From assembly GCF_047511655.1 (NCBI RefSeq), contig NC_133390.1, forward strand, positions 168,412,083 through 168,476,082: a stretch of 64,000 nucleotides of DNA, given 5' to 3'. The stretch comes from Castor canadensis (lineage: Eukaryota; Chordata; Mammalia; Rodentia; Castoridae). The position numbers and the translations under genes are program-made. Position 1 is the first letter of the stretch, and each line of letters begins with the position of its first letter. Below the pieces are notes generated by a model. The model made no database searches. It saw only the letters and a program-made list of their open reading frames with translations, and was not told the origin of the DNA. Below are positions 1-64,000 of this stretch, in pieces.

Positions 1-780
1 GCTCTGAGCAGCAGTTCCTATATGCATCTGTCTCCTGCGTCCCAGACTGTCACGCTCAACTACTGAGTATTCACCTTTACGTGGTGACACCTCAAGCTCT
101 GTGCATCCAGGACAGGCCCACCTGCCTGCTCCCCTTGCCTGATTGATGTGAAAGGCTTTGGCTCTGGACAGTCACGTCATGGACTTCCCTCCTTTACCTG
201 CACCTCCAGTTCAGGCACCAGGTCCATCTGGCTTGAGTGCTCTGGGAATCTAGCCTTCTCACTATCTCCAGAATTGTCACTTTGGTTTGGGCCTCATCAC
301 TGGAGTCTGGTGAAGACTGCCTCATCACCCTCCTCCAAGGTGTCCCTTTTGGCTACTTCCCCATCCACTTACCACAGTGAACTTCACACTTCCTTTCAGG
401 TCACCATTTAAAGGGCTTCATGACTCTCCTCTGCCTTCAGAAGGAAGCCTAGACTTCTTCGCATGGCCTTGGGTCTTCCTGTCTCATTTCCCAGTCTCTT
501 CCCCTGCATCACACCGCCTCTCGCTACTGCTACTCAAAATCCCCCAGCACACTGTTCATTCTCTTTTGTCTCAAATTCTTCTGCCTGCAGCCACTGTCCC
601 TGTGTGTTCTTCCAGAGATTCTACATGCAAACAAATGAGTAAATACACACTCCCACACCCATATTCTTTCTCCTTTTATTTTGTACACAATTACTTACCA
701 TATATACCATATATACTTTGTTTACTGTCTGCCTTTCCCCAGTGAATTGTAACTCCTTAAATGGAGAGAGACTGTAGCTT

Positions 781-1107
781 TTTTTTTTTTTTTTCCTATA
801 CTAGAGTTTGAACTCAGGGCCTCACACTTGCTAGGCAGGTGCTCTATCACCTGAACCACACCCCCGTTCCTTTTTTGCTTTATTTCTCAGATGGGGTCTT
901 GCACAAAACTCTTGGACTGGCCTTGGACCACAATTCTTCTCCTTACACCTCCTGCATAGTTGGGATTATAAACATATGCCATCATGGCAGGCTTGTTCTT
1001 TCCTAACTTTTTTATTTTTTGCCTGTGCTAACCTCGAACTACAGTCCTCCTGTTTCAGCATTCTAAGTAGCTGAGATTACAGGTATGAGCCACTGTACCC
1101 TGCCTGA
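781..1107 (-). mobile_element. Composite ID-like plus B1-like SINE
   Basis: A T-run at 780-794 is followed by the reverse complement of a tRNA-like unit (B-box complement TTTGAACTCAGGGCCTCA, then the complement of the A box with CTCTATCACCTGAACC). A 7SL/B1-like unit follows, ending in the usual GCTGAGATTACAGGTATGAGCC. Both parts run antisense to CD40. Confidence 0.85.
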
Positions 1108-2267
1108 GATACAGCTTTTTTTTTTCTTCCACTGATCCTTTTTCTGTACCTGGAATAGTGCCTGCAGCATAGTATGTGCTTGATCAGTCTTTACTGGTGA
1201 GCATTGGCTGGTGGCTGGAGGTTCCCAGGCTGGAGTTGAATCTGTACATTGGCCTCCAATTTACCTGCAGCTCAGTTAGCCTGTGATCCTCATGCCTCCA
1301 AGCCTTGGTAACCTTATCTGGAAAATGGGAATGACCTTCCTTTCACAAGATGAAGACACATAAGGTGTTTTTGTAAACTCGTAAGCACTTTTCTCACATA
1401 AGGTTAAAGTACATGCCTTCTCTGAAGTTTCCTCCTACCTTCAGTGGTTTTCCCTTTGTCATGTCCTTCTCTGTCCACTCCTGCCACTCCCTCTGGGAGT
1501 ACCTGGAACTAGGTCTCCCTCACTCCAGGTCAAGGCTCCTGGCTGGCTACTTTTCTGCAACTTCTCCTGCCCTGAGCTTGCCAGCTGGTGCTCTCGTTGG
1601 TTAGGTCATCTGGCTGGATGCTGACGGACTCGTCAGTTAAAACCTTCATGCCTAGTTGTCAGTCACCTGGTTTTTGTTCCTGCATGTCAGCCTCTTGACT
1701 CCCCTGTGTTCCACTTAGCTGAAGTGCACTGCTGCTCAAACTTTCACATCCTTCTGGGCCTGCTCAGATCTTTCTTCCTCAGAGAAGTTTTCTGAAGACT
1801 TAAACCACAGCTTCTCAGTTCGGGCCAATTTTGCTTCCTGTGAGACATTAGCAACGTCTGGACATTTTCTGTTGTCACAACTGGGAAGTGGGATACTGGC
1901 CAGTGATGCTGGTAAACATCCTACAATCCTCAGGAAAGCTCCCCTCCCCCCAAACACAGACTTGCCCACTGTGTTGAGGCTGAGAGTACACTGAACTCAT
2001 CACCTCCCTGTTCCAGCCTTTGTGGATCTGAACAATGCCTATTTCACTTTAGCCTGTATCACAGGGCTTGGCACTCATTATCCACTCTCCTGTTTATTAC
2101 TCTTTAAGATGTGCAATGACCTTTTCTCTGCGCTATGAGTTCCTGTCATACCCATAATAACCAACATAGGATGCTGCCTATAATGTGTGGTCAGTGAACT
2201 TGAACTTGCTGCTTGTTGACTGCCTCCCTCAGGTTGGAAATCTTGTGGTTGGAAGCCTTAATATTTC

Positions 2268-2298
2268 GTTTGTTTGTTTGTTTGTGTGAGTGCACGAG

Positions 2299-2336
<38 letters not shown>
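2268..2336. repeat. (GTTT)n then (CA)n microsatellite
   Basis: A short GTTT run at 2268-2283 is followed by a nearly uninterrupted CA dinucleotide tract at 2302-2336. The tract ends 29 bp before the CD40 exon 6 acceptor, where the branch point and polypyrimidine tract would normally be. Confidence 0.95.
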
Positions 2337-2339
<3 letters not shown>

Positions 2340-2365
2340 CCATATGCACATGTGTCTTTGCACAG

Positions 2366-2427
2366 CTGTGAGGCCAAAGACCTGGTGGTACTTCAGGAAG
2401 GAACCAAGCTCACTGATGCTGTCTGTG
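2366..2427 (+). CDS. CD40: CD40 exon 6 (end of cysteine-rich domain 4)
   Basis: CD40 is a TNF-receptor superfamily member on B cells, dendritic cells and other antigen-presenting cells; it binds CD40 ligand and signals through TRAF proteins. This 62-bp exon encodes the end of the fourth cysteine-rich domain: translation in the used frame gives CEAKDLVVLQEGTKLTDAVC, close to human [20 protein letters not shown], with both cysteines kept. It starts after TTTGCACAG in phase 2 and ends before a strong GTAAGT donor in phase 1. The 62-bp length equals that of human exon 6, whose skipping shifts the frame and gives a known isoform lacking the membrane anchor. The acceptor has only a weak pyrimidine tract, preceded by a CA repeat. 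Confidence 0.95.
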
Positions 2428-3948
2428 GTAAGTCTGGGATAATGGGTCCGGGCAACAGTCAAGGAAGGTAAAACTGTAGGGAGGGACTGAGGCACATAGA
2501 GACTCCAAGAGGGAAAGAGGAAGTGGAGATGAAGTGAGAGGAGGAGGCAGATTGGGGTGTGGTATTCCAGCTCTGCCATTTCTCTTGGGAGCCTGGCTAA
2601 ATTGCTCCCCCTTTCTGAGATTCAATTTCTTCATCTGTAAAATGGAATGAGCACAGCATCTTCCATGGTGTAGGTGCCTGGCATGGGTTGTTTTTTTCTT
2701 TTGCAGTTTGGAAGCATTCATGATTGCTCTTCTGCCACCACATACTTTAGGTTCTAGTATGTTGTGACATTGTCTTCTGTTGGTCTCAGGTTTGATTTAA
2801 GAATGAGAAGGTTGGCTTGTAGCACAGATCACAAACTCAGATAGCTACAGGGACTAGGTGGGTCATTTAGTGAGTGAAAAAGATCAGGGGGAAGAAGAAA
2901 ACATTCTCTTTGCTTTTTCTCAAGATTTATTTTCCTCTTGGCAGGGCTAGGACTAGAATGAGGTGACAGAGGAACTTGACTTCACATCATTTAAGGGAGT
3001 GCCATTAAAATGCAGTGACTAAGATAAACAACATTTTGATGCAATAGTAAAAAAATCAAAAGGAATGACAAAAATTGTGATGAACAAAATAGCAAACTTT
3101 TAAATAAAAACAGGATCTAACCTTGTATTGCATAACCTTGCCTTATTCACTTCACCCTACTCTTGGCCCTGGTTCCAATACAACCTTATTAAAAAAACAG
3201 GTGACCACCTGTGAGTTATTGTTTGTTCACTTGGTGCCTGCCAACTGACTTTCAAAATGTGGCATCAAAGTGATACTTATTTTGATTACTGAGTTCTCTG
3301 GTGTCCCCTTAAATTTTGTCTGAAAGCATTTGCCTCCTTTGTCTTGTGTTAGAGACCACTACCTCTTGGTCTTTCTTTCATTTGCTCCCTTAGAAGAGAG
3401 ACATAGGTAGAAGAAATATTTTACTTCCCTCTAGTTACAAATGTAACTGCAGGCATAAGCAGAGCTGGACATCAGCACCAGCAGAGTAGGGAGTGCTGGG
3501 AAGCAGGCAAGCTGGCCGCCATTGTTCAGATCTAGCTGATGACTGCCAGTGGGGTTGCTGACTTATGGGAGCCAGTCTTCCCATCTGATAAGAGATTAGA
3601 TGTCCAGATTTTTTTTTTAATATAGAATCCCCAACTTAAAAATGTTGGCATTATCTCAAAGCACTAAAAAATGTGCTAGTCTTCCTAAAGACATCTGCCA
3701 GCCACACTTCCCCAAGGGCCACCCTCTTGAAACCCATGACATAGATGAGCTCAGACACTGGAGGATTTTAGAGTCTGCAAGGTACCACAGCTTTGGGCAT
3801 TGGGGGTGGGAGCAACTGCAGGGCATGCTCACATCTTTTTTTTGTGTGTGGTACTGGGGCTTGAACTCAGGGCCTCATGCTTGCTAGGCAGGTGCTCTAT
3901 GGCTTTGAGCCACCCTGCCAGCCCCTGCACATGTCTTGATTTCCCCAG
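2428..3948 (+). other. CD40: CD40 intron 6
   Basis: Begins GTAAGT and ends TTTCCCCAG. The interior is AT-rich around 3000-3120 with no recognisable gene. A SINE at 3836-3924 forms most of its last 115 bp. Confidence 0.9.
3836..3924 (-). mobile_element. ID-like SINE next to the CD40 exon 7 acceptor
   Basis: T-run followed by the reverse complement of the tRNA-like SINE (ACTGGGGCTTGAACTCAGGG, then GCAGGTGCTCTATGGC). Imperfect flanking repeats TGCTCACATCTT (3826-3837) and TGCACATGTCTT (3926-3937) fit a degraded target-site duplication. The element ends 24 bp before exon 7. Confidence 0.9.
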
Positions 3949-4035
3949 GTTTCCAGACTCGGACGAGAGCCCTGGTGGTGATTCCCATCGTGACAGGGAT
4001 CCTACTTGTCATCTTCTTGGTGTCTGTCTTTATCA
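3949..4035 (+). CDS. CD40: CD40 exon 7 (transmembrane segment)
   Basis: An 87-bp exon entered in phase 1, completing a Gly codon with exon 6. It encodes a short juxtamembrane stretch FQTRTRALVV and then the single transmembrane helix (IPIVTGILLVIFLVSVFI), matching the position and hydrophobic character of the human receptor's helix after its RLRALVV stretch. It ends before GTGAGT with one base of the next codon. This exon anchors the receptor in the plasma membrane, so splicing that omits or misreads it would give soluble receptor. Identification rests on frame continuity with exons 6, 8 and 9 and on similarity to remembered human CD40. Confidence 0.95.
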
Positions 4036-4152
4036 GTGAGTCCCCAAGGGGGGAGAGGATGGGGAAGGGAGGGAGGAGGAGGTACTGCAGAACTGGCCAC
4101 CTGATCCCGATCTGGCCTTCCCAATGCCCCCCATCCTTCTTTTTTTCTCTAG

Positions 4153-4181
4153 GAAAAGTGATCAAGAAGCCAAAAGATAAG
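4153..4181 (+). CDS. CD40: CD40 exon 8 (juxtamembrane cytoplasmic)
   Basis: A tiny 29-bp exon between TTTCTCTAG and GTATGT. With the base carried over from exon 7 it encodes RKVIKKPKDK, the basic stop-transfer region directly inside the membrane; the human equivalent is KKVAKKPTNK. It ends in phase 0. Only the splice sites and the conserved KKP core reveal it. Confidence 0.93.
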
Positions 4182-4700
4182 GTATGTCACCCCTGGCGAC
4201 CAAGACAAGAGTTTTGACAAGCTGGAAAGAAAGATTGGCTCATAGTTGCATAGAGGGCAGGAAAAATTAGTTCAGGGTCTGTCCCTGTGACCAGAGAGGG
4301 GACAGCAGAACTGACTACTGTCACCTCCATCCACCCCTGTATTCCAGCCTAGGCTCCTTCAGTTCACTCACCCCATTCCCCACAGAGCTGCACTTGGCAC
4401 CACTGGCAAAGTCTTAACACTGGTTCTTCTTTATTTCCTCCCTGGCATTTGGAACCATGTAGCTGTGTCCAATGGGTGGAGGGAGGCCAGAGGGGCAGTG
4501 CCTTGATTCTGCTCATTCCCACTCTGGAAGCTTCTTGTCACCCTCATTGTGGCCAGGAGGGGGCAGGGGGCACCCAAGGAATCAGCACCGACCCACTGTT
4601 GCAGGAGAGGAAGGAATTTGGGGAGGGGGTCTACTTCTCAGGCTGCTCAGAGTCATAGCTGACCATGTTGCTGTGGTAACCTCACACCTTGGCTTTCCAG
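4182..4700 (+). other. CD40: CD40 intron 8
   Basis: 519 bp between the GTATGT donor and the GGCTTTCCAG acceptor. No repeat or gene recognised. Confidence 0.9.
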
Positions 4701-4859
4701 GTCCTCCATCCCGAGGCTGTACGGCAAGATCCTGTGGAGATGGAGGATATTCTTGGCCACAACCCTGCTGCTCCAGTGCAGGAGACCTTACATGGGTGCC
4801 AGCCCGTCACCCAGGAGGATGGCAAAGAGAGCCGAATTGCAGTGCAAGAGAGACAGTGA
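4701..4859 (+). CDS. CD40: CD40 exon 9 (cytoplasmic signalling tail, stop)
   Basis: Encodes 52 residues and TGA (4857-4859). The TRAF6-type site reads RQDPVEMED, resembling mouse QDPQEMED more than human QEPQEINF; the P-x-E-x-x-acidic pattern is kept. The TRAF2/3/5 site [20 protein letters not shown] is identical to the human sequence as I remember it and contains the core PxQxT. The protein ends ...RIAVQERQ, as in human; mouse CD40 carries an extra C-terminal extension here. The tail recruits TRAF adaptors to activate NF-kB and MAP kinases after ligand-driven clustering. The exon is intact and in frame with exon 8. Confidence 0.96.
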
Positions 4860-5275
4860 GGCCTTGCTTGGGACATGGCAGCATGGACACCTGGCTGGAG
4901 AGACTGAAGCTACTGCTGCAGTGGTGACAGCAGGAGGGTGAGGGACTGGAACTGATGGGGCCCAGCCCCCTAGGCCTGCACTGGTGAGGTTTGAGAGCAC
5001 AGACACAGAGCTCAGTTCATCTTTGAGAACTTTCACACCTGTCCTGGAGCCATCCAATCTCCCCACCTGCTTTTAAAGATGAAGAAAGGACTTTGATGTG
5101 TGTGGGTGGGTGCACAGTAATGCTCACCAAACCGCCCAGCCCAACCTAGCAGTTGAATCCCAAAGACATATTACGGGATTTCCATATGTCCAGGACACCA
5201 CTGTTTTTGGTGCCGAAGGCACTAACTGTATATCGTCAGGGGACTGGCCCAATAAAATTGTAATATATTTTTACT
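4860..5275 (+). other. CD40: CD40 3' untranslated region
   Basis: From the stop codon to about 20 nt after the AATAAA at 5251. The end point is inferred from the signal; no transcript evidence is available. No repeat is recognised in it. Confidence 0.7.
5251..5256 (+). promoter_or_regulatory. CD40: CD40 poly(A) signal AATAAA
   Basis: First canonical AATAAA downstream of the CD40 stop, followed by an AT-rich stretch. Its distance of about 390 nt from the stop is reasonable for this gene. Confidence 0.75.
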
Positions 5276-5827
5276 ACAGGTCTCAAAAACACTGTCTAAT
5301 GAAAAAAGAAGCAGGTTGTGGAGTGATGGCTATGAAGAGTTTTTAAAAGCACATACCCTAACAAAATGATATATACACTATAGTACACACATGCAGTGAA
5401 CGATAGTGAGCTATGCATCGTGTGATGTAGGTGTAGATGGATATCTGTGGATAAATTTAATATATATTATATTTGTAGGGAAAAAGGGTTCTGGGAGGGT
5501 ACACTGAAAACCCTGGGGTGGGAGAAAGTTGATTTTCCCATAGTACTTTATTTTTTCTCCAAAGGCGAGTGAATTCATATAATGCTTATGTAATTAAAAA
5601 AAGATCATCAAATGTAAAAAGAAAGCCTGGGTAGACATGCTGGGTGACATGAGCTGTTTAATTTTCTGTCAGGCTCCCAGAATTAGGGCATTTTCTGAGG
5701 ATAAGAATGTCTTCAAGCTGCTGCCCTTCCAGGGCTGTTGCACATTTGGCATCAGGCTTGCACGGCATCCTCCCCCGACTTGTCTCATGTTCACAAAACA
5801 GCCTTCCTGGGTGGGCAGAGTCTGCAT

Positions 5828-5910
5828 CCCTTCCTTTTTCACAGAGGTAGAAACAGAGTCCCAGAGAGGTGAAGGGACTTGCCTATGGCCACACAGCAGT
5901 GTGCAGTGAT
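5828..5910 (+). repeat. MIR-like fragment
   Basis: Contains TTTTTCACAGAGGTAGAAAC, CCCAGAGAGGTGAAGGGAC and TTGCCTATGGCCACACAGC, the diverged core of a MIR SINE. Confidence 0.7.
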
Positions 5911-7805
5911 GCCATGCTGAGAGTCCCCCTATTCTTGGTTCTGGGCTTTTCCAAGACCTACCTGCTCCCTGGAATCTATGTCCCAGCAAGATCTTGGGAC
6001 TCCTAATGCCTTTTGACCTCCCCACTGCTCTCTGAGCTGCTGCTTCTTGGTCAGATGGTGCCCCTTCCCCCCCAGCAGCATCTCAGGATAAAAATAGACC
6101 GTCCTGTTCTCTTTTCCTGCTGTGCCAACTGAGGGGGAGCCTCGTCAGGAGGAGCAGCAGATGGAGTGGGAGCAGAGGGGAGGGAAGGAAGGCTGGAGGA
6201 CAAGGGGGAGAAGGAGGAGGAATGCAAAGTGCCCTACAAAGCCCTGGCAGCGGACTCAGCCTCAGACTCAGATGTGGGGTTAACCCGGGGCTCTTGTCCT
6301 TGCCCAGTGTGAGACGGCTTTGATTTCTCCCCGGGAGCCTGCTGGCTGGAGGGTGGGGGTGAAGAGGGCTTGTCCCAATAGAAGCTGTGAGGGCAGCTGG
6401 GAGTCAAGAGATGGACACCTGCTTGGCAGGCTTCCCAGAAGAGCTTCAAGAGCCATTTGGAGGCACCAGGTGGAGGCCCTCAGTTCAGGAAGTGGAGCAA
6501 AGTGGTGGAGGAGGAGGGGGAATGTTGGGACCTCATCCTCCCCTACCTACAGCCTAAATGCTAGTGGCGCTCACTCCAATGTGCAGGGAAGACGAAAGCG
6601 ATCCACGTCTGCCACCTGTCACCATGTGGTCTCAGATGAGTCACTGTTTCTTTATCTGGCAATGACAGCCACCCTTGCAGTAGACGCTGTTGGGTACTCT
6701 TGTGCTCTCTCCTAGGTCAGAGGTTCTTGAACTTCCTTTAGGACAGAGGAACAGTATCAGAACCATCTGTAAGGTCTGTTAAAGTGCCAGATTGCTGGGA
6801 CCTGCCTCCAGTGTCTCTGGCTCAGCAAGTCTGGGACAGGGATGTGTGGTTCTAGCAAGTTCCCCAGATGGTTCTGATGCTGCTGTCCTTGGCGTTTGTA
6901 TGACTGTATAAGTAGGTGGTTTCCTATTGCTGACCTTGGATGGCTGGTCTTGGGGCTTTCCTGGTCTTGAAGACATGCTTGGTGTGGATGCAAGCTTGTA
7001 GCCGGGAAGTCAAAGCTGCAGAGCATGTACTCCCAATGGCTTGGGTTCACAGGAAGATAAACACTCCTGCCTCCTTGTCCTCAGGAGGGATGAAGCTGAG
7101 GGACAAATCTCCCTGGGTTCCCTAGAGGAACGGCACCCCACATGCCCACAGTGAGCCCTCTGTGTTCCTGGTGCCACTTCCCGGGTTCAACTCCTCAGCA
7201 CACTATCTCTGGTCCTTATCTCAGGTCTGCTTCTGTGAGAAGTTTCCCATGAGTCCCATGAGAGAGAAGGTGCAACTTTGTATCTGGTGGTGTTGCAACA
7301 GGTGGTAGAGGTGGGTGTTCTTGGTGACTCCAGCAAGTTCTGCTTCAACTGTAGATTAGCAGGAAATTTCTGTAGCTGCAGAAAAGTTACTCTCTGGTTT
7401 GGACTTTGGTCCCAGATGTGTGATGAAGGGCTGCTGGGTTCTTGTGAATGCTAAGGGTCCTGCCTGGTCTGAAAATGCTTCCCTGTGATTAGGGTCCATC
7501 CTGCCTGGCCACTGATGAGGGGTGCCTGTGAGGCACACAGCAGCCAGGAGGTGGCGCTAAGGTAACATCCAAAGAGCCTGACTACCAGGACTTGACCTCC
7601 CTGAGTGAAGCTGGCTTTGCTGAGCTGATTCCCCACCGGCTCTAGCCGTGAGAGGCCTCTCTGCTCTCGGCTGGAGCCTCCCGCAGCCTGTTCTCTGCGG
7701 CCTCACCCATTCCCAGGTCTCATGCTCTCTGTGAGCGCCTTTCCTTAGCATTGACTATGTTTCTCTCGGTGTGTCTCATCCCGGGCTAGGGCTGTATACA
7801 TGGTG

Positions 7806-8000
7806 ACAGGACTTAAGAGCTCACGCTCACTGTATGCTAGGCACAGGGCCAAGAACTTTACACATGTTGGTTTACTACACATGACAACCAGCAGAAGGTG
7901 TGGTTTCTTATACCCATTTCACAGGCGAGGTTCAGAGGCCAAATGACTCACTGAGGTCTCACAAGTTAGAGCTAGGACTCGGCTCTAACCAGGTTCACTG
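7806..8000 (+). repeat. MIR SINE fossil
   Basis: Core features in order: TGTATGCTAGGCACAGGGCC, CCCATTTCACAGGCGAGG and a degraded ...GTCTCACAAGTTAGAGC tail. Confidence 0.75.
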
Positions 8001-8079
8001 AGAGAAGCTTGTGGTTTTAGGCACTCAGTGAGTTAGGGAACAGATCGCATGCTAATAGGCTATCTGGACAGAGTGGCTG

Positions 8080-8302
8080 GGTGGGCTTGGGATGGTGGTA
8101 TGCACCTGTAATACCACAGCTCTTCAGAAGGTGGAGGCAGGAGGATCAAGAGATCAAGAGTCTGAGGTCAGGCAGTCAATCAATCAGACCCTATCTCAAA
8201 AACAAAAACAGAAAAGCTAGGAGTGTAGATCAAGTGGTAGAGCACTTGCTGAGAGAGGCCCTGAGTTCAAACCCTGGTACTGCAAACAAACAAACAAAAA
8301 AA
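8080..8302 (+). mobile_element. Composite B1-like plus ID-like SINE
   Basis: 7SL-like half (CACCTGTAATACCACAGCTC, GGTGGAGGCAGGAGGATC) followed by a tRNA-like half (CAAGTGGTAGAGCACTTGC, CCCTGAGTTCAAACCCTGG) and an A-rich tail. Confidence 0.9.
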
Positions 8303-9507
8303 GGCATGACTGCCCCGGGCTGGAGGAAGGTCCGAGCAGGGCAGCCAGCCTCTAGAGGAAGCAGGCGGGGACTGGAACCCACACTCACCCAGGAGCTGGA
8401 GAGGGAGGCCAGCTGGGCCAGGAGTCCAGGATAGCAAAGCCCACGGGAATCTTTAGGGGGCAGTGTCTATCAGTTCCTTTCATTGGCTGCCCGGAAGGAA
8501 TCGGCGGGAACATTGCTGAGAATCGGGACTTTTAATCCAACATTTAATCTCCCAGCACTTAAATGTTACAGTTCCACACTTTAAAAACTTCCAGTGAGTG
8601 CCCGAGAGAACATGTTACAGAGGGTTGGGGGTGAACAACGGAATCGAATTGTGCCTAAGCCTTCTGTTTTATATATGGGGACATTGAGGCCCTGAGTGAG
8701 TCCAGAGCCAGGTCAGCAGTGTCCTAAGGCAGGTTTCTCCTTCCTCTGCAACCATCCCAGAGGCTGGAGAGAGCCCTGGATGCAGGCGGCACCCCCTACA
8801 GGGTGATGAGGCCCAGCACATTAAGCTTAGGACTGGGAGCTGGCCTCAGGAGGGGCCACACCTGGTGCAGCTGTGCTAATTGGATGGTGACCCATGAGGC
8901 TCCAGCCGGGAGTGCCCTGCAGCCTTCAGGCATCGCTGCAGTGGATTCCTTGGGCAGCAGAAGTTATTAAAGACGCTGCTCTGAGAAATTCTCTCCCCCA
9001 GAGTGATTCTGACATAGAAAATTACAGACCCACCTGCAGGAATGGCGAGATGCAGTCTTAATTTGGAGAGGGAGAGAGAGAGAATAGAAAGAAAACCTCA
9101 TGTTGTGGTAGGGGGACTTGCTGACACTAGCAGCAAGGCTAAAGGGGTCCTGGAGGGGCCCAGCAAGACCAGGCAGCAGCTTCTCCCCACCCATGGGCAG
9201 GGGATGGGGCTGGCCTCCATTCCTATGCCCTGCCTCCCTGTCCCTGGGGCTCTCCTACCCTCCCTCTGCTGTGTTCTCTCACTCTGGCACATCCCGCTGG
9301 GCCTTGGTGCCCAGCTAGTTCCCAGTTTCCTCCTTGCCCCAGGACTCCCTCCCACCCTTGCAGAGTCTGCCTGGCCCTCCACTCACTCCCCCCACCCCTG
9401 ATTCCTGCTTGCTCCTACCCACTTCTTTCCAGCTCCTCCACTTCACCCTTGTTCTCTTTCGAACAAGTGTTGTTGTTTTGACTAATTATAAAAGTCATAC
9501 TCATACA

Positions 9508-9508
<1 letters not shown>

Positions 9509-9554
<46 letters not shown>
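9509..9554. repeat. (CA)n microsatellite
   Basis: Uninterrupted CA dinucleotide run of about 46 bp. Confidence 0.97.
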
Positions 9555-9555
<1 letters not shown>

Positions 9556-9814
9556 CATCTGGACAATAAACAGGGAGAGGAATGTAAGACCACCTGTAGG
9601 CCTCCCACTTCCTTGCCAATCACAAGGTATGGGTCCTTCCACACTTGCTGTCTGCCAAAAATATCTTTTAAACTTGGGATTATTATTGCATGTGCTGTTT
9701 GGTAAGCAGCCTTCTTTGCTTAGCAGCATACAGCAGACGTCTCCCCATGCCAGATTGGTAGTGTGTTTCTTAATGGTCGCACTGATTCCATTGTGCAGGA
9801 TCTTCCAGGCAGTT

Positions 9815-9970
9815 TCTCTTTTTCCCTCCTGAGCCTCCTCTGGTGCCTTCGCCCTTCCCCTCTCCCCATCTTTCCTCTCCCATTTTCCATCTCCTCTCCA
9901 TCTCTTTCACCCCTCTCTCCTCTCCTGCCTTCATCCCCAGCATCTCTGGTTTCTTCTCTCTCTCTCCCCA
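9815..9970. repeat. Polypyrimidine (CT-rich) tract
   Basis: Almost pure C/T on the + strand with many TCTCC and CCCTC units; low-complexity sequence. Confidence 0.85.
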
Positions 9971-10149
9971 CCCTTCTGGGAAGAAGGGATGTCGCTGGCC
10001 CTCCCCAGCCCTCCCAGCTCTCTGTGCCCTGCAGAGAGGTGGGGGTGGGGGGTTGGTGGTGTTTAACACCCGCTCCCCTGTGTCAGCCATGTGCCATCTC
10101 ATTAGTGAGTCTGTCCCCCCCAAGTGAGGCAGGCAGGAGGCACAGTAGC

Positions 10150-10440
10150 AGCAAGAGGTCTAATTGAATGTAACTAATTATTCACTCCCTTAAATGGGCC
10201 TGGGAGGGACAGAATTACTCACTCTGAACTGGAGAGACCAGGAACTGGCCGGCTGGCAAATCCTGGGGCCTGCAGAGATGGCTCTCCTCGGAATACTAAT
10301 TAGGGCAGAAGTATGGGATAGTCAGGCAGAGACTTCTCTCCCTGCCCCCAGCTTCACCCCGGATGTTGGGGGTCTGGAGAACTGAATCCTTGGGTGAATG
10401 TAATTGGAGGACCCCAGGGAAGGGTTAATATGGGCTGGGG
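10150..10440. promoter_or_regulatory. Candidate conserved non-coding element
   Basis: AT-rich block with homeodomain-type cores TAATTA (10175-10180), CTAATTAG (10296-10303) and TAATTG (about 10401), unlike the GC-rich flanks and free of recognised repeats. Enhancer function is inferred from composition only. Confidence 0.4.
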
Positions 10441-11194
10441 AGGGGGGCAGTCAGAGGAAATGAAAATCTGAGCCTGGGGCTGGAGGCAGGCAGGGGGCTG
10501 GTGTTTAATAAGGACGGAGGTAGGAGAGCCCAGCGGAGCAGGAGGGAATAAGGGGTTGGGGGAGGGGCAAGCAACCTCAGTCGCACCTAGAGTCTGGGGA
10601 TGAAGCTGACTCTAGGAGGAAGCCCCTTGTAGTGCCTGTGCCTGGCAGCCCTGTACTTGTAATCCTCCCGACTCCGACTCCACACCGTTATCTTAGGAGA
10701 CTGGGGCTCAGAAGGAGAAGTGACTCATTCTTCCCAGATCTGGCAGCCTGAGCCGGCTCCATTCTGTCTAGGCAAAGCTAGAGCTCCTGGCCTATCAAAC
10801 CTCTCCCTGGGGTGGGGTGTGGTGGCTGGTCTAGACCTTGGTAGTTTTTCAAACTTCCCCTGTGATTCTAACATTCAACCAGGGCCGGGAACCATTGGTT
10901 GAAGATTTGTGGTTGTGGTACCCATTCTTCTCATCCAACCCATCCCAAACGACCTGAAGCTCTGGCCTTACCTGTGATTGTGAGGAAGGAGACTGGGGTG
11001 GGAGAGGTCTGGGTATCCAGGGAGGTGGGGGTAGAGGGAGGGTAGGGAGGGCAGGGGGCTCTCAGGTCAGTTGGGGATTGTGCGGATGTGGAAAAGTGTG
11101 AATCAAGCTTGGGGGTGATGTAGGAGGTAGTGGGTGCAGTGAATAGAGTTATAACCATGATTCTAGATTTCAGTTTCTGGGCCTGGAGTGTCTC

Positions 11195-11350
11195 TCATGT
11201 TATCTCACTTGATCCTAATAACAGGCCTTTGGGGAAAAGAGTTATCCTGGCAGCTGAACAAAGTCGGCTCAGAGAAGTTGAATAAGTGGCCCAAAGCCAC
11301 AAAGCAGAAGTAGTATCCAACTCTGGTTCTCCTGCACTCCAGATTACATG
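11195..11350 (+). repeat. MIR SINE fossil
   Basis: TTATCTCACTTGATCCTAAT followed by CAGAGAAGTTGAATAAGTGG and CCAAAGCCACAAAGCAG, a diverged MIR order. Confidence 0.7.
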
Positions 11351-13201
11351 CACTTTCCTCCTGCAGCACTTTGATTCTGCGATTGCATTTGTGATCTCTT
11401 CCTTAGCAGGTGTTAATGTGGGCGTGCTACTATTCTGCTGAGTGTGCGTGTGTGCATGCGTGCATATGTGTGTGTGTGCGCGTTTCTTCCTTCTGAAGAG
11501 CTGGCTGTCCACACGTCTCCCACTCCCACACAGCACAGTGCTCCTGCTGACCAGTCAGAGGAGGGAGGAGAGATCTGCCCCTGTCCTCCCAGCCAGCTAC
11601 AGTGCCCACTCAGCTAGTGGCTGCCTGTCCTCAAGGCTGGGGGTTGAGGAGGGCTAGGGGAAGGCGGTCATCCTGCCAACTAAGTGACAAATAGCCTTGT
11701 TAGTAGCAAAGGCGGAGGAGAGCCCTCCCTACCTCTGGAGCAGAGAAATCCCCTTTCCCAGGCTTTCAAGCTGCACCCCTGCCCGAGTGGAGGTGGCAGA
11801 GACAGAGACAGATGGTCACCCAGTGTCCCCCTCCCCCTCAAGTGCGGGGACTTTATGGGAACGTCATAGAGAGGGGCAACAAATTTATGAGCTCAACACT
11901 GATTCCCCAATCACCTCACTGGCCGATCCATCTTTCTGGAGCCAGGGATAAAATGAAATTATCATGAAATAAATCTGTACAGCTGATGGAGACACTGGCA
12001 GGCTGGGCAGCAGGAGTGGGAGCCACAGAGGAAGCCAGGGTTCAGGTGGGAGGCCACTGACACTCTCCTGGCTGAGACTCAGAGAGGAGACTGGTGGGGT
12101 ACACCTGTCTATGCCCCCAACTCTCCTTCGAGCCCCCTGTTCAACAGGACTCTCATTTCTGGGACTGAACACAGGACCCTTCAGTTTGTGTTGGGGTCCT
12201 GAGTTGCTCCCAGGTTTGAGAGCACTTGGACCAGGGGAGAGGAGAGGAGTAGAGGGAAAGTTGTATCCAGGGAAAGATGGGGGCAGTTAGGCTCAAGGTT
12301 CTGAGTAAAGTTTCGTATCTTTAATTACCCACCTGTAATCAAGGCGAGCAACCAGTCAGTGGGCTGCAGAGGGTGAAGAGCCCCTCCTGCAGGGCCAGTG
12401 TTAATTCTTTATTTCCTGGGAATGAGGGGAGAGCCTGGGAAAGGGCCAGAGTTGAGGCTGCCCAGAGAACCTGGAGGAAGTAGCTATTAACCAGCAGGTT
12501 AGGAAGTAGTTTGTGTTTTAATGGCCTCTATAGCAAACAGGAGGGTGGGTAGCAGCTGAGTGCCAGTTTCCAGGCAGGGCAAAGGTTGGGCCACATGTCC
12601 CCTGTAGCTCTGAGTTTCCTCTCTCTCCTGTCAACCCCTCATGGTGGTTGGCCTTTAGGCTGCTAAATCAGGAGACACCCTCCCTGTTGCTGGTAGGCCC
12701 TAAGCACAGAGCCTTTCTGTCTCTCCTTCCAACCCAGCAGTTCCCAGGGGACACCCACCCCTCCTTCTTGGGCACTGAGCTGGAAGTGGAAGCAGCCAGC
12801 CAGCTGAGATGTGATCACTCAGCCTCCTGAGCAAGGCCAGCCCTAGCCACAGGGAAGCTGTGAGGTTCCATGAGTAGTCAGGGCTCTGCAGGGGCCACTG
12901 GACAGGACTGGTCCTCCCTAGACCCTGCTGGCCCCTCCCAGTCAGCCCCTTCCCAGGAAAAGCACAGTGGCTTTGAAGACTGACAAGGGCCAAACCCATC
13001 AGCACCTGCTGTTGTTTCGGCTGTGTGTGGCTGTGTCTGAGTGCAGCTCCAGGCTCACTAGGTGGGGTGGGTGGGGTGGAGGCAGACATGGATGCTCTGG
13101 AAATGAGATTTTCTTGTTATCTGTGCTCGCTCAGGCTGAGGGCCTTGGGCATCAACCTAGCTAAAAGGGTGTGTGTTGGAGAGGCAGAGCACCTGCTGGA
13201 A

Positions 13202-13228
13202 TGTGTGTGTGTGTGTGTGTGTGTGTGT
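13202..13228. repeat. (TG)n microsatellite
   Basis: TG dinucleotide run of about 27 bp. Confidence 0.95.
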
Positions 13229-13859
13229 CCATCCCTGCTGGTTTGGGTTTTTCCTGGTGAGTGTGCCCGTCCTTTAGAAGAACATGGGCTAGTGCTTGCC
13301 TTCGTGCTCATGTGTGATGGTATTTCTCTTGAATGTGTGTTTTCTCACATGCTCTGATACTTTCGTGTGTCCATGCCCCGCTCAGCCCGAGACACGCCTG
13401 ATGGACAGAGCCAGATGGGCAGGGCAGGTAGGGCTTGCACCTGGGGTGGTCCGGATTGAACTGGGTCCTGGAGGTGGGTGGGACTGAGCATCTTCCAGAG
13501 GTACCAGCCTGGCAGGGAACAAAGGAGCAATCAGCTGAGAGGCCACAAGAGCAGCTGATTGAGGAAGAGGAATTAGCAAGGAGCCTCATGGGGCCCTGTG
13601 TGGGGGTGGGGGGGCAGGGGAAGAGGGGCTGGCATCCTGATTAGGAGGGAGCAGGTGCAGCCAGACTTACCTGGGCCACAGGAGGGCAGACAGTGGGGAG
13701 CTGGAGAGGACAGAGGGGGAAGCCCAAGAATGGGACAGGGACAAACTGGAACAGGGCCTGAGGCTGAGGATCAGACTCAGGACCTCAGGACCTTGAGGGA
13801 GATGAGGGAGAGGTGACAGAGCATAGTCCATCCTAAATGGGCACTCCCCTCCCACTTGT

Positions 13860-14050
13860 CCAGAGCCTTCTGTGGGCCTGGCAGTGGACTATGCACGTCC
13901 TCACAACATGGAGGCTTGTTCTGTTGGCCAGGCTCACAAATGAGGGAATGGCTGTCCAGAGAAGTGGTGCAACTTGCCCAAGGCCACACAGCTAGGAATC
14001 CAGGGCTGCTTGACTTTGAAGTTCTCATTTTAACCTTTATGCCTCCTTGC
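13860..14050 (+). repeat. MIR SINE fossil
   Basis: GTGGTGCAACTTGCCCAAGG and CCACACAGCTAGGAATCCAG mark the MIR core and 3' half. Confidence 0.75.
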
Positions 14051-14169
14051 CAGGTGGGAAAAGCCACCTAGGAGATAGATTGCTGGTTTAAAAAGAAGGA
14101 ATTTACAAACCCACTTAATCAACAAAGCAGATTGCCTTGGGAGGTGATGAAATGCCGGTCCCGGTCTTT

Positions 14170-14370
14170 GTAATATGAACTTGAACCAGAGACCCTAGGT
14201 TTGAATCTCAGATGTAGTGTTTTCTCACTGTGTGACCTTAGGCCACTTGCTAGCCTTCTCTGTGCTTGCTTTCTCATGTGTAATGTGGAGGTGTGTGAGA
14301 ATTGCATGGGGAAGCTGTATAAAGTGCTATGAATTGCACCTTGCACCTGGTAGGCCCTCCATCAGTTCCA
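14170..14370 (-). repeat. MIR SINE fossil (antisense)
   Basis: CACTGTGTGACCTTAGGCC, then TTTCTCATGTGTAATGTGG and ACCTTGCACCTGGTAGGCCC, the reverse-complement order of MIR. Confidence 0.7.
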
Positions 14371-15012
14371 GCATCGTATGGTGAGGGAACAGAGTGGGCA
14401 TGGGGCAGTGGATGCTGGAGGGGTGAGGCGGGGCGCAGGTGACCTCCTGAAGACATCCAGACTCCCGTCTCTCACCAGGACCACTATTCCAGCCTCCTTC
14501 CTGCTCTTCCTGCTTTGATGCCCCTCTTCAGCTCATTCTCTGCCCCCTTTAATTTACCCATGTTCCTCGCCTCATCTGCAGTCTTCAATGACTCTCCTTT
14601 GCCTTTGGAAGTGGTTCTTGAAAGAGAAGCTCTGGAAGCTGGGGGGACCTCAGGTGGTACATCATTGGGGTTCCCTGGGAACTTGCCCAGAGGACAACCC
14701 AGTTTGGGGCTCATTTGTCTTTTTCACACTTCTTGCCAAAGGGAGGTCAGGTCAGGCTCAGAGCCACCAGCACACACTGCCTGTGGTCAGAGCTCTGATT
14801 TGTTCTAAACTTGATTCTCCAATGGCTGGCTTCTTCTTAAAATCCCTTCTCTTGGCTCCTCCATGCTGTGCTCACTTGTCTCTATCCCCCTCCCCAGGTA
14901 GGGGCACCATCAGATATCTGCTTCAAGCCTCTCTTGTCTGGGACTCCATCTTGTCCTGTGGCTTAAACATAACCCACGATTCCTGAGAGCATCGCTCCAG
15001 ACTCAACTCATA

Positions 15013-15343
15013 ACTTTTTTTTTCCTTTGGTGGTAGTGGGGTTTGAACTCAGGGCCTTATACTCGGAAGGCAAATGCTCTACCATTTGAGCACCACCCCC
15101 AGCTGTTTTTTGCTTTAGTCATTCTTCAGAGGGAGTTTCTCGCTTTTGCTCCGGATAGCCTCAGATCTCCATTCTCCTATCTCCACCTCCTGCTTAGCTG
15201 GAATTACAAACATGACCCACCACGCCAGGCTTATTCTTCGAAGTCTTGACAACATTTTTGCTCAGACTGGCTTTGAACCACAATCTTCCTATCTCTGCTT
15301 CCCAAGTACCTGGGATCATAGGTGTGAACCACCTTGCCTGGCT
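15013..15343 (-). mobile_element. Composite SINE (antisense)
   Basis: T-run, GTTTGAACTCAGGGCCTTAT and TGCTCTACCATTTGAGCACC (ID part), then two B1-like segments each ending in a GGGATCATAGGTGTGAACC-type motif. It sits just before or within L2 sequence. Confidence 0.9.
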
Positions 15344-15569
15344 CAAGTGGCCTTGACATCCCCACATGGATGTCCAAATGAGCTAAAAGTCCTAAAGGGA
15401 GCCTGTGTTACTCTCACCTCTGTTCTCCCATTGCCTGACCCATTCTGGTCCCAGGAGTTGCCCTTCTCTTACTCCTGCCTTCCCCACCCAGTCTATCTGC
15501 CACCTTGTGAGTTTACCTGCAAACCCTGTTCAGGAACAGCCCCTTGCCTCCGTTTGTTTGCAGCGGGTC

Positions 15570-16172
15570 GCAGCCAGCAGTCTTACCTGCGTTGCAGCCC
15601 CTGCTGCCCGGGGCTTCTGGCTGCAGCTTGCTCTGCAGTTGACCACACTGCAGCCCAAGGGGCTTTTAAAAGCATTAATCAGATTATGTCCCTCCGGTTT
15701 CAAGCTTGAAACAGGCATTCCCTTGTGCAGACAACAAATCTAAGCTCTTTGTGGTGGTGTACACAGCCCGTGAGACTGGGCTTTTTCTTTCATTTTATGT
15801 GACTGCCCCCCTTGTCCACTCTGCTCCCATCACATCACCCTCTTTTTGTCCTGGAGCATCCTCACCTGCCTCCTTCTGCCCAGAGTTCCTCTCCCTTCTC
15901 TTCTTCTAGCTGTCTGCTTGAGGCAACCCCTTCTGAGAGGTGCTTCCTGACCATCCAGCTGTATGGTCACTCATCTACTTACTGCCTTCTGGCTGTGTGC
16001 AAAGCATGACATTTTCATTATTTTTTTCCCCTTTGTTTTTTGCTTTCCTCCATAATCATAAGTGCCACGTAAGTAGGAATATCACCTGTTGTGTTCACGG
16101 CTATATCCTCAGTGCCAAGGATGGTGCCTGTGTTACAGGAGACAATTCTCAAGTATTTGTTGATTGAACAAT
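15570..16172 (+). repeat. L2 LINE 3' fragment
   Basis: Order of motifs matches the L2 3' end: AATCAGATTATGTCCCTCC, a coding-derived region of Pro/Ser-rich appearance, GAGAGGTGCTTCCTGACCATC, TATCCTCAGTGCCAAGGATG and a final GTATTTGTTGATTGAA. Confidence 0.8.
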
Positions 16173-16261
16173 GAATTGTACGTTTTTATAATTCCTCTAG
16201 TATGACAAGTATCACTGTTTTTTCCCATTTTAGGTAATGATACAAAGTTTCTTTTGAAGTA

Positions 16262-16370
16262 TAAAGCCAGCAGAATATGGCAGTACACACCTAAAATCCC
16301 AGCACTTGGAAGATGGCGGCAGGAGAATCTTCAGTTTGAGGCCAGCTATGTCAAAAAAAAAAAAAAAAAA
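16262..16370 (+). mobile_element. B1-like SINE
   Basis: ACACACCTAAAATCCCAGCA, then GGCGGCAGGAGAATCTTCAG, AGTTTGAGGCCAGC and an A-run. Inserted at the left edge of an L1 fragment. Confidence 0.85.
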
Positions 16371-16497
16371 GAACAAGGATCTGAAGATTTGTATCCAGAA
16401 TTTGTAAAGAACTCTTACATCTCAATAATTAAACAATGAATACAATCTTAAAATGGTAACTGATATGAACTAACATTTCTCTAAAGAAGACATACAG

Positions 16498-16727
16498 TCG
16501 GGCACCATGGCTCACATCTGTAATCCGAGCTACTTGAGAGGCTAAGAAAGGAGACTCCCAGTTTGAGGCCAGCCGGGCAAATATTCATGAGACCCATGAC
16601 CAAAGTAACCAGAGCAAAACAGACTGGAGGTGTGGCTCAAGCAGTAGAGCGCCTGCTTTGCAAGTGTGAAGCCCTGAGTTCAAACCCCAGTACCACCAAA
16701 AAAAAAAAAAAAAAAGAAAGAAAAACC
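16498..16727 (+). mobile_element. Composite SINE inside the L1
   Basis: B1-like half (GGCTCACATCTGTAATCCG) then ID-like half (TGTGGCTCAAGCAGTAGAGC, CCTGAGTTCAAACCCCAGTA) and an A-tail, inserted in the L1 fragment. Confidence 0.92.
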
Positions 16728-16984
16728 ATGCACTATCACTTCACTAGACTGGCTAAAATAGAGGCAGATGATAACAAGTGTTGACGAGGATGGGGAGAAA
16801 CTGAAAAACTGGGATTGTAAAATGGTGCGGCCACTTTAGAAATGAAAACTTAGCCACAAAAACTTGCAGACAAACATTGACATAGCCTTATTCAAAATAG
16901 CCCAAAAGTAGACACAATTCAAAGACCATGGACTAAAGGATGATGAACAAAATGCAGTATGTATATACAATAGAATATTGTGTT

Positions 16985-17103
16985 TTTCGGGTTTTTTCTT
17001 TCTTTCTTTTTTTTTTTTTTTTTTGGTGGTACTGGTTGTTTGAACTCAGGGTCTTGGGCTTGCCAGGCAGGTGCTCTACCATTTGAGCCACACCCCCAGC
17101 CCT
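16985..17103 (-). mobile_element. ID-like SINE inside the L1 (antisense)
   Basis: Long T-run, GGTGGTACTGGTTGTTTGAA, then AGGTGCTCTACCATTTGAGC and CACACCCCCAGCCC. L1 sequence resumes directly after it. Confidence 0.92.
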
Positions 17104-17471
17104 ACACGATGGTGTATTTTTTGATGATAAAAAGGATTAAAGGTCACACATGGTGTGACATGGATGAATGGTAACTGAGAAAAGTCAGTCACAGAAGGTC
17201 ATATATGATTCCATTATAGAAATGTACAGAACATGCAAATCCACAGAAATGAAAAAAGGTGAGCAGTTGTGGGGGGTGGGGTGGGGGAGAATGGGAAGTG
17301 ACTGATAATGGGTACAGGATTGCTTTTGGGGTGATGAAAAATGTCCTGAAATTGCATAGCGGTAATGGTTGTGAAACCATGACACAGTAAAAAACCCACT
17401 GAATTATATACTTTTAAAGGATCAATTTTGTATTGAATGAGTTGTATCAATAAAGCTATTATTTTTTAAAG

Positions 17472-17602
17472 GGCCAAGTGTGGTGATGCACACCTGTAAT
17501 CCCAGCATTTGGAAGGCTGAGGAAGGAGGATTGAGAGTTTAAGCCTGGCCTAGGCTACATAGTGAGACTTTTTCAGAAAAAAAAAAAAAAAAAAGGAAAA
17601 AA
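17472..17602 (+). mobile_element. B1-like SINE
   Basis: CACACCTGTAATCCCAGCAT, AGGCTGAGGAAGGAGGATTG, CTACATAGTGAGAC and an A-rich tail, immediately after the L1 end. Confidence 0.9.
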
Positions 17603-18259
17603 GTTTTTTTTTCTTTAAATTATGAGCTGTACAAGGACACAAGGATCTCTCGGAAGCCATGGAAGAGGATTGTGAGTGACTGAAGCTGGCTTACAGGCTT
17701 GAACAGGAGGGCAAGGATTGTGCTGGAACCCTTGCTTCATGTTCTGCCTCTTCCATGTGGCCAGGGTGACCCCCTCCGGCTTTCTGAAGCCATCCAGTCT
17801 TTCAAGCTGCCTTGCCTTTGCAGACTTTGCCCCCTGCCTAGGACTCCTGTCCCCTTTTCTCTACCTGGTTCAACCCAGCCCAGTCAACATAGGTGGGACT
17901 GGCAGGGGGGTGGACACCAGGCATGGCTCTCGGAGTCATGATTCAGAGAACTTAGTCTGACTGTTGTCGGCTTCCAGGCAGCATGGGGCAGCCTTAGGGT
18001 CCTTCGACCATCAAGTTGGGCAAAGAGTCCTGGCCTGAGAGGCCAGGCAGGTGTCCCCAGGAAGGGACACTGCACATGGGGAGTTATTAGGCAAAGAACA
18101 GAAGGTGTCCCAGCCCCTGTGGAGGCCCAGTGGGTTGGAATGCAGCCTAGGAGGTGGACAGCATGGGAAGTTCCTGGAGACCCCTGGCCTGGTAGTCAGG
18201 ACCCTCAGAGCTGTGGCAAAGCATCCCAGTATCTACAGAGCTGTTCGATTCCAGCACTC

Positions 18260-18480
18260 CGGTCATTTTTCTTCTGCTCTCATCATCCCATCCCTGCCGT
18301 TACACACCCATCTGCTATTGTCTCTCCACCAGAAAGGACATGGGCTTTCTGTGTCCCCAATGGCCAGAACAGTGCCTGGCTCCTGGAGACGCTCAATACT
18401 TATCGAACGCATGGATTTACCTGCTTGTCTCTCCCGATTAACTGAGTTATTTAAAGTCAGAGGCTGCTGGATTCATCACT
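18260..18480 (+). repeat. L2 LINE 3' fragment
   Basis: ACAGTGCCTGGCTCCTGGAG followed by CGCTCAATACTTATCGAACG, the L2 terminal motif order, ending in diverged sequence. Confidence 0.65.
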
Positions 18481-18520
18481 GTGTTCCCAAGGTCTTGAAC
18501 AGAGCTTGGCATACATGAGC

Positions 18521-18710
18521 TGCGAAAGAAAGAAAGGGAAGGAAGGAAGGAAAAGAAAGAAAGGAAAAAAGAAAGGAAGGAAGAAAAGAAAGGAAGAAAG
18601 GAAGGAGGGAGGAAAGAAAGAAAAAGAAGAAATGAAGAAAGGAACAAAGGAAGAAAGGAAGGAAGGAAAGAAAGGGAAGGAAGAAAGAAAGAAAGAAAGG
18701 AAAGAAAGTC
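18521..18710. repeat. Polypurine (GAAA/GGAA)n tract
   Basis: About 190 bp of almost pure purine on the + strand built from GAAA, GGAA and GAAG units. Such tracts can adopt triplex (H-DNA) structure. Confidence 0.97.
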
Positions 18711-19174
18711 TCCCTCAACCTGTTACAAATTCCTGAAGGACAAGACTACAGGATTTTTGTCCCCATTGCCCCCCTCCTCCCCAATTGCCTTGCAGGTAGC
18801 AGACCCTCAGAAAGGTTTGTTGAACTCAGTTAAGTCTCTCCTGAACCTGGCCCTGGGCAGACCTGCAGTGTGAGCAGGTTCCTTGTGGTGGTTCCTATGC
18901 AAGCAGGAAGAAGGGATGCCCAACTGGCAAAGTGTCTCAGGACCCTGGAGTCCCGGGCTGTGCCTGGTTGGAGGGCTGGAGTCGGGGATCAGGAGCTCCA
19001 GGGAGTGCTTCCTGGGGTTGGAAAACCCTGCCCTTCTCTGGTCATCAGCCCCCTAGCCTCGCCCCTTCTCTGGCAACTGGCAGGCAGCTCCACCAATGAG
19101 GTGTGGGTGCAGCTGGGGGTGGTGGTGGGATGGGACAGATGGTGAGAGACAAGGAAACCCCCATGTTCTCTTCC

Positions 19175-19300
19175 ATCTGTTACATTTAATTGACTTCCCG
19201 CAGAAAGAAAAAAATATAAACCAGTTGCAAGGATGAAATTGCTAATTAAAAGGCCCTCTGATTAGATAGACAAATATTTACCAATTATGCCTGACCCTGT
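19175..19300. promoter_or_regulatory. Candidate conserved non-coding element
   Basis: AT-rich, non-repetitive block with TTTAATTGAC and GCTAATTAAA (19241-19250) and several further AT cores. Regulatory role inferred from composition only. Confidence 0.4.
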
Positions 19301-19605
19301 CTGTCCCTCTTATGTTTGAAAACTCTCTCATCAGCAACATGGCCACATCACACCCAGCTGGTGGCTCTTCCACCAATCACTCTCCTGGGGCTCAGAATGA
19401 CTGCGGGTGAAACTGGGTAGGAGAGAGGCAAATACTGGCAAATAGTCACTCAACAAACACTCACCATGCCAATTGTATGGTCTGGCTCATTTCTGGGTCC
19501 CAGAAGCCAGAGAAGGATTTGGGGTTGTCTTAAGTCCAGGCTGGGGAAACGGAATGGTTGCCTGGTAAGATAGTGATCTCTCCATCACTGGAGGTATGCA
19601 AGCCA

Positions 19606-19607
<2 letters not shown>

Positions 19608-19647
<40 letters not shown>
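19608..19647. repeat. (GT)n microsatellite
   Basis: GT dinucleotide run of about 40 bp. Confidence 0.96.
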
Positions 19648-19648
<1 letters not shown>

Positions 19649-20004
19649 ACACTGGTCTCTGGTAGGACAGTCCCTACTGGGACAGTAGACGAAATCCCAG
19701 GACCAGCTGGGCAGCCTGGGGGGGCCCAGCTCCATCTCACTTAAATTGCATTCCACCCAGAAAGCAGGTACTCTGGGCCTCTGTCATGCCCACTTTGCAG
19801 ATAAGAAAACCAATGCTTGCAGAAGGCAAGTCGGTTGTCCAAGTTCACTGAGCAGGAAATGATAGAGCTGGGTTTGACCTTGAACCCTGGGATGCCAGTC
19901 AATGGGTCAGGCTCTCTGGGGTGGCCCCCGCCCCTTGCCCACGCCCAGAAACACACTTCCACTCCTGGGCTCTACCACGAAAGCCCCACGCAGAGTCTTC
20001 TACT

Positions 20005-20250
20005 CTAGAGGGATATATATTATCTAAATTTGATAAGACAACTTAATTTCACTCTGTGTCTGTTACCGGCGATAAAACCAGGAGACTTTTATGACCCAGC
20101 GTCCTCAGCAAGATTGTCAGGAACTTATTATACAAGGTCTAACTGGATTTCTCTCTGCAGATGGCTGCGAGCCACGGGCTGGAACGCAATTCGGCAACAC
20201 ATTTGGGGGAATAAATGCAAAATGCTTGTTTCAGAAACTTAGATAAGGCA
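20005..20250. promoter_or_regulatory. Candidate conserved non-coding element
   Basis: Unique AT-balanced block with many short transcription-factor-like words (ATATATTATCTAAAT, GATAAGACAACTTAATTT, AATAAATGCAAAATGC) between GC-rich flanks. No open frame of interest and no repeat recognised. Confidence 0.42.
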
Positions 20251-21444
20251 GCAGGCCGCCCAGCTCCCCAAGAACAGATCCACCTTGCCAGGGCCCCGAA
20301 GGGTGAGCGAGGATTTGCCCTGTTGGAGGAGGAAAGGGGGATGGGCTTTCCCTTCCCCTCACCCCTTGATCCTCTTCGCCCCAGGGAGGGAATGTGGAGG
20401 TGCCTGAGACTTGGGGGTCCAGAAAAGCAATTCCTAGAGACTTAGTGATACAAGACAGGGTGGGGATGAGGGAGGGGGCAGAAGGAGGGGTAGAGGGACC
20501 AAAAATGTGAGGATGGCATGTCATAAAAGAGGGGCAAAGATGGACAAAGGTTGGGGACTCACTGGGCGGGTCTTTGCTGTGCAGGACCCACCTCCCCCCA
20601 AGACTTGTTCCTTACCACCTTCTCAACCTCCATGGCAGTGTGGACCCTCAGATCCAGTTCCCAAGGGGACCCCATCCTTGGTCATGGGGTTCACATCCAG
20701 ATTCAGATGACCCTCCCACTTGGTCTCACAGATGCCCCGAGATTTTTAGGCCCATTGTCAAGGCACCCCACCTTCAGAGTTTGTCTCAAATTTGGATTTT
20801 TCCCAAGCTTGAGTTTATAGAGATTTGACACAACCCTGGATTCAGACAAACAAGACCCTCACCCCTGGCCTGCTACCCCAGACTTGGCTACCAGCAGAAT
20901 CAGAGGGATCACCCCAGATCCAGGAAGCCCCTGAACAAGCTCACACTGAGCCTGATTCTCCCGGTCTTTGGCTCTCACCTGCTGCAGGGAAGCTGTGTCC
21001 TCACCACTGACCCCGGGAAGTCTGAGGTCTGCCTGACCCTCGCCCACCCCTGACCCTCTAGGCCCTCTCTGCTGGGTCTGGGAGGCCATCGAGACACAAC
21101 TGTGTGCCACTCAGTGATGGCAATGTGTTCTGAGAAATGTTTTGTCAGGTGACTTTGAGGTCTTGTGAGCATCACAGAGTGTGTTTACACAAACCAAGAT
21201 GGCCACATCAGCATCTTTGGCTGAGATGTCTGATGGACCATTGTTGTGTGTCCGTCTGTCATCGACTGAAACCATTACACCACACACAGCTGTACTGTCA
21301 TCTGTCACTCGGCTCCCTTTCAGCGGACTCCATTAAGGGAAGTTTCGTCTGTCTTTTCAGCCCTTTCTTGCTTCTTCCTTCATTTGGATCCCCCCCTCCC
21401 CCTGCTGCTGGTCCTTCCTTTCCAGTGTTGGGAGAAGAGGGTAC

Positions 21445-21725
21445 CATGTACTGAGCACCCTCTGTGTTCCAGGCCTGGTGTGTCTGTGGGCTTTGTGAAC
21501 CCTCACCACAACCTTTCAAGCTAGAGTTTTGGTATTTTTTTTTTTTTGGCCACACTGGGATTTGAACTCAGGGCCTCACGCTTGCTAGGCAGGAGCTCTA
21601 CCACTTGTACCCTTCCACCAGCCTCGAGCTAGAGTTTTATTAAGCCCATTCCACAGAATAGGAAATGGAGGCACAGAGAGGTTTGGTCACTAATCCGAAG
21701 GCACACAGCGTAGAAGGGTAGGAGC
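21445..21725 (+). repeat. MIR SINE split by a younger SINE
   Basis: Left half TGTACTGAGCACCCTCTGTG; right half GAAATGGAGGCACAGAGAGG and AAGGCACACAGCG. A SINE at 21531-21626 lies between the two halves. Confidence 0.8.
21531..21626 (-). mobile_element. ID-like SINE with intact target-site duplication
   Basis: T-run, GGGATTTGAACTCAGGGCCT and CTAGGCAGGAGCTCTACC. Perfect 12-bp direct repeats AGCTAGAGTTTT flank it at 21519-21530 and 21627-21638, as expected for L1-mediated insertion. Confidence 0.93.
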
Positions 21726-22284
21726 TTTTCTCTGCCAGGATCTTGTCCCCAGATTTGGCATAGAGCTTAAGAGTGCCATCTGGGCTCAGAGGGACTAAGG
21801 CCTGGTCAGAAGGCCAAGGAGGGTGTTGTTACTGAACCTAAGCTTGTATCATTTCCACCTGGCAAAATGAATTATTTCCAGTAGACAGGAGACTGAAGGT
21901 GGGTGGCAGGAGAGGACACTGGAGTGAGATCAAGGGCACCGGCTGCCAGGGCCGGTCACTGGGGGCTGGAGGGACAGGAGCTGGCCTTTGCCAGGAGACA
22001 GTGATGAATGGGCCAGGGCCCAGCCTTGGGGCGCTGAAGGGCAAACCAAGCCTGGGCTCCTGAGTGTGGGGAGTGGTGGTGTGGGAAATCACTGCCACCT
22101 GAGAAGCCAGGAGGGGACAACCCCATGATGGGTGAAGTCCAGGAAGTCTGTAGGGCCTCTGGAATATTAATGACCTTTGCTGGTCCTGCAGGACACAGGA
22201 GCAGACTGAAACCTCTGTCTCCCGGTCCTCACATGTGGGGATGAGGCCTGAGCCAGGGTCTGGAGCTGAATAAGAGCCTGGGTG

Positions 22285-22420
22285 CAGTGGGGTGAGTATT
22301 GGAACCAGGATCTACCACTTGTTAGCTGTGTGACCTTGGGCAAATCCCTTTGCCTCTCTGAGCCTCAGGTGTATGTAAACAGGTGAAGTGACACTGACCT
22401 GCAGGGCTGTAAGGCACACA
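22285..22420 (-). repeat. MIR SINE fossil (antisense)
   Basis: GTTAGCTGTGTGACCTTGGG and CTCTCTGAGCCTCAGGTG, the reverse-complement MIR order. Confidence 0.8.
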
Positions 22421-22529
22421 GGAAGTGGTGCTCTATATTATAAAGGGGTTACCATGCCCACATCCTAACAGGCCCTAAAAATTATCTCCAAGGTGGTGGT
22501 GGGGGGTGGAGACCAAAATCCTCCAAGTC

Positions 22530-22770
22530 CCCCAGCTGAGAGTGATTTTATTTTTAAAAGAGAAACAACAACTCATATAATCCTCAAAGGATTTTCCCTC
22601 CTGATGCACACACACACAAAAAAAGTCAACATCTTCATTTCCATCCCCCCTTTTAAGCTAATTTGTGGAAAATTAAAGTGGGGAACTCACCGAGGCTGGC
22701 ATTTTAATTGGATCGTGTCTGGCGTCCTCTCTAGGATTCCCTGATTAGCTGACTCCATTAAGGCCTCCGT
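22530..22770. promoter_or_regulatory. Candidate conserved non-coding element
   Basis: AT-rich block with TTTTAAGCTAATTTGTGG, ATTTTAATTGGATCG and CTGATTAGCTGACTCC. Non-repetitive; function inferred. Confidence 0.4.
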
Positions 22771-23129
22771 GCTCCATTGAGCTGGGTTCCCGCTTCCGGG
22801 GCCCTGGTGATTTCCCATGCAAGAATGGGGGCCCCACCCGGCCCCCACTGTTCCCAGAGGCACTGTGGTCAGAGCAGCCCGGGTGGAATTTCTAGCCTGT
22901 GCTTCTTTCCTCATCTGGAAATGGGGTTCAGCTGAATGACTTTGCCTGGGATTGAGCACTCCTGGCAGACGATTAGTACACAGTACTTCCTTCTTTACCC
23001 ACTTCCAAGATTTGGGGGGCTCCCACAGAGTGGGAGGAGGGGTTTCCCCAGCTAGTCATTGGCTTTGGAGGTAGAATTTCCTCTCATACCTCCACCAGGG
23101 ATCCAGGCTCTGGCTAAAAAAGTCTTCCC

Positions 23130-23335
23130 TGCTTTAACAACAGCCTTTCTGTGTCATGTTACCTTCACAGCCTTGTTTTGTTTTCATGACAAGCCAGGAG
23201 AAAGTGAATGGCGTGGTCCCATTTTATGGATGAAGAAACTGAGGATCCGAGAGACCAAGTAACTTGCCCAAGGCCATACAGCAAGTTTTAGTGGCCGAGC
23301 CTGAATTCTAATTCAGGTTGTCTGTCTGCCAAAGC
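23130..23335 (+). repeat. MIR SINE fossil
   Basis: CCCATTTTATGGATGAAGAA, ACTGAGGATCCGAGAGACC and AACTTGCCCAAGGCCATAC. Confidence 0.8.
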
Positions 23336-23643
23336 CTCTTCATCTCAGCATCAGTTTCCTGGTTTGGGATTAAAGTATGTTTTACCTGGCCCTGGATTCT
23401 CCATGGGTCCCCTGGGGGTTCACCCAAGTGTCAGAGATAGATCCTCCACCACTGTCCCCCTGGCAGCCAGCCTTGTCTAGCAGGTGAGGGGGATGGAGCA
23501 GGTAAGAGGGGCCAGCAGGGGGATAGTCACTCCTATCCTCAACCCTTGGCCCAGCCCCAGGCAGGGCTCCCTCTTCTGCCCTGTGGGGGGGCCTGCAATC
23601 AGAGCTAATCAGCTCCTGCTAATTATCCCGCCTGCCCGTGGGG

Positions 23644-23695
23644 AGTGCACAGCACAGCATGGCACAGCACAGCATAGCACAGCACAGCACAGCAG
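23644..23695. repeat. (CACAG)n pentamer minisatellite
   Basis: About ten tandem CACAG-like units with occasional variants (CATGG, CATAG). Confidence 0.93.
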
Positions 23696-24004
23696 CTGAG
23701 GAGGGGCACGGGTTTGTTCCAGGCCCGATGAGATGCAATGAAAGGCTGGTGCAATGTTCTTCCTTTCTGGGCCTTGATTTCCCTAGCTGCTCAAAGGAGC
23801 GTTTCGCCCACCACCCAAAAGCTAGGGTGCTTGCATAGCTTCTCAGCCCCAATGGCCGAGTAACCTGGTTGGTTGCTGGGTAACTAACTCAGTTGGTCAT
23901 CTCTCGCTTGTCTCATCCCTTACCGGGGATGAGGTGGAAAGGCTGACATCCATTTGAAGTGTTTTGAAGATTCAATATGGCAACAGGGGCTCAATAGACA
24001 GCAG

Positions 24005-24115
24005 CCTCTGGCTAGAGAGCACCCTGCTTACATGACCTCATTCAATTCTCACACCAATTTGATGAAGGAGGCATTATGACAGATGGGGAAACTGAGGCAC
24101 GGAGAAAGATCCCCT
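24005..24115 (+). repeat. MIR SINE fossil
   Basis: GACCTCATTCAATTCTCACA and ATGGGGAAACTGAGGCACGG. Confidence 0.75.
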
Positions 24116-24394
24116 TGCTTTGCGGTGGATCTAACTTCCACTCATCCCTGAGTTCATTCATTATTTATTCCAGTCACCCCACTCATTTGCTGAGCACTTG
24201 GCATGCTCCAAGTCCACTGCTGAAACAGACATGGCTGCTGTTCCCTTGGGGCTCCAGCCTCAGCCATTTGAATCCTCAACCTCCTGGCTTCCCCCGAGAG
24301 GCACCAGTCCTGCCCCTTGTAGTAGCCGGGGCGGGGGGGGGTATAAAGGGGCCCCATTAATGGAAATCTTGAGGCTCGGGTGTCTAGTGACCCC

Positions 24395-24740
24395 CTTCTC
24401 ATAAGCATCACATGTAAATTTCTTTCATAATTACACTGAAAGCTATCAAACTATCTAATTTAATTTCTTTGCAAAAATAAATAGCTAAAGTGGCCCTAGG
24501 TACTGCGTAAATATGTCAGGCAGAACGAGGAGATTGCGACTGGCGCAGGCTAACGGCCACCGTGCACACTTAGTAAGTACACACTTCCTGGGCCTGAGCC
24601 CCCCTGGCAGAGGTGGAATCTGCTGACTCAGCCAGAAGGAGCAGAGGAAAGTGATTGGGGGGGGCCGTTAATTATCCATCTTTGTACATCCATAATTTCT
24701 TACTAAACAACTATGCAAATGCCGCCTAACCAGTTGCCTT
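24395..24740. promoter_or_regulatory. Candidate conserved non-coding element
   Basis: Two AT-rich clusters with AACTATCTAATTTAATTTC, GTTAATTATCC (TAATTA at 24669-24674) and an octamer ATGCAAAT at 24713-24720. No repeat recognised. POU/homeodomain binding is inferred from motif shape. Confidence 0.48.
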
Positions 24741-24859
24741 GGCCTGGCCCGCCTCTGCAAAGTCTGTTCACCTGTGGCTGTGCCCATAGGGAGGAGGCCC
24801 TGTCTGTAGTCTGCTCTCTCTCCCCAACTCGCTGTGGTCCTTCTGGTCCAGGGAGCTCA

Positions 24860-25310
24860 GCGCCATTCCTCTGATTCACTTACTCCAGGCCGGTGGCTCT
24901 TGTTTCAGCTGCCAGCTGCGTCTCCAGCCTCATTGCCTGTCTTTGTCCCTCTTGCTTGTGTGCCTCAGCTATACTGGCTTCTGAACAAGCTCATGCCACC
25001 CCAGGACCTTTGCACCAGCTGTTGTCTAGATTTCTGTGTTCCCATGGCCAGCTCTTTCTTTTTACCCAAGTTTAAGGTCAATGTCACCTGCCCCAACCAC
25101 TCTGCTGAGTGTCCCTTCTGCTTTAGTGTTTTCTCAGTGCACCTGTTACTCTGATAATTTTCTTTTCATTTATTAGTTTTTCAAGTTAATTTTTCTCTTC
25201 CTCTAGATTGTAATTTCCAAGGGAGAACACAGCCCCTGTGTTACTTATTGCTGCCTCTCCAGTGCTGGGAACGGTACACAGACTGGGTAAGTACACAGCA
25301 TGAATGAAAG
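24860..25310 (+). repeat. L2 LINE 3' fragment
   Basis: CCAGGACCTTTGCACCAGCTG, GATTGTAATTTCCAAGGGAG and CTGCCTCTCCAGTGCTGGGA in the L2 order, ending ...AGCATGAATGAAAGG. Confidence 0.85.
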
Positions 25311-25369
25311 GATAAAGAAAGGAAGAGCCCTCTGCCATTCTTGTTCCTCAGTTGCCCTCTTTCTCCACC

Positions 25370-25830
25370 CCATGCAGAATAGTCTTTTCAAATCATAAAC
25401 CCTACTGTGGCCAACCTTCCATGGTTCCCTAATTCTTTGGATAATAGCTGAGCTCCTTTTCCTGAACTTTTACCACCTGGCTTTGTTTTCCTCTCTAGCC
25501 CATTCTCTATCCATCCCAGGTCCTCTTGTCCTCCCCACACTTGGTCTTCACACAAAGGCTCATCGCGTGAGCCTCCCACAGATTGTCCTGGCTGCCATAA
25601 GCTCTACCATGCCCTTCTAGGCTCGGCTAGCTCCACCTTGTCTTTTGCATCTCCAATCACGTCTTACCTCCTCCAGGAAGCCTTCCTGCCTAGCTTGCTT
25701 TGTCTTCCTCTGCCATTGCTCTTTCCAGCTCACCCTCTGGTTTTCCCGCTTCCTTTTCTGGATGGAGAGTTTTTCAAGGGCAGGAATGTTGACCTGTTTC
25801 CTATTGTCCAGGCAGAGGTCATGGATCTGG
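25370..25830 (+). repeat. L2 LINE fragment
   Basis: Second L2 segment in the same orientation: CCTCCAGGAAGCCTTCCTGC and CAAGGGCAGGAATGTTGACC; it ends before the usual L2 terminus. Confidence 0.8.
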
Positions 25831-26339
25831 CGTAGGATCAGCTTCTGGATGGGGAAAATGTGTTCTGGAGCTGCCTGTCTGCATTTGGACACCAGCTGCA
25901 CAGCTCACTGGCTGTAGCCGTCACTCTAAGATGGTCCCTGTGGTGGCGGTGGTGGGGGGTGGCATCTGGGGATTCATGCCTTTGTGCGGACCCCTCCAGA
26001 GCAACCTGCTTTTAGTAAATGCTATCCAGCAAGTCATGGGAGGTCACGTCTGAGACTCGGTTATAAAAAGACTGTAGCTTCCACCCAGGCGCCTCGCTCA
26101 GCTCTGAGGGAAGCCAGCTGCCAAGTCGCAGCTTCTGGTTCTCCCATGGAGAGGCCCGCGCAGTGAGGAATGGTGTCCGCAGAGACCCCGGGGCACCCAG
26201 CTCGACTGTTCCAGATCTGACCTACAGGAACTCCGAGACACCGGTGCATGTTGTTTTGAGCGGCTAAGTTTGGGACTCATTTGTTCGCCAGCAGTAGATT
26301 ACTAAATACTGACCGAGTGATCACAGCAAAGCACCTGCA

Positions 26340-26480
26340 GCTTCTGTGCCTCAGCCTCTGTATTTGTCAAATGGGACAGCCCTCGAGGGGCTGCTGTGAG
26401 GGTTCGATGAGTTGGCATGTGTGAAGCACTTAGTAAAGCACCTGGTATACAGTGAGTGCTGTGTAAGTCTAGCTAGTATT
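26340..26480 (-). repeat. MIR SINE fossil (antisense)
   Basis: TATTTGTCAAATGGGACAGC, GAAGCACTTAGTAAAGCACC and TACAGTGAGTGCTGTGTAAG. Confidence 0.75.
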
Positions 26481-26654
26481 GCACTGTCAGCTCCTAGGTG
26501 TAGAGTGGATGTAGGCAGGGTAAGGGTAACAGTTACAGTTATGGCTCTCTTGGCCTGATGTTCCAGCCTCTTGAGATGACATTCAGTGCCTCTTGAGATT
26601 CCCTCAACCCCTGCCAGCTTTGTGGATGTGTCACTGGCCCTTGTGTTTAGCCTA

Positions 26655-26800
26655 CTGCTTCTCATTTCATCCTTGCAAGGTCCCTGTGAGGTAGGGGTTG
26701 TTTAATAAATGCAGAGACCTGGGTTCAGAGAGGTTACGTTACTTGCCCAAAGTCACACAGCCGGAACAAGATTAAGCTAAGACTCAATCCAGGAATGTGT
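26655..26800 (+). repeat. MIR SINE fossil
   Basis: TTCAGAGAGGTTACGTTACT and TGCCCAAAGTCACACAGCCG. Confidence 0.78.
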
Positions 26801-27034
26801 GGCTTGGGGTTCCACTTTTCTGTAAGTCCTCTCACAGGCCTGATGTAGCATGGGAAGTGGGTCCGTGGCCACTTCTCTACCTCATTTGTCAGGGAGAAAG
26901 TTATGAAGAAGGTTGCCCTCCAAGAAACTTTGGAGAGCTGCACCTAGTGAGGGGGGGGGCCGACCTGTGGTGGGGACCTGGAGCGTCTGCCCAGCAACTC
27001 TGCTCAGTGGCTGGCTTTAATGGAGGGGGCGGGA

Positions 27035-27125
27035 GCAGCAGCTGGAGCCAGCCGGAGAGCTGCCCATTAGCCCTAATTAGCAGCCCGTCTGGAAAAGCGC
27101 TTGGGCTGAAATTAAGATGCCGTCA
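27035..27125. promoter_or_regulatory. Candidate conserved non-coding element
   Basis: Short block with CCCTAATTAGCAGCCCG and GGCTGAAATTAAGATGCC in otherwise GC-rich sequence. Confidence 0.33.
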
Positions 27126-29564
27126 GTGGGTCCCAGCTGGGTCGTAGCAGAGTGGCAGCTGCAACATTTCCAGAGCCTGAGTTTGAAACGCTAACTGGGG
27201 AGGCCTTTCTGCCCTCCCCACCTGAACCCCGTGGTCCAGGAGGGGCAGTCAGATGCTCTCTGGCCAGGCAGCGATGGCCAAGCCCCCAGTCCCATGTGTG
27301 CAGGACACTTGCAAAGCCAAGAGCCTCTGTTCTCCCTGTGCGTCCTCCCGCAGCCCTGAGAGATGGTGTCTGTGCACCCATTTTGCAGAAGAAGCAGAGG
27401 CCTGGAGAGCCTTAAGAGGGTGTCCAAGACCTCCTACTAGAAAGTGGCAGAGGTTGGGGACCCAACAGCAGCTGCCTGAGTTGAACTCTGGGGGTGGGAA
27501 AGGGATACCCAGAAAGATCCTAAGTAGGGTTGGGGGGTCACCAGGTGGACAGAGGACAGGGCTCCAAAACACCCTTGTTGACTCCATTCCCCTCCCCCAG
27601 GCCCCAGGCAGAGCAGAGACCCCAGTGCCACCTGGTCTGGTGGGGAGTGACAGACAAGTTTTGCATGGAGGTGGGCTTCATGGGGGAGGGGAGGAAGAGC
27701 AGGAAAATCAGGTGTCAGGAAGGACCTAGCCGCCTCCCAATCTCACTTCCACTTCCAAAGCACTAAGAATAAACTGGGATTTAAAATCAAACTAGAAAAA
27801 AAAAAAGTCACAACCCCCTAAAGCTGCCTTCTGAGAATCGATGGTAGTGATTTGTGAAGCCCCACTGGATGCGGCAGGCCAGGAGGACTGCCGGGAGGGG
27901 CTGCCATTGACATTGTTCTCCATAAGAATATGGGAGGCGCTGAGGGCTTGTGAGGGTCTAGACACTTGCTGAGTATTTTAGAGAGATTAACTCTTTAATC
28001 TTGACAATCAGCCTCGCAGGGGTGGGTATTTATCAGCCCTTGTTCTATAGTCACAGAAATAGATCCCAGGGTGAAGAGGCTGGATCAGGTGGGGAGTGAG
28101 ATTTCAACTCCTAATCCCTGGGTCACCAGCGCCTCTGTTCCCTTTGGCCACTCCAGGCTGAAGTGATGCATGCTGCCAGCTCTGAGGAGTTCCCACGTTC
28201 ATCTCAAAGGATGGCTTAGACCTTTGCCTGTGAGGGAGAGAGATCAGGCAGACAAGAGCTGCCTGGGAAACAGTGGGGAAGAATGGCTTTCTGGAGGGGC
28301 CCAATGCCACCCATCACACACCTGGAATTACACTGAAGTTCCCCAAACCTGGGGTCTCCTTCATCCTTATAGGCCCAGACAGGGCCTGGTCCTGGCCTGT
28401 TTTATCAGAACACAGCCATATCCACTCATTTACATATTGTTTGTGGCTGTGTTCACACACAATGACAAAGGCAAGGAATAAATCCTGGGTATCTGGGCCT
28501 CAGAAAAAAGTCTATCTACCCTGAATGGGAAACACTTGCTGACCCCTGTCCTAGACAGTGCCGTCATCCTTTAAATCAGAATATCAGAGCTCAAAGCAAA
28601 TATTCTGAAAATTGAAAATATTCTGCTGGACTGAGGCACAGAGAGGGGAAAGCACTCATTAAGAACACGCAGCAAATAGTGAAAGGATGAAGAAGAGAAT
28701 TCTTGGCTCTGTGTTACAGGGACGCAGTGGCCAGGTCAGTCCTGGGAAGCCCTCGGAGTTGGCCTCAGAGCGGTACCTCCAAAGGTGTGGTCTGCCTGTT
28801 CAGGCAATCCACAGTGTAAATGCCTCTGAAGTGTCCCCTGCTGAGAAAGCTGGCTCCTCCCAGCCCCTCTCAGCCTTCTCATTTTGTGGAAGAGAAAGTT
28901 GGGTTTGACCCCTGGTGTGTCTTGTCATTTCTGGGACACTCACAAACCTTCCTTTGTGGCGCAAGCCTTGAGCAGGCAGCATTGTCAGGCCAGACATTAG
29001 CACTATTGTTTTTCTTTAGTGGCTGACTTATTTTTAAGCATCACCATCAATGTCCTGTTTTCCCACTTCTGTACTGCTATAAGTTTTGCTTTCAAAATAA
29101 CATTAGGCACAAAAAGGGGGGCTGTTGGAAGAGGAAAAACAGTAAGTAAATAATAGTCTAAGTGCTGTGTGGAAATGGCAGAGGTCATAAATACGGTATT
29201 GGAACAGCTGAAATGGGGCAGATAGTGATCGATTTCGTCATATTTCCAGAGCTGAAACTCTGAGCTGTGGGGCTTTAAAAGCAGGACATAACCTCAGGGA
29301 AGAGGTTGCCACCATGGGAGTGAAGGCTGTCTTGCAAGGCCACCAGACCCTCACCTGGATCAACCATGACTTTCTCCATTGAAGTACAAGCCCCCCCAGG
29401 GCTAGGACATCCAGGAGCAGCCAGGTGACAGAGGTTAGAGGTTGTTAAGATAGAGAAAGAGAGGGTTCTCTCACCCCTAGCTGCCTTTGTGGCTTGTGCT
29501 GACCTGGGTTCAGAAGCTACAGGAGCCAGGCATTGGGTGGGGGGGGAGGGGACAGATCCACCTG

Positions 29565-29740
29565 GATTTGAGGTCTGACTCTGTTATATCCTTGCTGTGT
29601 GACCAGAAAGAACTTTTCTTGCCTCTCTGAGCCTCAGTCTCCTCAACTGTAACATGGGGCTATTTAGTGATTGGCCCTGATTCCCAAGATTGTCTGAGGG
29701 TATAGATTAGGTGGCACAGAAGAGAGTGACACATGGTAGA
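29565..29740 (-). repeat. MIR SINE fossil (antisense)
   Basis: TATCCTTGCTGTGTGACC, CTCTCTGAGCCTCAGTCTCC and CAACTGTAACATGGGGC. Confidence 0.8.
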
Positions 29741-30539
29741 CTGATCATTCTGTGTATTGAGGGGGACCCTGCGGTCCTGCCCTGGCCTGCACGAAGCTGC
29801 AGAGGACTGGGCAAACTCCCACAGGCACAGCCAGGCTGAGCTACCTTCTGAGCTGGCTGCCAGCTCCCTGGACGCCAGGCAGCTGCTGACGTTTTTATGG
29901 GCAGATAACAGGTATCCAGTGTTCTCTCCAGGACCTGGGACATTGTAGAAAATTATATTCAGGGTGGAGAGTGGGAGGGGGAGAGCAGGGTCAGGAAGAA
30001 GGGCTCTGCTTGTCTCTGCCTCCTCCACGTCTACTCCACAGCAAAGGAGAGAGAGTTGTCGAAGCCACTAAGCCCACATGGGCCCTGAGCCCCAAGGCAG
30101 GCAGGAGGCAGCCTTCCTTCTCCTCCAGGATGACTTTGTGTGAGTCTCGGGCTTGGAGGCGATGCTCTGGTGTTGCAGATGGGCAGGACCTGCATGCCAC
30201 AGTGTTCCTTTCTTCCCTGCATGTGTCCTGCTTCAAGTATGTTCTGCCTCTCGCCCATGCAGCCATGCACCCATCCTGCAGGTGTGTTTTGGAGACTCCT
30301 CTGCCAGGCACTGTGAGGCCCTGAGGACCAGGTGGTAGACTGTCAGAGAAGAGCTTCCTGTTCTTCTTACCCATTCACTCAGCAGATGCTTACTGAGCCC
30401 TGTTGTGTGCCAGCCACCACAGCTGGTGACGATACGGTAATGTCCAAAAGGACAGTGACCTTATACTGGGGGCTTCATGGAGGAGACTGAGGCATGCTTC
30501 GGGGCTGGACCCTGATGGGTGCTCCTTGAGAATAAAGGT

Positions 30540-30770
30540 GATGGGCCCCTCGGGACACTGGTGCTGGACACTGGTGCTGGACACGGCTGTTGTCCCAAAG
30601 TCACCTCTGGTGATTTCCACCAATGATGGTACCCTCAGCGCATTGGTGTTGCACATTGTGTGCCCCCAGGACAGTGGAAATGGCTGCTGGTGGGCTCCTC
30701 TGGTACCTAAGGGTGGCCATTGTTCTACCCCCAAGGCCACTGGTGCTGGGTGCTGGTGATGCTCTGGTGA
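30540..30770. repeat. Degenerate GGTGCTGGACACT minisatellite
   Basis: Two perfect adjacent units of ACTGGTGCTGGAC (30558-30583), then scattered diverged versions (CATTGGTGTTG, CACTGGTGCTGGG, TGCTGGTGATG). Open frames across it look like by-products of the repeat. Confidence 0.6.
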
Positions 30771-31014
30771 CATCAGGGATGGGCACGGGGTGTGGGGGGG
30801 TAAGCAACCCTCCTTTGCTGTTGCTAGAGATCTCAGTTCTCCTCCACCCTTGGTCTCCCTTCCCCCACCCAGTGGCTGTGGCAGGCAGACCTTGGGTGAC
30901 ACTGAGACCCAAAACGTGATGTGAATGTGTGGCCCCATGGTCTCTCCCATCACCCCATGCTGGCAGGACTGGTTCCTCTTTGGAGGCCAATTGATCCCCT
31001 TCCCTGAGGGTTTT

Positions 31015-31235
31015 GCTCTGAAGCTAGAATGTCATTTTCCACTACAAAACCCTCTTTCTTGTAATTACGGAGAATTACTTATGAGGAGCGAGCGTGTGCG
31101 TGTATTGATTGCTACCCGAGCAGCTCAGGAATCATTTCGAGTAGATTAACCTAACTTTCTTTTGCCTTTTGGGAAGTTGGACTCTGAGTTATTTAAGGAG
31201 ATTAATCAGCTCTTAAAAGATCCAGACAGCCTTCT
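31015..31235. promoter_or_regulatory. Candidate conserved non-coding element
   Basis: Dense AT-core block: CTTGTAATTACGGAGAATTAC, GTAGATTAACCTAAC and GGAGATTAATCAGCTC. Non-repetitive and distinct from GC-rich flanks; the most enhancer-like stretch between the two genes by eye. Confidence 0.48.
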
Positions 31236-31829
31236 CTCTCCTTTTGGACCAGTCAGGGCCGTGTCATTTCCCCCGGCTTTAAGACATCTTTCCCCGTTCC
31301 CTCCTGCCCTGTCTGTGTGTCCACCATTATTGTCCCATCTGTCAGGTCGGTGGGGTTCTCTGCAGGCCCCTCTTTTGGTGGGTACACTTCTGACTGCTGT
31401 TGTCTGGATCCCAGGCGAGGTGCCACATCAGAGAGGGCTGGGGTACCGCAGGCGAGTCTCTCCTTCCAAGCCCTGATCTCTGCAGCTGTTGCATAGGAAG
31501 ATCGACAACCCATTCACTGAACGGCAGCATTTTTCTTTCAGTGAGAGATCGCACGTGGATGATGCAGACATCAACCCTACTCAGTCACCCTTCAGAGTTC
31601 CCAGGTGCCGCGCAGTGCCTCTGCCTCCCTCCCAGGAAGCTGTGGACTGCGCCATCATTCTGGGAGCAGGGGTCCTGTCTAGTGAGACAGAAAGGAGGTG
31701 CAGAGGGTGGAGAGAGGTAGCCAGAGAAAGGAAGGGGAGGAGAAGGGGAAAGGCCAGAGAGGTTCATAGAGGGCAAGGTTCAGTGTTTGCCTGACTCCAT
31801 CACCCACCTTGGAGTGGAAGGAGGGCAGG

Positions 31830-32040
31830 TTCTGGAGCCAGACAGACTTGAGTTCAAATCTCAGCTCCAGTGCTCCCTGGTTGTGTGACTTTGGGCAAGT
31901 CACTTCACCTCTCTGAGCTTTGGGTTCTCCATTATTAAAATGGAACGAGAGTAATTCGTATCTCACGAGGTTGCTGGCATTGTCCAATGAGGGTATGTGT
32001 GTGACATGCTCAAAACAAGGTGCTTAATTAGTGCTCTACA
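31830..32040 (-). repeat. MIR SINE fossil (antisense)
   Basis: GGTTGTGTGACTTTGGGCAA, GTCACTTCACCTCTCTGAGC and TTAAAATGGAACGAGAGTAA. Confidence 0.85.
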
Positions 32041-33099
32041 GACAGCAGGTAGATATCACCAAGCCCCAGACTGAGTGGGAGACTCTTTTTGAGTCCTCCA
32101 TGGAGAATTGCTGTGTAGTCCAGGCCTTCATCTCTGCCTTGGCTCCTCCCAATGCCTTTACCAGGTGGGTACAAAAGGGGCTTCTGGAAGGCAAGGTGGG
32201 ATTTTCAGCTCCTGGGGTCTGGGAACACTGCAGAACATTGCAGGCCCTCACTGTCTCTTCTCTGTTGCCTCTCCCCTTCCAGGAAAAAAGTTGGAAGTCG
32301 AATGGGTCCCGAGGTGGAATATTTTCCAAATGTCAGTGCAATCTGTGGCACATTACAGCTAAATGCGATCGTCTCAGTGCCGGCTCTGAATGTCAGCACA
32401 CTGGCCATGATGGAGTGACAAATGGCGGGCTGACAGGTGGGGCCTCGGCCCCTCTCCTGGGAAATCAGCCTGGCTGGGCTCAGCAGGCAAGACCTGCAGC
32501 CTGGGTGGGGACATGCAGCAGGCCTTGGGGTTCCTGTGTCTCAAAGTCTGTTCCCCTCCTCTCATCTGCTTTGTCACGGCTGTGTGTCCGTATGCATAGG
32601 TGCTCAGACACCCAGGGAGGGTGGTCATAAGCACAGCTGGGGATGTGTGGGTGGCCGTGTGTGTCCTCTGTTTCAAGGTGCCACTGTGTTGCTGTGAGTC
32701 TTCGCACACATTAGTAGGACCCCTGGAAGGTGCACGCACACTCACTAACCCTCTGTGAGTCTGGGCTATCTGTGTAGATACGCGCGCCATCTATCACATG
32801 GGCCCTTTGCATCTGCTGTGAGCCATCTTCCTGTGCCTACATGTACGTGGTTCTGTGAATATGTGACTGTGGGTGTTAGTCCCATTCCAACTACAAAGGG
32901 GCGGGGGGAAACGGGGGGGTGAGGAGAGAGCTCTGTCTTGCTGTCCCCTGGTGGGGGCATTTTGATGGCTCTGAGGGGCTTGCGATTGGCTGGGCAGGAT
33001 GGGGATTAAATTGCCTCCAATTACCAGAGAGTGAATGGAGAGCTTGGAGGCCAGAGGGATGGGGCGTGAACACCAGAGCCTGCCAACCACAAAGGGATT

Positions 33100-33470
33100 A
33101 AAAGCCCTACGCATGCAGGTGGCCTCATGAGTCTGTACAGGTGTGAGCGCTGTGGACGCCTGCCACTGTGTGAGCTGTGTGTGTGTGTGCCTATAAGAAG
33201 GCACATGAGTTTGTGTGTACTGTGTGATCATGGGAACACGATGTGTCCCTGTCTGTCCGGGGCTGTTATTGTGCCTCTGTGGGAGTGCTAGCACACATTG
33301 GAGTGTCTGGGGGATGTTGTGAAGGCTGTGGTTTGTGTCAGCGTGTGTCTCTGTGTTGGTAAGCATGTGGCCTGTGCACATGAGTTCACATGTGTCTGTG
33401 TGGGTGTGTCTCTGTGTGTGACTTCATGCATAAAGTTCTGAGTAGTCTGTGTGTATTTGCATCTGGGGGA
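33100..33470. repeat. TG-rich degenerate tract
   Basis: Long run of interrupted TGTG/GTGTGTGTC words with alternating purine-pyrimidine character. Low complexity. Confidence 0.75.
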
Positions 33471-33983
33471 AGGTAAAATGTGAGCACCTAGGTCAATCAA
33501 TGACTGTGAGGGAAAATACTCCCTACTCCAGCAGGTGGTCTGAGTCCCATAGCCACCTCCTTCTGTGTGCCTCCGAGAGTGTGGGCTCCCAGCAAAGGGC
33601 AGAGGCCCCAGTCTACCCCATGAAAGAGCTGTCCAGGCCCTTACACCTGGAACCTGGCGTTGGCAGGCTGGGAGGGCAGCCTTGCCCTGGGCTTTTCTCC
33701 TTGGCTTGTACATGACCACCTTCTCTCTGTGCCTTTCCCCTGGTCTTCCCTCTCCACGCTGTGTCTTTGCCTAAGTTTCCCCCTTCTGTAAGGACACGGT
33801 CACACAGCCCCTTCTCCCAGAAGACCCCTGTCACAGGTGTGTGTGTGCTGCCTCCTTTTTTGCTCTGTCTGGGGGGATCCGTCTGCTAGCTTCCCTCCAC
33901 TTCACTCATGGTAGTCTCCTCTAGGTGACCATCCAGGTGACCTCATGCCTATCCCTCCATGTCCCTCAGCTCACCTTCCTCAT

Positions 33984-34173
33984 TTTTTTTTTTTAACTGG
34001 AGCTTGGACTCCGGGCCTTCACCTTGAGCCACTCCACCAGCCCTTTTTTGTGAAGAGTTTTTCGAGATAGGGCCTCACAAACTATTTGCCCAGGCTGGCT
34101 TCAAATTAACGATCCTCCTGATCTCTGCCTCCTGAATAGCTGGGATTACAGGTGTGAGTCACTGGTGACTGGT
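33984..34173 (-). mobile_element. Composite SINE (antisense)
   Basis: T-run, shortened ID part (CTTGAGCCACTCCACCAGCC) and B1-like part ending CTGGGATTACAGGTGTGAGTC. About 30 bp is missing from the ID part. Confidence 0.9.
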
Positions 34174-34638
34174 ACCTTCCTCATCTTCACAAGCAAGCAC
34201 ACTTTCCTCCCTATGTCTCTTTCCCTGTACAGCTCTGAGTCTTGCATACAGCAGGTGCCCAGAAAATGTCTCACCCGAACTGAGGAATCCCGGGATTCTA
34301 GCCTCTTTCTGGGCTTGGGATAGGAAAGAAGACTTACCAACCCCATGCCGAGCGCCTGCACCCATCCTTTCCCCCCATCCTAACACAATCATCACTCAGA
34401 CCATGGCCTCAGCCAAGGCTGACCTGTCCCCCATTTGGACATTGTTTTAACTCATTTTTCACAGGGGAACTGATTACACTGAAGGTTCTCAAATACCAGA
34501 GCAGGAAGGTGTGCAGGGATCAGTTTGGGTGCCTGTCTCAGCTGCCTCCACTTTAGAGCTGGATCAGTTAAGGTCCAAGGGCACCTCTCCCTCACCCGGC
34601 CCTGGTGCTCCTCCGAGCTCACCCTCGGGCCTCCAATC

Positions 34639-34693
34639 CTGGCATCTCACACTCTCTTTGAGCCTCCCTTGCCCTTGCAGCTTTAGCTGTCCT
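34639..34693. repeat. Copy 1 of a 55-bp duplicated segment
   Basis: Starts CTGGCATCTCACACTCTC and ends GCTTTAGCTGTCCT. It matches 35505-35559 at 54 of 55 positions in the same orientation. Confidence 0.9.
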
Positions 34694-35504
34694 GTGGACA
34701 CGGTGGCCAGTGCTTCCCTTTCCAGTGTCCCCTCCTCTTCCTGAGCCTGCACTGAGTTTCCAAGGTTTTCCAAGGTTTTGTTCATGGCTGGTGGACCCCT
34801 CAGACTCAACACATCCAAAGTCAAACTGTCTGCCTGACTGAAAGCTGAGGTTTCTCCTGTGCTCCCTGGTTCTTTACCTCCTTTGCTGCCCTTGTCTCTC
34901 AACACTGAGGCCTTTTACCTCCACGACTGCCATTCCCACATCCACCAACTGCCAGCACCGCTGCTGACCCAGTTTAAGCATGCCCCCCCCATGTCACCTT
35001 TCTGTATCAGCTAGTTTGGTACAAAAGACCGTAACAGTGATTTTAACAAGTTGGAAACTCTTCTCTCATGTAAACCAAGTCTGGAGGTAGACAGGTTATG
35101 CTTTTGACCTCCACAAAGTTGAAAAGAACCAAGTCTTCTTCTACTTCACTGTCTGGCCATTCATAAGATATGATCTTTCTCCTCACGGACCAAAGTGGTT
35201 GCTTAAGGTCTAGCCATCTCAGCTGTGTTCAGCCAGCAAAAAGGAGAAAGGGACAGAAAAAGGAGGCAAAAGGCATAGGTCAGCAGTCTTTTGAGGAATG
35301 ACCTAGAAACTGCCACATGCCAATTCTTGGAGTCAGTCTGTGCAAAATATATCTATGATAGGGGCTGGAGAACAACAGCCACTGTATATATGGCTTTGTG
35401 CCCTGTTAAAAATTGGGGGTTTTCTGATTAAGGAAGAAAGCAAGACTGTGATACCTCTTCTGATATCCTCACTGGTCTCCTTCTCTTTTCTCTTCCCCTC
35501 TGTT

Positions 35505-35559
35505 CTGGCATCTCACACTCTCTTTGAGCCTCCCTTGCTCTTGCAGCTTTAGCTGTCCT
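35505..35559. repeat. Copy 2 of a 55-bp duplicated segment
   Basis: Identical to 34639-34693 except one C/T difference (TTGCTCTTGCAG against TTGCCCTTGCAG). Flanks on both sides differ. Confidence 0.9.
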
Positions 35560-35611
35560 ATGTCCTGGACATAGTAACAGGGCAATCTTCCTAAAAATGC
35601 CATTTGTACAC

Positions 35612-35775
35612 AGAGTTGCCAGACTTAGCAAATAAAAGTGCAGGAGTCCCAGGTCATCGTGAATTTCAGATGATGTGCAAGCGTTTTAGCATAAGTGTGT
35701 CCCGTGCAATCCTGGAATAATTATTTATTATGTATTGAAATTCACATTTAACTGAGTGCCCCGTATTAATCTGTC
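35612..35775. repeat. Fossil inverted-repeat transposon-like element
   Basis: GTGAATTTCA (35659-35668) and its exact reverse complement TGAAATTCAC (35736-35745) lie inside longer, diverged inverted arms beginning GTTGCCAGACTTAGCAAAT. The family could not be named with confidence. Confidence 0.5.
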
Positions 35776-35948
35776 AATCCAGTCACACACCTCGCATAAG
35801 GTGGCCTGGGCACTTCAGGTCTGTCCCCCAGCTGACTGGCTCACTTACTGTCCCCACCCCTGCTATCTGGGAGCCCCCAGATCTTTGTTTCAGTGGTCTC
35901 TGGCCTCTTTCCATCTGCCTCCAGAGGGACCACAGCATCTGTGTCTCA

Positions 35949-36040
35949 AATTTTTTTTTTTTTTGGAGGTACTGGGGTTTGAACTCAGGGCTTCTCACTT
36001 GCAAGGCAGGAGCTCTACCACTGAGCCATACATCCAGCCC
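35949..36040 (-). mobile_element. ID-like SINE (antisense)
   Basis: T-run, GGTACTGGGGTTTGAACTCA and AGGAGCTCTACCACTGAGCC. Confidence 0.92.
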
Positions 36041-36224
36041 TTCACGTGTCTCTATATTCCTGGGGATGAATGGAGTGACGAGTCCAAAGCTATGAGTCCA
36101 AAGCAAATGAGGGGCGAGGTGGGAACAGCCTCCTGGGCACCACGACTCCCCTGTCCCCCCACAGTGCTCTCTACATCTGGGATGGCACATGTGTCAGGAG
36201 CTTGGGTTTCTGTCTCTCCGCAGA

Positions 36225-36400
36225 ACTCAAGGGGTTAAGCCAGCCTTGGAGTCCTCCTGACAATAAAGCTAATGAATCTCTCCTTGCCATTTCTCTTGCA
36301 CAATAACATTTAATCATCATTTCACAGCAGACGAGAAGTTTGCGGCAGATGCGATTCTGCGTGAGTGGCGATTTCTGTGGGTGGGCACTGTCCCTGCTGT
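36225..36400. promoter_or_regulatory. Candidate conserved non-coding element
   Basis: GACAATAAAGCTAATGAATC, ACAATAACATTTAATCATC and TTGCGGCAGATGCGATTC in a repeat-free block. Confidence 0.4.
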
Positions 36401-36679
36401 CCCCAGCACACCTGATAATCTGGGGCTGGGGAAGGCTGCACCACAGAGGAGGCGTGTTTCCACGTGCCGGGGCTCTGACTCCATCCACATGTGGGAGTTG
36501 GGTGTGGGTGGCACGTGCCTGTTTGTGGGCATGCTTGTCTGTGGAGCTGGCATGAGTGGCGCGGCTGTGGGTGGACTGTGGTGGGCCCACTGTAGGTATG
36601 CGTGGACTGAGGTGGTTAGGTGGCTGAGGACACGCGGTCTGAAAGTGGAACTACACGCAGGAGGGAGGCGGGTGCACAG

Positions 36680-37260
36680 GGGTGCATATTGTTGCAGGTG
36701 TGTGCATGCTTGGTGTAGGTCTGAGAACGTGGATGAGGCCTGTCTGTTTAGTGCTTGGAGGTGATCACATTCGTGACACTCACTCAACAGACCTACATGC
36801 TCACATGTGCACACACAGCTCTGGGCACAGTGCACTGGAATTGGTAACTGGCTTTCTGAGACTGCACATGCTTCCTTGTGCATGCATGAATGAATGATTG
36901 GAGCTGTGTTTTGTATGCACAGGCCACTTCTGAGGGTATACACATACATGTGCTGTGCTTTTGAGTGGGAGCTTCTGGGGGGGCATATATGTGTATGCAC
37001 GCATGCCTGAATGGGAAAACATGCTTGCTCATTGAAGAGTACCCAGGGATGCACATGTGTGTGCATGCATGCAAGCAAAAGAACACACATATATGCCTTG
37101 TGCACAAACATGAGTGTACGCGTGAGAGCTTGCCTCTAGTGCTGGATGCGATCACAATTGCATACCCGCAGGGATATTCTCTGTGTGCACCGCTGTGCAT
37201 GCGTATGTATCTGCCTTATGTGCACAGTTGGAGTGTGTCTTCTGGAACAATGTGGACATG
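36680..37260. repeat. TG/CA- and GCATGC-rich degenerate tract
   Basis: Repeated TGTGTGCATG, GCATGCATGC and CACATGTG words: alternating purine-pyrimidine sequence with Z-DNA potential. The long open frames across it are repeat by-products. Confidence 0.7.
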
Positions 37261-38589
37261 CATCCTGTGCTGGCACTGGAGCATGAGCCCTCTGGATTCA
37301 GACCGAGGGCTGACAGGGTTACATTTTCCAAAATCTCAGCGGCCAGTGACAGAGCTGGCCTGAGCACGCTTGCTAGCAGGAGGTAAGTAGAGCTGCTGAT
37401 TCGTGACCCAGGGGTGGGTGGCTATGACGGCTGGTTGACGGATGCGGGCACTTTGCCGCCCTCTATGACAGCAGCTGGCTCTCGATCTGCCTGAATAGGA
37501 GTGGGAGGTTGTTTCTTGACCTGGTGCTGGCTTCCTACCCCCCTGGTGTGTGTCCTCAGCCACGTGTGGACACATGCACATTTGTACACACCAGAAACAC
37601 AGAACTAGGTTGGAACAATGGCCAGCTAGCCCGGCCACACCTCCATCACCTTGCCCTGGGTCTGCCATCCATCTGGAGTGTCTCCCCATTTCTTCTGTCT
37701 CCTACCCATGCCTGCCCCCCAAAAAATCCGCTGAGAATCCAAGTGATCTACCTCCCAGGCCCTACAGGCTTCGTGCCGTTGAGCAAATGTCTTGTCATCT
37801 GTGAGCCTTGGATTCCTAGTTGGATCCTCATAAAAAAGAGCTAATAAAAGTACTTGCTTAAAATTAAACAGGACGCATTATGTAAAGTACTAGTACAGTG
37901 AACACAGTCCATTCTCCATGAATTTTATCTGTATTAGTACGTGTTTAGCACTTTGCCTGGAAGGCTGCAATTGCTATGTAAGTGCAGTCATCGTCACCAT
38001 TGTCACTCATATGCCTGGGTCATCAATTCTTGCTGAGGACCATGAATTGTCTTTTCTCTTGTGATAATGACAGTGATGGTGATGATGATAAGAAGGGGAT
38101 TTTTTCCTTTGATTTTCCCAGATGTTTTAGAAGAGGGGAGCCACAGTAAACAGAACATCCCCCCATTCTCTGGGTTTCCTGATAGAGCTAGGCCTGCCCA
38201 TAGCGCCTGGGCTGGATGACCATATTCTGTGTCTAACACATGAGGGCGGGGTGGGAACTCTTGGGGAACCTGATGAGAACCAATGAGACAGATGTCCAAA
38301 GACTGTGCACCCAACAAGATCCCAAATCATCAGAAAAACTGTGGGATACTCCGTGTCCTAGGGAGGAGCTGGGCTCAGGGGAGTTCCCTCGGGCTGACTC
38401 AGTGCCCTGTGGGACAGCAACCAGGGATTCTGGTGGCAAAAGGGATCAAGGGATATTCCTATGGTTCCTCTATGCCTCACCCTAGACCTAGCAGGAATCA
38501 CTCTCCCAGAGCATGGAACATGACTTTCAGATACACTGGTGGTGACCAGGGGTGTGTCCTGGGCCCTGTGTTTATCGCTGCTGGAGAAA

Positions 38590-38890
38590 TGCTGCCACCA
38601 GGGTCCCCAGACTTAAGCATCTCCACTTACTAGTTGCTTGATTTGGGGCAAGTGGCTTCATCTCTCAATGCTTCATTTTCCTCACTTATCAATCAGGAAT
38701 TAAATGAGTCAGTTCCCATGAGGTGCTTAGCACCCTCAGTGCCATCTATTGTTGCTGCATTTTAACCTCACTATGACCCTGTGGTGTAGGTTTAGAGCCT
38801 GTGCACCTTATGGGTAAGACAATCAAGGTACAAAATGCATAAGTACCTTGTCCAAAGTCACACAGCGGGTAAACAGTAGAGCCAGAGGGG
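38590..38890. repeat. Two MIR fossils back to back
   Basis: Antisense MIR at about 38600-38760 (GGGGCAAGTGGCTTCATCTC, TCATTTTCCTCACTTATC), then a sense MIR at about 38765-38890 (CCTTGTCCAAAGTCACACAG). Confidence 0.75.
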
Positions 38891-39424
38891 AGGAAGGTCA
38901 ATCTGGGAGAAGAAGGTTCTTTGTTCCTGGCAAGATCCTTACCTCTCGTGGTCTTAGTAAGTCATTCCCTATGTGTGGGGTTTGGAAACGATGTTCAAGG
39001 GGCCCGTGGCTCTTTGTTCATGTGTCCCTTCTGGCCATGAGACCTGCCTCCAGCCTCTTTGGCAGGGTCAGAATTTGTCTAGAAAAGCAGTATACATGGA
39101 AGCAAGAGACTTGGAGTCAGAGGACCTGTGCTGCCCCAGCTCGGCCCCATACAAGCGAGGGGACCTTGTTCCAGTCACTTTATTCTCCTAGGTCTTAGTT
39201 GCCCCACCCCCATGGAGATGGCAACGACCAGTGTTAAGACCCTTGCTGGAGTTCATGCTGCGAGAGTGGGCCACGAACAGGTAAGAGGTGGTTGCATGTC
39301 GTCCCCTGTCCCCAAATCGCCATGCTCGTTTGTAATGCAGACTATAGAAGCCCTGGCATAAGGCTCCTACACGGCACGAACTGAGGTTCCCAAGTGTGCC
39401 CCACTTGGGCCTACCACACTAGCT

Positions 39425-39890
39425 CCACATCTCAGCTGTCAGCTACCTCAGTGGATGTATTCAAGTTGAGCAAAGCATCCAACACAGCCTGCCTCCAATC
39501 AGCCTTGCCTGCCCCCCTGGCCACCATCACCACTGCTCCTCCACTTCGTGATCAGCTCTGGGACCACACATCCTTCCCAAAGTTGCCATGAGCTCCTGCC
39601 TGCCCCACCCCACCCAGGCCTCTGCAGGTACTTGCTCAGCCATCCCGTACATCTCAAGCTTACTCTTCAAGACCCAGCTGGCGTCACCTCCTCTGAGAAG
39701 CCCTCCAGGAATTATTCGTCTTTCTTCAGCATTTCCAAGACCTTGTTCTGCTGAATTCTGCCCCATGAAAGCATTATTGTTGGCTATCTCTGCTCCTGAC
39801 CCTTTCTACTCACAGGCAGGTCCTGAGCTACTGGAAGACAGAACCTATCACCATCTGTGCTACTTTACGCAGGTTGTACTCTCTGAGCTT
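39425..39890 (+). repeat. L2 LINE fragment
   Basis: CTTCAAGACCCAGCTGGCGT, TCTGAGAAGCCCTCCAGG and GAGCTACTGGAAGACAGAAC in the L2 order. Confidence 0.8.
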
Positions 39891-40654
39891 TAGGTTCTTC
39901 ACCATGAGTTGGGGCTGGCAGTCCCTAATTTAGATGGACTAATAGAGGCAAGGCACTCAGGACCTGCAGCTGCCTTGACTGATGGGCAGGGAATGAATGA
40001 AAGCTCTCTGGGAGCATGGAAAAGAAAGCGAACGAGCGTTTATTCCACTTTGTCAGAAAGGCACTGATATCAGAGCTGGGCTTTCATTATATCCTTCAAG
40101 CCTCAGCAACCCTGTACAGGAGAAACTGAGGCTTGCACAGTTGATGACCTTGATGAAACGCCTGGCTGGCAGGAACTGGAATTCTCAGGGGCAAATGGGG
40201 ATTGGCTGAACCACTGGTGGCGGGGCTGTAGGGAAGACAGGAAACTTACATCTTGTAATCATGGTTTTGGAGCTGGAAACTTGGATCTGCCTTAGCTCAG
40301 GGATTCTTAAACTGGAGCCCATGGATGGGAGACCTGTTTTCCCACAACAGGTAAGGTCCTGCTGTACCCAGCCCTTCCTCCCCATTCAAGCTTGGAACTT
40401 CTCAACTTGTTGCTTGACGCCCCTGCCCGGGTCTAGTTTCAATGTGGCCTGAGACTCCTGAAGCCTCCAGAGTTGCTGGGGGCATCTCTGTCCCCCTCCC
40501 AGGGCAGGATCAGGAGCTGACAGTTGGGACCAAGTCCTCCTTCCTTAGAGATGTTGGGAAAGGGCAGAGGGCTCATGGGGCTGGGGAGAGAACTCAGACC
40601 TGGGAAACAGACACACTGGGCTTCTAATAAAGACAGAGATGAGTACAGTAACAA

Positions 40655-40850
40655 AGGCTAACATTTATTGACCACCTACCATGTGCCAGGCACTGCCCTA
40701 ACCCTCAACACAGATGAACCCTTTTTATCCTCACAAATCTTCGAGGTAGGTTCTGTTATTAACCTCATTTGACAGATGAGGAAACTGAGGCCCAGAGAAG
40801 TGAGGTGACTTGCCCAAGGCCATGCAGCTTGGTCAGTGCTAGCCGGTCCA
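40655..40850 (+). repeat. MIR SINE (well preserved)
   Basis: Clear MIR: AACATTTATTGACCACCTAC, CATGTGCCAGGCACTGCCCT, GACAGATGAGGAAACTGAGG and TGACTTGCCCAAGGCCATGC. Confidence 0.92.
40664..40669 (-). promoter_or_regulatory. CDH22: Candidate CDH22 poly(A) signal (AATAAA)
   Basis: TTTATT on the + strand reads AATAAA on the CDH22 strand, about 670 nt after the stop. It lies inside an older MIR, so it may be incidental. Another candidate is at 40039-40044. Confidence 0.3.
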
Positions 40851-41010
40851 CCATTCACTGGCTAGGTGTCCTTGGACAAGTCACAATTACTTCTCTGAGG
40901 GGCTTTCCCCATCTGGCACCTGCAGGACCCCACCTCATGGTTTCTATGACGACTAGATTGGGTCTCTGTATTGCGTCCCAGCACACAGTAGGCGCTTAGT
41001 AAATGCACAG
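40850..41010 (-). repeat. MIR SINE fossil (antisense)
   Basis: TAGGTGTCCTTGGACAAGTC and CACACAGTAGGCGCTTAGTA, directly abutting a sense MIR. Confidence 0.78.
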
Positions 41011-41294
41011 CCCTTCTTTCCTCTTATCTTTGATGCGGGAAATCTGGGTGGGGGGGCATCTTAGCGGTATTCTCCCTCCCTTCCCTCCAAGCCCCTTCTC
41101 TTCGCAGCAACGCCACCTCCATCCTCCCGCCTAGCTCCAGACCCACGCAGGGCTGGGTCTTGCTCCACTTAGTGACGTTGGTCCTAACTTTGCACCCTGG
41201 GCCCGAAAGCTGCTCCCCTGGGGAGTGTCAGAGAGTCCGCCCCAGGCCAGTCCCCGGCTCGCCGGGAGGCGCTGGAGGATGCGAAGGTGGGGAG

Positions 41295-41324
41295 GTCCCC
41301 GATGGTCCCCGATGGTCCCCGACG
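41295..41324. repeat. Three 10-bp tandem units after the CDH22 stop
   Basis: GTCCCCGATG twice and GTCCCCGACG once. The last unit ends 14 bp from the CDH22 stop codon. Confidence 0.9.
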
Positions 41325-41338
41325 GCAGGCAGGCGGGG

Positions 41339-41892
41339 CTAGGAGGCCGGGGCCTCGTCGTCCACGCGGTGGCCGGCGTAGAGCGCGGCCAGGGGCCGGA
41401 AGCGCGGGCCCCAGCTGCTGAGATAGGCGAAGTCCTGCTCGGAGCTGGACGAGCCGCTGTGCAGCGAGCTGAGCGAGGCGGCCGGCGAGTCCGCGCCCTC
41501 GAAGGCGTAGGTCTGGAAGGCGTCGTAGGGCGGCACCGATAGGTCCCCGTCCGCCAGCGCCACCTTGCGGCTGATGAAGTCCCTGAACACCGAGAAGTCC
41601 GGCTCGGGGCTCGGTGACCCCTGCGGCAGCGAGTGGCGCTCCGAGGGCAGGCGGGCCTGCGGGTCGCTGTCCGCGCTCCCGCCCGGGCCCCCGCCGCCGC
41701 CCGCGTCGCCGCCCTTGAGCTCGCCGAAGTCGTACAGGCTCCTCAGCGCCGACATGTCGTAGGCCTCTGTGTCCTGCTCGCCGCCGCCCTCGTCGTTGTA
41801 TTTGATGACGTTGTCCCGCATGTCCTCGTCCTCGTCGGAGTTCAGGTGGCTCTTGTGGTGGCGCCTGAGGGTGAGGATCAGCAGCACCAGCA
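41339..41892 (-). CDS. CDH22: CDH22 last coding exon (membrane end, cytoplasmic tail)
   Basis: CDH22 is a calcium-dependent homophilic cell-cell adhesion receptor of the type II cadherin family. Reading from 41892 after CCCGTGCAG, one base carried from the previous exon completes a Val codon. The exon then encodes the end of the transmembrane helix (LVLLILTLRRH), the juxtamembrane p120-catenin region (DEDEDMRDNVIKYNDEG) and a Gly-rich variable linker. The C-terminal beta-catenin-binding region follows (FRDFISRKVALADGD, LSSWGPRFRPLAALYAG), ending DDEAPAS and TAG at 41341-41339. About 184 codons are open. The match to remembered human CDH22 is near complete outside the Gly/Ala-rich linker. The exon is strongly CpG-rich, forming an exonic CpG island. 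Confidence 0.97.
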
Positions 41893-42693
41893 CTGCACGG
41901 GAGACACAAGGGGACAGGGTGAGGGTCGCGAGGCCCCCGCCCCCTCCAAGGCATTCCTGAGACTCCCCCCCCACCCCCGCCTCCCAGCAGGCTCAGTCTC
42001 AACATGCAAATTTCCTACTTTCTGCTCACAACCATCTTTAAGAACAGAGGTGACTGTCTGGGGAAGTAGTGAGCTGCCCATCTCTGGAGGTGTGCAAACA
42101 CAGGAAGGTCACCACCGAGGATGGGGGTGACAAACAGAGCAGTATGAAAGATTTTGTGGGTGCTGAGGGCTGAATTCAACCTCTGCGGGCTCCTCTTTCA
42201 ACCCTGTGAAGAGATGCACTCTGCCCGGGATGTAAAGGGGGCAGCTGGGGGTGGGAAAGATGTCCTTGACCCTGACCTTTCTCTCACCCTTGCCCTCCTC
42301 TGTCCACTCCAGAAGTCCTGAGCTTTGTCTCAAGTCATGACCTGCAAGAAGTCCCTTGGCAGCACCAGGACAGGCCTAGGGACTTTTCCTCCAAGCTCCC
42401 ATGGGATGGGTTCCTTCCACTGTCACACTAGTTCCCAAACTGTGGCCCCTGGACCAGCAGCAGCAGCAGCCCCTGGGAACTTATTAGAAATGCAGATTCT
42501 CAGATCTTCTGGATGGAGCCAGCAGTTTGATTTTGTAAGTTGAGAGCCATGGATCTATCACAGATCCTGCTGAGTTAACATGTCTGTCCCCAGTCCCTCC
42601 CACCAAATACATACGCCAGATTACCAGGACCTGGGAAATGAAACATTTCCCTAGCTTGGTGCCTGGTGTGCAGTAAGCCCTTGAAATTTACTT

Positions 42694-42742
42694 ATTGAAT
42701 GAATGAATGAATGAATGGGTGAGCAAGTGAATGTATGAATGG
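42694..42742. repeat. (GAAT)n microsatellite
   Basis: TGAATGAATGAATGAATG followed by diverged units; resembles the tetramer tail of L2 (the preceding GCCTGGTGTGCAGTAAGCCC supports an L2 3' end). Confidence 0.85.
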
Positions 42743-43172
42743 TCTGTCCCCTCTTGTCTTTCTTCATCTGGCTTCCGGGACTCTACATTCTCCTCCTCCT
42801 CCCCCTCCCACCTTGCCGACAGCTTGTTCTCAGTCTTCTAAGCAGGTTTCTTGCTTTTCAGACTTAGTGTCAGACATCCCAGGTCTCAGACCTGGTCCTT
42901 TATCCACACTCCCTCTCCTGAAGTCTCCTGACTTTTGAGTTCTATTTAGAAGCCGACACCTCCTCTATCTCTGGCTTCAGCCTGGACCACTCACTTCCCT
43001 GAAATCTACCTTGTACCTCTGGTTTCCTGCTCAACATGTCTTCTTGCTTAACCAACAGAATCTCACATTTAAAGTTGAAATAATCTTTTCCCTTTCCCCA
43101 CCATTTGTCCCCACTATGGCAGTGTTAGCAACCTTCTTCAGTTACTCAGGGCTTTTAAAAGTCTCTTTTGAG

Positions 43173-43484
43173 GGCCGGACATGGTGGTTTATAATTGTAA
43201 TCCCAGCTACATGGTAGGTGGAGATGGATCATGGTTTGTGGCAAGCCCAGGTAAAAAAAACAGAGACTGTATCTGAAAAACAAGTCAGATGTGGTGGCTC
43301 ATACCTGTAATCACAGCTACATGGGAGGAGGATTGAGGTCTGAGGTCAGCCCCAGGCAAAAAAGAGACTCTACCTGAAAAGTCAACTAAAGCAAAATGAG
43401 CTGGGGGTGTGACTGAAGTGGTAGAGGGCCTGGCAAACATGAGGCTCTCAGTTCAAATCCCAGTATCACATTAAAAAAAAAAAG
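43173..43484 (+). mobile_element. Composite SINE (two B1-like units plus ID-like unit)
   Basis: Two successive GGTGGCTC/TGTAATC-type B1-like units, then GTGGTAGAGGGCCTGGC and CTCAGTTCAAATCCCAGTA with an A-tail. Confidence 0.9.
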
Positions 43485-44509
43485 TCTCTTTTTCTTATTG
43501 ATGGATCCTGGTGTCCACTAGCACATAGAAGGGACTCACTGGATGGATATATAAATAAATGATGGTGGGTGGGTAGATGGGTGGATGGACAGACAGACAC
43601 ATATGCCAGTGATTAGACTCTTGTGCTCTAAACAGTTTGAGCCATGCCAGTAGTCAGAGCCAGCTGTTAGGGCCATGAGGCAGGGTACTGGCTCACCACC
43701 TAACAAGGTAGCTTAAGACAGGGAAGGGGCGGGGGACCTGGGACAGGCCTACAGGGAAGGCACAAGGGAAGGAAGGTGTCAGGAGAGAAGTGGGATAGAT
43801 GGATGGGCAGCTTTTGGAGCTGGAGGCCCAGAGCTGTGGAAGGGGATGCCCGGGAGAGCAGATGGTAGGGACTGCGGGTGGTGGGCGACAGATGTGCCAA
43901 GCCTGATCAGCGATTCCACCCGTCACCTTTAGAGCACTGATGTGCACTTTCTTCGTTTGTGGGCAATTAGGCAGAAATTTGTTTGCACTGCCTCGGAAAA
44001 TGAAACCGCTGTAAAGTGCACCCTCTGGAAAAAGGGTTTCTGAGTTGCAGGCTGGGGAGGGACAGGGGGACTGGGCTGCCAGGTAGGCGGAGTCTGTGTG
44101 GAGTCTCTGGTAGGGGCTGGACCTGAGGAGGTGCAGCAGGTCCTGGGAGGATGGGCAGCCATGCCAGTGGTGGGTGGGAGGCAGCTGATGTCTCCCAGGA
44201 GACTGAGCAAAGCTGGTGTCTGTGATCTGGCCTCCTGAAAGCCCTAGAAGCAGGGTGGGGGTGTCAGTGCCATTCTGTACTTGGGTGACACTGGCTGTGA
44301 TAGAAGCCAAATGGCCACCTGCCTCCCAGTTAACTCCTGAATCTTGATCTCTTTGCTGGGGATGCATTGGGTTCAAGTGGGGGTATTGGTATCAGTTTAG
44401 ATTTTAATCCCCCCAATACAGTGTTTTAAGATTTTCCCCCAGATGTCCCAAGGTTTTGCCCCCAGTTTAAATTCATATAGGGGGCACAGTTAGAGGAGCA
44501 AGGGCACAG

Positions 44510-44620
44510 TAGGAGAAGACCACAGTTCAAGTCAGAAGCCACCTCTGTCCCTTGCATAAGCCACTTAACCTCTCTGAGCCTCAGTTTCTTCATCTAAAAA
44601 AATAGGACTATATACCTGAA
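44510..44620 (-). repeat. MIR SINE fossil (antisense)
   Basis: AGCCACTTAACCTCTCTGAG and CCTCAGTTTCTTCATCTAAA. Confidence 0.75.
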
Positions 44621-44640
44621 CATATATACAGTCGTATATT

Positions 44641-44861
44641 CTTTTTTTTTTTTTCTGGTGACATTGGCTTTGAACTCAGGGCCTCATGCTTACTGGCAGG
44701 TACTCTACCACTTGAACCATTTTACCAACCCTTTTTGTGTTGGGTATTTTCAAGATAGGGTCCTGCAAACTATTTGTTCCTGCTGACTTCAAACTGCGAT
44801 CCTCTTGATCTCTGCCTCCCAAGTAGCTAGGAATATAGGCATGAGCCACTGGTGCTGGGCT
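44641..44861 (-). mobile_element. Composite SINE (antisense)
   Basis: T-run, TTTGAACTCAGGGCCTCATG, TACTCTACCACTTGAACC, then the B1-like part ending AGGAATATAGGCATGAGCC. Confidence 0.92.
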
Positions 44862-44898
44862 GTGCATTCTCTTTATAGAGAATAAAAAAAGGAGCATG

Positions 44899-44988
44899 GA
44901 GTGGCTGGCGGAGTGGCTTAAGTGGTAGAGCCTAGTTAGTGTGAAGTCCTGAGTTCAACTCCCCATATCACCAAAAAAGAAAAAAAGA
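44899..44988 (+). mobile_element. ID-like SINE
   Basis: GTGGCTTAAGTGGTAGAGCC and CCTGAGTTCAACTCCCCATA with an A-rich tail, in opposite orientation to its neighbour. Confidence 0.9.
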
Positions 44989-45237
44989 CTCTAGACATAA
45001 GACAGTGTTGACATATATATAAATCCTGTAGAGTAGGCATCAGGCACTCAGTTCCACGAGGGACTACTCTGCACTTAGGACACTGTGGGTTAGGGCTTGG
45101 AGATGGTTCTGGCCAGCCCATCCTTGTGTGTGTTGTGGGAGTGTTAAACGGAGGCCCCATGGGGGCTAGCTGGGAAGGAAATCCAAACCCCAGAATGCGG
45201 CCAATCAGGACAGGTGGGTGGCTCTCGGTGGACTCAC

Positions 45238-45489
45238 CAACCAGAATGAGGACACAGACCAAGAGAGCGATGAGGGCGCCAGGGCTGAGAGAGGTGGCCA
45301 TGACGAAGGCCGTGGTGTTGCAGGACTGGATGGCACCAGAGCTGTCACAGCCGCAGACACGGATGGTGAGTGTGCCGGTGCTGCTCAGTGTGGGTGGCCC
45401 ACTGTCCACCACGAGGATGGGCAAGAAGAACACGTCCTGCTCCTGCCGGTTGAAGCCCACGTGCTGTGTGTGCACCGCAGCTGTGTTGT
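45238..45489 (-). CDS. CDH22: CDH22 exon: EC5 and transmembrane start
   Basis: A 252-bp exon, the usual length of this type II cadherin exon. It encodes the second half of EC5 (DNTAAVHTQHVGFNRQEQDV), the strand preceding the conserved cysteines, the paired-cysteine segment (CGCDSSGAIQSC) with an adjacent NTT glycosylation sequon, and the start of the transmembrane helix (LSPGALIALLVCVLILV). The acceptor reads TCTGGAGCAG and the donor GTGAGT; one base on each side is shared, so frame is continuous with both neighbours. The transmembrane helix is split by the following intron, as in other type II cadherins. Confidence 0.96.
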
Positions 45490-46834
45490 CTGCTCCAGAA
45501 GAAGTGGGTGGCATGTGACTTGGGGCCAGGTCAGTGCCTGTCTCAGCCACCTCCTGATTCCACCTCAAGATTTGCATCTTCATGCCCCAATTGCTGCCTC
45601 TTAACTGATTCATGGGTCTGTTTCCCGAGGTCCCTAAATTCTGCTCCCAGCTCCCCAAAGATCAGCCACATAGCCCACAGTTGTATCCTTGGCTGTCCCA
45701 AGACTGTTTTCAGTTGTCTCAGATTCTGTTTTCAGCTCTTCTAAGGTTTTATTCCCAACTGTGCCAAGATCTTGTCCCCAGCTATTCCAAGATTCTGTCC
45801 CCAGCTGGGCCAAGGTCCTGGCCTTGGCTATTTAATTTTTTTTTTTTTTTGCCATTTGTCTCAACAGCCTGCTTTTGTTCTAGATTCTACTCCAGTTGTC
45901 CAATGTATTCTGATGCTAGGAGTCCTGTGATCCTTGGATCATGGTTTGTTGGGTTCTGAGGTCATCAGAGAGAACTGGGAGTGCTGACTGGCACCTGCCT
46001 TTGGCTGAAGGACCTTCTGTCCTTCATGTCAATCAAGAGTCCTGGCACTGACTCAGGGGTCTCTTATTAAGAGGCTGAGCCTACAGGGCTGGGACCCTTA
46101 CCCACATCTTTCCTTTTCACACAGGCAGCCAGAGAGGATGGTGCTGGGGAAAGCAGGTAGGACTCAATGGATGGGGTGGTTGGTTTTGGAGCACAGGCTT
46201 AGGTGGTACCTACTTCCTCTCCCCTTTCTGCCTTCTCCACACCTGCCCTGTACAAGTCAGGTCACCCTGATTCTCAATCATTGATGGCACCCTCAGTTCC
46301 ATACAACATGGTGGTATAAAGGGGTGAGAGCCCAGGTGACTGCTGTCCCATTCCTTACAACCAACTCTGCAAAGGAGGACCTGTCTTCTTGCTGGGGGCC
46401 CTCCAGCTCTCTCTGCTCTTCCCCAGCAGCCCCTTCCTCAATAGCCCTCAATTCACTGCCCCAGATCTGGCCTTCCTCACCATGGACATAATGCTGGAAA
46501 AGAGCCTTGGAAGGACTGACTTGTGACCGTGGGCACACCTAGGAAGTGGACTGGAAGTCCAGGCCAGACAAGATTGTCCATTAGATGACGGGCATGCGAG
46601 TGTTCATTATATTATACTAGCTACTTTTATATGCATTTGAGAATTTCCATGCAAATGTTAAAATATAATGCTGAGTGTATCATATACTAGCTTGAGTAAC
46701 TCACTTAGGTCCTTTGGACCTTAGTTTCCTCATTATGCAGGTATGAGAATTAAATGGTATAAATCACACATAACCCTTAGAATAGTTCCCAGCACATGCA
46801 AATTATCTATAAATGCTGGTTAATATTTTTTTCA

Positions 46835-47185
46835 GACTCCACCCCATTTTCCCTGTGCCGCACCCCATACCTGTTCCCTGTCTGGGCATCCCTGCCTTTC
46901 CTCATGAAGTGTCTGGGACATCCTCTCCACCTTCTTGCCTACGAAAATTCCTCATCTGTCATGCTCCAGCTAAATGTCACCTCCTTTCTGTGCCCTCCTT
47001 TCTCTGCTTCCCTGGGAAAGAAGGATTTATGGCTCCCCACTCACTGCTCTGACAATGCAGGTGCCATGCACGGTTCTGTTACAGCACTTGTCACCTTGTG
47101 TTAAGCTAGTGTGTGCCCGTCTCTCACTACCACCCAACTGGGTCCTGACACTGTGAGCCAGTCCTGAGGAACTATGCTTGAATGA
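46835..47185 (+). repeat. L2 LINE 3' fragment
   Basis: CATGCTCCAGCTAAATGTCA, CACTGTGAGCCAGTCCTGAG and a terminal TGCTTGAATGAA. Confidence 0.75.
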
Positions 47186-47519
47186 ACCACGACTTTCAGG
47201 CTAACTGATGGTCGTGGGTCAGTTCTTCGTGTTCTGACCTTCCTGTCAAAGGGTGAACCAACTCCGGCTGTGAAAACATCTGCCTTCCACTGGTGAAGAG
47301 AGGGGCCTTAAGGACAAGTGGAGAAAAGAGGGAATGGTGTGGGTCTCATCTGCATTGACCAGATGCTTTTTATTCATCAGGTCTGCGTAAGTTCTTTAAA
47401 TACATAACACTGTTTAATCCTCACAACAACCAAGAGCTGGGGCATTATTTACCTCTTATATATGTAGAAATTGAGACTCCAAGAGAAGTGATTGGTTTGA
47501 ATTTATGTAGTAAAACCAT

Positions 47520-47740
47520 CCATCCTCCATAGCCTACCTGTTATCCATTATCCATCCATTTACCCTCTGCCATACACTCATCCATCCATCCATCCATCCA
47601 TTCATCCTCCCTCACCCATCCATCTACTGACCCTTTTACTTCCTTCCTTCTTTTCTTCTTTCCTTCCTTCCTTCCTCCTTCCCCCTCCCCCTTTGTTCCT
47701 TCCTCTTTCCCTCCTTTTTCTCTGTTTCTTCCTTCCAATA
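47520..47740. repeat. (ATCC)n then (CTTC)n microsatellite
   Basis: CATCCATCCATCCATCCATC near 47578, passing into CTTCCTTC-type pyrimidine repeats from 47640. Confidence 0.92.
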
Positions 47741-47744
47741 AATC

Positions 47745-48150
47745 TTTATTAACCACTACGTGCTAGTCACTATGGTAGTCACTGGAAAAGATGGAGAGCT
47801 AAGTCAACTGTAGTCCTGGATCAGAGCTCAAATTACAAACAGAGGCAAATGCTGATCATATAAACCCAGCCTTTAGTGCACAGTTATAAACCATAAGAAG
47901 TGCCGTGAAGGAGAAGTATAGGAAAAGCACCTAACAGAGGACCTGATTCAGCCTGGAGGGCAAGGGAGAGCTTCCTGGAAGAAGTAAGATTACTCCTGAT
48001 CCTTGAACAATGCGTTTAGGGAAACAGAACAGCTTGTGCAAAGGACCTGAGGTTGGAAGAGACATGATACATCAAGGCACTGAAAACAACCCTCCATGAT
48101 TGGAGAATTGAGGGTAATAGCTAGAATGAGTTCAGCTGAGGCTGGAGATG
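47745..48150 (-). repeat. L2 LINE 3' fragment (antisense)
   Basis: AATCTTTATTAACCACTACG, GAGCTTCCTGGAAGAAGTAA and ACAGCTTGTGCAAAGGACCT, the reverse complement of the L2 terminus. Confidence 0.75.
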
Positions 48151-48208
48151 AGGAAGGAGCCATCATGGAAAGTTTGGGAGGCTGACTTTGGTAAGGAACT
48201 TGGGTTCT

Positions 48209-48420
48209 TTTCTTTCTTTTTTTTTTTTTTTGCAGTACTGAGGTTTGAACTCAGAGCCTCAGGCTAGGCAAGCACTCTATAACTTGAGCTCTGCCTCCAG
48301 CCCTTTTTTGCTTTAGTTTTTTTAAATTGGGTCTCGTGCTTTTGCCTGACCATTTTCCTCCTATCTCCATCTCCCTCATAGCTGGGATTACAGGTATACA
48401 CATAACATCATGTCCACCTC
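48209..48420 (-). mobile_element. Composite SINE (antisense)
   Basis: T-run, GAGGTTTGAACTCAGAGCCT, CTATAACTTGAGCTCTGCC, then CATAGCTGGGATTACAGG. Confidence 0.9.
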
Positions 48421-48984
48421 TTAGATTATTTTCTTAAAAGCAATGGGAAGCCACGGATTGCTGAGTTTTAAGGAAAGAAGTGACCTAGTGACCTATCATT
48501 CATTCATTTGGCATCAAATCTTAATCGAAGATGTTTAGATGTCCAAGCTATTCTAGCCCCTGGGGACACGACCGAGAATAAGACATGGTTTGTCCCGGCT
48601 GAGTCTGTTTTCTATTCAAGGAGGATTATAACTAAAAATAAGTGTGGACGTGGTAACAGGTAGGAAGCGTCTGTGTTTTGTGGGGAACAATAGCACTAGT
48701 GGCAACTCAGACAAGCAGACAGATTTGAAAAATAAGCAGCTGGCCCTGGCCCAGCCTCAGATTGCCAAGCAAGACAGAGATGTTTGTTTCTCAGGGTGGC
48801 TGTCTTTGGCCATGCAGCCATATGTTCTGAGAGCTCGGGCCCCGGCTCCTCCTCCATCCTGTGAAAGGGATTCCCCAGGTATCATCCCTGAGCCCATTTA
48901 GCCACCCTCCTGGGCAGCAGCTGTCTATTGCTGGGGAAGCCGCTGGCTGCCCCGGGGCCCCGCCCACCCTTCTAGGTGGGATCT

Positions 48985-49140
48985 GTGCCCAGCGCTGCAT
49001 CCATCCATCTGGCCTGACATACATCAGTGTCAATCCCTGGCTGCAAAAGCAATATTTATAAATCACATTTCCAAACTGGCTACAAATTTGTACAAAGAAA
49101 CAGATGGGTTGGGGTAGCTGTTGTCACCTAGGATATTTAT
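48985..49140. promoter_or_regulatory. Candidate conserved non-coding element
   Basis: GCAATATTTATAAATCACAT, CTACAAATTTGTACAAAG and GATATTTATATAGTG within a GC-rich intron. Confidence 0.38.
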
Positions 49141-49804
49141 ATAGTGATGAGGAGGGGCTTGGCATGTTGCAGGAAGGGGCTGAGGGACTGGAGGAGGAGA
49201 CCTTCTGTGGCTGCTCTGACCTCCACAGCTGTTGCCACCCTGTCCCTGGAGCTTACACCAGGTGGTCACACCTGCAGGGAGCTCTGAGGGTCTCTAATCA
49301 AAGATAACTGGGTAGAACCTCATGGCCCTGGGGTTGGAAAGACTTATGAACTTAGTGAGCCAGGACTATCTACTTCTCCTGGGGCCAGCTCAGGATGCCA
49401 CTGGAGTGATGACTGGGCTGGACTGGGCTGGTTCTTAAAATACTGAAATACTTCCAAAAAGGTTTAAATAACTGTAGCTCTGAGCCCCCAAATCCTTCCT
49501 GCAGCTTCAGCTTTTCCCTGCAAGCCTCACAACTTTGATACGATCTAAGGGATTAATGCCAGGCACAGCAGGGGTGCCAGCATCCCTCCAGGTTGTGGTC
49601 AGCATCCTTTCTGATTGGTTATCTCAGCTGTCATGTTAGTCATTAAATAGTTTTAGGAGGGCTCCTGGGACTACAGATGGGTCGGGCTTCAGAGGTCACT
49701 AAGGCCTTTGCAGAGCATTGGGGGTGACCCAAGACCAATTAATTGCAGGGCCCAAAGGAACTAACAGAGGCTGGACCCCAGGACCTCTGACTACATTTCC
49801 TTCC

Positions 49805-50345
49805 AGTCTTGTCTCTCACTTGCTCTAACCATGCAGGTCTCCTGTTTTCTCTTACCTTTGTTCCCACCTCAGGGCCTTTGCACTTGCTGCTCCTTCCACC
49901 TGCATGGTTCTTGGTCTAGTTATCTGCATAGCTCACTTCCTCACTTTCTTCTAGATCTCTATTCACTATGGGTCCCATGGGAGAGGCCTTCCAGACCTCT
50001 CCCACCTAATTAAAGTAGCTTCCATTCTCATCCTCCTTCATTTTTCAGTTTCATGAGACAAATTTTATTGAACACATACAATGTGCTACAGGCACACAGG
50101 ATGCAGCAATGAGCAAAAAGTCCAGGCTCTTGTGGAGATTACATTATTCCTCCCTCCACTAGCAACTATTATCCCCAACATATTATTTATTTGTTTAATT
50201 TCTGTCTTGCTTCACTAGAATATAAACTTCATGACTGTGGGGATTTTGTTCCGTCTGCCACTGCATTTCCAGGGCCCAGAGCAGAGCCTGGCCCATAGGC
50301 ACTGTGTTTCTGTAATGCTCGGTAATGTGCTCAATAAATAATTGT
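49805..50345 (+). repeat. L2 LINE 3' fragment
   Basis: TCAGGGCCTTTGCACTTGCT, GAATATAAACTTCATGACTG and GTGCTCAATAAATAATTG. An antisense L2-like piece (TTATTGAACACATACAATG) lies inside at about 50065-50150. Confidence 0.85.
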
Positions 50346-51168
50346 TAAATTAGAAACTCACATGTTCTAGGTGCTGCCAACATACCTAGGTAGCTCTCCT
50401 CCCACTGGGCCACTCAAGGTGGTGATCAGCCCCCTTTTTATGAGGGTAAAACTGAGGCTCTGTGATGGGTAAATGTGTGCCAAGGGTGCACAGACAACCA
50501 TTAGCTAAGCTGAGTCAGACCCGGGGCCCTGACTCCCTGTCTATTGGCACCTGCCTCCCCTCAGCCCATTCCCTAAAGGTTCCAAGGTCAACTTTACGAG
50601 GAACTCAGAGGATGGATTTCACTAAGAACTCAGTTCAGACTGGATGGACAGCTTCCTTCCATGGTGGGGAGGTGAGTCTGGGAGCCCCTGTACCTGGAAC
50701 AGGCGTGGACATCACCTCCAGCCCACCACCAACTCCTTGCAGGACTCTGGGCAGGACCCTTTCCCTCTTAGACTGTTTCATCCCTGAAACATGGCTGTGA
50801 GGATGCCAGGAGAAATGTGAGTGGGAGAAAGCCTTTTTGAACTCACAGGGTGGGGAGTGTGCACACAGCCCCCTTCCTACCTTCACTACAATAGAAGCTC
50901 TTCTTGGGTGCTGGCGCAGCCGCTACTCTGGCAGCCCCTTGGATCTTCCCACCCCATTGCCTACTCGTGGGATGCCCCCCTCCACAGCCTACCCACCCTC
51001 TGCTCATTCTTCATGGCTTGGCCAGTGGCTGAAGAACAGCCCCGGCTGGGCCCAGACTCTGTGATCTTTGACTCAACACTGGCCCTCTGGGTGCCTCAAC
51101 CAAGAAAGAGGGAGGCCAAATCGCTCTCTCCATGCATCCTGGGATTTGGTGGCTCACAGGCAACTTAC

Positions 51169-51286
51169 CTTGGATGTCAAGTAGAGAGAAATGAGGGTTG
51201 CTGGGTGCCTCCGGCACCAGGCGGAAATAGAAGTGATGCCCTCCCTGGGGCTCATCCCTGTCCACCACGCTGATGGTCTGGATGAG
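51169..51286 (-). CDS. CDH22: CDH22 exon: EC5
   Basis: A 118-bp exon entered in phase 0 after CCCGCAG and leaving one base before GTAAGT. It encodes LIQTISVVDRDEPQGGHHFY and FRLVPEAPSNPHFSLLDIQ, the first half of EC5 with its calcium-site-like VDRDEP motif. It differs from remembered human CDH22 only at a His/Arg position. The preceding intron is very short (114 bp, 51287-51400). Confidence 0.96.
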
Positions 51287-51400
51287 CTGCGGGGTGAGGA
51301 CAGCAAGGCTGACATTGAGGCTGAGGCCATCCTGGGCCCAGCTACCAGGTAACCTGACCAGGCCTGGCATCAGCCCAGGTCCCTAGCCCCTCAGTGGTAC

Positions 51401-51522
51401 CTGACCCGGCTTGGCATCCTCACATACAGCTGCCTCATAAGGTGTGGCTAGCTCTGGGGGATTGTCGTTCACATCCAGGATTCGGATTTGTAGGGACGCC
51501 CGGGAAAGCTGAGCTTGGTTGT
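51401..51522 (-). CDS. CDH22: CDH22 exon: EC4 end and EC4-EC5 linker
   Basis: A 122-bp exon. One base from the preceding exon completes an Asp codon, giving DNQAQLSRASLQIRILDVND and NPPELATPYEAAVCEDAKPG. It contains the DVNDNPPE calcium-binding linker between EC4 and EC5, the diagnostic cadherin motif. The acceptor is CTTATTACAG and the donor GTACCA follows GGTCAG. The 122-bp length is standard for type II cadherins. Confidence 0.96.
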
Positions 51523-51689
51523 CTGTAATAAGAGCACAGGAGGAGGGTGGGAGCATGGAGGGTGGGAGCCAGACAAGCCCCACTGCTCCCAGGACAGGGC
51601 TAGGCAGTGGGGTCACAGTGATGAGAGTTTTTGGGTTGTCCAAGCTGATACATGAAGCAGGACTGGGGACATTAGGGCTGAAGTGAGCA

Positions 51690-52080
51690 AGCCACCACCA
51701 TCATCAACACCCCCATCCAACCAACATCACTGTCACCATTCCCACCATTCCCACTGACACTGGCACCATTGCAGTCCCACCATGGTTCCTAACACCTCAC
51801 ACACCAGTACCGTGCCAGCACCATCACCAACGCCATTACAACCATTAGCATCACCACCACCACCATCATGAAGCCAATGTGACTGCTGCCATTAACCTTG
51901 TAATCACTGTCTCTACCAACTATCAGTGTCACCCTCACCATCCACACCACCATTGCCATCAGTAACCATAGTTACCATCACCCCAGTGGGTCATCGCCCC
52001 TCCACCACAAGTACTAAGCTCATCACTGTTACCACCCTCCTGCCACCACCTTCCCTCTATCACCACCACCAACAGGTGAC
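51690..52080. repeat. CCA/CAT-rich low-complexity tract
   Basis: Interrupted CACCAT, CACCAC and ATCACC trinucleotide-type units over about 390 bp, starting about 170 bp intronic of the 122-bp CDH22 exon. Confidence 0.85.
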
Positions 52081-52129
52081 CACTCCTATTATCGTCATCT
52101 GGGATATCTGAGCGGTCAAGGTCCTTTTA

Positions 52130-52466
52130 TGTTTTATTTGTATTTTGGAAATACTGAGGATTGAACTCAGGGCTTCACACTTGTGAGGCAGGTGTTTTAT
52201 CACTGAGCCACACAACTAGTCCTTCTCGCTTTAGTTAAATTTGGGATGGGGCCTTGCTTTTTGCCCAGGTAGGCCTGAACCATGGTCCTCCTATTTTAGA
52301 CTTCCTGCAAAGCTGAGATGATAGGTGTGTGCCACCACACCCATATTGGTTGAGATGGGAGAGTGGTTCTCAAAAACTTTTTGCCTGGGCTGGCCTCCAA
52401 CTGCAATCCTCCTGATCTTTGCCTCTTGAGTAGCTAGGGTTACAGACATGAGCTATCACATCTGGC
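52130..52466 (-). mobile_element. Composite SINE (antisense)
   Basis: GAGGATTGAACTCAGGGCTT, TTTTATCACTGAGCCACAC, then two B1-like segments ending GGGTTACAGACATGAGC. Confidence 0.88.
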
Positions 52467-52684
52467 AATGGCAAGGCCTATCTTAATTATCACTGGGTCC
52501 CCAGCATAGTGGGATATGAGTTTCTTATTTGTTCAACCACATATGAGAAAGAAATGAATGAATCCTGAAAGGATCAGGACTGAGGGAGGCTTGGATTCTA
52601 GGCATGGGCTGAGACCCTGACCCTGGGTCTTGGGAAAGCCCCTCCCGGCTCTGATATCAATTTCCACATCTGAGAAATAAACAG

Positions 52685-52920
52685 GGCATTGTGATTAAGT
52701 GGAAGGACTCGAGCCTGGTAGTTCTGATCCAAACTCTGCCACTGAGTAGCTGTTTTAGCTAACCCAGGTCACTTGGCTTTTGTGGGCCTCAGTTTTCTTA
52801 CCTGCAAGGTCTAGTAGTATAGGTTGGTTAAGAGACAGATTGAGCTAATATCTATAAAGCACTTAAAGTCATGTATTCAACATGTAAAAGTACTATATTA
52901 GCATTTGTTAAATAAACTGA
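52685..52920 (-). repeat. MIR SINE fossil (antisense)
   Basis: AACTCTGCCACTGAGTAGCT, TGGGCCTCAGTTTTCTTACC and TATCTATAAAGCACTTAAAG. Confidence 0.78.
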
Positions 52921-54063
52921 CATCCTTGAAAAGACTAGACATAGAATACCTCATCCCAAGCTGGTTTCTGAGCAGCGCCCTGCATGTTGGCTCTTTCTAG
53001 TGTCGCTGCCTGTCCTGGGCCTCCAAGAGCTCTCTGCTCCCCATTCTCAGCTGTCTCAGCCATGTGCTCACCATGGATCTTCTTCACCTGCCACTGACCT
53101 CAGGAGTGTCCCTGGGAGGAAACCACAAAGCTCCCAGCCGGGCTGGCAGGGAGCTATTTTGGGGCAGCTGGGCACCCCACAAATTTTGGGAAGAGTGGGC
53201 TGGTCAGCTGCCTCCTTCTCTGAACTCAGGGGCCTGGTGGATGCTGACTGTGGCTGTTCGTGTGCTGTTGAAGAGAGAGATGGAAACTGGAAGGCAGGTG
53301 GAGCCACCTCCCTGGATCAGGGAAAGGAGCGGGGAGTCCTTCATTAGCTCAGACCTGACCCCACTCTGGAGTTCCCCTCAGCTGGGGACACCTTATCTTC
53401 TCAGCTCACCCAGATCCGCCTCCTCAGCAATTAGAGGGGCTCTTCCGGGGGTGAGGGATGGGAGTCGTGACTGGGAATGCAGGGTGAGCCGTTATTTTTA
53501 AGAGTGTGTTGCCAGAGAACCTCAACAGACAGATGGGGGGTGCTTTCGGGAGGATGGAGGAGGGGAGGGCAAGACCCAGAGCCAGGATTCGGTGCCTGAC
53601 TCCCAGCTGAGGGAGAGGGAGGGTGAAGCTGGCTGGAGCCTTGGGGTGGTGTAGAGGGAGAGCCTGCTGCCATGCAGAAGGGGGACCTGAGAGCAGGATG
53701 GCCGCTCAGTGGGCAGTCACCCTCTTGGAGTGCTGGCCCCAGTGCTGGAGACCCCTATCACTGCACCACTGCTATGGGTTGTACTGGGGCCTCTACCTTT
53801 TCTTTCGACAGGTCACAGGTCACCTCCTGCGAGTGCTTTGACCCCTCTGGCCTGAGGGAGGGTCTCAGCTCTAAAAGATGGGCAGCTGAGGGGGCTTACG
53901 GAAGAGGTCTGCCTGGAAGTTTCCACAGCTGCCACCTACAGAGCTTATCCTAGAGAAATAGGGCTGGTCTGGAATCCCAGAGCCCATGGCTGGCTATCTC
54001 CAGTGCCCCTGACCTTGGGGCTGGGTATACACAAGAATTACCCGGGAAGCCTTTAAAAAAATA

Positions 54064-54405
54064 CCACAGCTACAAATGTGGTGGTTCACACCTGTAATCC
54101 CAGCCTCTTGAGAGGCAGAGAGTGGGAGGATCAAGGTTTGAGGGTAGCCCAGGAAAAAGTTAATAAGACTCTATCTTAATCAATAAGCTAGGTGTGGGGG
54201 TGCATGCCTGTGGTCCCAGCTACGCAGGACGCATTAGGCAGGAAGATCAAAGCTCAGGGTGATGGGCCAAAGCAGGAGACACTATCTGAAATATAATCTT
54301 AAAAGCAAAAAGGGCTGGGGGTGTGGCTCAAGTGGTAGAGCGCCTGCCTAGCAAGCACAGGATTCTGACTTCAAAGCCCAGTACCGCCAAAAACCAACCA
54401 AACTA
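54064..54405 (+). mobile_element. Composite SINE (two B1-like units plus ID-like unit)
   Basis: TTCACACCTGTAATCCCAGC, GCATGCCTGTGGTCCCAGC, then a well-preserved ID-like unit (GTGTGGCTCAAGTGGTAGAG, CGCCTGCCTAGCAAGC) with an A-rich end. Confidence 0.93.
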
Positions 54406-54654
54406 AAAAAACCAGTGCCCAAGCCTTGGCCATTGATATTTTTTAAAGTTTCCCAGGAGAATCTAATGTGAACCAAGGATCAAGAACTCTGTCCTAGGGT
54501 GACTGGCAGCTGAGCGACTTTGAACTGATGTCTTGCCTCTGATTGGCTCCTCCAAACCCCTCCTGATCACAACTGGTATTTATAATAACTGATAAAAATG
54601 CACGTGTTTTCCACCTTACGTGATTCTCTTATAAAACCAAGAACCTGTCAGTGC

Positions 54655-54752
54655 TTTTTTTTTCTCATTTTCCTTTATTCATATATTCATATGTGCATAC
54701 ATTGTTTGGGTCATTTTTTCCCCCTGCCCCCCACCCCCACCCTCTCCCCTGT
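54655..54752 (-). mobile_element. Possible young L1 3'-end fragment (antisense)
   Basis: T-run, TTTATTCATATATTCATATG, GTGCATACATTGTTTGGG and a C-rich run. The layout (A-tail, AT-rich end, G-rich segment when reversed) fits a truncated L1 3'UTR; family not confirmed. Confidence 0.4.
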
Positions 54753-54754
54753 CA

Positions 54755-54910
54755 GTGCTTAACCTTGACCTCCATGCAGGATTTTCTCTTTCTGACCTAG
54801 TACCTCATGTGAGCCTCAAAACCACACATGAAGGAGGTCTTGTCAAACCCATTTTGCAGATGAGGGAACTGAGGCCCAGGAAGGGGTGAGAATTGCCCCA
54901 AAACCAGGGC
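54755..54910 (+). repeat. MIR SINE fossil
   Basis: CCCATTTTGCAGATGAGGGA and ACTGAGGCCCAGGAAGGGG. Confidence 0.75.
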
Positions 54911-55084
54911 TGGAGTCAGGTCCTGAGTCTCCTAACAGCAAGAACATGGTCCAGATACAATGTCAGGGGGCCTCCTGTTGCCTGGGTCTGTGTCCATCCA
55001 GGAGCAGTTTCCTCTCAGACCCAGACCCAGACTGACCTTGCCCAGTGCCCAGCGCAGGTGCCCCCTCCAGAGGCCCTCCCCTTG

Positions 55085-55315
55085 GCATCTCAGTTCAGCT
55101 GACTGACATGCAAATTAGTTTAATTATTTCTTCTTCTAAAATAAATTATATTTTGCAGTAGCTGCAATATGTTGTGTCAGGCAAAATTACATTCAATATT
55201 TTTAAACTAATTGATGCAGTCTTGAGGAGGGCTGACTGACAGCCCAGAGCTGAGCAGGCCTGTAGCCTTAACGGATTCCTAAATTAAAATTAAACATGCT
55301 CCAGCCTGGTGCTTT
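55085..55315. promoter_or_regulatory. Candidate conserved non-coding element in CDH22 intron
   Basis: Octamer ATGCAAAT (55108-55115), TAATTA (55121-55126), AAATAAATTATATTTTGCAG, TTTTAAACTAATTGATGC and AAATTAAAATTAAACATG in a repeat-free block. A plausible intronic enhancer by composition. Confidence 0.5.
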
Positions 55316-55499
55316 CTCTGTAAGCCAGAGCACCACTCATCTGGGAGATGGCAGATGGAGCCCTGGGGGCCCCAAGGGTCCAAGGAGGCTGGGTGGCTCA
55401 GTGAGCACCTCAGGAAGAGATCAAAATTAGGGCAGGAGAATTGCTGGGCAGCCTGGCAGGTCTCAGAGTTCCTTATGTTTCTGCTGACAATTATCGTCC

Positions 55500-55790
55500 A
55501 TGTACCAAGGACACAGCACCGAATAAGAACAACATGGTCCTTTGGTCTAGTGGCAAAGACAGACACTGCTCCTGACTGTGACAAGAGTTGAGAGAAAAAG
55601 TTCAGGAGCTATGAGAAGATGGAGCGGGAGTCCCACCCTGGTAGGGTGCTTTCTCTGGGTAAGTGACATTGCTGCTGACATCTGACTGGGAAGTAACCAG
55701 GTAAAAGGTGGGGAGATGGCGCTAGGGAGTGGAATCAGCATGTGCAAAGGCCCTGTGGTGGAAGGGTGTCTACAGATCTCTTCCGAAGAG
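55500..55790 (-). repeat. L2 LINE 3' fragment (antisense)
   Basis: AAGGACACAGCACCGAATAA and CAGCATGTGCAAAGGCCCTG, reverse complement of L2. Confidence 0.7.
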
Positions 55791-55929
55791 GATGCCAGTC
55801 CCTGACAGAGTCACTCACTTGGAATCAATGCCACGAAGAGGGAATGGACAGGCACCAATGGAAGGGAAGAGGACATGGGGCCTGGCTACCAGAAGGAATG
55901 TGTTTCTTCCCCAAAAAGATGATAGTAAA

Positions 55930-56115
55930 CACATACGAGCACCTGCCATGGACCAGGATCCGTGACGCCCCATTTCATTCTGTCAACTACTGCAGGAGGC
56001 AAGAACTAGTGTTGCTTTCTTACAAATGAGGAAACAGACTCAGAGAGGTAAAGCAACCTGCCTGAGGTCTCACAGGGCACAACTGACAGACCAGGGATTT
56101 GAGCATGGGCTCCAG
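55930..56115 (+). repeat. MIR SINE fossil
   Basis: CTTACAAATGAGGAAACAGA, CTCAGAGAGGTAAAGCAACC and TGCCTGAGGTCTCACAGGGC. Confidence 0.82.
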
Positions 56116-56169
56116 TCCCAAAGGGGGAGAGTTTTTGACCAACAAATGGTTCTGCTTTTCTTCAGCTGT

Positions 56170-56590
56170 CAGAATCCTCCCTGCCTTCAAGGCTCCAAAT
56201 ACATGTCCTGCATCCTCCAGGGAGCTTTTCTTGACTGCCCTCAGCCCTGGGCAGATGGAGAAAAACCCCCAGTCCTGCTGGTCACAGTCCCCACAGACAG
56301 TCCTGCCAGTGCCTCCCTGTCTTGGCTTTCCTCTTGCCCTCTACCTTGGGTCTACCATTTTCCTCCTTCAGGTCTTTCCGGGAAGTCTTCTCTGTGTTTA
56401 CAACTGCTGCTTGTTTAACCCTGCTTCACCTCTCGCCATAGCTTTCACCTAGCATCCTCTGTGTCCATGCTGGACTGGCTGAACCTCTCTCTTCTTGCTG
56501 AGAATGGAAGTGAAATTTTGCCTCTCTTGTTTACTGCTGTATGCACAGCACATAGTAGGTGCTTAATAAAGTTGTGCCGTGTGAATGGAT
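56170..56590 (+). repeat. L2 LINE 3' fragment
   Basis: TGTATGCACAGCACATAGTA, GGTGCTTAATAAAGTTGTGC at the 3' end, preceded by L2-like CTTTCACCTAGCATCCTC. Confidence 0.78.
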
Positions 56591-57599
56591 TTCACTGTCT
56601 GTGGCATCCCTCTGTGACCCATGCTCCAGGAGGATGCTGGGGAGGGGACAGAGAGAGCAAGGTCTTCCTAACTCCCAGGGGGCTGCACTCCTTCAGGATC
56701 CTTCCATCTAAAGAGCAGCGGAGGTGGGTGCTTCAGTTCTTCTTGGCTGTCACAGAAAAAAAGGAGGCCCAAGGAGGAGAGAAGTGTGAGGGAGAGTGGG
56801 CAGGAGTGTGGAGGAGTGAGCAGTTGGAAGGTTCCTCCTTCCCATCTACTGGCAGTGATGGGCAGGGGAGTGGAGCGGACCCTCTCCTCCACCATCCCCA
56901 GTGCCTCCCTCCTCCCGAGGGAATTAAATTGCATCCGAACCGAACCCCAGGCTCTGATTAGAGCTGGCCAGCTGGGCAGGAAGATTGATCATCCCAATTA
57001 CTGCAGCCAAAACAGGAGGAGGAGGGGTTGGGGGAGCAGGTGGGGGTGCTCCAGCAGAAGGGGTGTCAGGCCAGCAGGGCCTCCCTTCCCTGTCCCCACA
57101 CCCCTCAGGTGGGAGAGGGAGGCTTGGGCACCCTTCTCTGTCTCTCTCATGGACTTTGACCATCTGTTTGCCTCCCTCATGGATATGGGAGGCCTTGCTG
57201 GGGGTGGTTTACTCCTCCCAGGAGCAGGGAGGATTTCTGGGTAAAGTGGTGACCATGAAATCATAGCATCCTTGGAACTTGAGAGAGGGGGGGACTGGAG
57301 AAAGTGTCCTTCCCTAGGGGCTGAGTGGTCCCTGATGTCTGGGCTGTCCCACTGAGATTCCATGCACATCAAGAAGCTATACCTATTGGCAACTTGCACA
57401 GGATCCAAGGTGTCACCCAGTCCAAGAGAAGCCCAGGCCTGGCTTACACACCTCTGGCGATAGTGAGTTCACTACCTCTTGCACACATAGCTGTACCTGC
57501 CTCTTCCTCAAATGGCCCACCTCAGTCTTGCTGGGCTCCCTCCACCCATCTGGGCCCTGTGCTTGGTACCCCAGGAAGGGGGTCAGCCTGAGTCCTCCT

Positions 57600-58080
57600 G
57601 CAGCCTCCTATCCATTCTGCTCCCTCCAGCCACCGTCCCCCAGAACTGGAGGAAACCAGGGGAACTCCACATCTGATCATGGCACTCTTCTGCTCAAAGC
57701 CCTGTGCTGGCTCCTCACTGCCTCCAGATGTCTGGTTCCTCTATGGGAGGCCATCTGAGGCCTTCCTCTATAGCCCGTGACTGTCTTCACCCTCACCTCA
57801 GCTTTGGACATAATTGTTCCTCTGTCCCCAGAATGGCAGGGCTGCCAAGCCTCCAGACCTTGGCTCACAGGGCTCTTTCTGCTGAGAGACATGAATCTCC
57901 TGCCTGTCCCAAAACCTTCTTTGCCCTTTGAGACTCACCTTAGACACCCTCTCCTCTGCCCCGACCAGTGGGCCAGCTCATCCCTGCTTCTTGGGAACCC
58001 TCAAGGTGCCCGAACTTGCACTCTGTGCTGGTGCTGACTTCTGACTTGGCTCTCCCTGGCCTTCCTGTGAGTCCCAACAC
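57600..58080 (+). repeat. L2 LINE fragment
   Basis: CTGATCATGGCACTCTTCTG, CTCAAAGCCCTGTGCTGGCT, CTCACTGCCTCCAGATG and GGGCTGCCAAGCCTCCAGAC, matching the more 5' part of L2 3' ends. Confidence 0.75.
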
Positions 58081-59034
58081 AGTGACCAAGCTTGTTTGTC
58101 ACCAGATCCCAGTGCCCAGTCCAGGCTGCCTGGGGACAAGAGACCCTTGGAAAACAAGGGTGAGGGTGGACATGAGAGCGACAGTCCCTGGAGGAAACTG
58201 CACTCCTGCTACTCGAGCCCCTGGTAACCCTCGCTTTACACCTTGCTGCTTCCCTCAGCCTTGGCAGATCCCCCCATGGTCCTCTGAGGGGCACTGGCTG
58301 GGAGGCAGAAAGCCTCATTGGCAGACTATGACAACTGTCTCCCTGCCTTGGCCTCAGTTTCCCCACCTGTGAAACGAGGTGCCGAGGGCTGGACCGTCAT
58401 CTCTGAGGTCCTCTTTCCTTTAGATTCCTTTTCTAGCTATTAATCACACCTGTCGTATGTCAGGCACTGTGCTAGTCTTAGACATTTGTGATTTCTCTGG
58501 GGGATATATGTTTTATGTTGACACGCAACACAATGTCTGGCATATTGTAACCTTTAATAAATGGACACTGCCATTATCAAGTTATTATCCCAATAGACAT
58601 CCAAATCAGCATTTTATAGATAAGAAAATCAGGGCATTGAGAGGGGAGTGACTTGTCCGAGTCCATGGAAATGGGCACCATTTCACATGGCCCTCCTTCC
58701 TGACTGGAAGAAAGCACTCATGCTTGGCTACTGTGTGCCTGACCTGAGTCAATGTCCAGATACAGATGGAGCCTGCCCTCGTGGCAGGTCCAGTCTGCTG
58801 AGCAAAAGGGACCACTGTGTGCTCACAGTGAAATGATCTATGCATTTCAGGTGTGCTTGGTGGCGTGAAGGAAAACGCAGGGTGCTGTGAGACGTGACTT
58901 GCCCTGGGGTGATCGATGGGGAAGCTTCTAGCTACTCAGGTTGACTCTTTGCTGTCCTAGGCAGCTAAACCAGCTTGCAGGCTGACAGCCCTGGAGGGGC
59001 CGGCTGGATGCCGCGCCCGGCAACCCTGCCCTGG

Positions 59035-59290
59035 CGTCTCTTTGAAGACTGTCCCTTTACAACTACCCTTTCCACTGAAGGACTCAGACACAAATTGTAC
59101 TTTAAATTCAATATCGGTCATTAATATTTCATGATTACAAAACGTTAAAGATAATGTCAGTGGAAGGCGCGTCTGCATGGGCAGAACGGATGACTCAGAG
59201 GTTTGGGGAGCGGGGAGCCGGCATACTAAGTGGGCCCGGAGTCTTTGAGGTAATCCGGGATGACAGGCAGTGGCTCCTGGCTGAGAGCAA
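59035..59290. promoter_or_regulatory. Candidate conserved non-coding element in CDH22 intron
   Basis: GTACTTTAAATTCAATATCG, GTCATTAATATTTCATGATT and ACAAAACGTTAAAGATAATG with TGACTCA (AP-1-like) downstream. Non-repetitive. Confidence 0.45.
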
Positions 59291-61132
59291 CATTCTCCAA
59301 GGTGCTCACAGAGCTCTGCTGCTGTGTATAAATATTTCCCCTCTGATTCCTGTCACCTCGTGTTTGTCACGCCTGGGAGAAGGCAGGACCTTGTGACCTC
59401 TTGTGCATCCCATTTCTGGGGAAGCCCCATGGACACTTCAGCAGGAGGACACAGGATCAGGAGGGCACACCTGGTGGCTTTGCTTTCAGAACTCTTGGGG
59501 CTCTTGGGGGCGGGGGATCTGGAGTTGAGCCCTGGCCTGCATGAACTTGTTTTGGGGTCTTGAGGCCATGACTGTTCCTCCCTGAGCCTGTTTTCTCATC
59601 TGTAAAATGGGGGTAGTAATTGTGTCTTTGTCTCCCAGAGATGGCAAGAGGTAGAATGGATGGATGGGCTATTTGTCACAACCAAGGAACTATGATTGGA
59701 GGAACAGTGGGGAGAGACCTGGGCTCTGGAGTCAGACAGGCTGGGGCTGGCGATTTGCACAAATGACTCATCCACACACTGGGGACAACAGAATTGACAT
59801 CTTAGGTGTAAAGAGTCAGTTGGATTTGTCGCTGTAAAGGGCTGCTTATGCCAAGTGCACAGTCGGGGCCATCGGATACAGGTAATTAACTGAGCACTTA
59901 TTAAGCCCCCACCACTAGGCCAAGTTCTTTCCCTGATTTTCCCAGTGGCTAGTATCCTGGGCGAGCAGTGGGCAGGGGCTGGAGATCACAGCTCAGAGAA
60001 GGGATCTTCTCCTTGCCTTCCCCAGGTCAGTTGGTGGGGAGTAGAGGTGGGATGTGATGGGCCTCTGAGAGCCAAGAGTGCAGGGAAAGAGAGGCCACTC
60101 AGCAGATGCTTCGGAAGGACCAAGCAGACCTGGTCCAAATCCCAGTTCTGCCACAGCAGTCCTTGCGCAAGTCTCCCACGTATCGGAGCCTTGATTTCTC
60201 CCATCAGTAAAATGGGTGCTCATGATGCTACTGATCAGCTTTCAAAAAAAGCATATTCAGGAAAACATGGGGCCTGGAAGGTATATTCAGAACAAATTGT
60301 GTAGGGTTTTTTTTTGTTGTTGTTGTGGGGAGGGGTACACCCTCCTATTCTTTCCCATTCTGGATTACAGACTGGCATGCAATTCTAGCTGTTTGCTCAA
60401 AGAGACCCTCAGATTAGAACCAGCATGCTTAACCCAAGAAGGGACTTGCCAGTAGTTAGATGTCAGGTAGGTGACAGGCTGGTGGGAGCGTGTCTTTGTG
60501 ACTGGCAGCCGGCTGTTGCCCCCTGGCTCTGTCTGCAGCCTGGAGCGTCAGTGGCTGGCCAGGGAGTAGGTTTGGAAAGGCAGGAGGGGAGCTTTCTTCT
60601 CCCAGTCCAGCGCCAGTTCCTCTGCAGCCACCTTTGTTCTCTCTTTCAAGCCGTGAAGGAGTGGATTCAAAGGCTCCAGCAGCAGCAACGAGGGCTGAGC
60701 CGGCTTTGTGTTTTCCTTTAAGCCGCAGTTGAAAGAGACAAGGGAACTTCAGCCTAGGGACTTCCTCAGCCTTGGGATGGGCGTGTGGGGCAGCAGGGAG
60801 AGGAGGAGTAAGGCTGGCCAGAGGAGCCTAGGCCAGCGGGCAGGGGCGAGTTTGGGCGCTGCCCACAGTCTGCGGCTCAGAGACCACTAGTGGTCCTAGT
60901 GTCACCACTGCTTACTGGCAGCTCTGTTGACTCCTGAGGCCTCAGAGGTGCTGTACGGCATGCCCACTGCATGCATGGAGAGCGGGTGAAGGCAGAGGCC
61001 CTCTCCTGATGCCCCACAAGTCCCAGTACCCTCTGCTCCTCACCTCCATAGCCTTGCTTATCTGAACCCTGTATCTCAGGATCCCCTTCTTTCTCTCCCA
61101 GCTCATACTTCCTGTGTTGAAAACTGCCTGTG

Positions 61133-61134
<2 letters not shown>

Positions 61135-61165
<31 letters not shown>
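61135..61165. repeat. (CA)n microsatellite
   Basis: CA dinucleotide run of about 31 bp. Confidence 0.96.
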
Positions 61166-61167
<2 letters not shown>

Positions 61168-61386
61168 TCCAGAAACTTCTACTCAGCAGTGTCAAGCAAG
61201 CTGCCTGTGGCACGTGTGAAACTTAAGCCAAGCACCTGGGAGTGGTCCATGACCCCTCTCCATGTCTCAGGTTCACATGGCCCTTCAAGCTGGTTCCCCT
61301 CTCCTTGACTGACAGCTCAGTCTTTGCCCCACCCCTCAACTTTTCCTCCTCCCTCCATATTTGCCTTATCACTTTGCCCAGCTCAC

Positions 61387-61505
61387 AAACTTCCCCGGCC
61401 AGCACTGAGACCTTGTGCTGTCCTGTGGTCCAATCCCTTGCCAGTCAGGATGGTGCCTGTGACCAGCAAGTATTCAAAGCCAGGTGCTTGCTTCTCATTC
61501 CATTG
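61387..61505 (-). pseudogene. Decayed duplicate of the CDH22 EC4 exon
   Basis: On the CDH22 strand this reads GFEYLLVTGTILTGKGLDHR where the live exon has IFDIDANTGAIVTGKGLDRE. The block 61427-61461 matches 62345-62379 at 30 of 35 positions, and intron sequence beyond the donor (61302-61336 against 62184-62218) also matches at about 30 of 35. An AG (61507-61506) and a GT donor-like GTGAGC (61386-61381) survive at the homologous ends, giving 119 bp against 137. An 8-bp deletion and other losses break the frame, and entry in the natural splice phase meets TGA. It is therefore read as a dead tandem exon copy, not a functional alternative exon. Confidence 0.78.
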
Positions 61506-61569
61506 CTGCAGGTCCGGGCTGGGCCATCATCCCCCAGCTGAGCCCCCTTTCCCCTCAGCCCCCTGTTGA

Positions 61570-62035
61570 TGCTCAATGAAGCCGCCACAGGCACCTGTCA
61601 GGCAACACCCGACTTTGCTCAGTCTCCTCCCGGACTCCCCCTCATGTGGAGGAACGTCCAAAGACCCCCTGCTCTACCTCTCCCGACCACATTGGCTTCC
61701 TTGTGGTTCCTCTAACCTATTGGGTCGGTACCACCTCAGGGCCTTTGCACAGGTGGAGTGCTCTTTCCCGTCAGCATGGCGCCCTTACTTTCCTGAGGTC
61801 TTTGTTGAAAGTTCTTCTCTGACGCCCCTCTTCCTTCCATCCCCTTGCCCGTTTTCTTCTCTCCCGCTCCTTCTCAGCACTTCACGCCACCCGACATAAT
61901 GAGCACTCTTCCTCTCAGTTTGTTGACGGCCTATTTGTCCCCTAGGATAACAGACACTTATCTGTCTTGGTTGAGGCTGTATTCCCAGGCCCTAGAACGG
62001 GCCTCAGCATGTTGTAATTAGGTACTCAATAAACG
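61570..62035 (+). repeat. L2 LINE 3' fragment
   Basis: CTCAGGGCCTTTGCACAGGT, CGGGCCTCAGCATGTTGTAA and TTAGGTACTCAATAAACGAG. It lies between the dead and live copies of the EC4 exon. Confidence 0.85.
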
Positions 62036-62296
62036 AGGGAAGAAAGATGGTCTCAAAACTAGCTAAGGGGATACCCTTAGCTTGGGGCCCCCCCTGGATC
62101 TTTGTTCCTGTGGGCCTTTTGTCCCCACCTTCACCCAGATGGGCTCTTTCCCCAGTTTCTTACTCTTTGCTCTGCCCTCAAGGTCCTTGACTGACAGTTC
62201 AACCTTTGCCCCGCCCCAGTCATTGGCCCCTCCCCTCAGCTTTTGCTCCGCCCCCACATTTGCCGCTAGGGTGTCCAGCAACTTCGCCCAACTCAC

Positions 62297-62433
62297 CCGC
62301 CTCCATGGCCAGCACGGTGATGTTATGCCAGCCGGCCGTCTCACGGTCCAGCCCCTTGCCCGTCACGATGGCGCCTGTGTTCGCGTCGATATCGAAGATC
62401 TGGTCCAAATCCGAGTCTCGGTCAATGGCGTAC
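62297..62433 (-). CDS. CDH22: CDH22 exon: EC4
   Basis: A 137-bp exon, the standard length for this type II cadherin exon. It starts after CCCCCTCAG with the last base of a split codon and then encodes YAIDRDSDLDQIFDIDANTG and AIVTGKGLDRETAGWHNITV followed by LAMEA; one base is left for the Asp codon completed at 51522. Visible cadherin features are the DANTG turn, the LDRE motif and an NIT glycosylation sequon. It is the most 5' CDH22 exon in the window. EC4 forms part of the rigid extracellular rod. Confidence 0.96.
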
Positions 62434-62929
62434 CTGAGGGGGCAGGGCGGGGCTGATTGAAGGTGCCCCAGTGCCCGATGGAGCCCGTGTCCATGTTCCC
62501 TACCCCACTCCCAGAGAGGACCACCTGCCCGGATACTCCTAACAGGGAGGAGTGGGAAGGGGTCTGGGTTGGCAGCTCCATGGCACTGGAGCCTTTCCGA
62601 CCCTCAGTTTCCCCAGCTGTTAGTAGGTGACTGCCTGGCACAGGTGTTCCATTCTTATCTTTCCAAAAAAGGTGACCTTGGAATTGGGCTTGACCCTCGA
62701 GAGCAGGGCTGGGAAGGGTATTCGGGGCAGGCAGGCAGAGACAGGCGAGAACGCTTCAGAAAATGACTAAAGGTGCAGAACAGTCAGCAGGGCACAGGAT
62801 CCAGGAGTCGGACGTGCCCTGGGGAGCCAGTGAGGAGATCTGAGCAGGAGAGGGACAGTGAGGGGCTCATAGACAACTTGGAGGTCAGGTGGAGGCCCCC
62901 GACCGGAGAGTGGGCTGAGCATGCCCAGG

Positions 62930-63190
62930 GGAGGGGGAGCCCAGGCCTGGCCGCTGGATCCTCCCGCCTGCGCAGCCCCAGCCGGCTAATCTGCGGCTTT
63001 TCAGTTGCCGCGTGAAAAAGCCCTTTGTTCCGCCTTCTTCCCAGGCTTTTGTGCGGCGGCTCCAGGCCTGAAAGGCCCGTGTCCAACACATGTCTCAGGC
63101 GGCGGCGGCCCAGAGAGGCCCCGCCAGCGCCGGCCGCCGCTTCCCCGCGCAGATAACGCGGGCGGGGGCGCAGCCGGGCTGCTCCGCACA
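62930..63190. promoter_or_regulatory. Intronic CpG-rich island
   Basis: Concentrated CpG (GGCGGCGGCGGCCC, CGCCGGCCGCCGC, GATAACGCGGGCGGGGGCGC) in a window whose intergenic and intronic DNA is otherwise CpG-poor. No exon recognised in it. It may be an internal promoter or another regulatory island. Confidence 0.5.
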
Positions 63191-63429
63191 CAAAGCCCTC
63201 AGAATGGCAGGCAAAGGCACATTGTGCAGCCAGGACAAAGCAGCCTGGTGGGGAGAGCTCAGCCCAAGCCACGGCCCCTCCCACAAGCAAGAGGAAGGGG
63301 CCTTTTCCCCAAACCTCAGAAAGGGAAACTGAGGCCCAGGGAGGTGAGAACACCAGAAACACTACCTGCCCCATGCCGAGAACCTTATGACCCTTCCCTG
63401 GGCGGGGGGGGGGGGGGTCTTGGCTGCAT

Positions 63430-63620
63430 GGCCAAACCTCTCTGCTTCAGTTTCCCCTTCTCTTCAATGAGAATAATGACACAGGGAACTGCACAGTTCT
63501 GGGAACAGTGGGAACCGGGTTTGAGTTTCCTGTCACTTATTCTACCTGTGTGACTTTGGATCAGTCCCTTGACATCTTCGGTCTCCTTGCTCATGGGGAG
63601 AAGGTGATGATGCCTGCCCA
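63430..63620 (-). repeat. MIR SINE fossil (antisense)
   Basis: GTGTGACTTTGGATCAGTCC and a preceding CTGCTTCAGTTTCCCCTTC, in antisense MIR order. Confidence 0.7.
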
Positions 63621-64000
63621 TGCACCATGGTGCAGGTTAGGGAGGGACAGAGCAGACTGTGTCATGCATAAGGAGGCAGGCAGAAGGGGGAGGCATGGTG
63701 AGTTCCAGCCAGTGTTCTACCTGCCAAGCTCTTGTCCCAGCCCAGGGAATGGCTTCTCAAAGTGAGAAGAGGTCCTTATTTGCACAAAGGTGTCATATGG
63801 ACTAGCAATGACCCTGCCCAGAGTAGCACAGTGACTGCTGCAGAATTGGAATCTTTATCCAAATTTGGGGCTGTGCCCAGAGTTCCTTCTAGCTTTTTGA
63901 GCCATTCAAAGCTTCAGTGCATGGAGCTCAGGTCCCCTTTGCCCTCAGCTGGGCCCTGACGGGTGTTTGGGTCCAACAAATACAGAAGACTATGAGTGTC

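Follow-up and report, generated by a model that had tools for sequence, protein, structure and literature searches.

The CDH22 intron downstream of the EC4 exon carries a real, CDH22-derived and decayed partial duplication of exon and intron sequence, of an already known type. The account that we hold to be likely is that a partial piece of EC4 exon and intron was copied locally by repair, made no usable exon and has decayed since. All positions refer to the window, i.e. the whole stretch of 64,000 nucleotides that was analysed, unless another sequence is named, and the features are collected in Table 1.

Table 1. Positions of the duplicated CDH22 sequence, its source and neighbouring features in the window.
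Feature	Position	Strand	Basis
Live CDH22 exon, part of EC4	62297..62433	-	137 nt, YAIDRDSDLDQIFDIDANTGAIVTGKGLDRETAGWHNITVLAMEA; translation, related exons in the same genome, well-scoring donor and acceptor
Donor stretch of the duplication	62184..62379	-	Last 83 nt of the exon and 113 nt of the following intron; local alignments
Spacer between donor stretch and copy	61462..62174	-	Block-wise and wide alignments; no significant second copy downstream
Stretch earlier read as 5' part and acceptor of a ghost exon	61462..61507	-	Homology to the live exon undetectable; acceptor score -2.0
Decayed copy	61302..61461 (at most 61297-61461)	-	Local alignment
Open segment with the next CDH22 exon	51386..51700	-	Translation

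The CDH22 locus and the homology of the copy

The gene is identified as CDH22 by an exon lying some 35 kb upstream of the live EC4 exon, which matches Cadherin-22 (chain 6cg7_A, E 1e-62); this EC1-encoding exon differs from the chain at 2 of 99 aligned residues. The live exon translates as YAIDRDSDLDQ...LAMEA, and we take it to be part of EC4 from the general layout of type II cadherins and from the sequence encoded by the next exon. Since that next exon lies within the open segment listed in Table 1, the copy sits inside an intron of approximately 10.7 kb.

Local alignment of the copy with the live stretch on the minus strand gave a score of 80, far above all of 1000 dinucleotide-preserving shuffles (maximum 35, mean 21.3, s.d. 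2.7) and above the maximum of 39 from 200 shuffles of a wider stretch, so that the existence of a decayed copy, as recognised in the initial annotation, is borne out. Using a milder scoring, 61297-61461 aligned to 62175-62379 with 131 of the 164 aligned bases identical. When the whole window was searched against itself, 89 pairs emerged with E no higher than 1e-4, and 61318-61461/62217-62379 (E 7e-9) was the sole one touching 61000-61900. The shuffles together with the self-search rule out chance similarity between the copy and the live exon. A more permissive scoring (5/-4/-12/-1) ran long alignments through random sequence and was disregarded.

The copy lies in direct orientation relative to the live exon and is made up of 75 exon-derived nucleotides (61387-61461) and some 85-90 intron-derived nucleotides (61297/61302-61386), with a gap of 8 nt in the exon part of the alignment and gaps of 5, 6, 1, 18 and 4 nt in the intron part. 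The 8-bp deletion described at the outset was recovered as a net loss of 8 nt from the exon-derived part, and the homology said to run past the donor splice site into the intron, at about 30 of 35 bases per block, was recounted as 30/35 in the first exon block and 30/34 in the last intron block.

A search of the genome located 20 further loci, the best ten of which (48-64% identity) look to us like the same exon in other type II cadherins. The copy scored 80 at the DNA level against CDH22, compared with 15-25 against the exon regions and 17-27 against the whole loci of these 20 other cadherin-type loci, whilst the peptide of 61387-61505 scored 57 with CDH22 and 14-40 with the other 20. An exon of another cadherin was rejected as the source, since none of the 20 loci offered the better paralogous match that would have spoken for one. 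Because CDH22 clearly outscores all 20 and intron sequence is shared as well, the copy derives from CDH22 itself, and this gene-specific homology supports the earlier proposal of an old intragenic duplication of exon and intron sequence that has since decayed. When the copy and the live stretch were each searched as DNA against the whole genome, nothing but the query itself came back; since each search missed the partner sequence, such searches detect near-identical DNA alone and say little about further copies. No Rfam family reached its gathering score in 60000-64000.

Edges of the copied piece, splice sites and frame

The copied piece starts inside the exon and comprises the last 83 of its 137 nucleotides followed by about 115 nucleotides of intron. 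The first 54 nucleotides of the live exon showed no similarity to 61462-61540 (221 and 233 of 300 shuffles were as good under two scorings), nor did they when the acceptor and upstream intron were added (162 and 182 of 300 shuffles as good). When the alignment was extended from the exon-side junction under three scorings, 150, 42 and 15 of 150 shuffles did as well or better; without gaps, 17 of the same 54 bases agree beside the junction. When the missing 5' half of the exon was sought across a joined 164 kb, the best other match covered 21 aligned bases (E 0.012) and was taken as chance. In simulations with 15-28% substitutions and some indels, in which detection meant exceeding the shuffle maximum, the power to detect the missing half alone was 0.70-1.00, rising to 0.95-1.00 when the acceptor and 97 nt of intron were included. 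On the intron side the match ends at 61302/62184, with five further matching bases past a 4-nt gap that would extend the end of the donor stretch to 62175, and for anchored extension beyond this point 55, 39 and 28 of 150 shuffles did as well (three scorings).

With the first 54 exon nucleotides undetectable in the copy, an exon origin for 61462-61505 is unsupported and the exon previously drawn at 61387-61505 is a composite: resemblance to the live EC4 exon holds for 61387-61461, whilst 61462-61505 shows no detectable similarity.

Splice sites were scored with general consensus frequencies. The initial annotation regarded an AG as kept in the copy, but because the homology ends at 61461 this AG (61507-61506) falls outside it; it scores -2.0 compared with 5.8 for the live acceptor, a value equalled or bettered by 1186 of the 5493 AGs in the window, and from about 61387 to 61800 every AG scores 3 or less. 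A GT is indeed present at the donor position, as had been reported, but its strength is that of background (0.07 bits compared with 6.2 for the live donor, with 466 of 3132 GTs in the window scoring at least as well). The in-frame stop noted previously occurs in the frame that is phase-compatible with the AG, whereas the frame giving TGTILTGKGLDHRTA is open over 39 codons. Such an open homologous frame within 119 nt is weak evidence of use. Changes in the exon part fall 9/3/9 at codon positions 1, 2 and 3, and this distribution, together with the loss of 8 nt, leaves nothing to suggest coding constraint.

These observations bear on the proposal that the copy is a second EC4 exon that may formerly have served as an alternative. 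The segment that was copied is missing the 3' splice site and, at its 5' end, 54 of the 137 exon nucleotides, and so was never a complete exon unless a later deletion took that side. A full duplicate with its own acceptor, formerly alternative and later deprived of its 5' half, would account for the exon part, the GT at the donor position and the open 39-codon homologous frame, but the missing 54 nucleotides and acceptor are untraceable, both next to the copy and across the rest of the 164 kb; the background strength of both donor and AG, the dearth of better AGs nearby, the 8-nt loss and the absence of a coding pattern among the changes likewise count against it, and we judge it very unlikely. 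As far as can be read from the sequence, we see no sign that the copy was ever a working second exon.

Mode of duplication, divergence and age

The copy had been called tandem, a loose term here, as 713-722 bp with no detected homology separate it from the donor stretch. The spacer was compared at the expected tandem offset in fifteen overlapping blocks, each with 400 shuffles under two scorings. The three blocks overlapping the core were matched by 0/400 shuffles in both scorings. For the other twelve the lowest count was 7/400 (36/400 in the other scoring), a neighbouring block gave 27/400, and the lowest count under the other scoring was 23/400. The block with 7/400 contains a weak collinear match of live 61527-61584 to 60595-60653, at an offset of about 931, for which 11/300 shuffles were as good (106/300 in the other scoring). 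Given twelve blocks and two scorings, this match is not significant, and it is the sole observation in favour of a genuine tandem duplication with later loss. Searching the genome with the spacer yielded no match but the spacer itself. On the minus strand the spacer at approximately 61600-62060 resembles an ancient mammalian interspersed repeat.

Homology ends 713-722 bp before the copy is reached, and the spacer has no significant second copy, so the arrangement is not a simple head-to-tail duplication. A head-to-tail event could be retained by supposing a unit of about 918 bp that started inside the exon and whose second copy lost nearly everything beyond 61297 by deletion or replacement; the direct orientation would then follow, the left edge of the copy at 61461 would be the unit junction, and the match at offset ~931 would be a remnant. 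This scheme requires an additional large loss, however, and the blocks from 62160 to 61641 carry no significant homology (100-339/400 and 45-336/400 shuffles as good) though the core keeps 80%, making it improbable in our estimation. Retro-insertion of a pre-mRNA was rejected, there being neither a poly(A) nor a target-site duplication at the joints as read by eye.

Local copying by repair, which we favour, would have involved a piece of about 200 bp consisting of the 3' part of the EC4 exon, the donor splice site and the first ~115 bp of the intron, and this piece would have been placed in direct orientation into the same CDH22 intron, approximately 0.9 kb downstream. The most likely route is repair of a double-strand break by synthesis on nearby DNA, in which synthesis-dependent strand annealing may have captured a proximal template. 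Having arrived with no acceptor site, the piece would not have been usable as an exon and may simply have drifted afterwards.

Overall, copy and donor stretch are separated by a distance of 0.24 per site, with 0.15 for the intron-derived and 0.36 for the exon-derived sequence. As the live exon is constrained, the exon part would be expected to have diverged less, and the reverse was observed, with substitutions at 21/75 sites of the exon part and 12/89 of the intron part (Fisher p 0.03; 0.07 with another exon alignment; 0.06 (0.059) without CpG sites). Decay of CpG sites and the uncertain alignment around the 8-nt loss lessen this excess but do not abolish it, so that it stands as an unexplained feature that speaks against neutrality. 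An intronic splicing-regulatory or decoy element, whose intron-derived half was kept by selection, would fit the fewer substitutions in that half (p 0.03-0.07), but the counts are small and alignment-sensitive, the intron half has more gaps (those listed above), and the donor score is at background; we give this idea very little credence. Just as little credence goes to a combination of this idea with the alternative-exon account, in which a complete second EC4 exon, once alternative, lost its 5' half and acceptor, leaving its 3' end as the present copy, and the intron half was kept for splicing control.

For the local repair copy, the range of 0.15-0.36 substitutions per site, at assumed rates of 2.2-4.5e-9 per year, would correspond to an age of approximately 17-81 million years, a figure which is a guess and on which the copy would more probably be missing from human than present there.

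Comparison with known duplication types

The joined 164 kb (1339 masked N) was also examined for pairs at E up to 1e-6 whose members start less than 3 kb apart. Nine such close pairs were present, three of which have a single partner in the 164 kb and are all direct, the CDH22 copy among them; in the remaining six, either one member has eight or more partners or both have six. One of the other single-partner pairs, 34639-34696/35505-35562, is direct, 58 bp long and 97% identical across a gap of 809 bp, and is younger than the CDH22 copy and perhaps a better case for reading breakpoints. The other, L025:2832-2899/L025:4226-4293, lies upstream of the window (86832-86899 and 88226-88293 in the joined 164 kb) and is likewise direct, with 68 bp at 79% identity and a gap of 1327 bp. 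Short local duplication scars look ordinary here. SINE-like elements with an ID-like part occur at 54060-54420 and 15000-15345 and have many partners in the window; elements of this kind would point to a rodent outside the murids.

The CDH22 copy clearly illustrates, as a single case, that local copying of short pieces can bring parts of exons and donor sites into introns and make no usable exon. Resemblance at the peptide level within an intron is not in itself evidence of a lost alternative exon, and a check of where the homology ends and of the acceptor has to come first. No report of a CDH22 exon duplication was found in the open-licence literature searched.

So-called doublets are reportedly short local duplications that occur as pairs close together. 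Those of Thomas et al. are described in PMC2671141 as identical or nearly so and under 100 bp; the CDH22 copy is likewise short, local and paired but is longer and decayed.

A second established type is the tandem exon duplication that gives rise to mutually exclusive exons. Such duplications (for example PMC9013439) resemble the present case in providing a second copy of exon sequence in an adjacent intron, in the same gene and on the same strand, but the CDH22 copy is incomplete, inherited no acceptor, has suffered a frame-breaking loss and has a weak donor. A tandem alternative exon would have the whole exon duplicated with both splice sites and an open frame of compatible phase; here 54 of 137 nt and the acceptor are undetectable, there is a net loss of 8 nt, and the phase-compatible frame contains a stop.

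Closest to our findings are the proximal repair-mediated duplications of Pace et al. (2009; PMC2671141). That paper reports local copies with a mean length of 162 bp, a median of 147 bp and a maximum of 619 bp; 753 of the 1,136 are found no more than 3 kb from the donor, with a peak in donor distance at approximately 1,200 bp that the authors regard as a possible artefact of their method. Poly(A/T) was absent in 39/39 proximal cases examined, Table 2 of the same paper lists 4 donors of the 'partial exon/intron' type, and such duplications are reported from mouse and rat too, where they are less dense than in primates (PMC2671141). Their marker for detection was an insertion interrupting a transposable element, whereas the class assignment of the CDH22 copy rests on size, spacing and the lack of poly(A). 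Compared with the cases in that paper whose breakpoints were examined, the CDH22 copy, at ~80% identity, is older, an age at which microhomology or filler is unreadable. It measures ~165 bp now and ~196-205 bp in the donor, with an offset of 878-918 bp, and so falls within the limits of the class as given in the same paper (a donor no more than 5 kb away and an insert between 50 and about 620 bp), and its ends, read by eye, carry no poly(A) or poly(T). Like the repair-mediated proximal duplications described there, it lies less than 5 kb from its source, is free of poly(A) and matches the published range in length and spacing (PMC2671141), and on this comparison it is probably a decayed local duplication that arose through repair.
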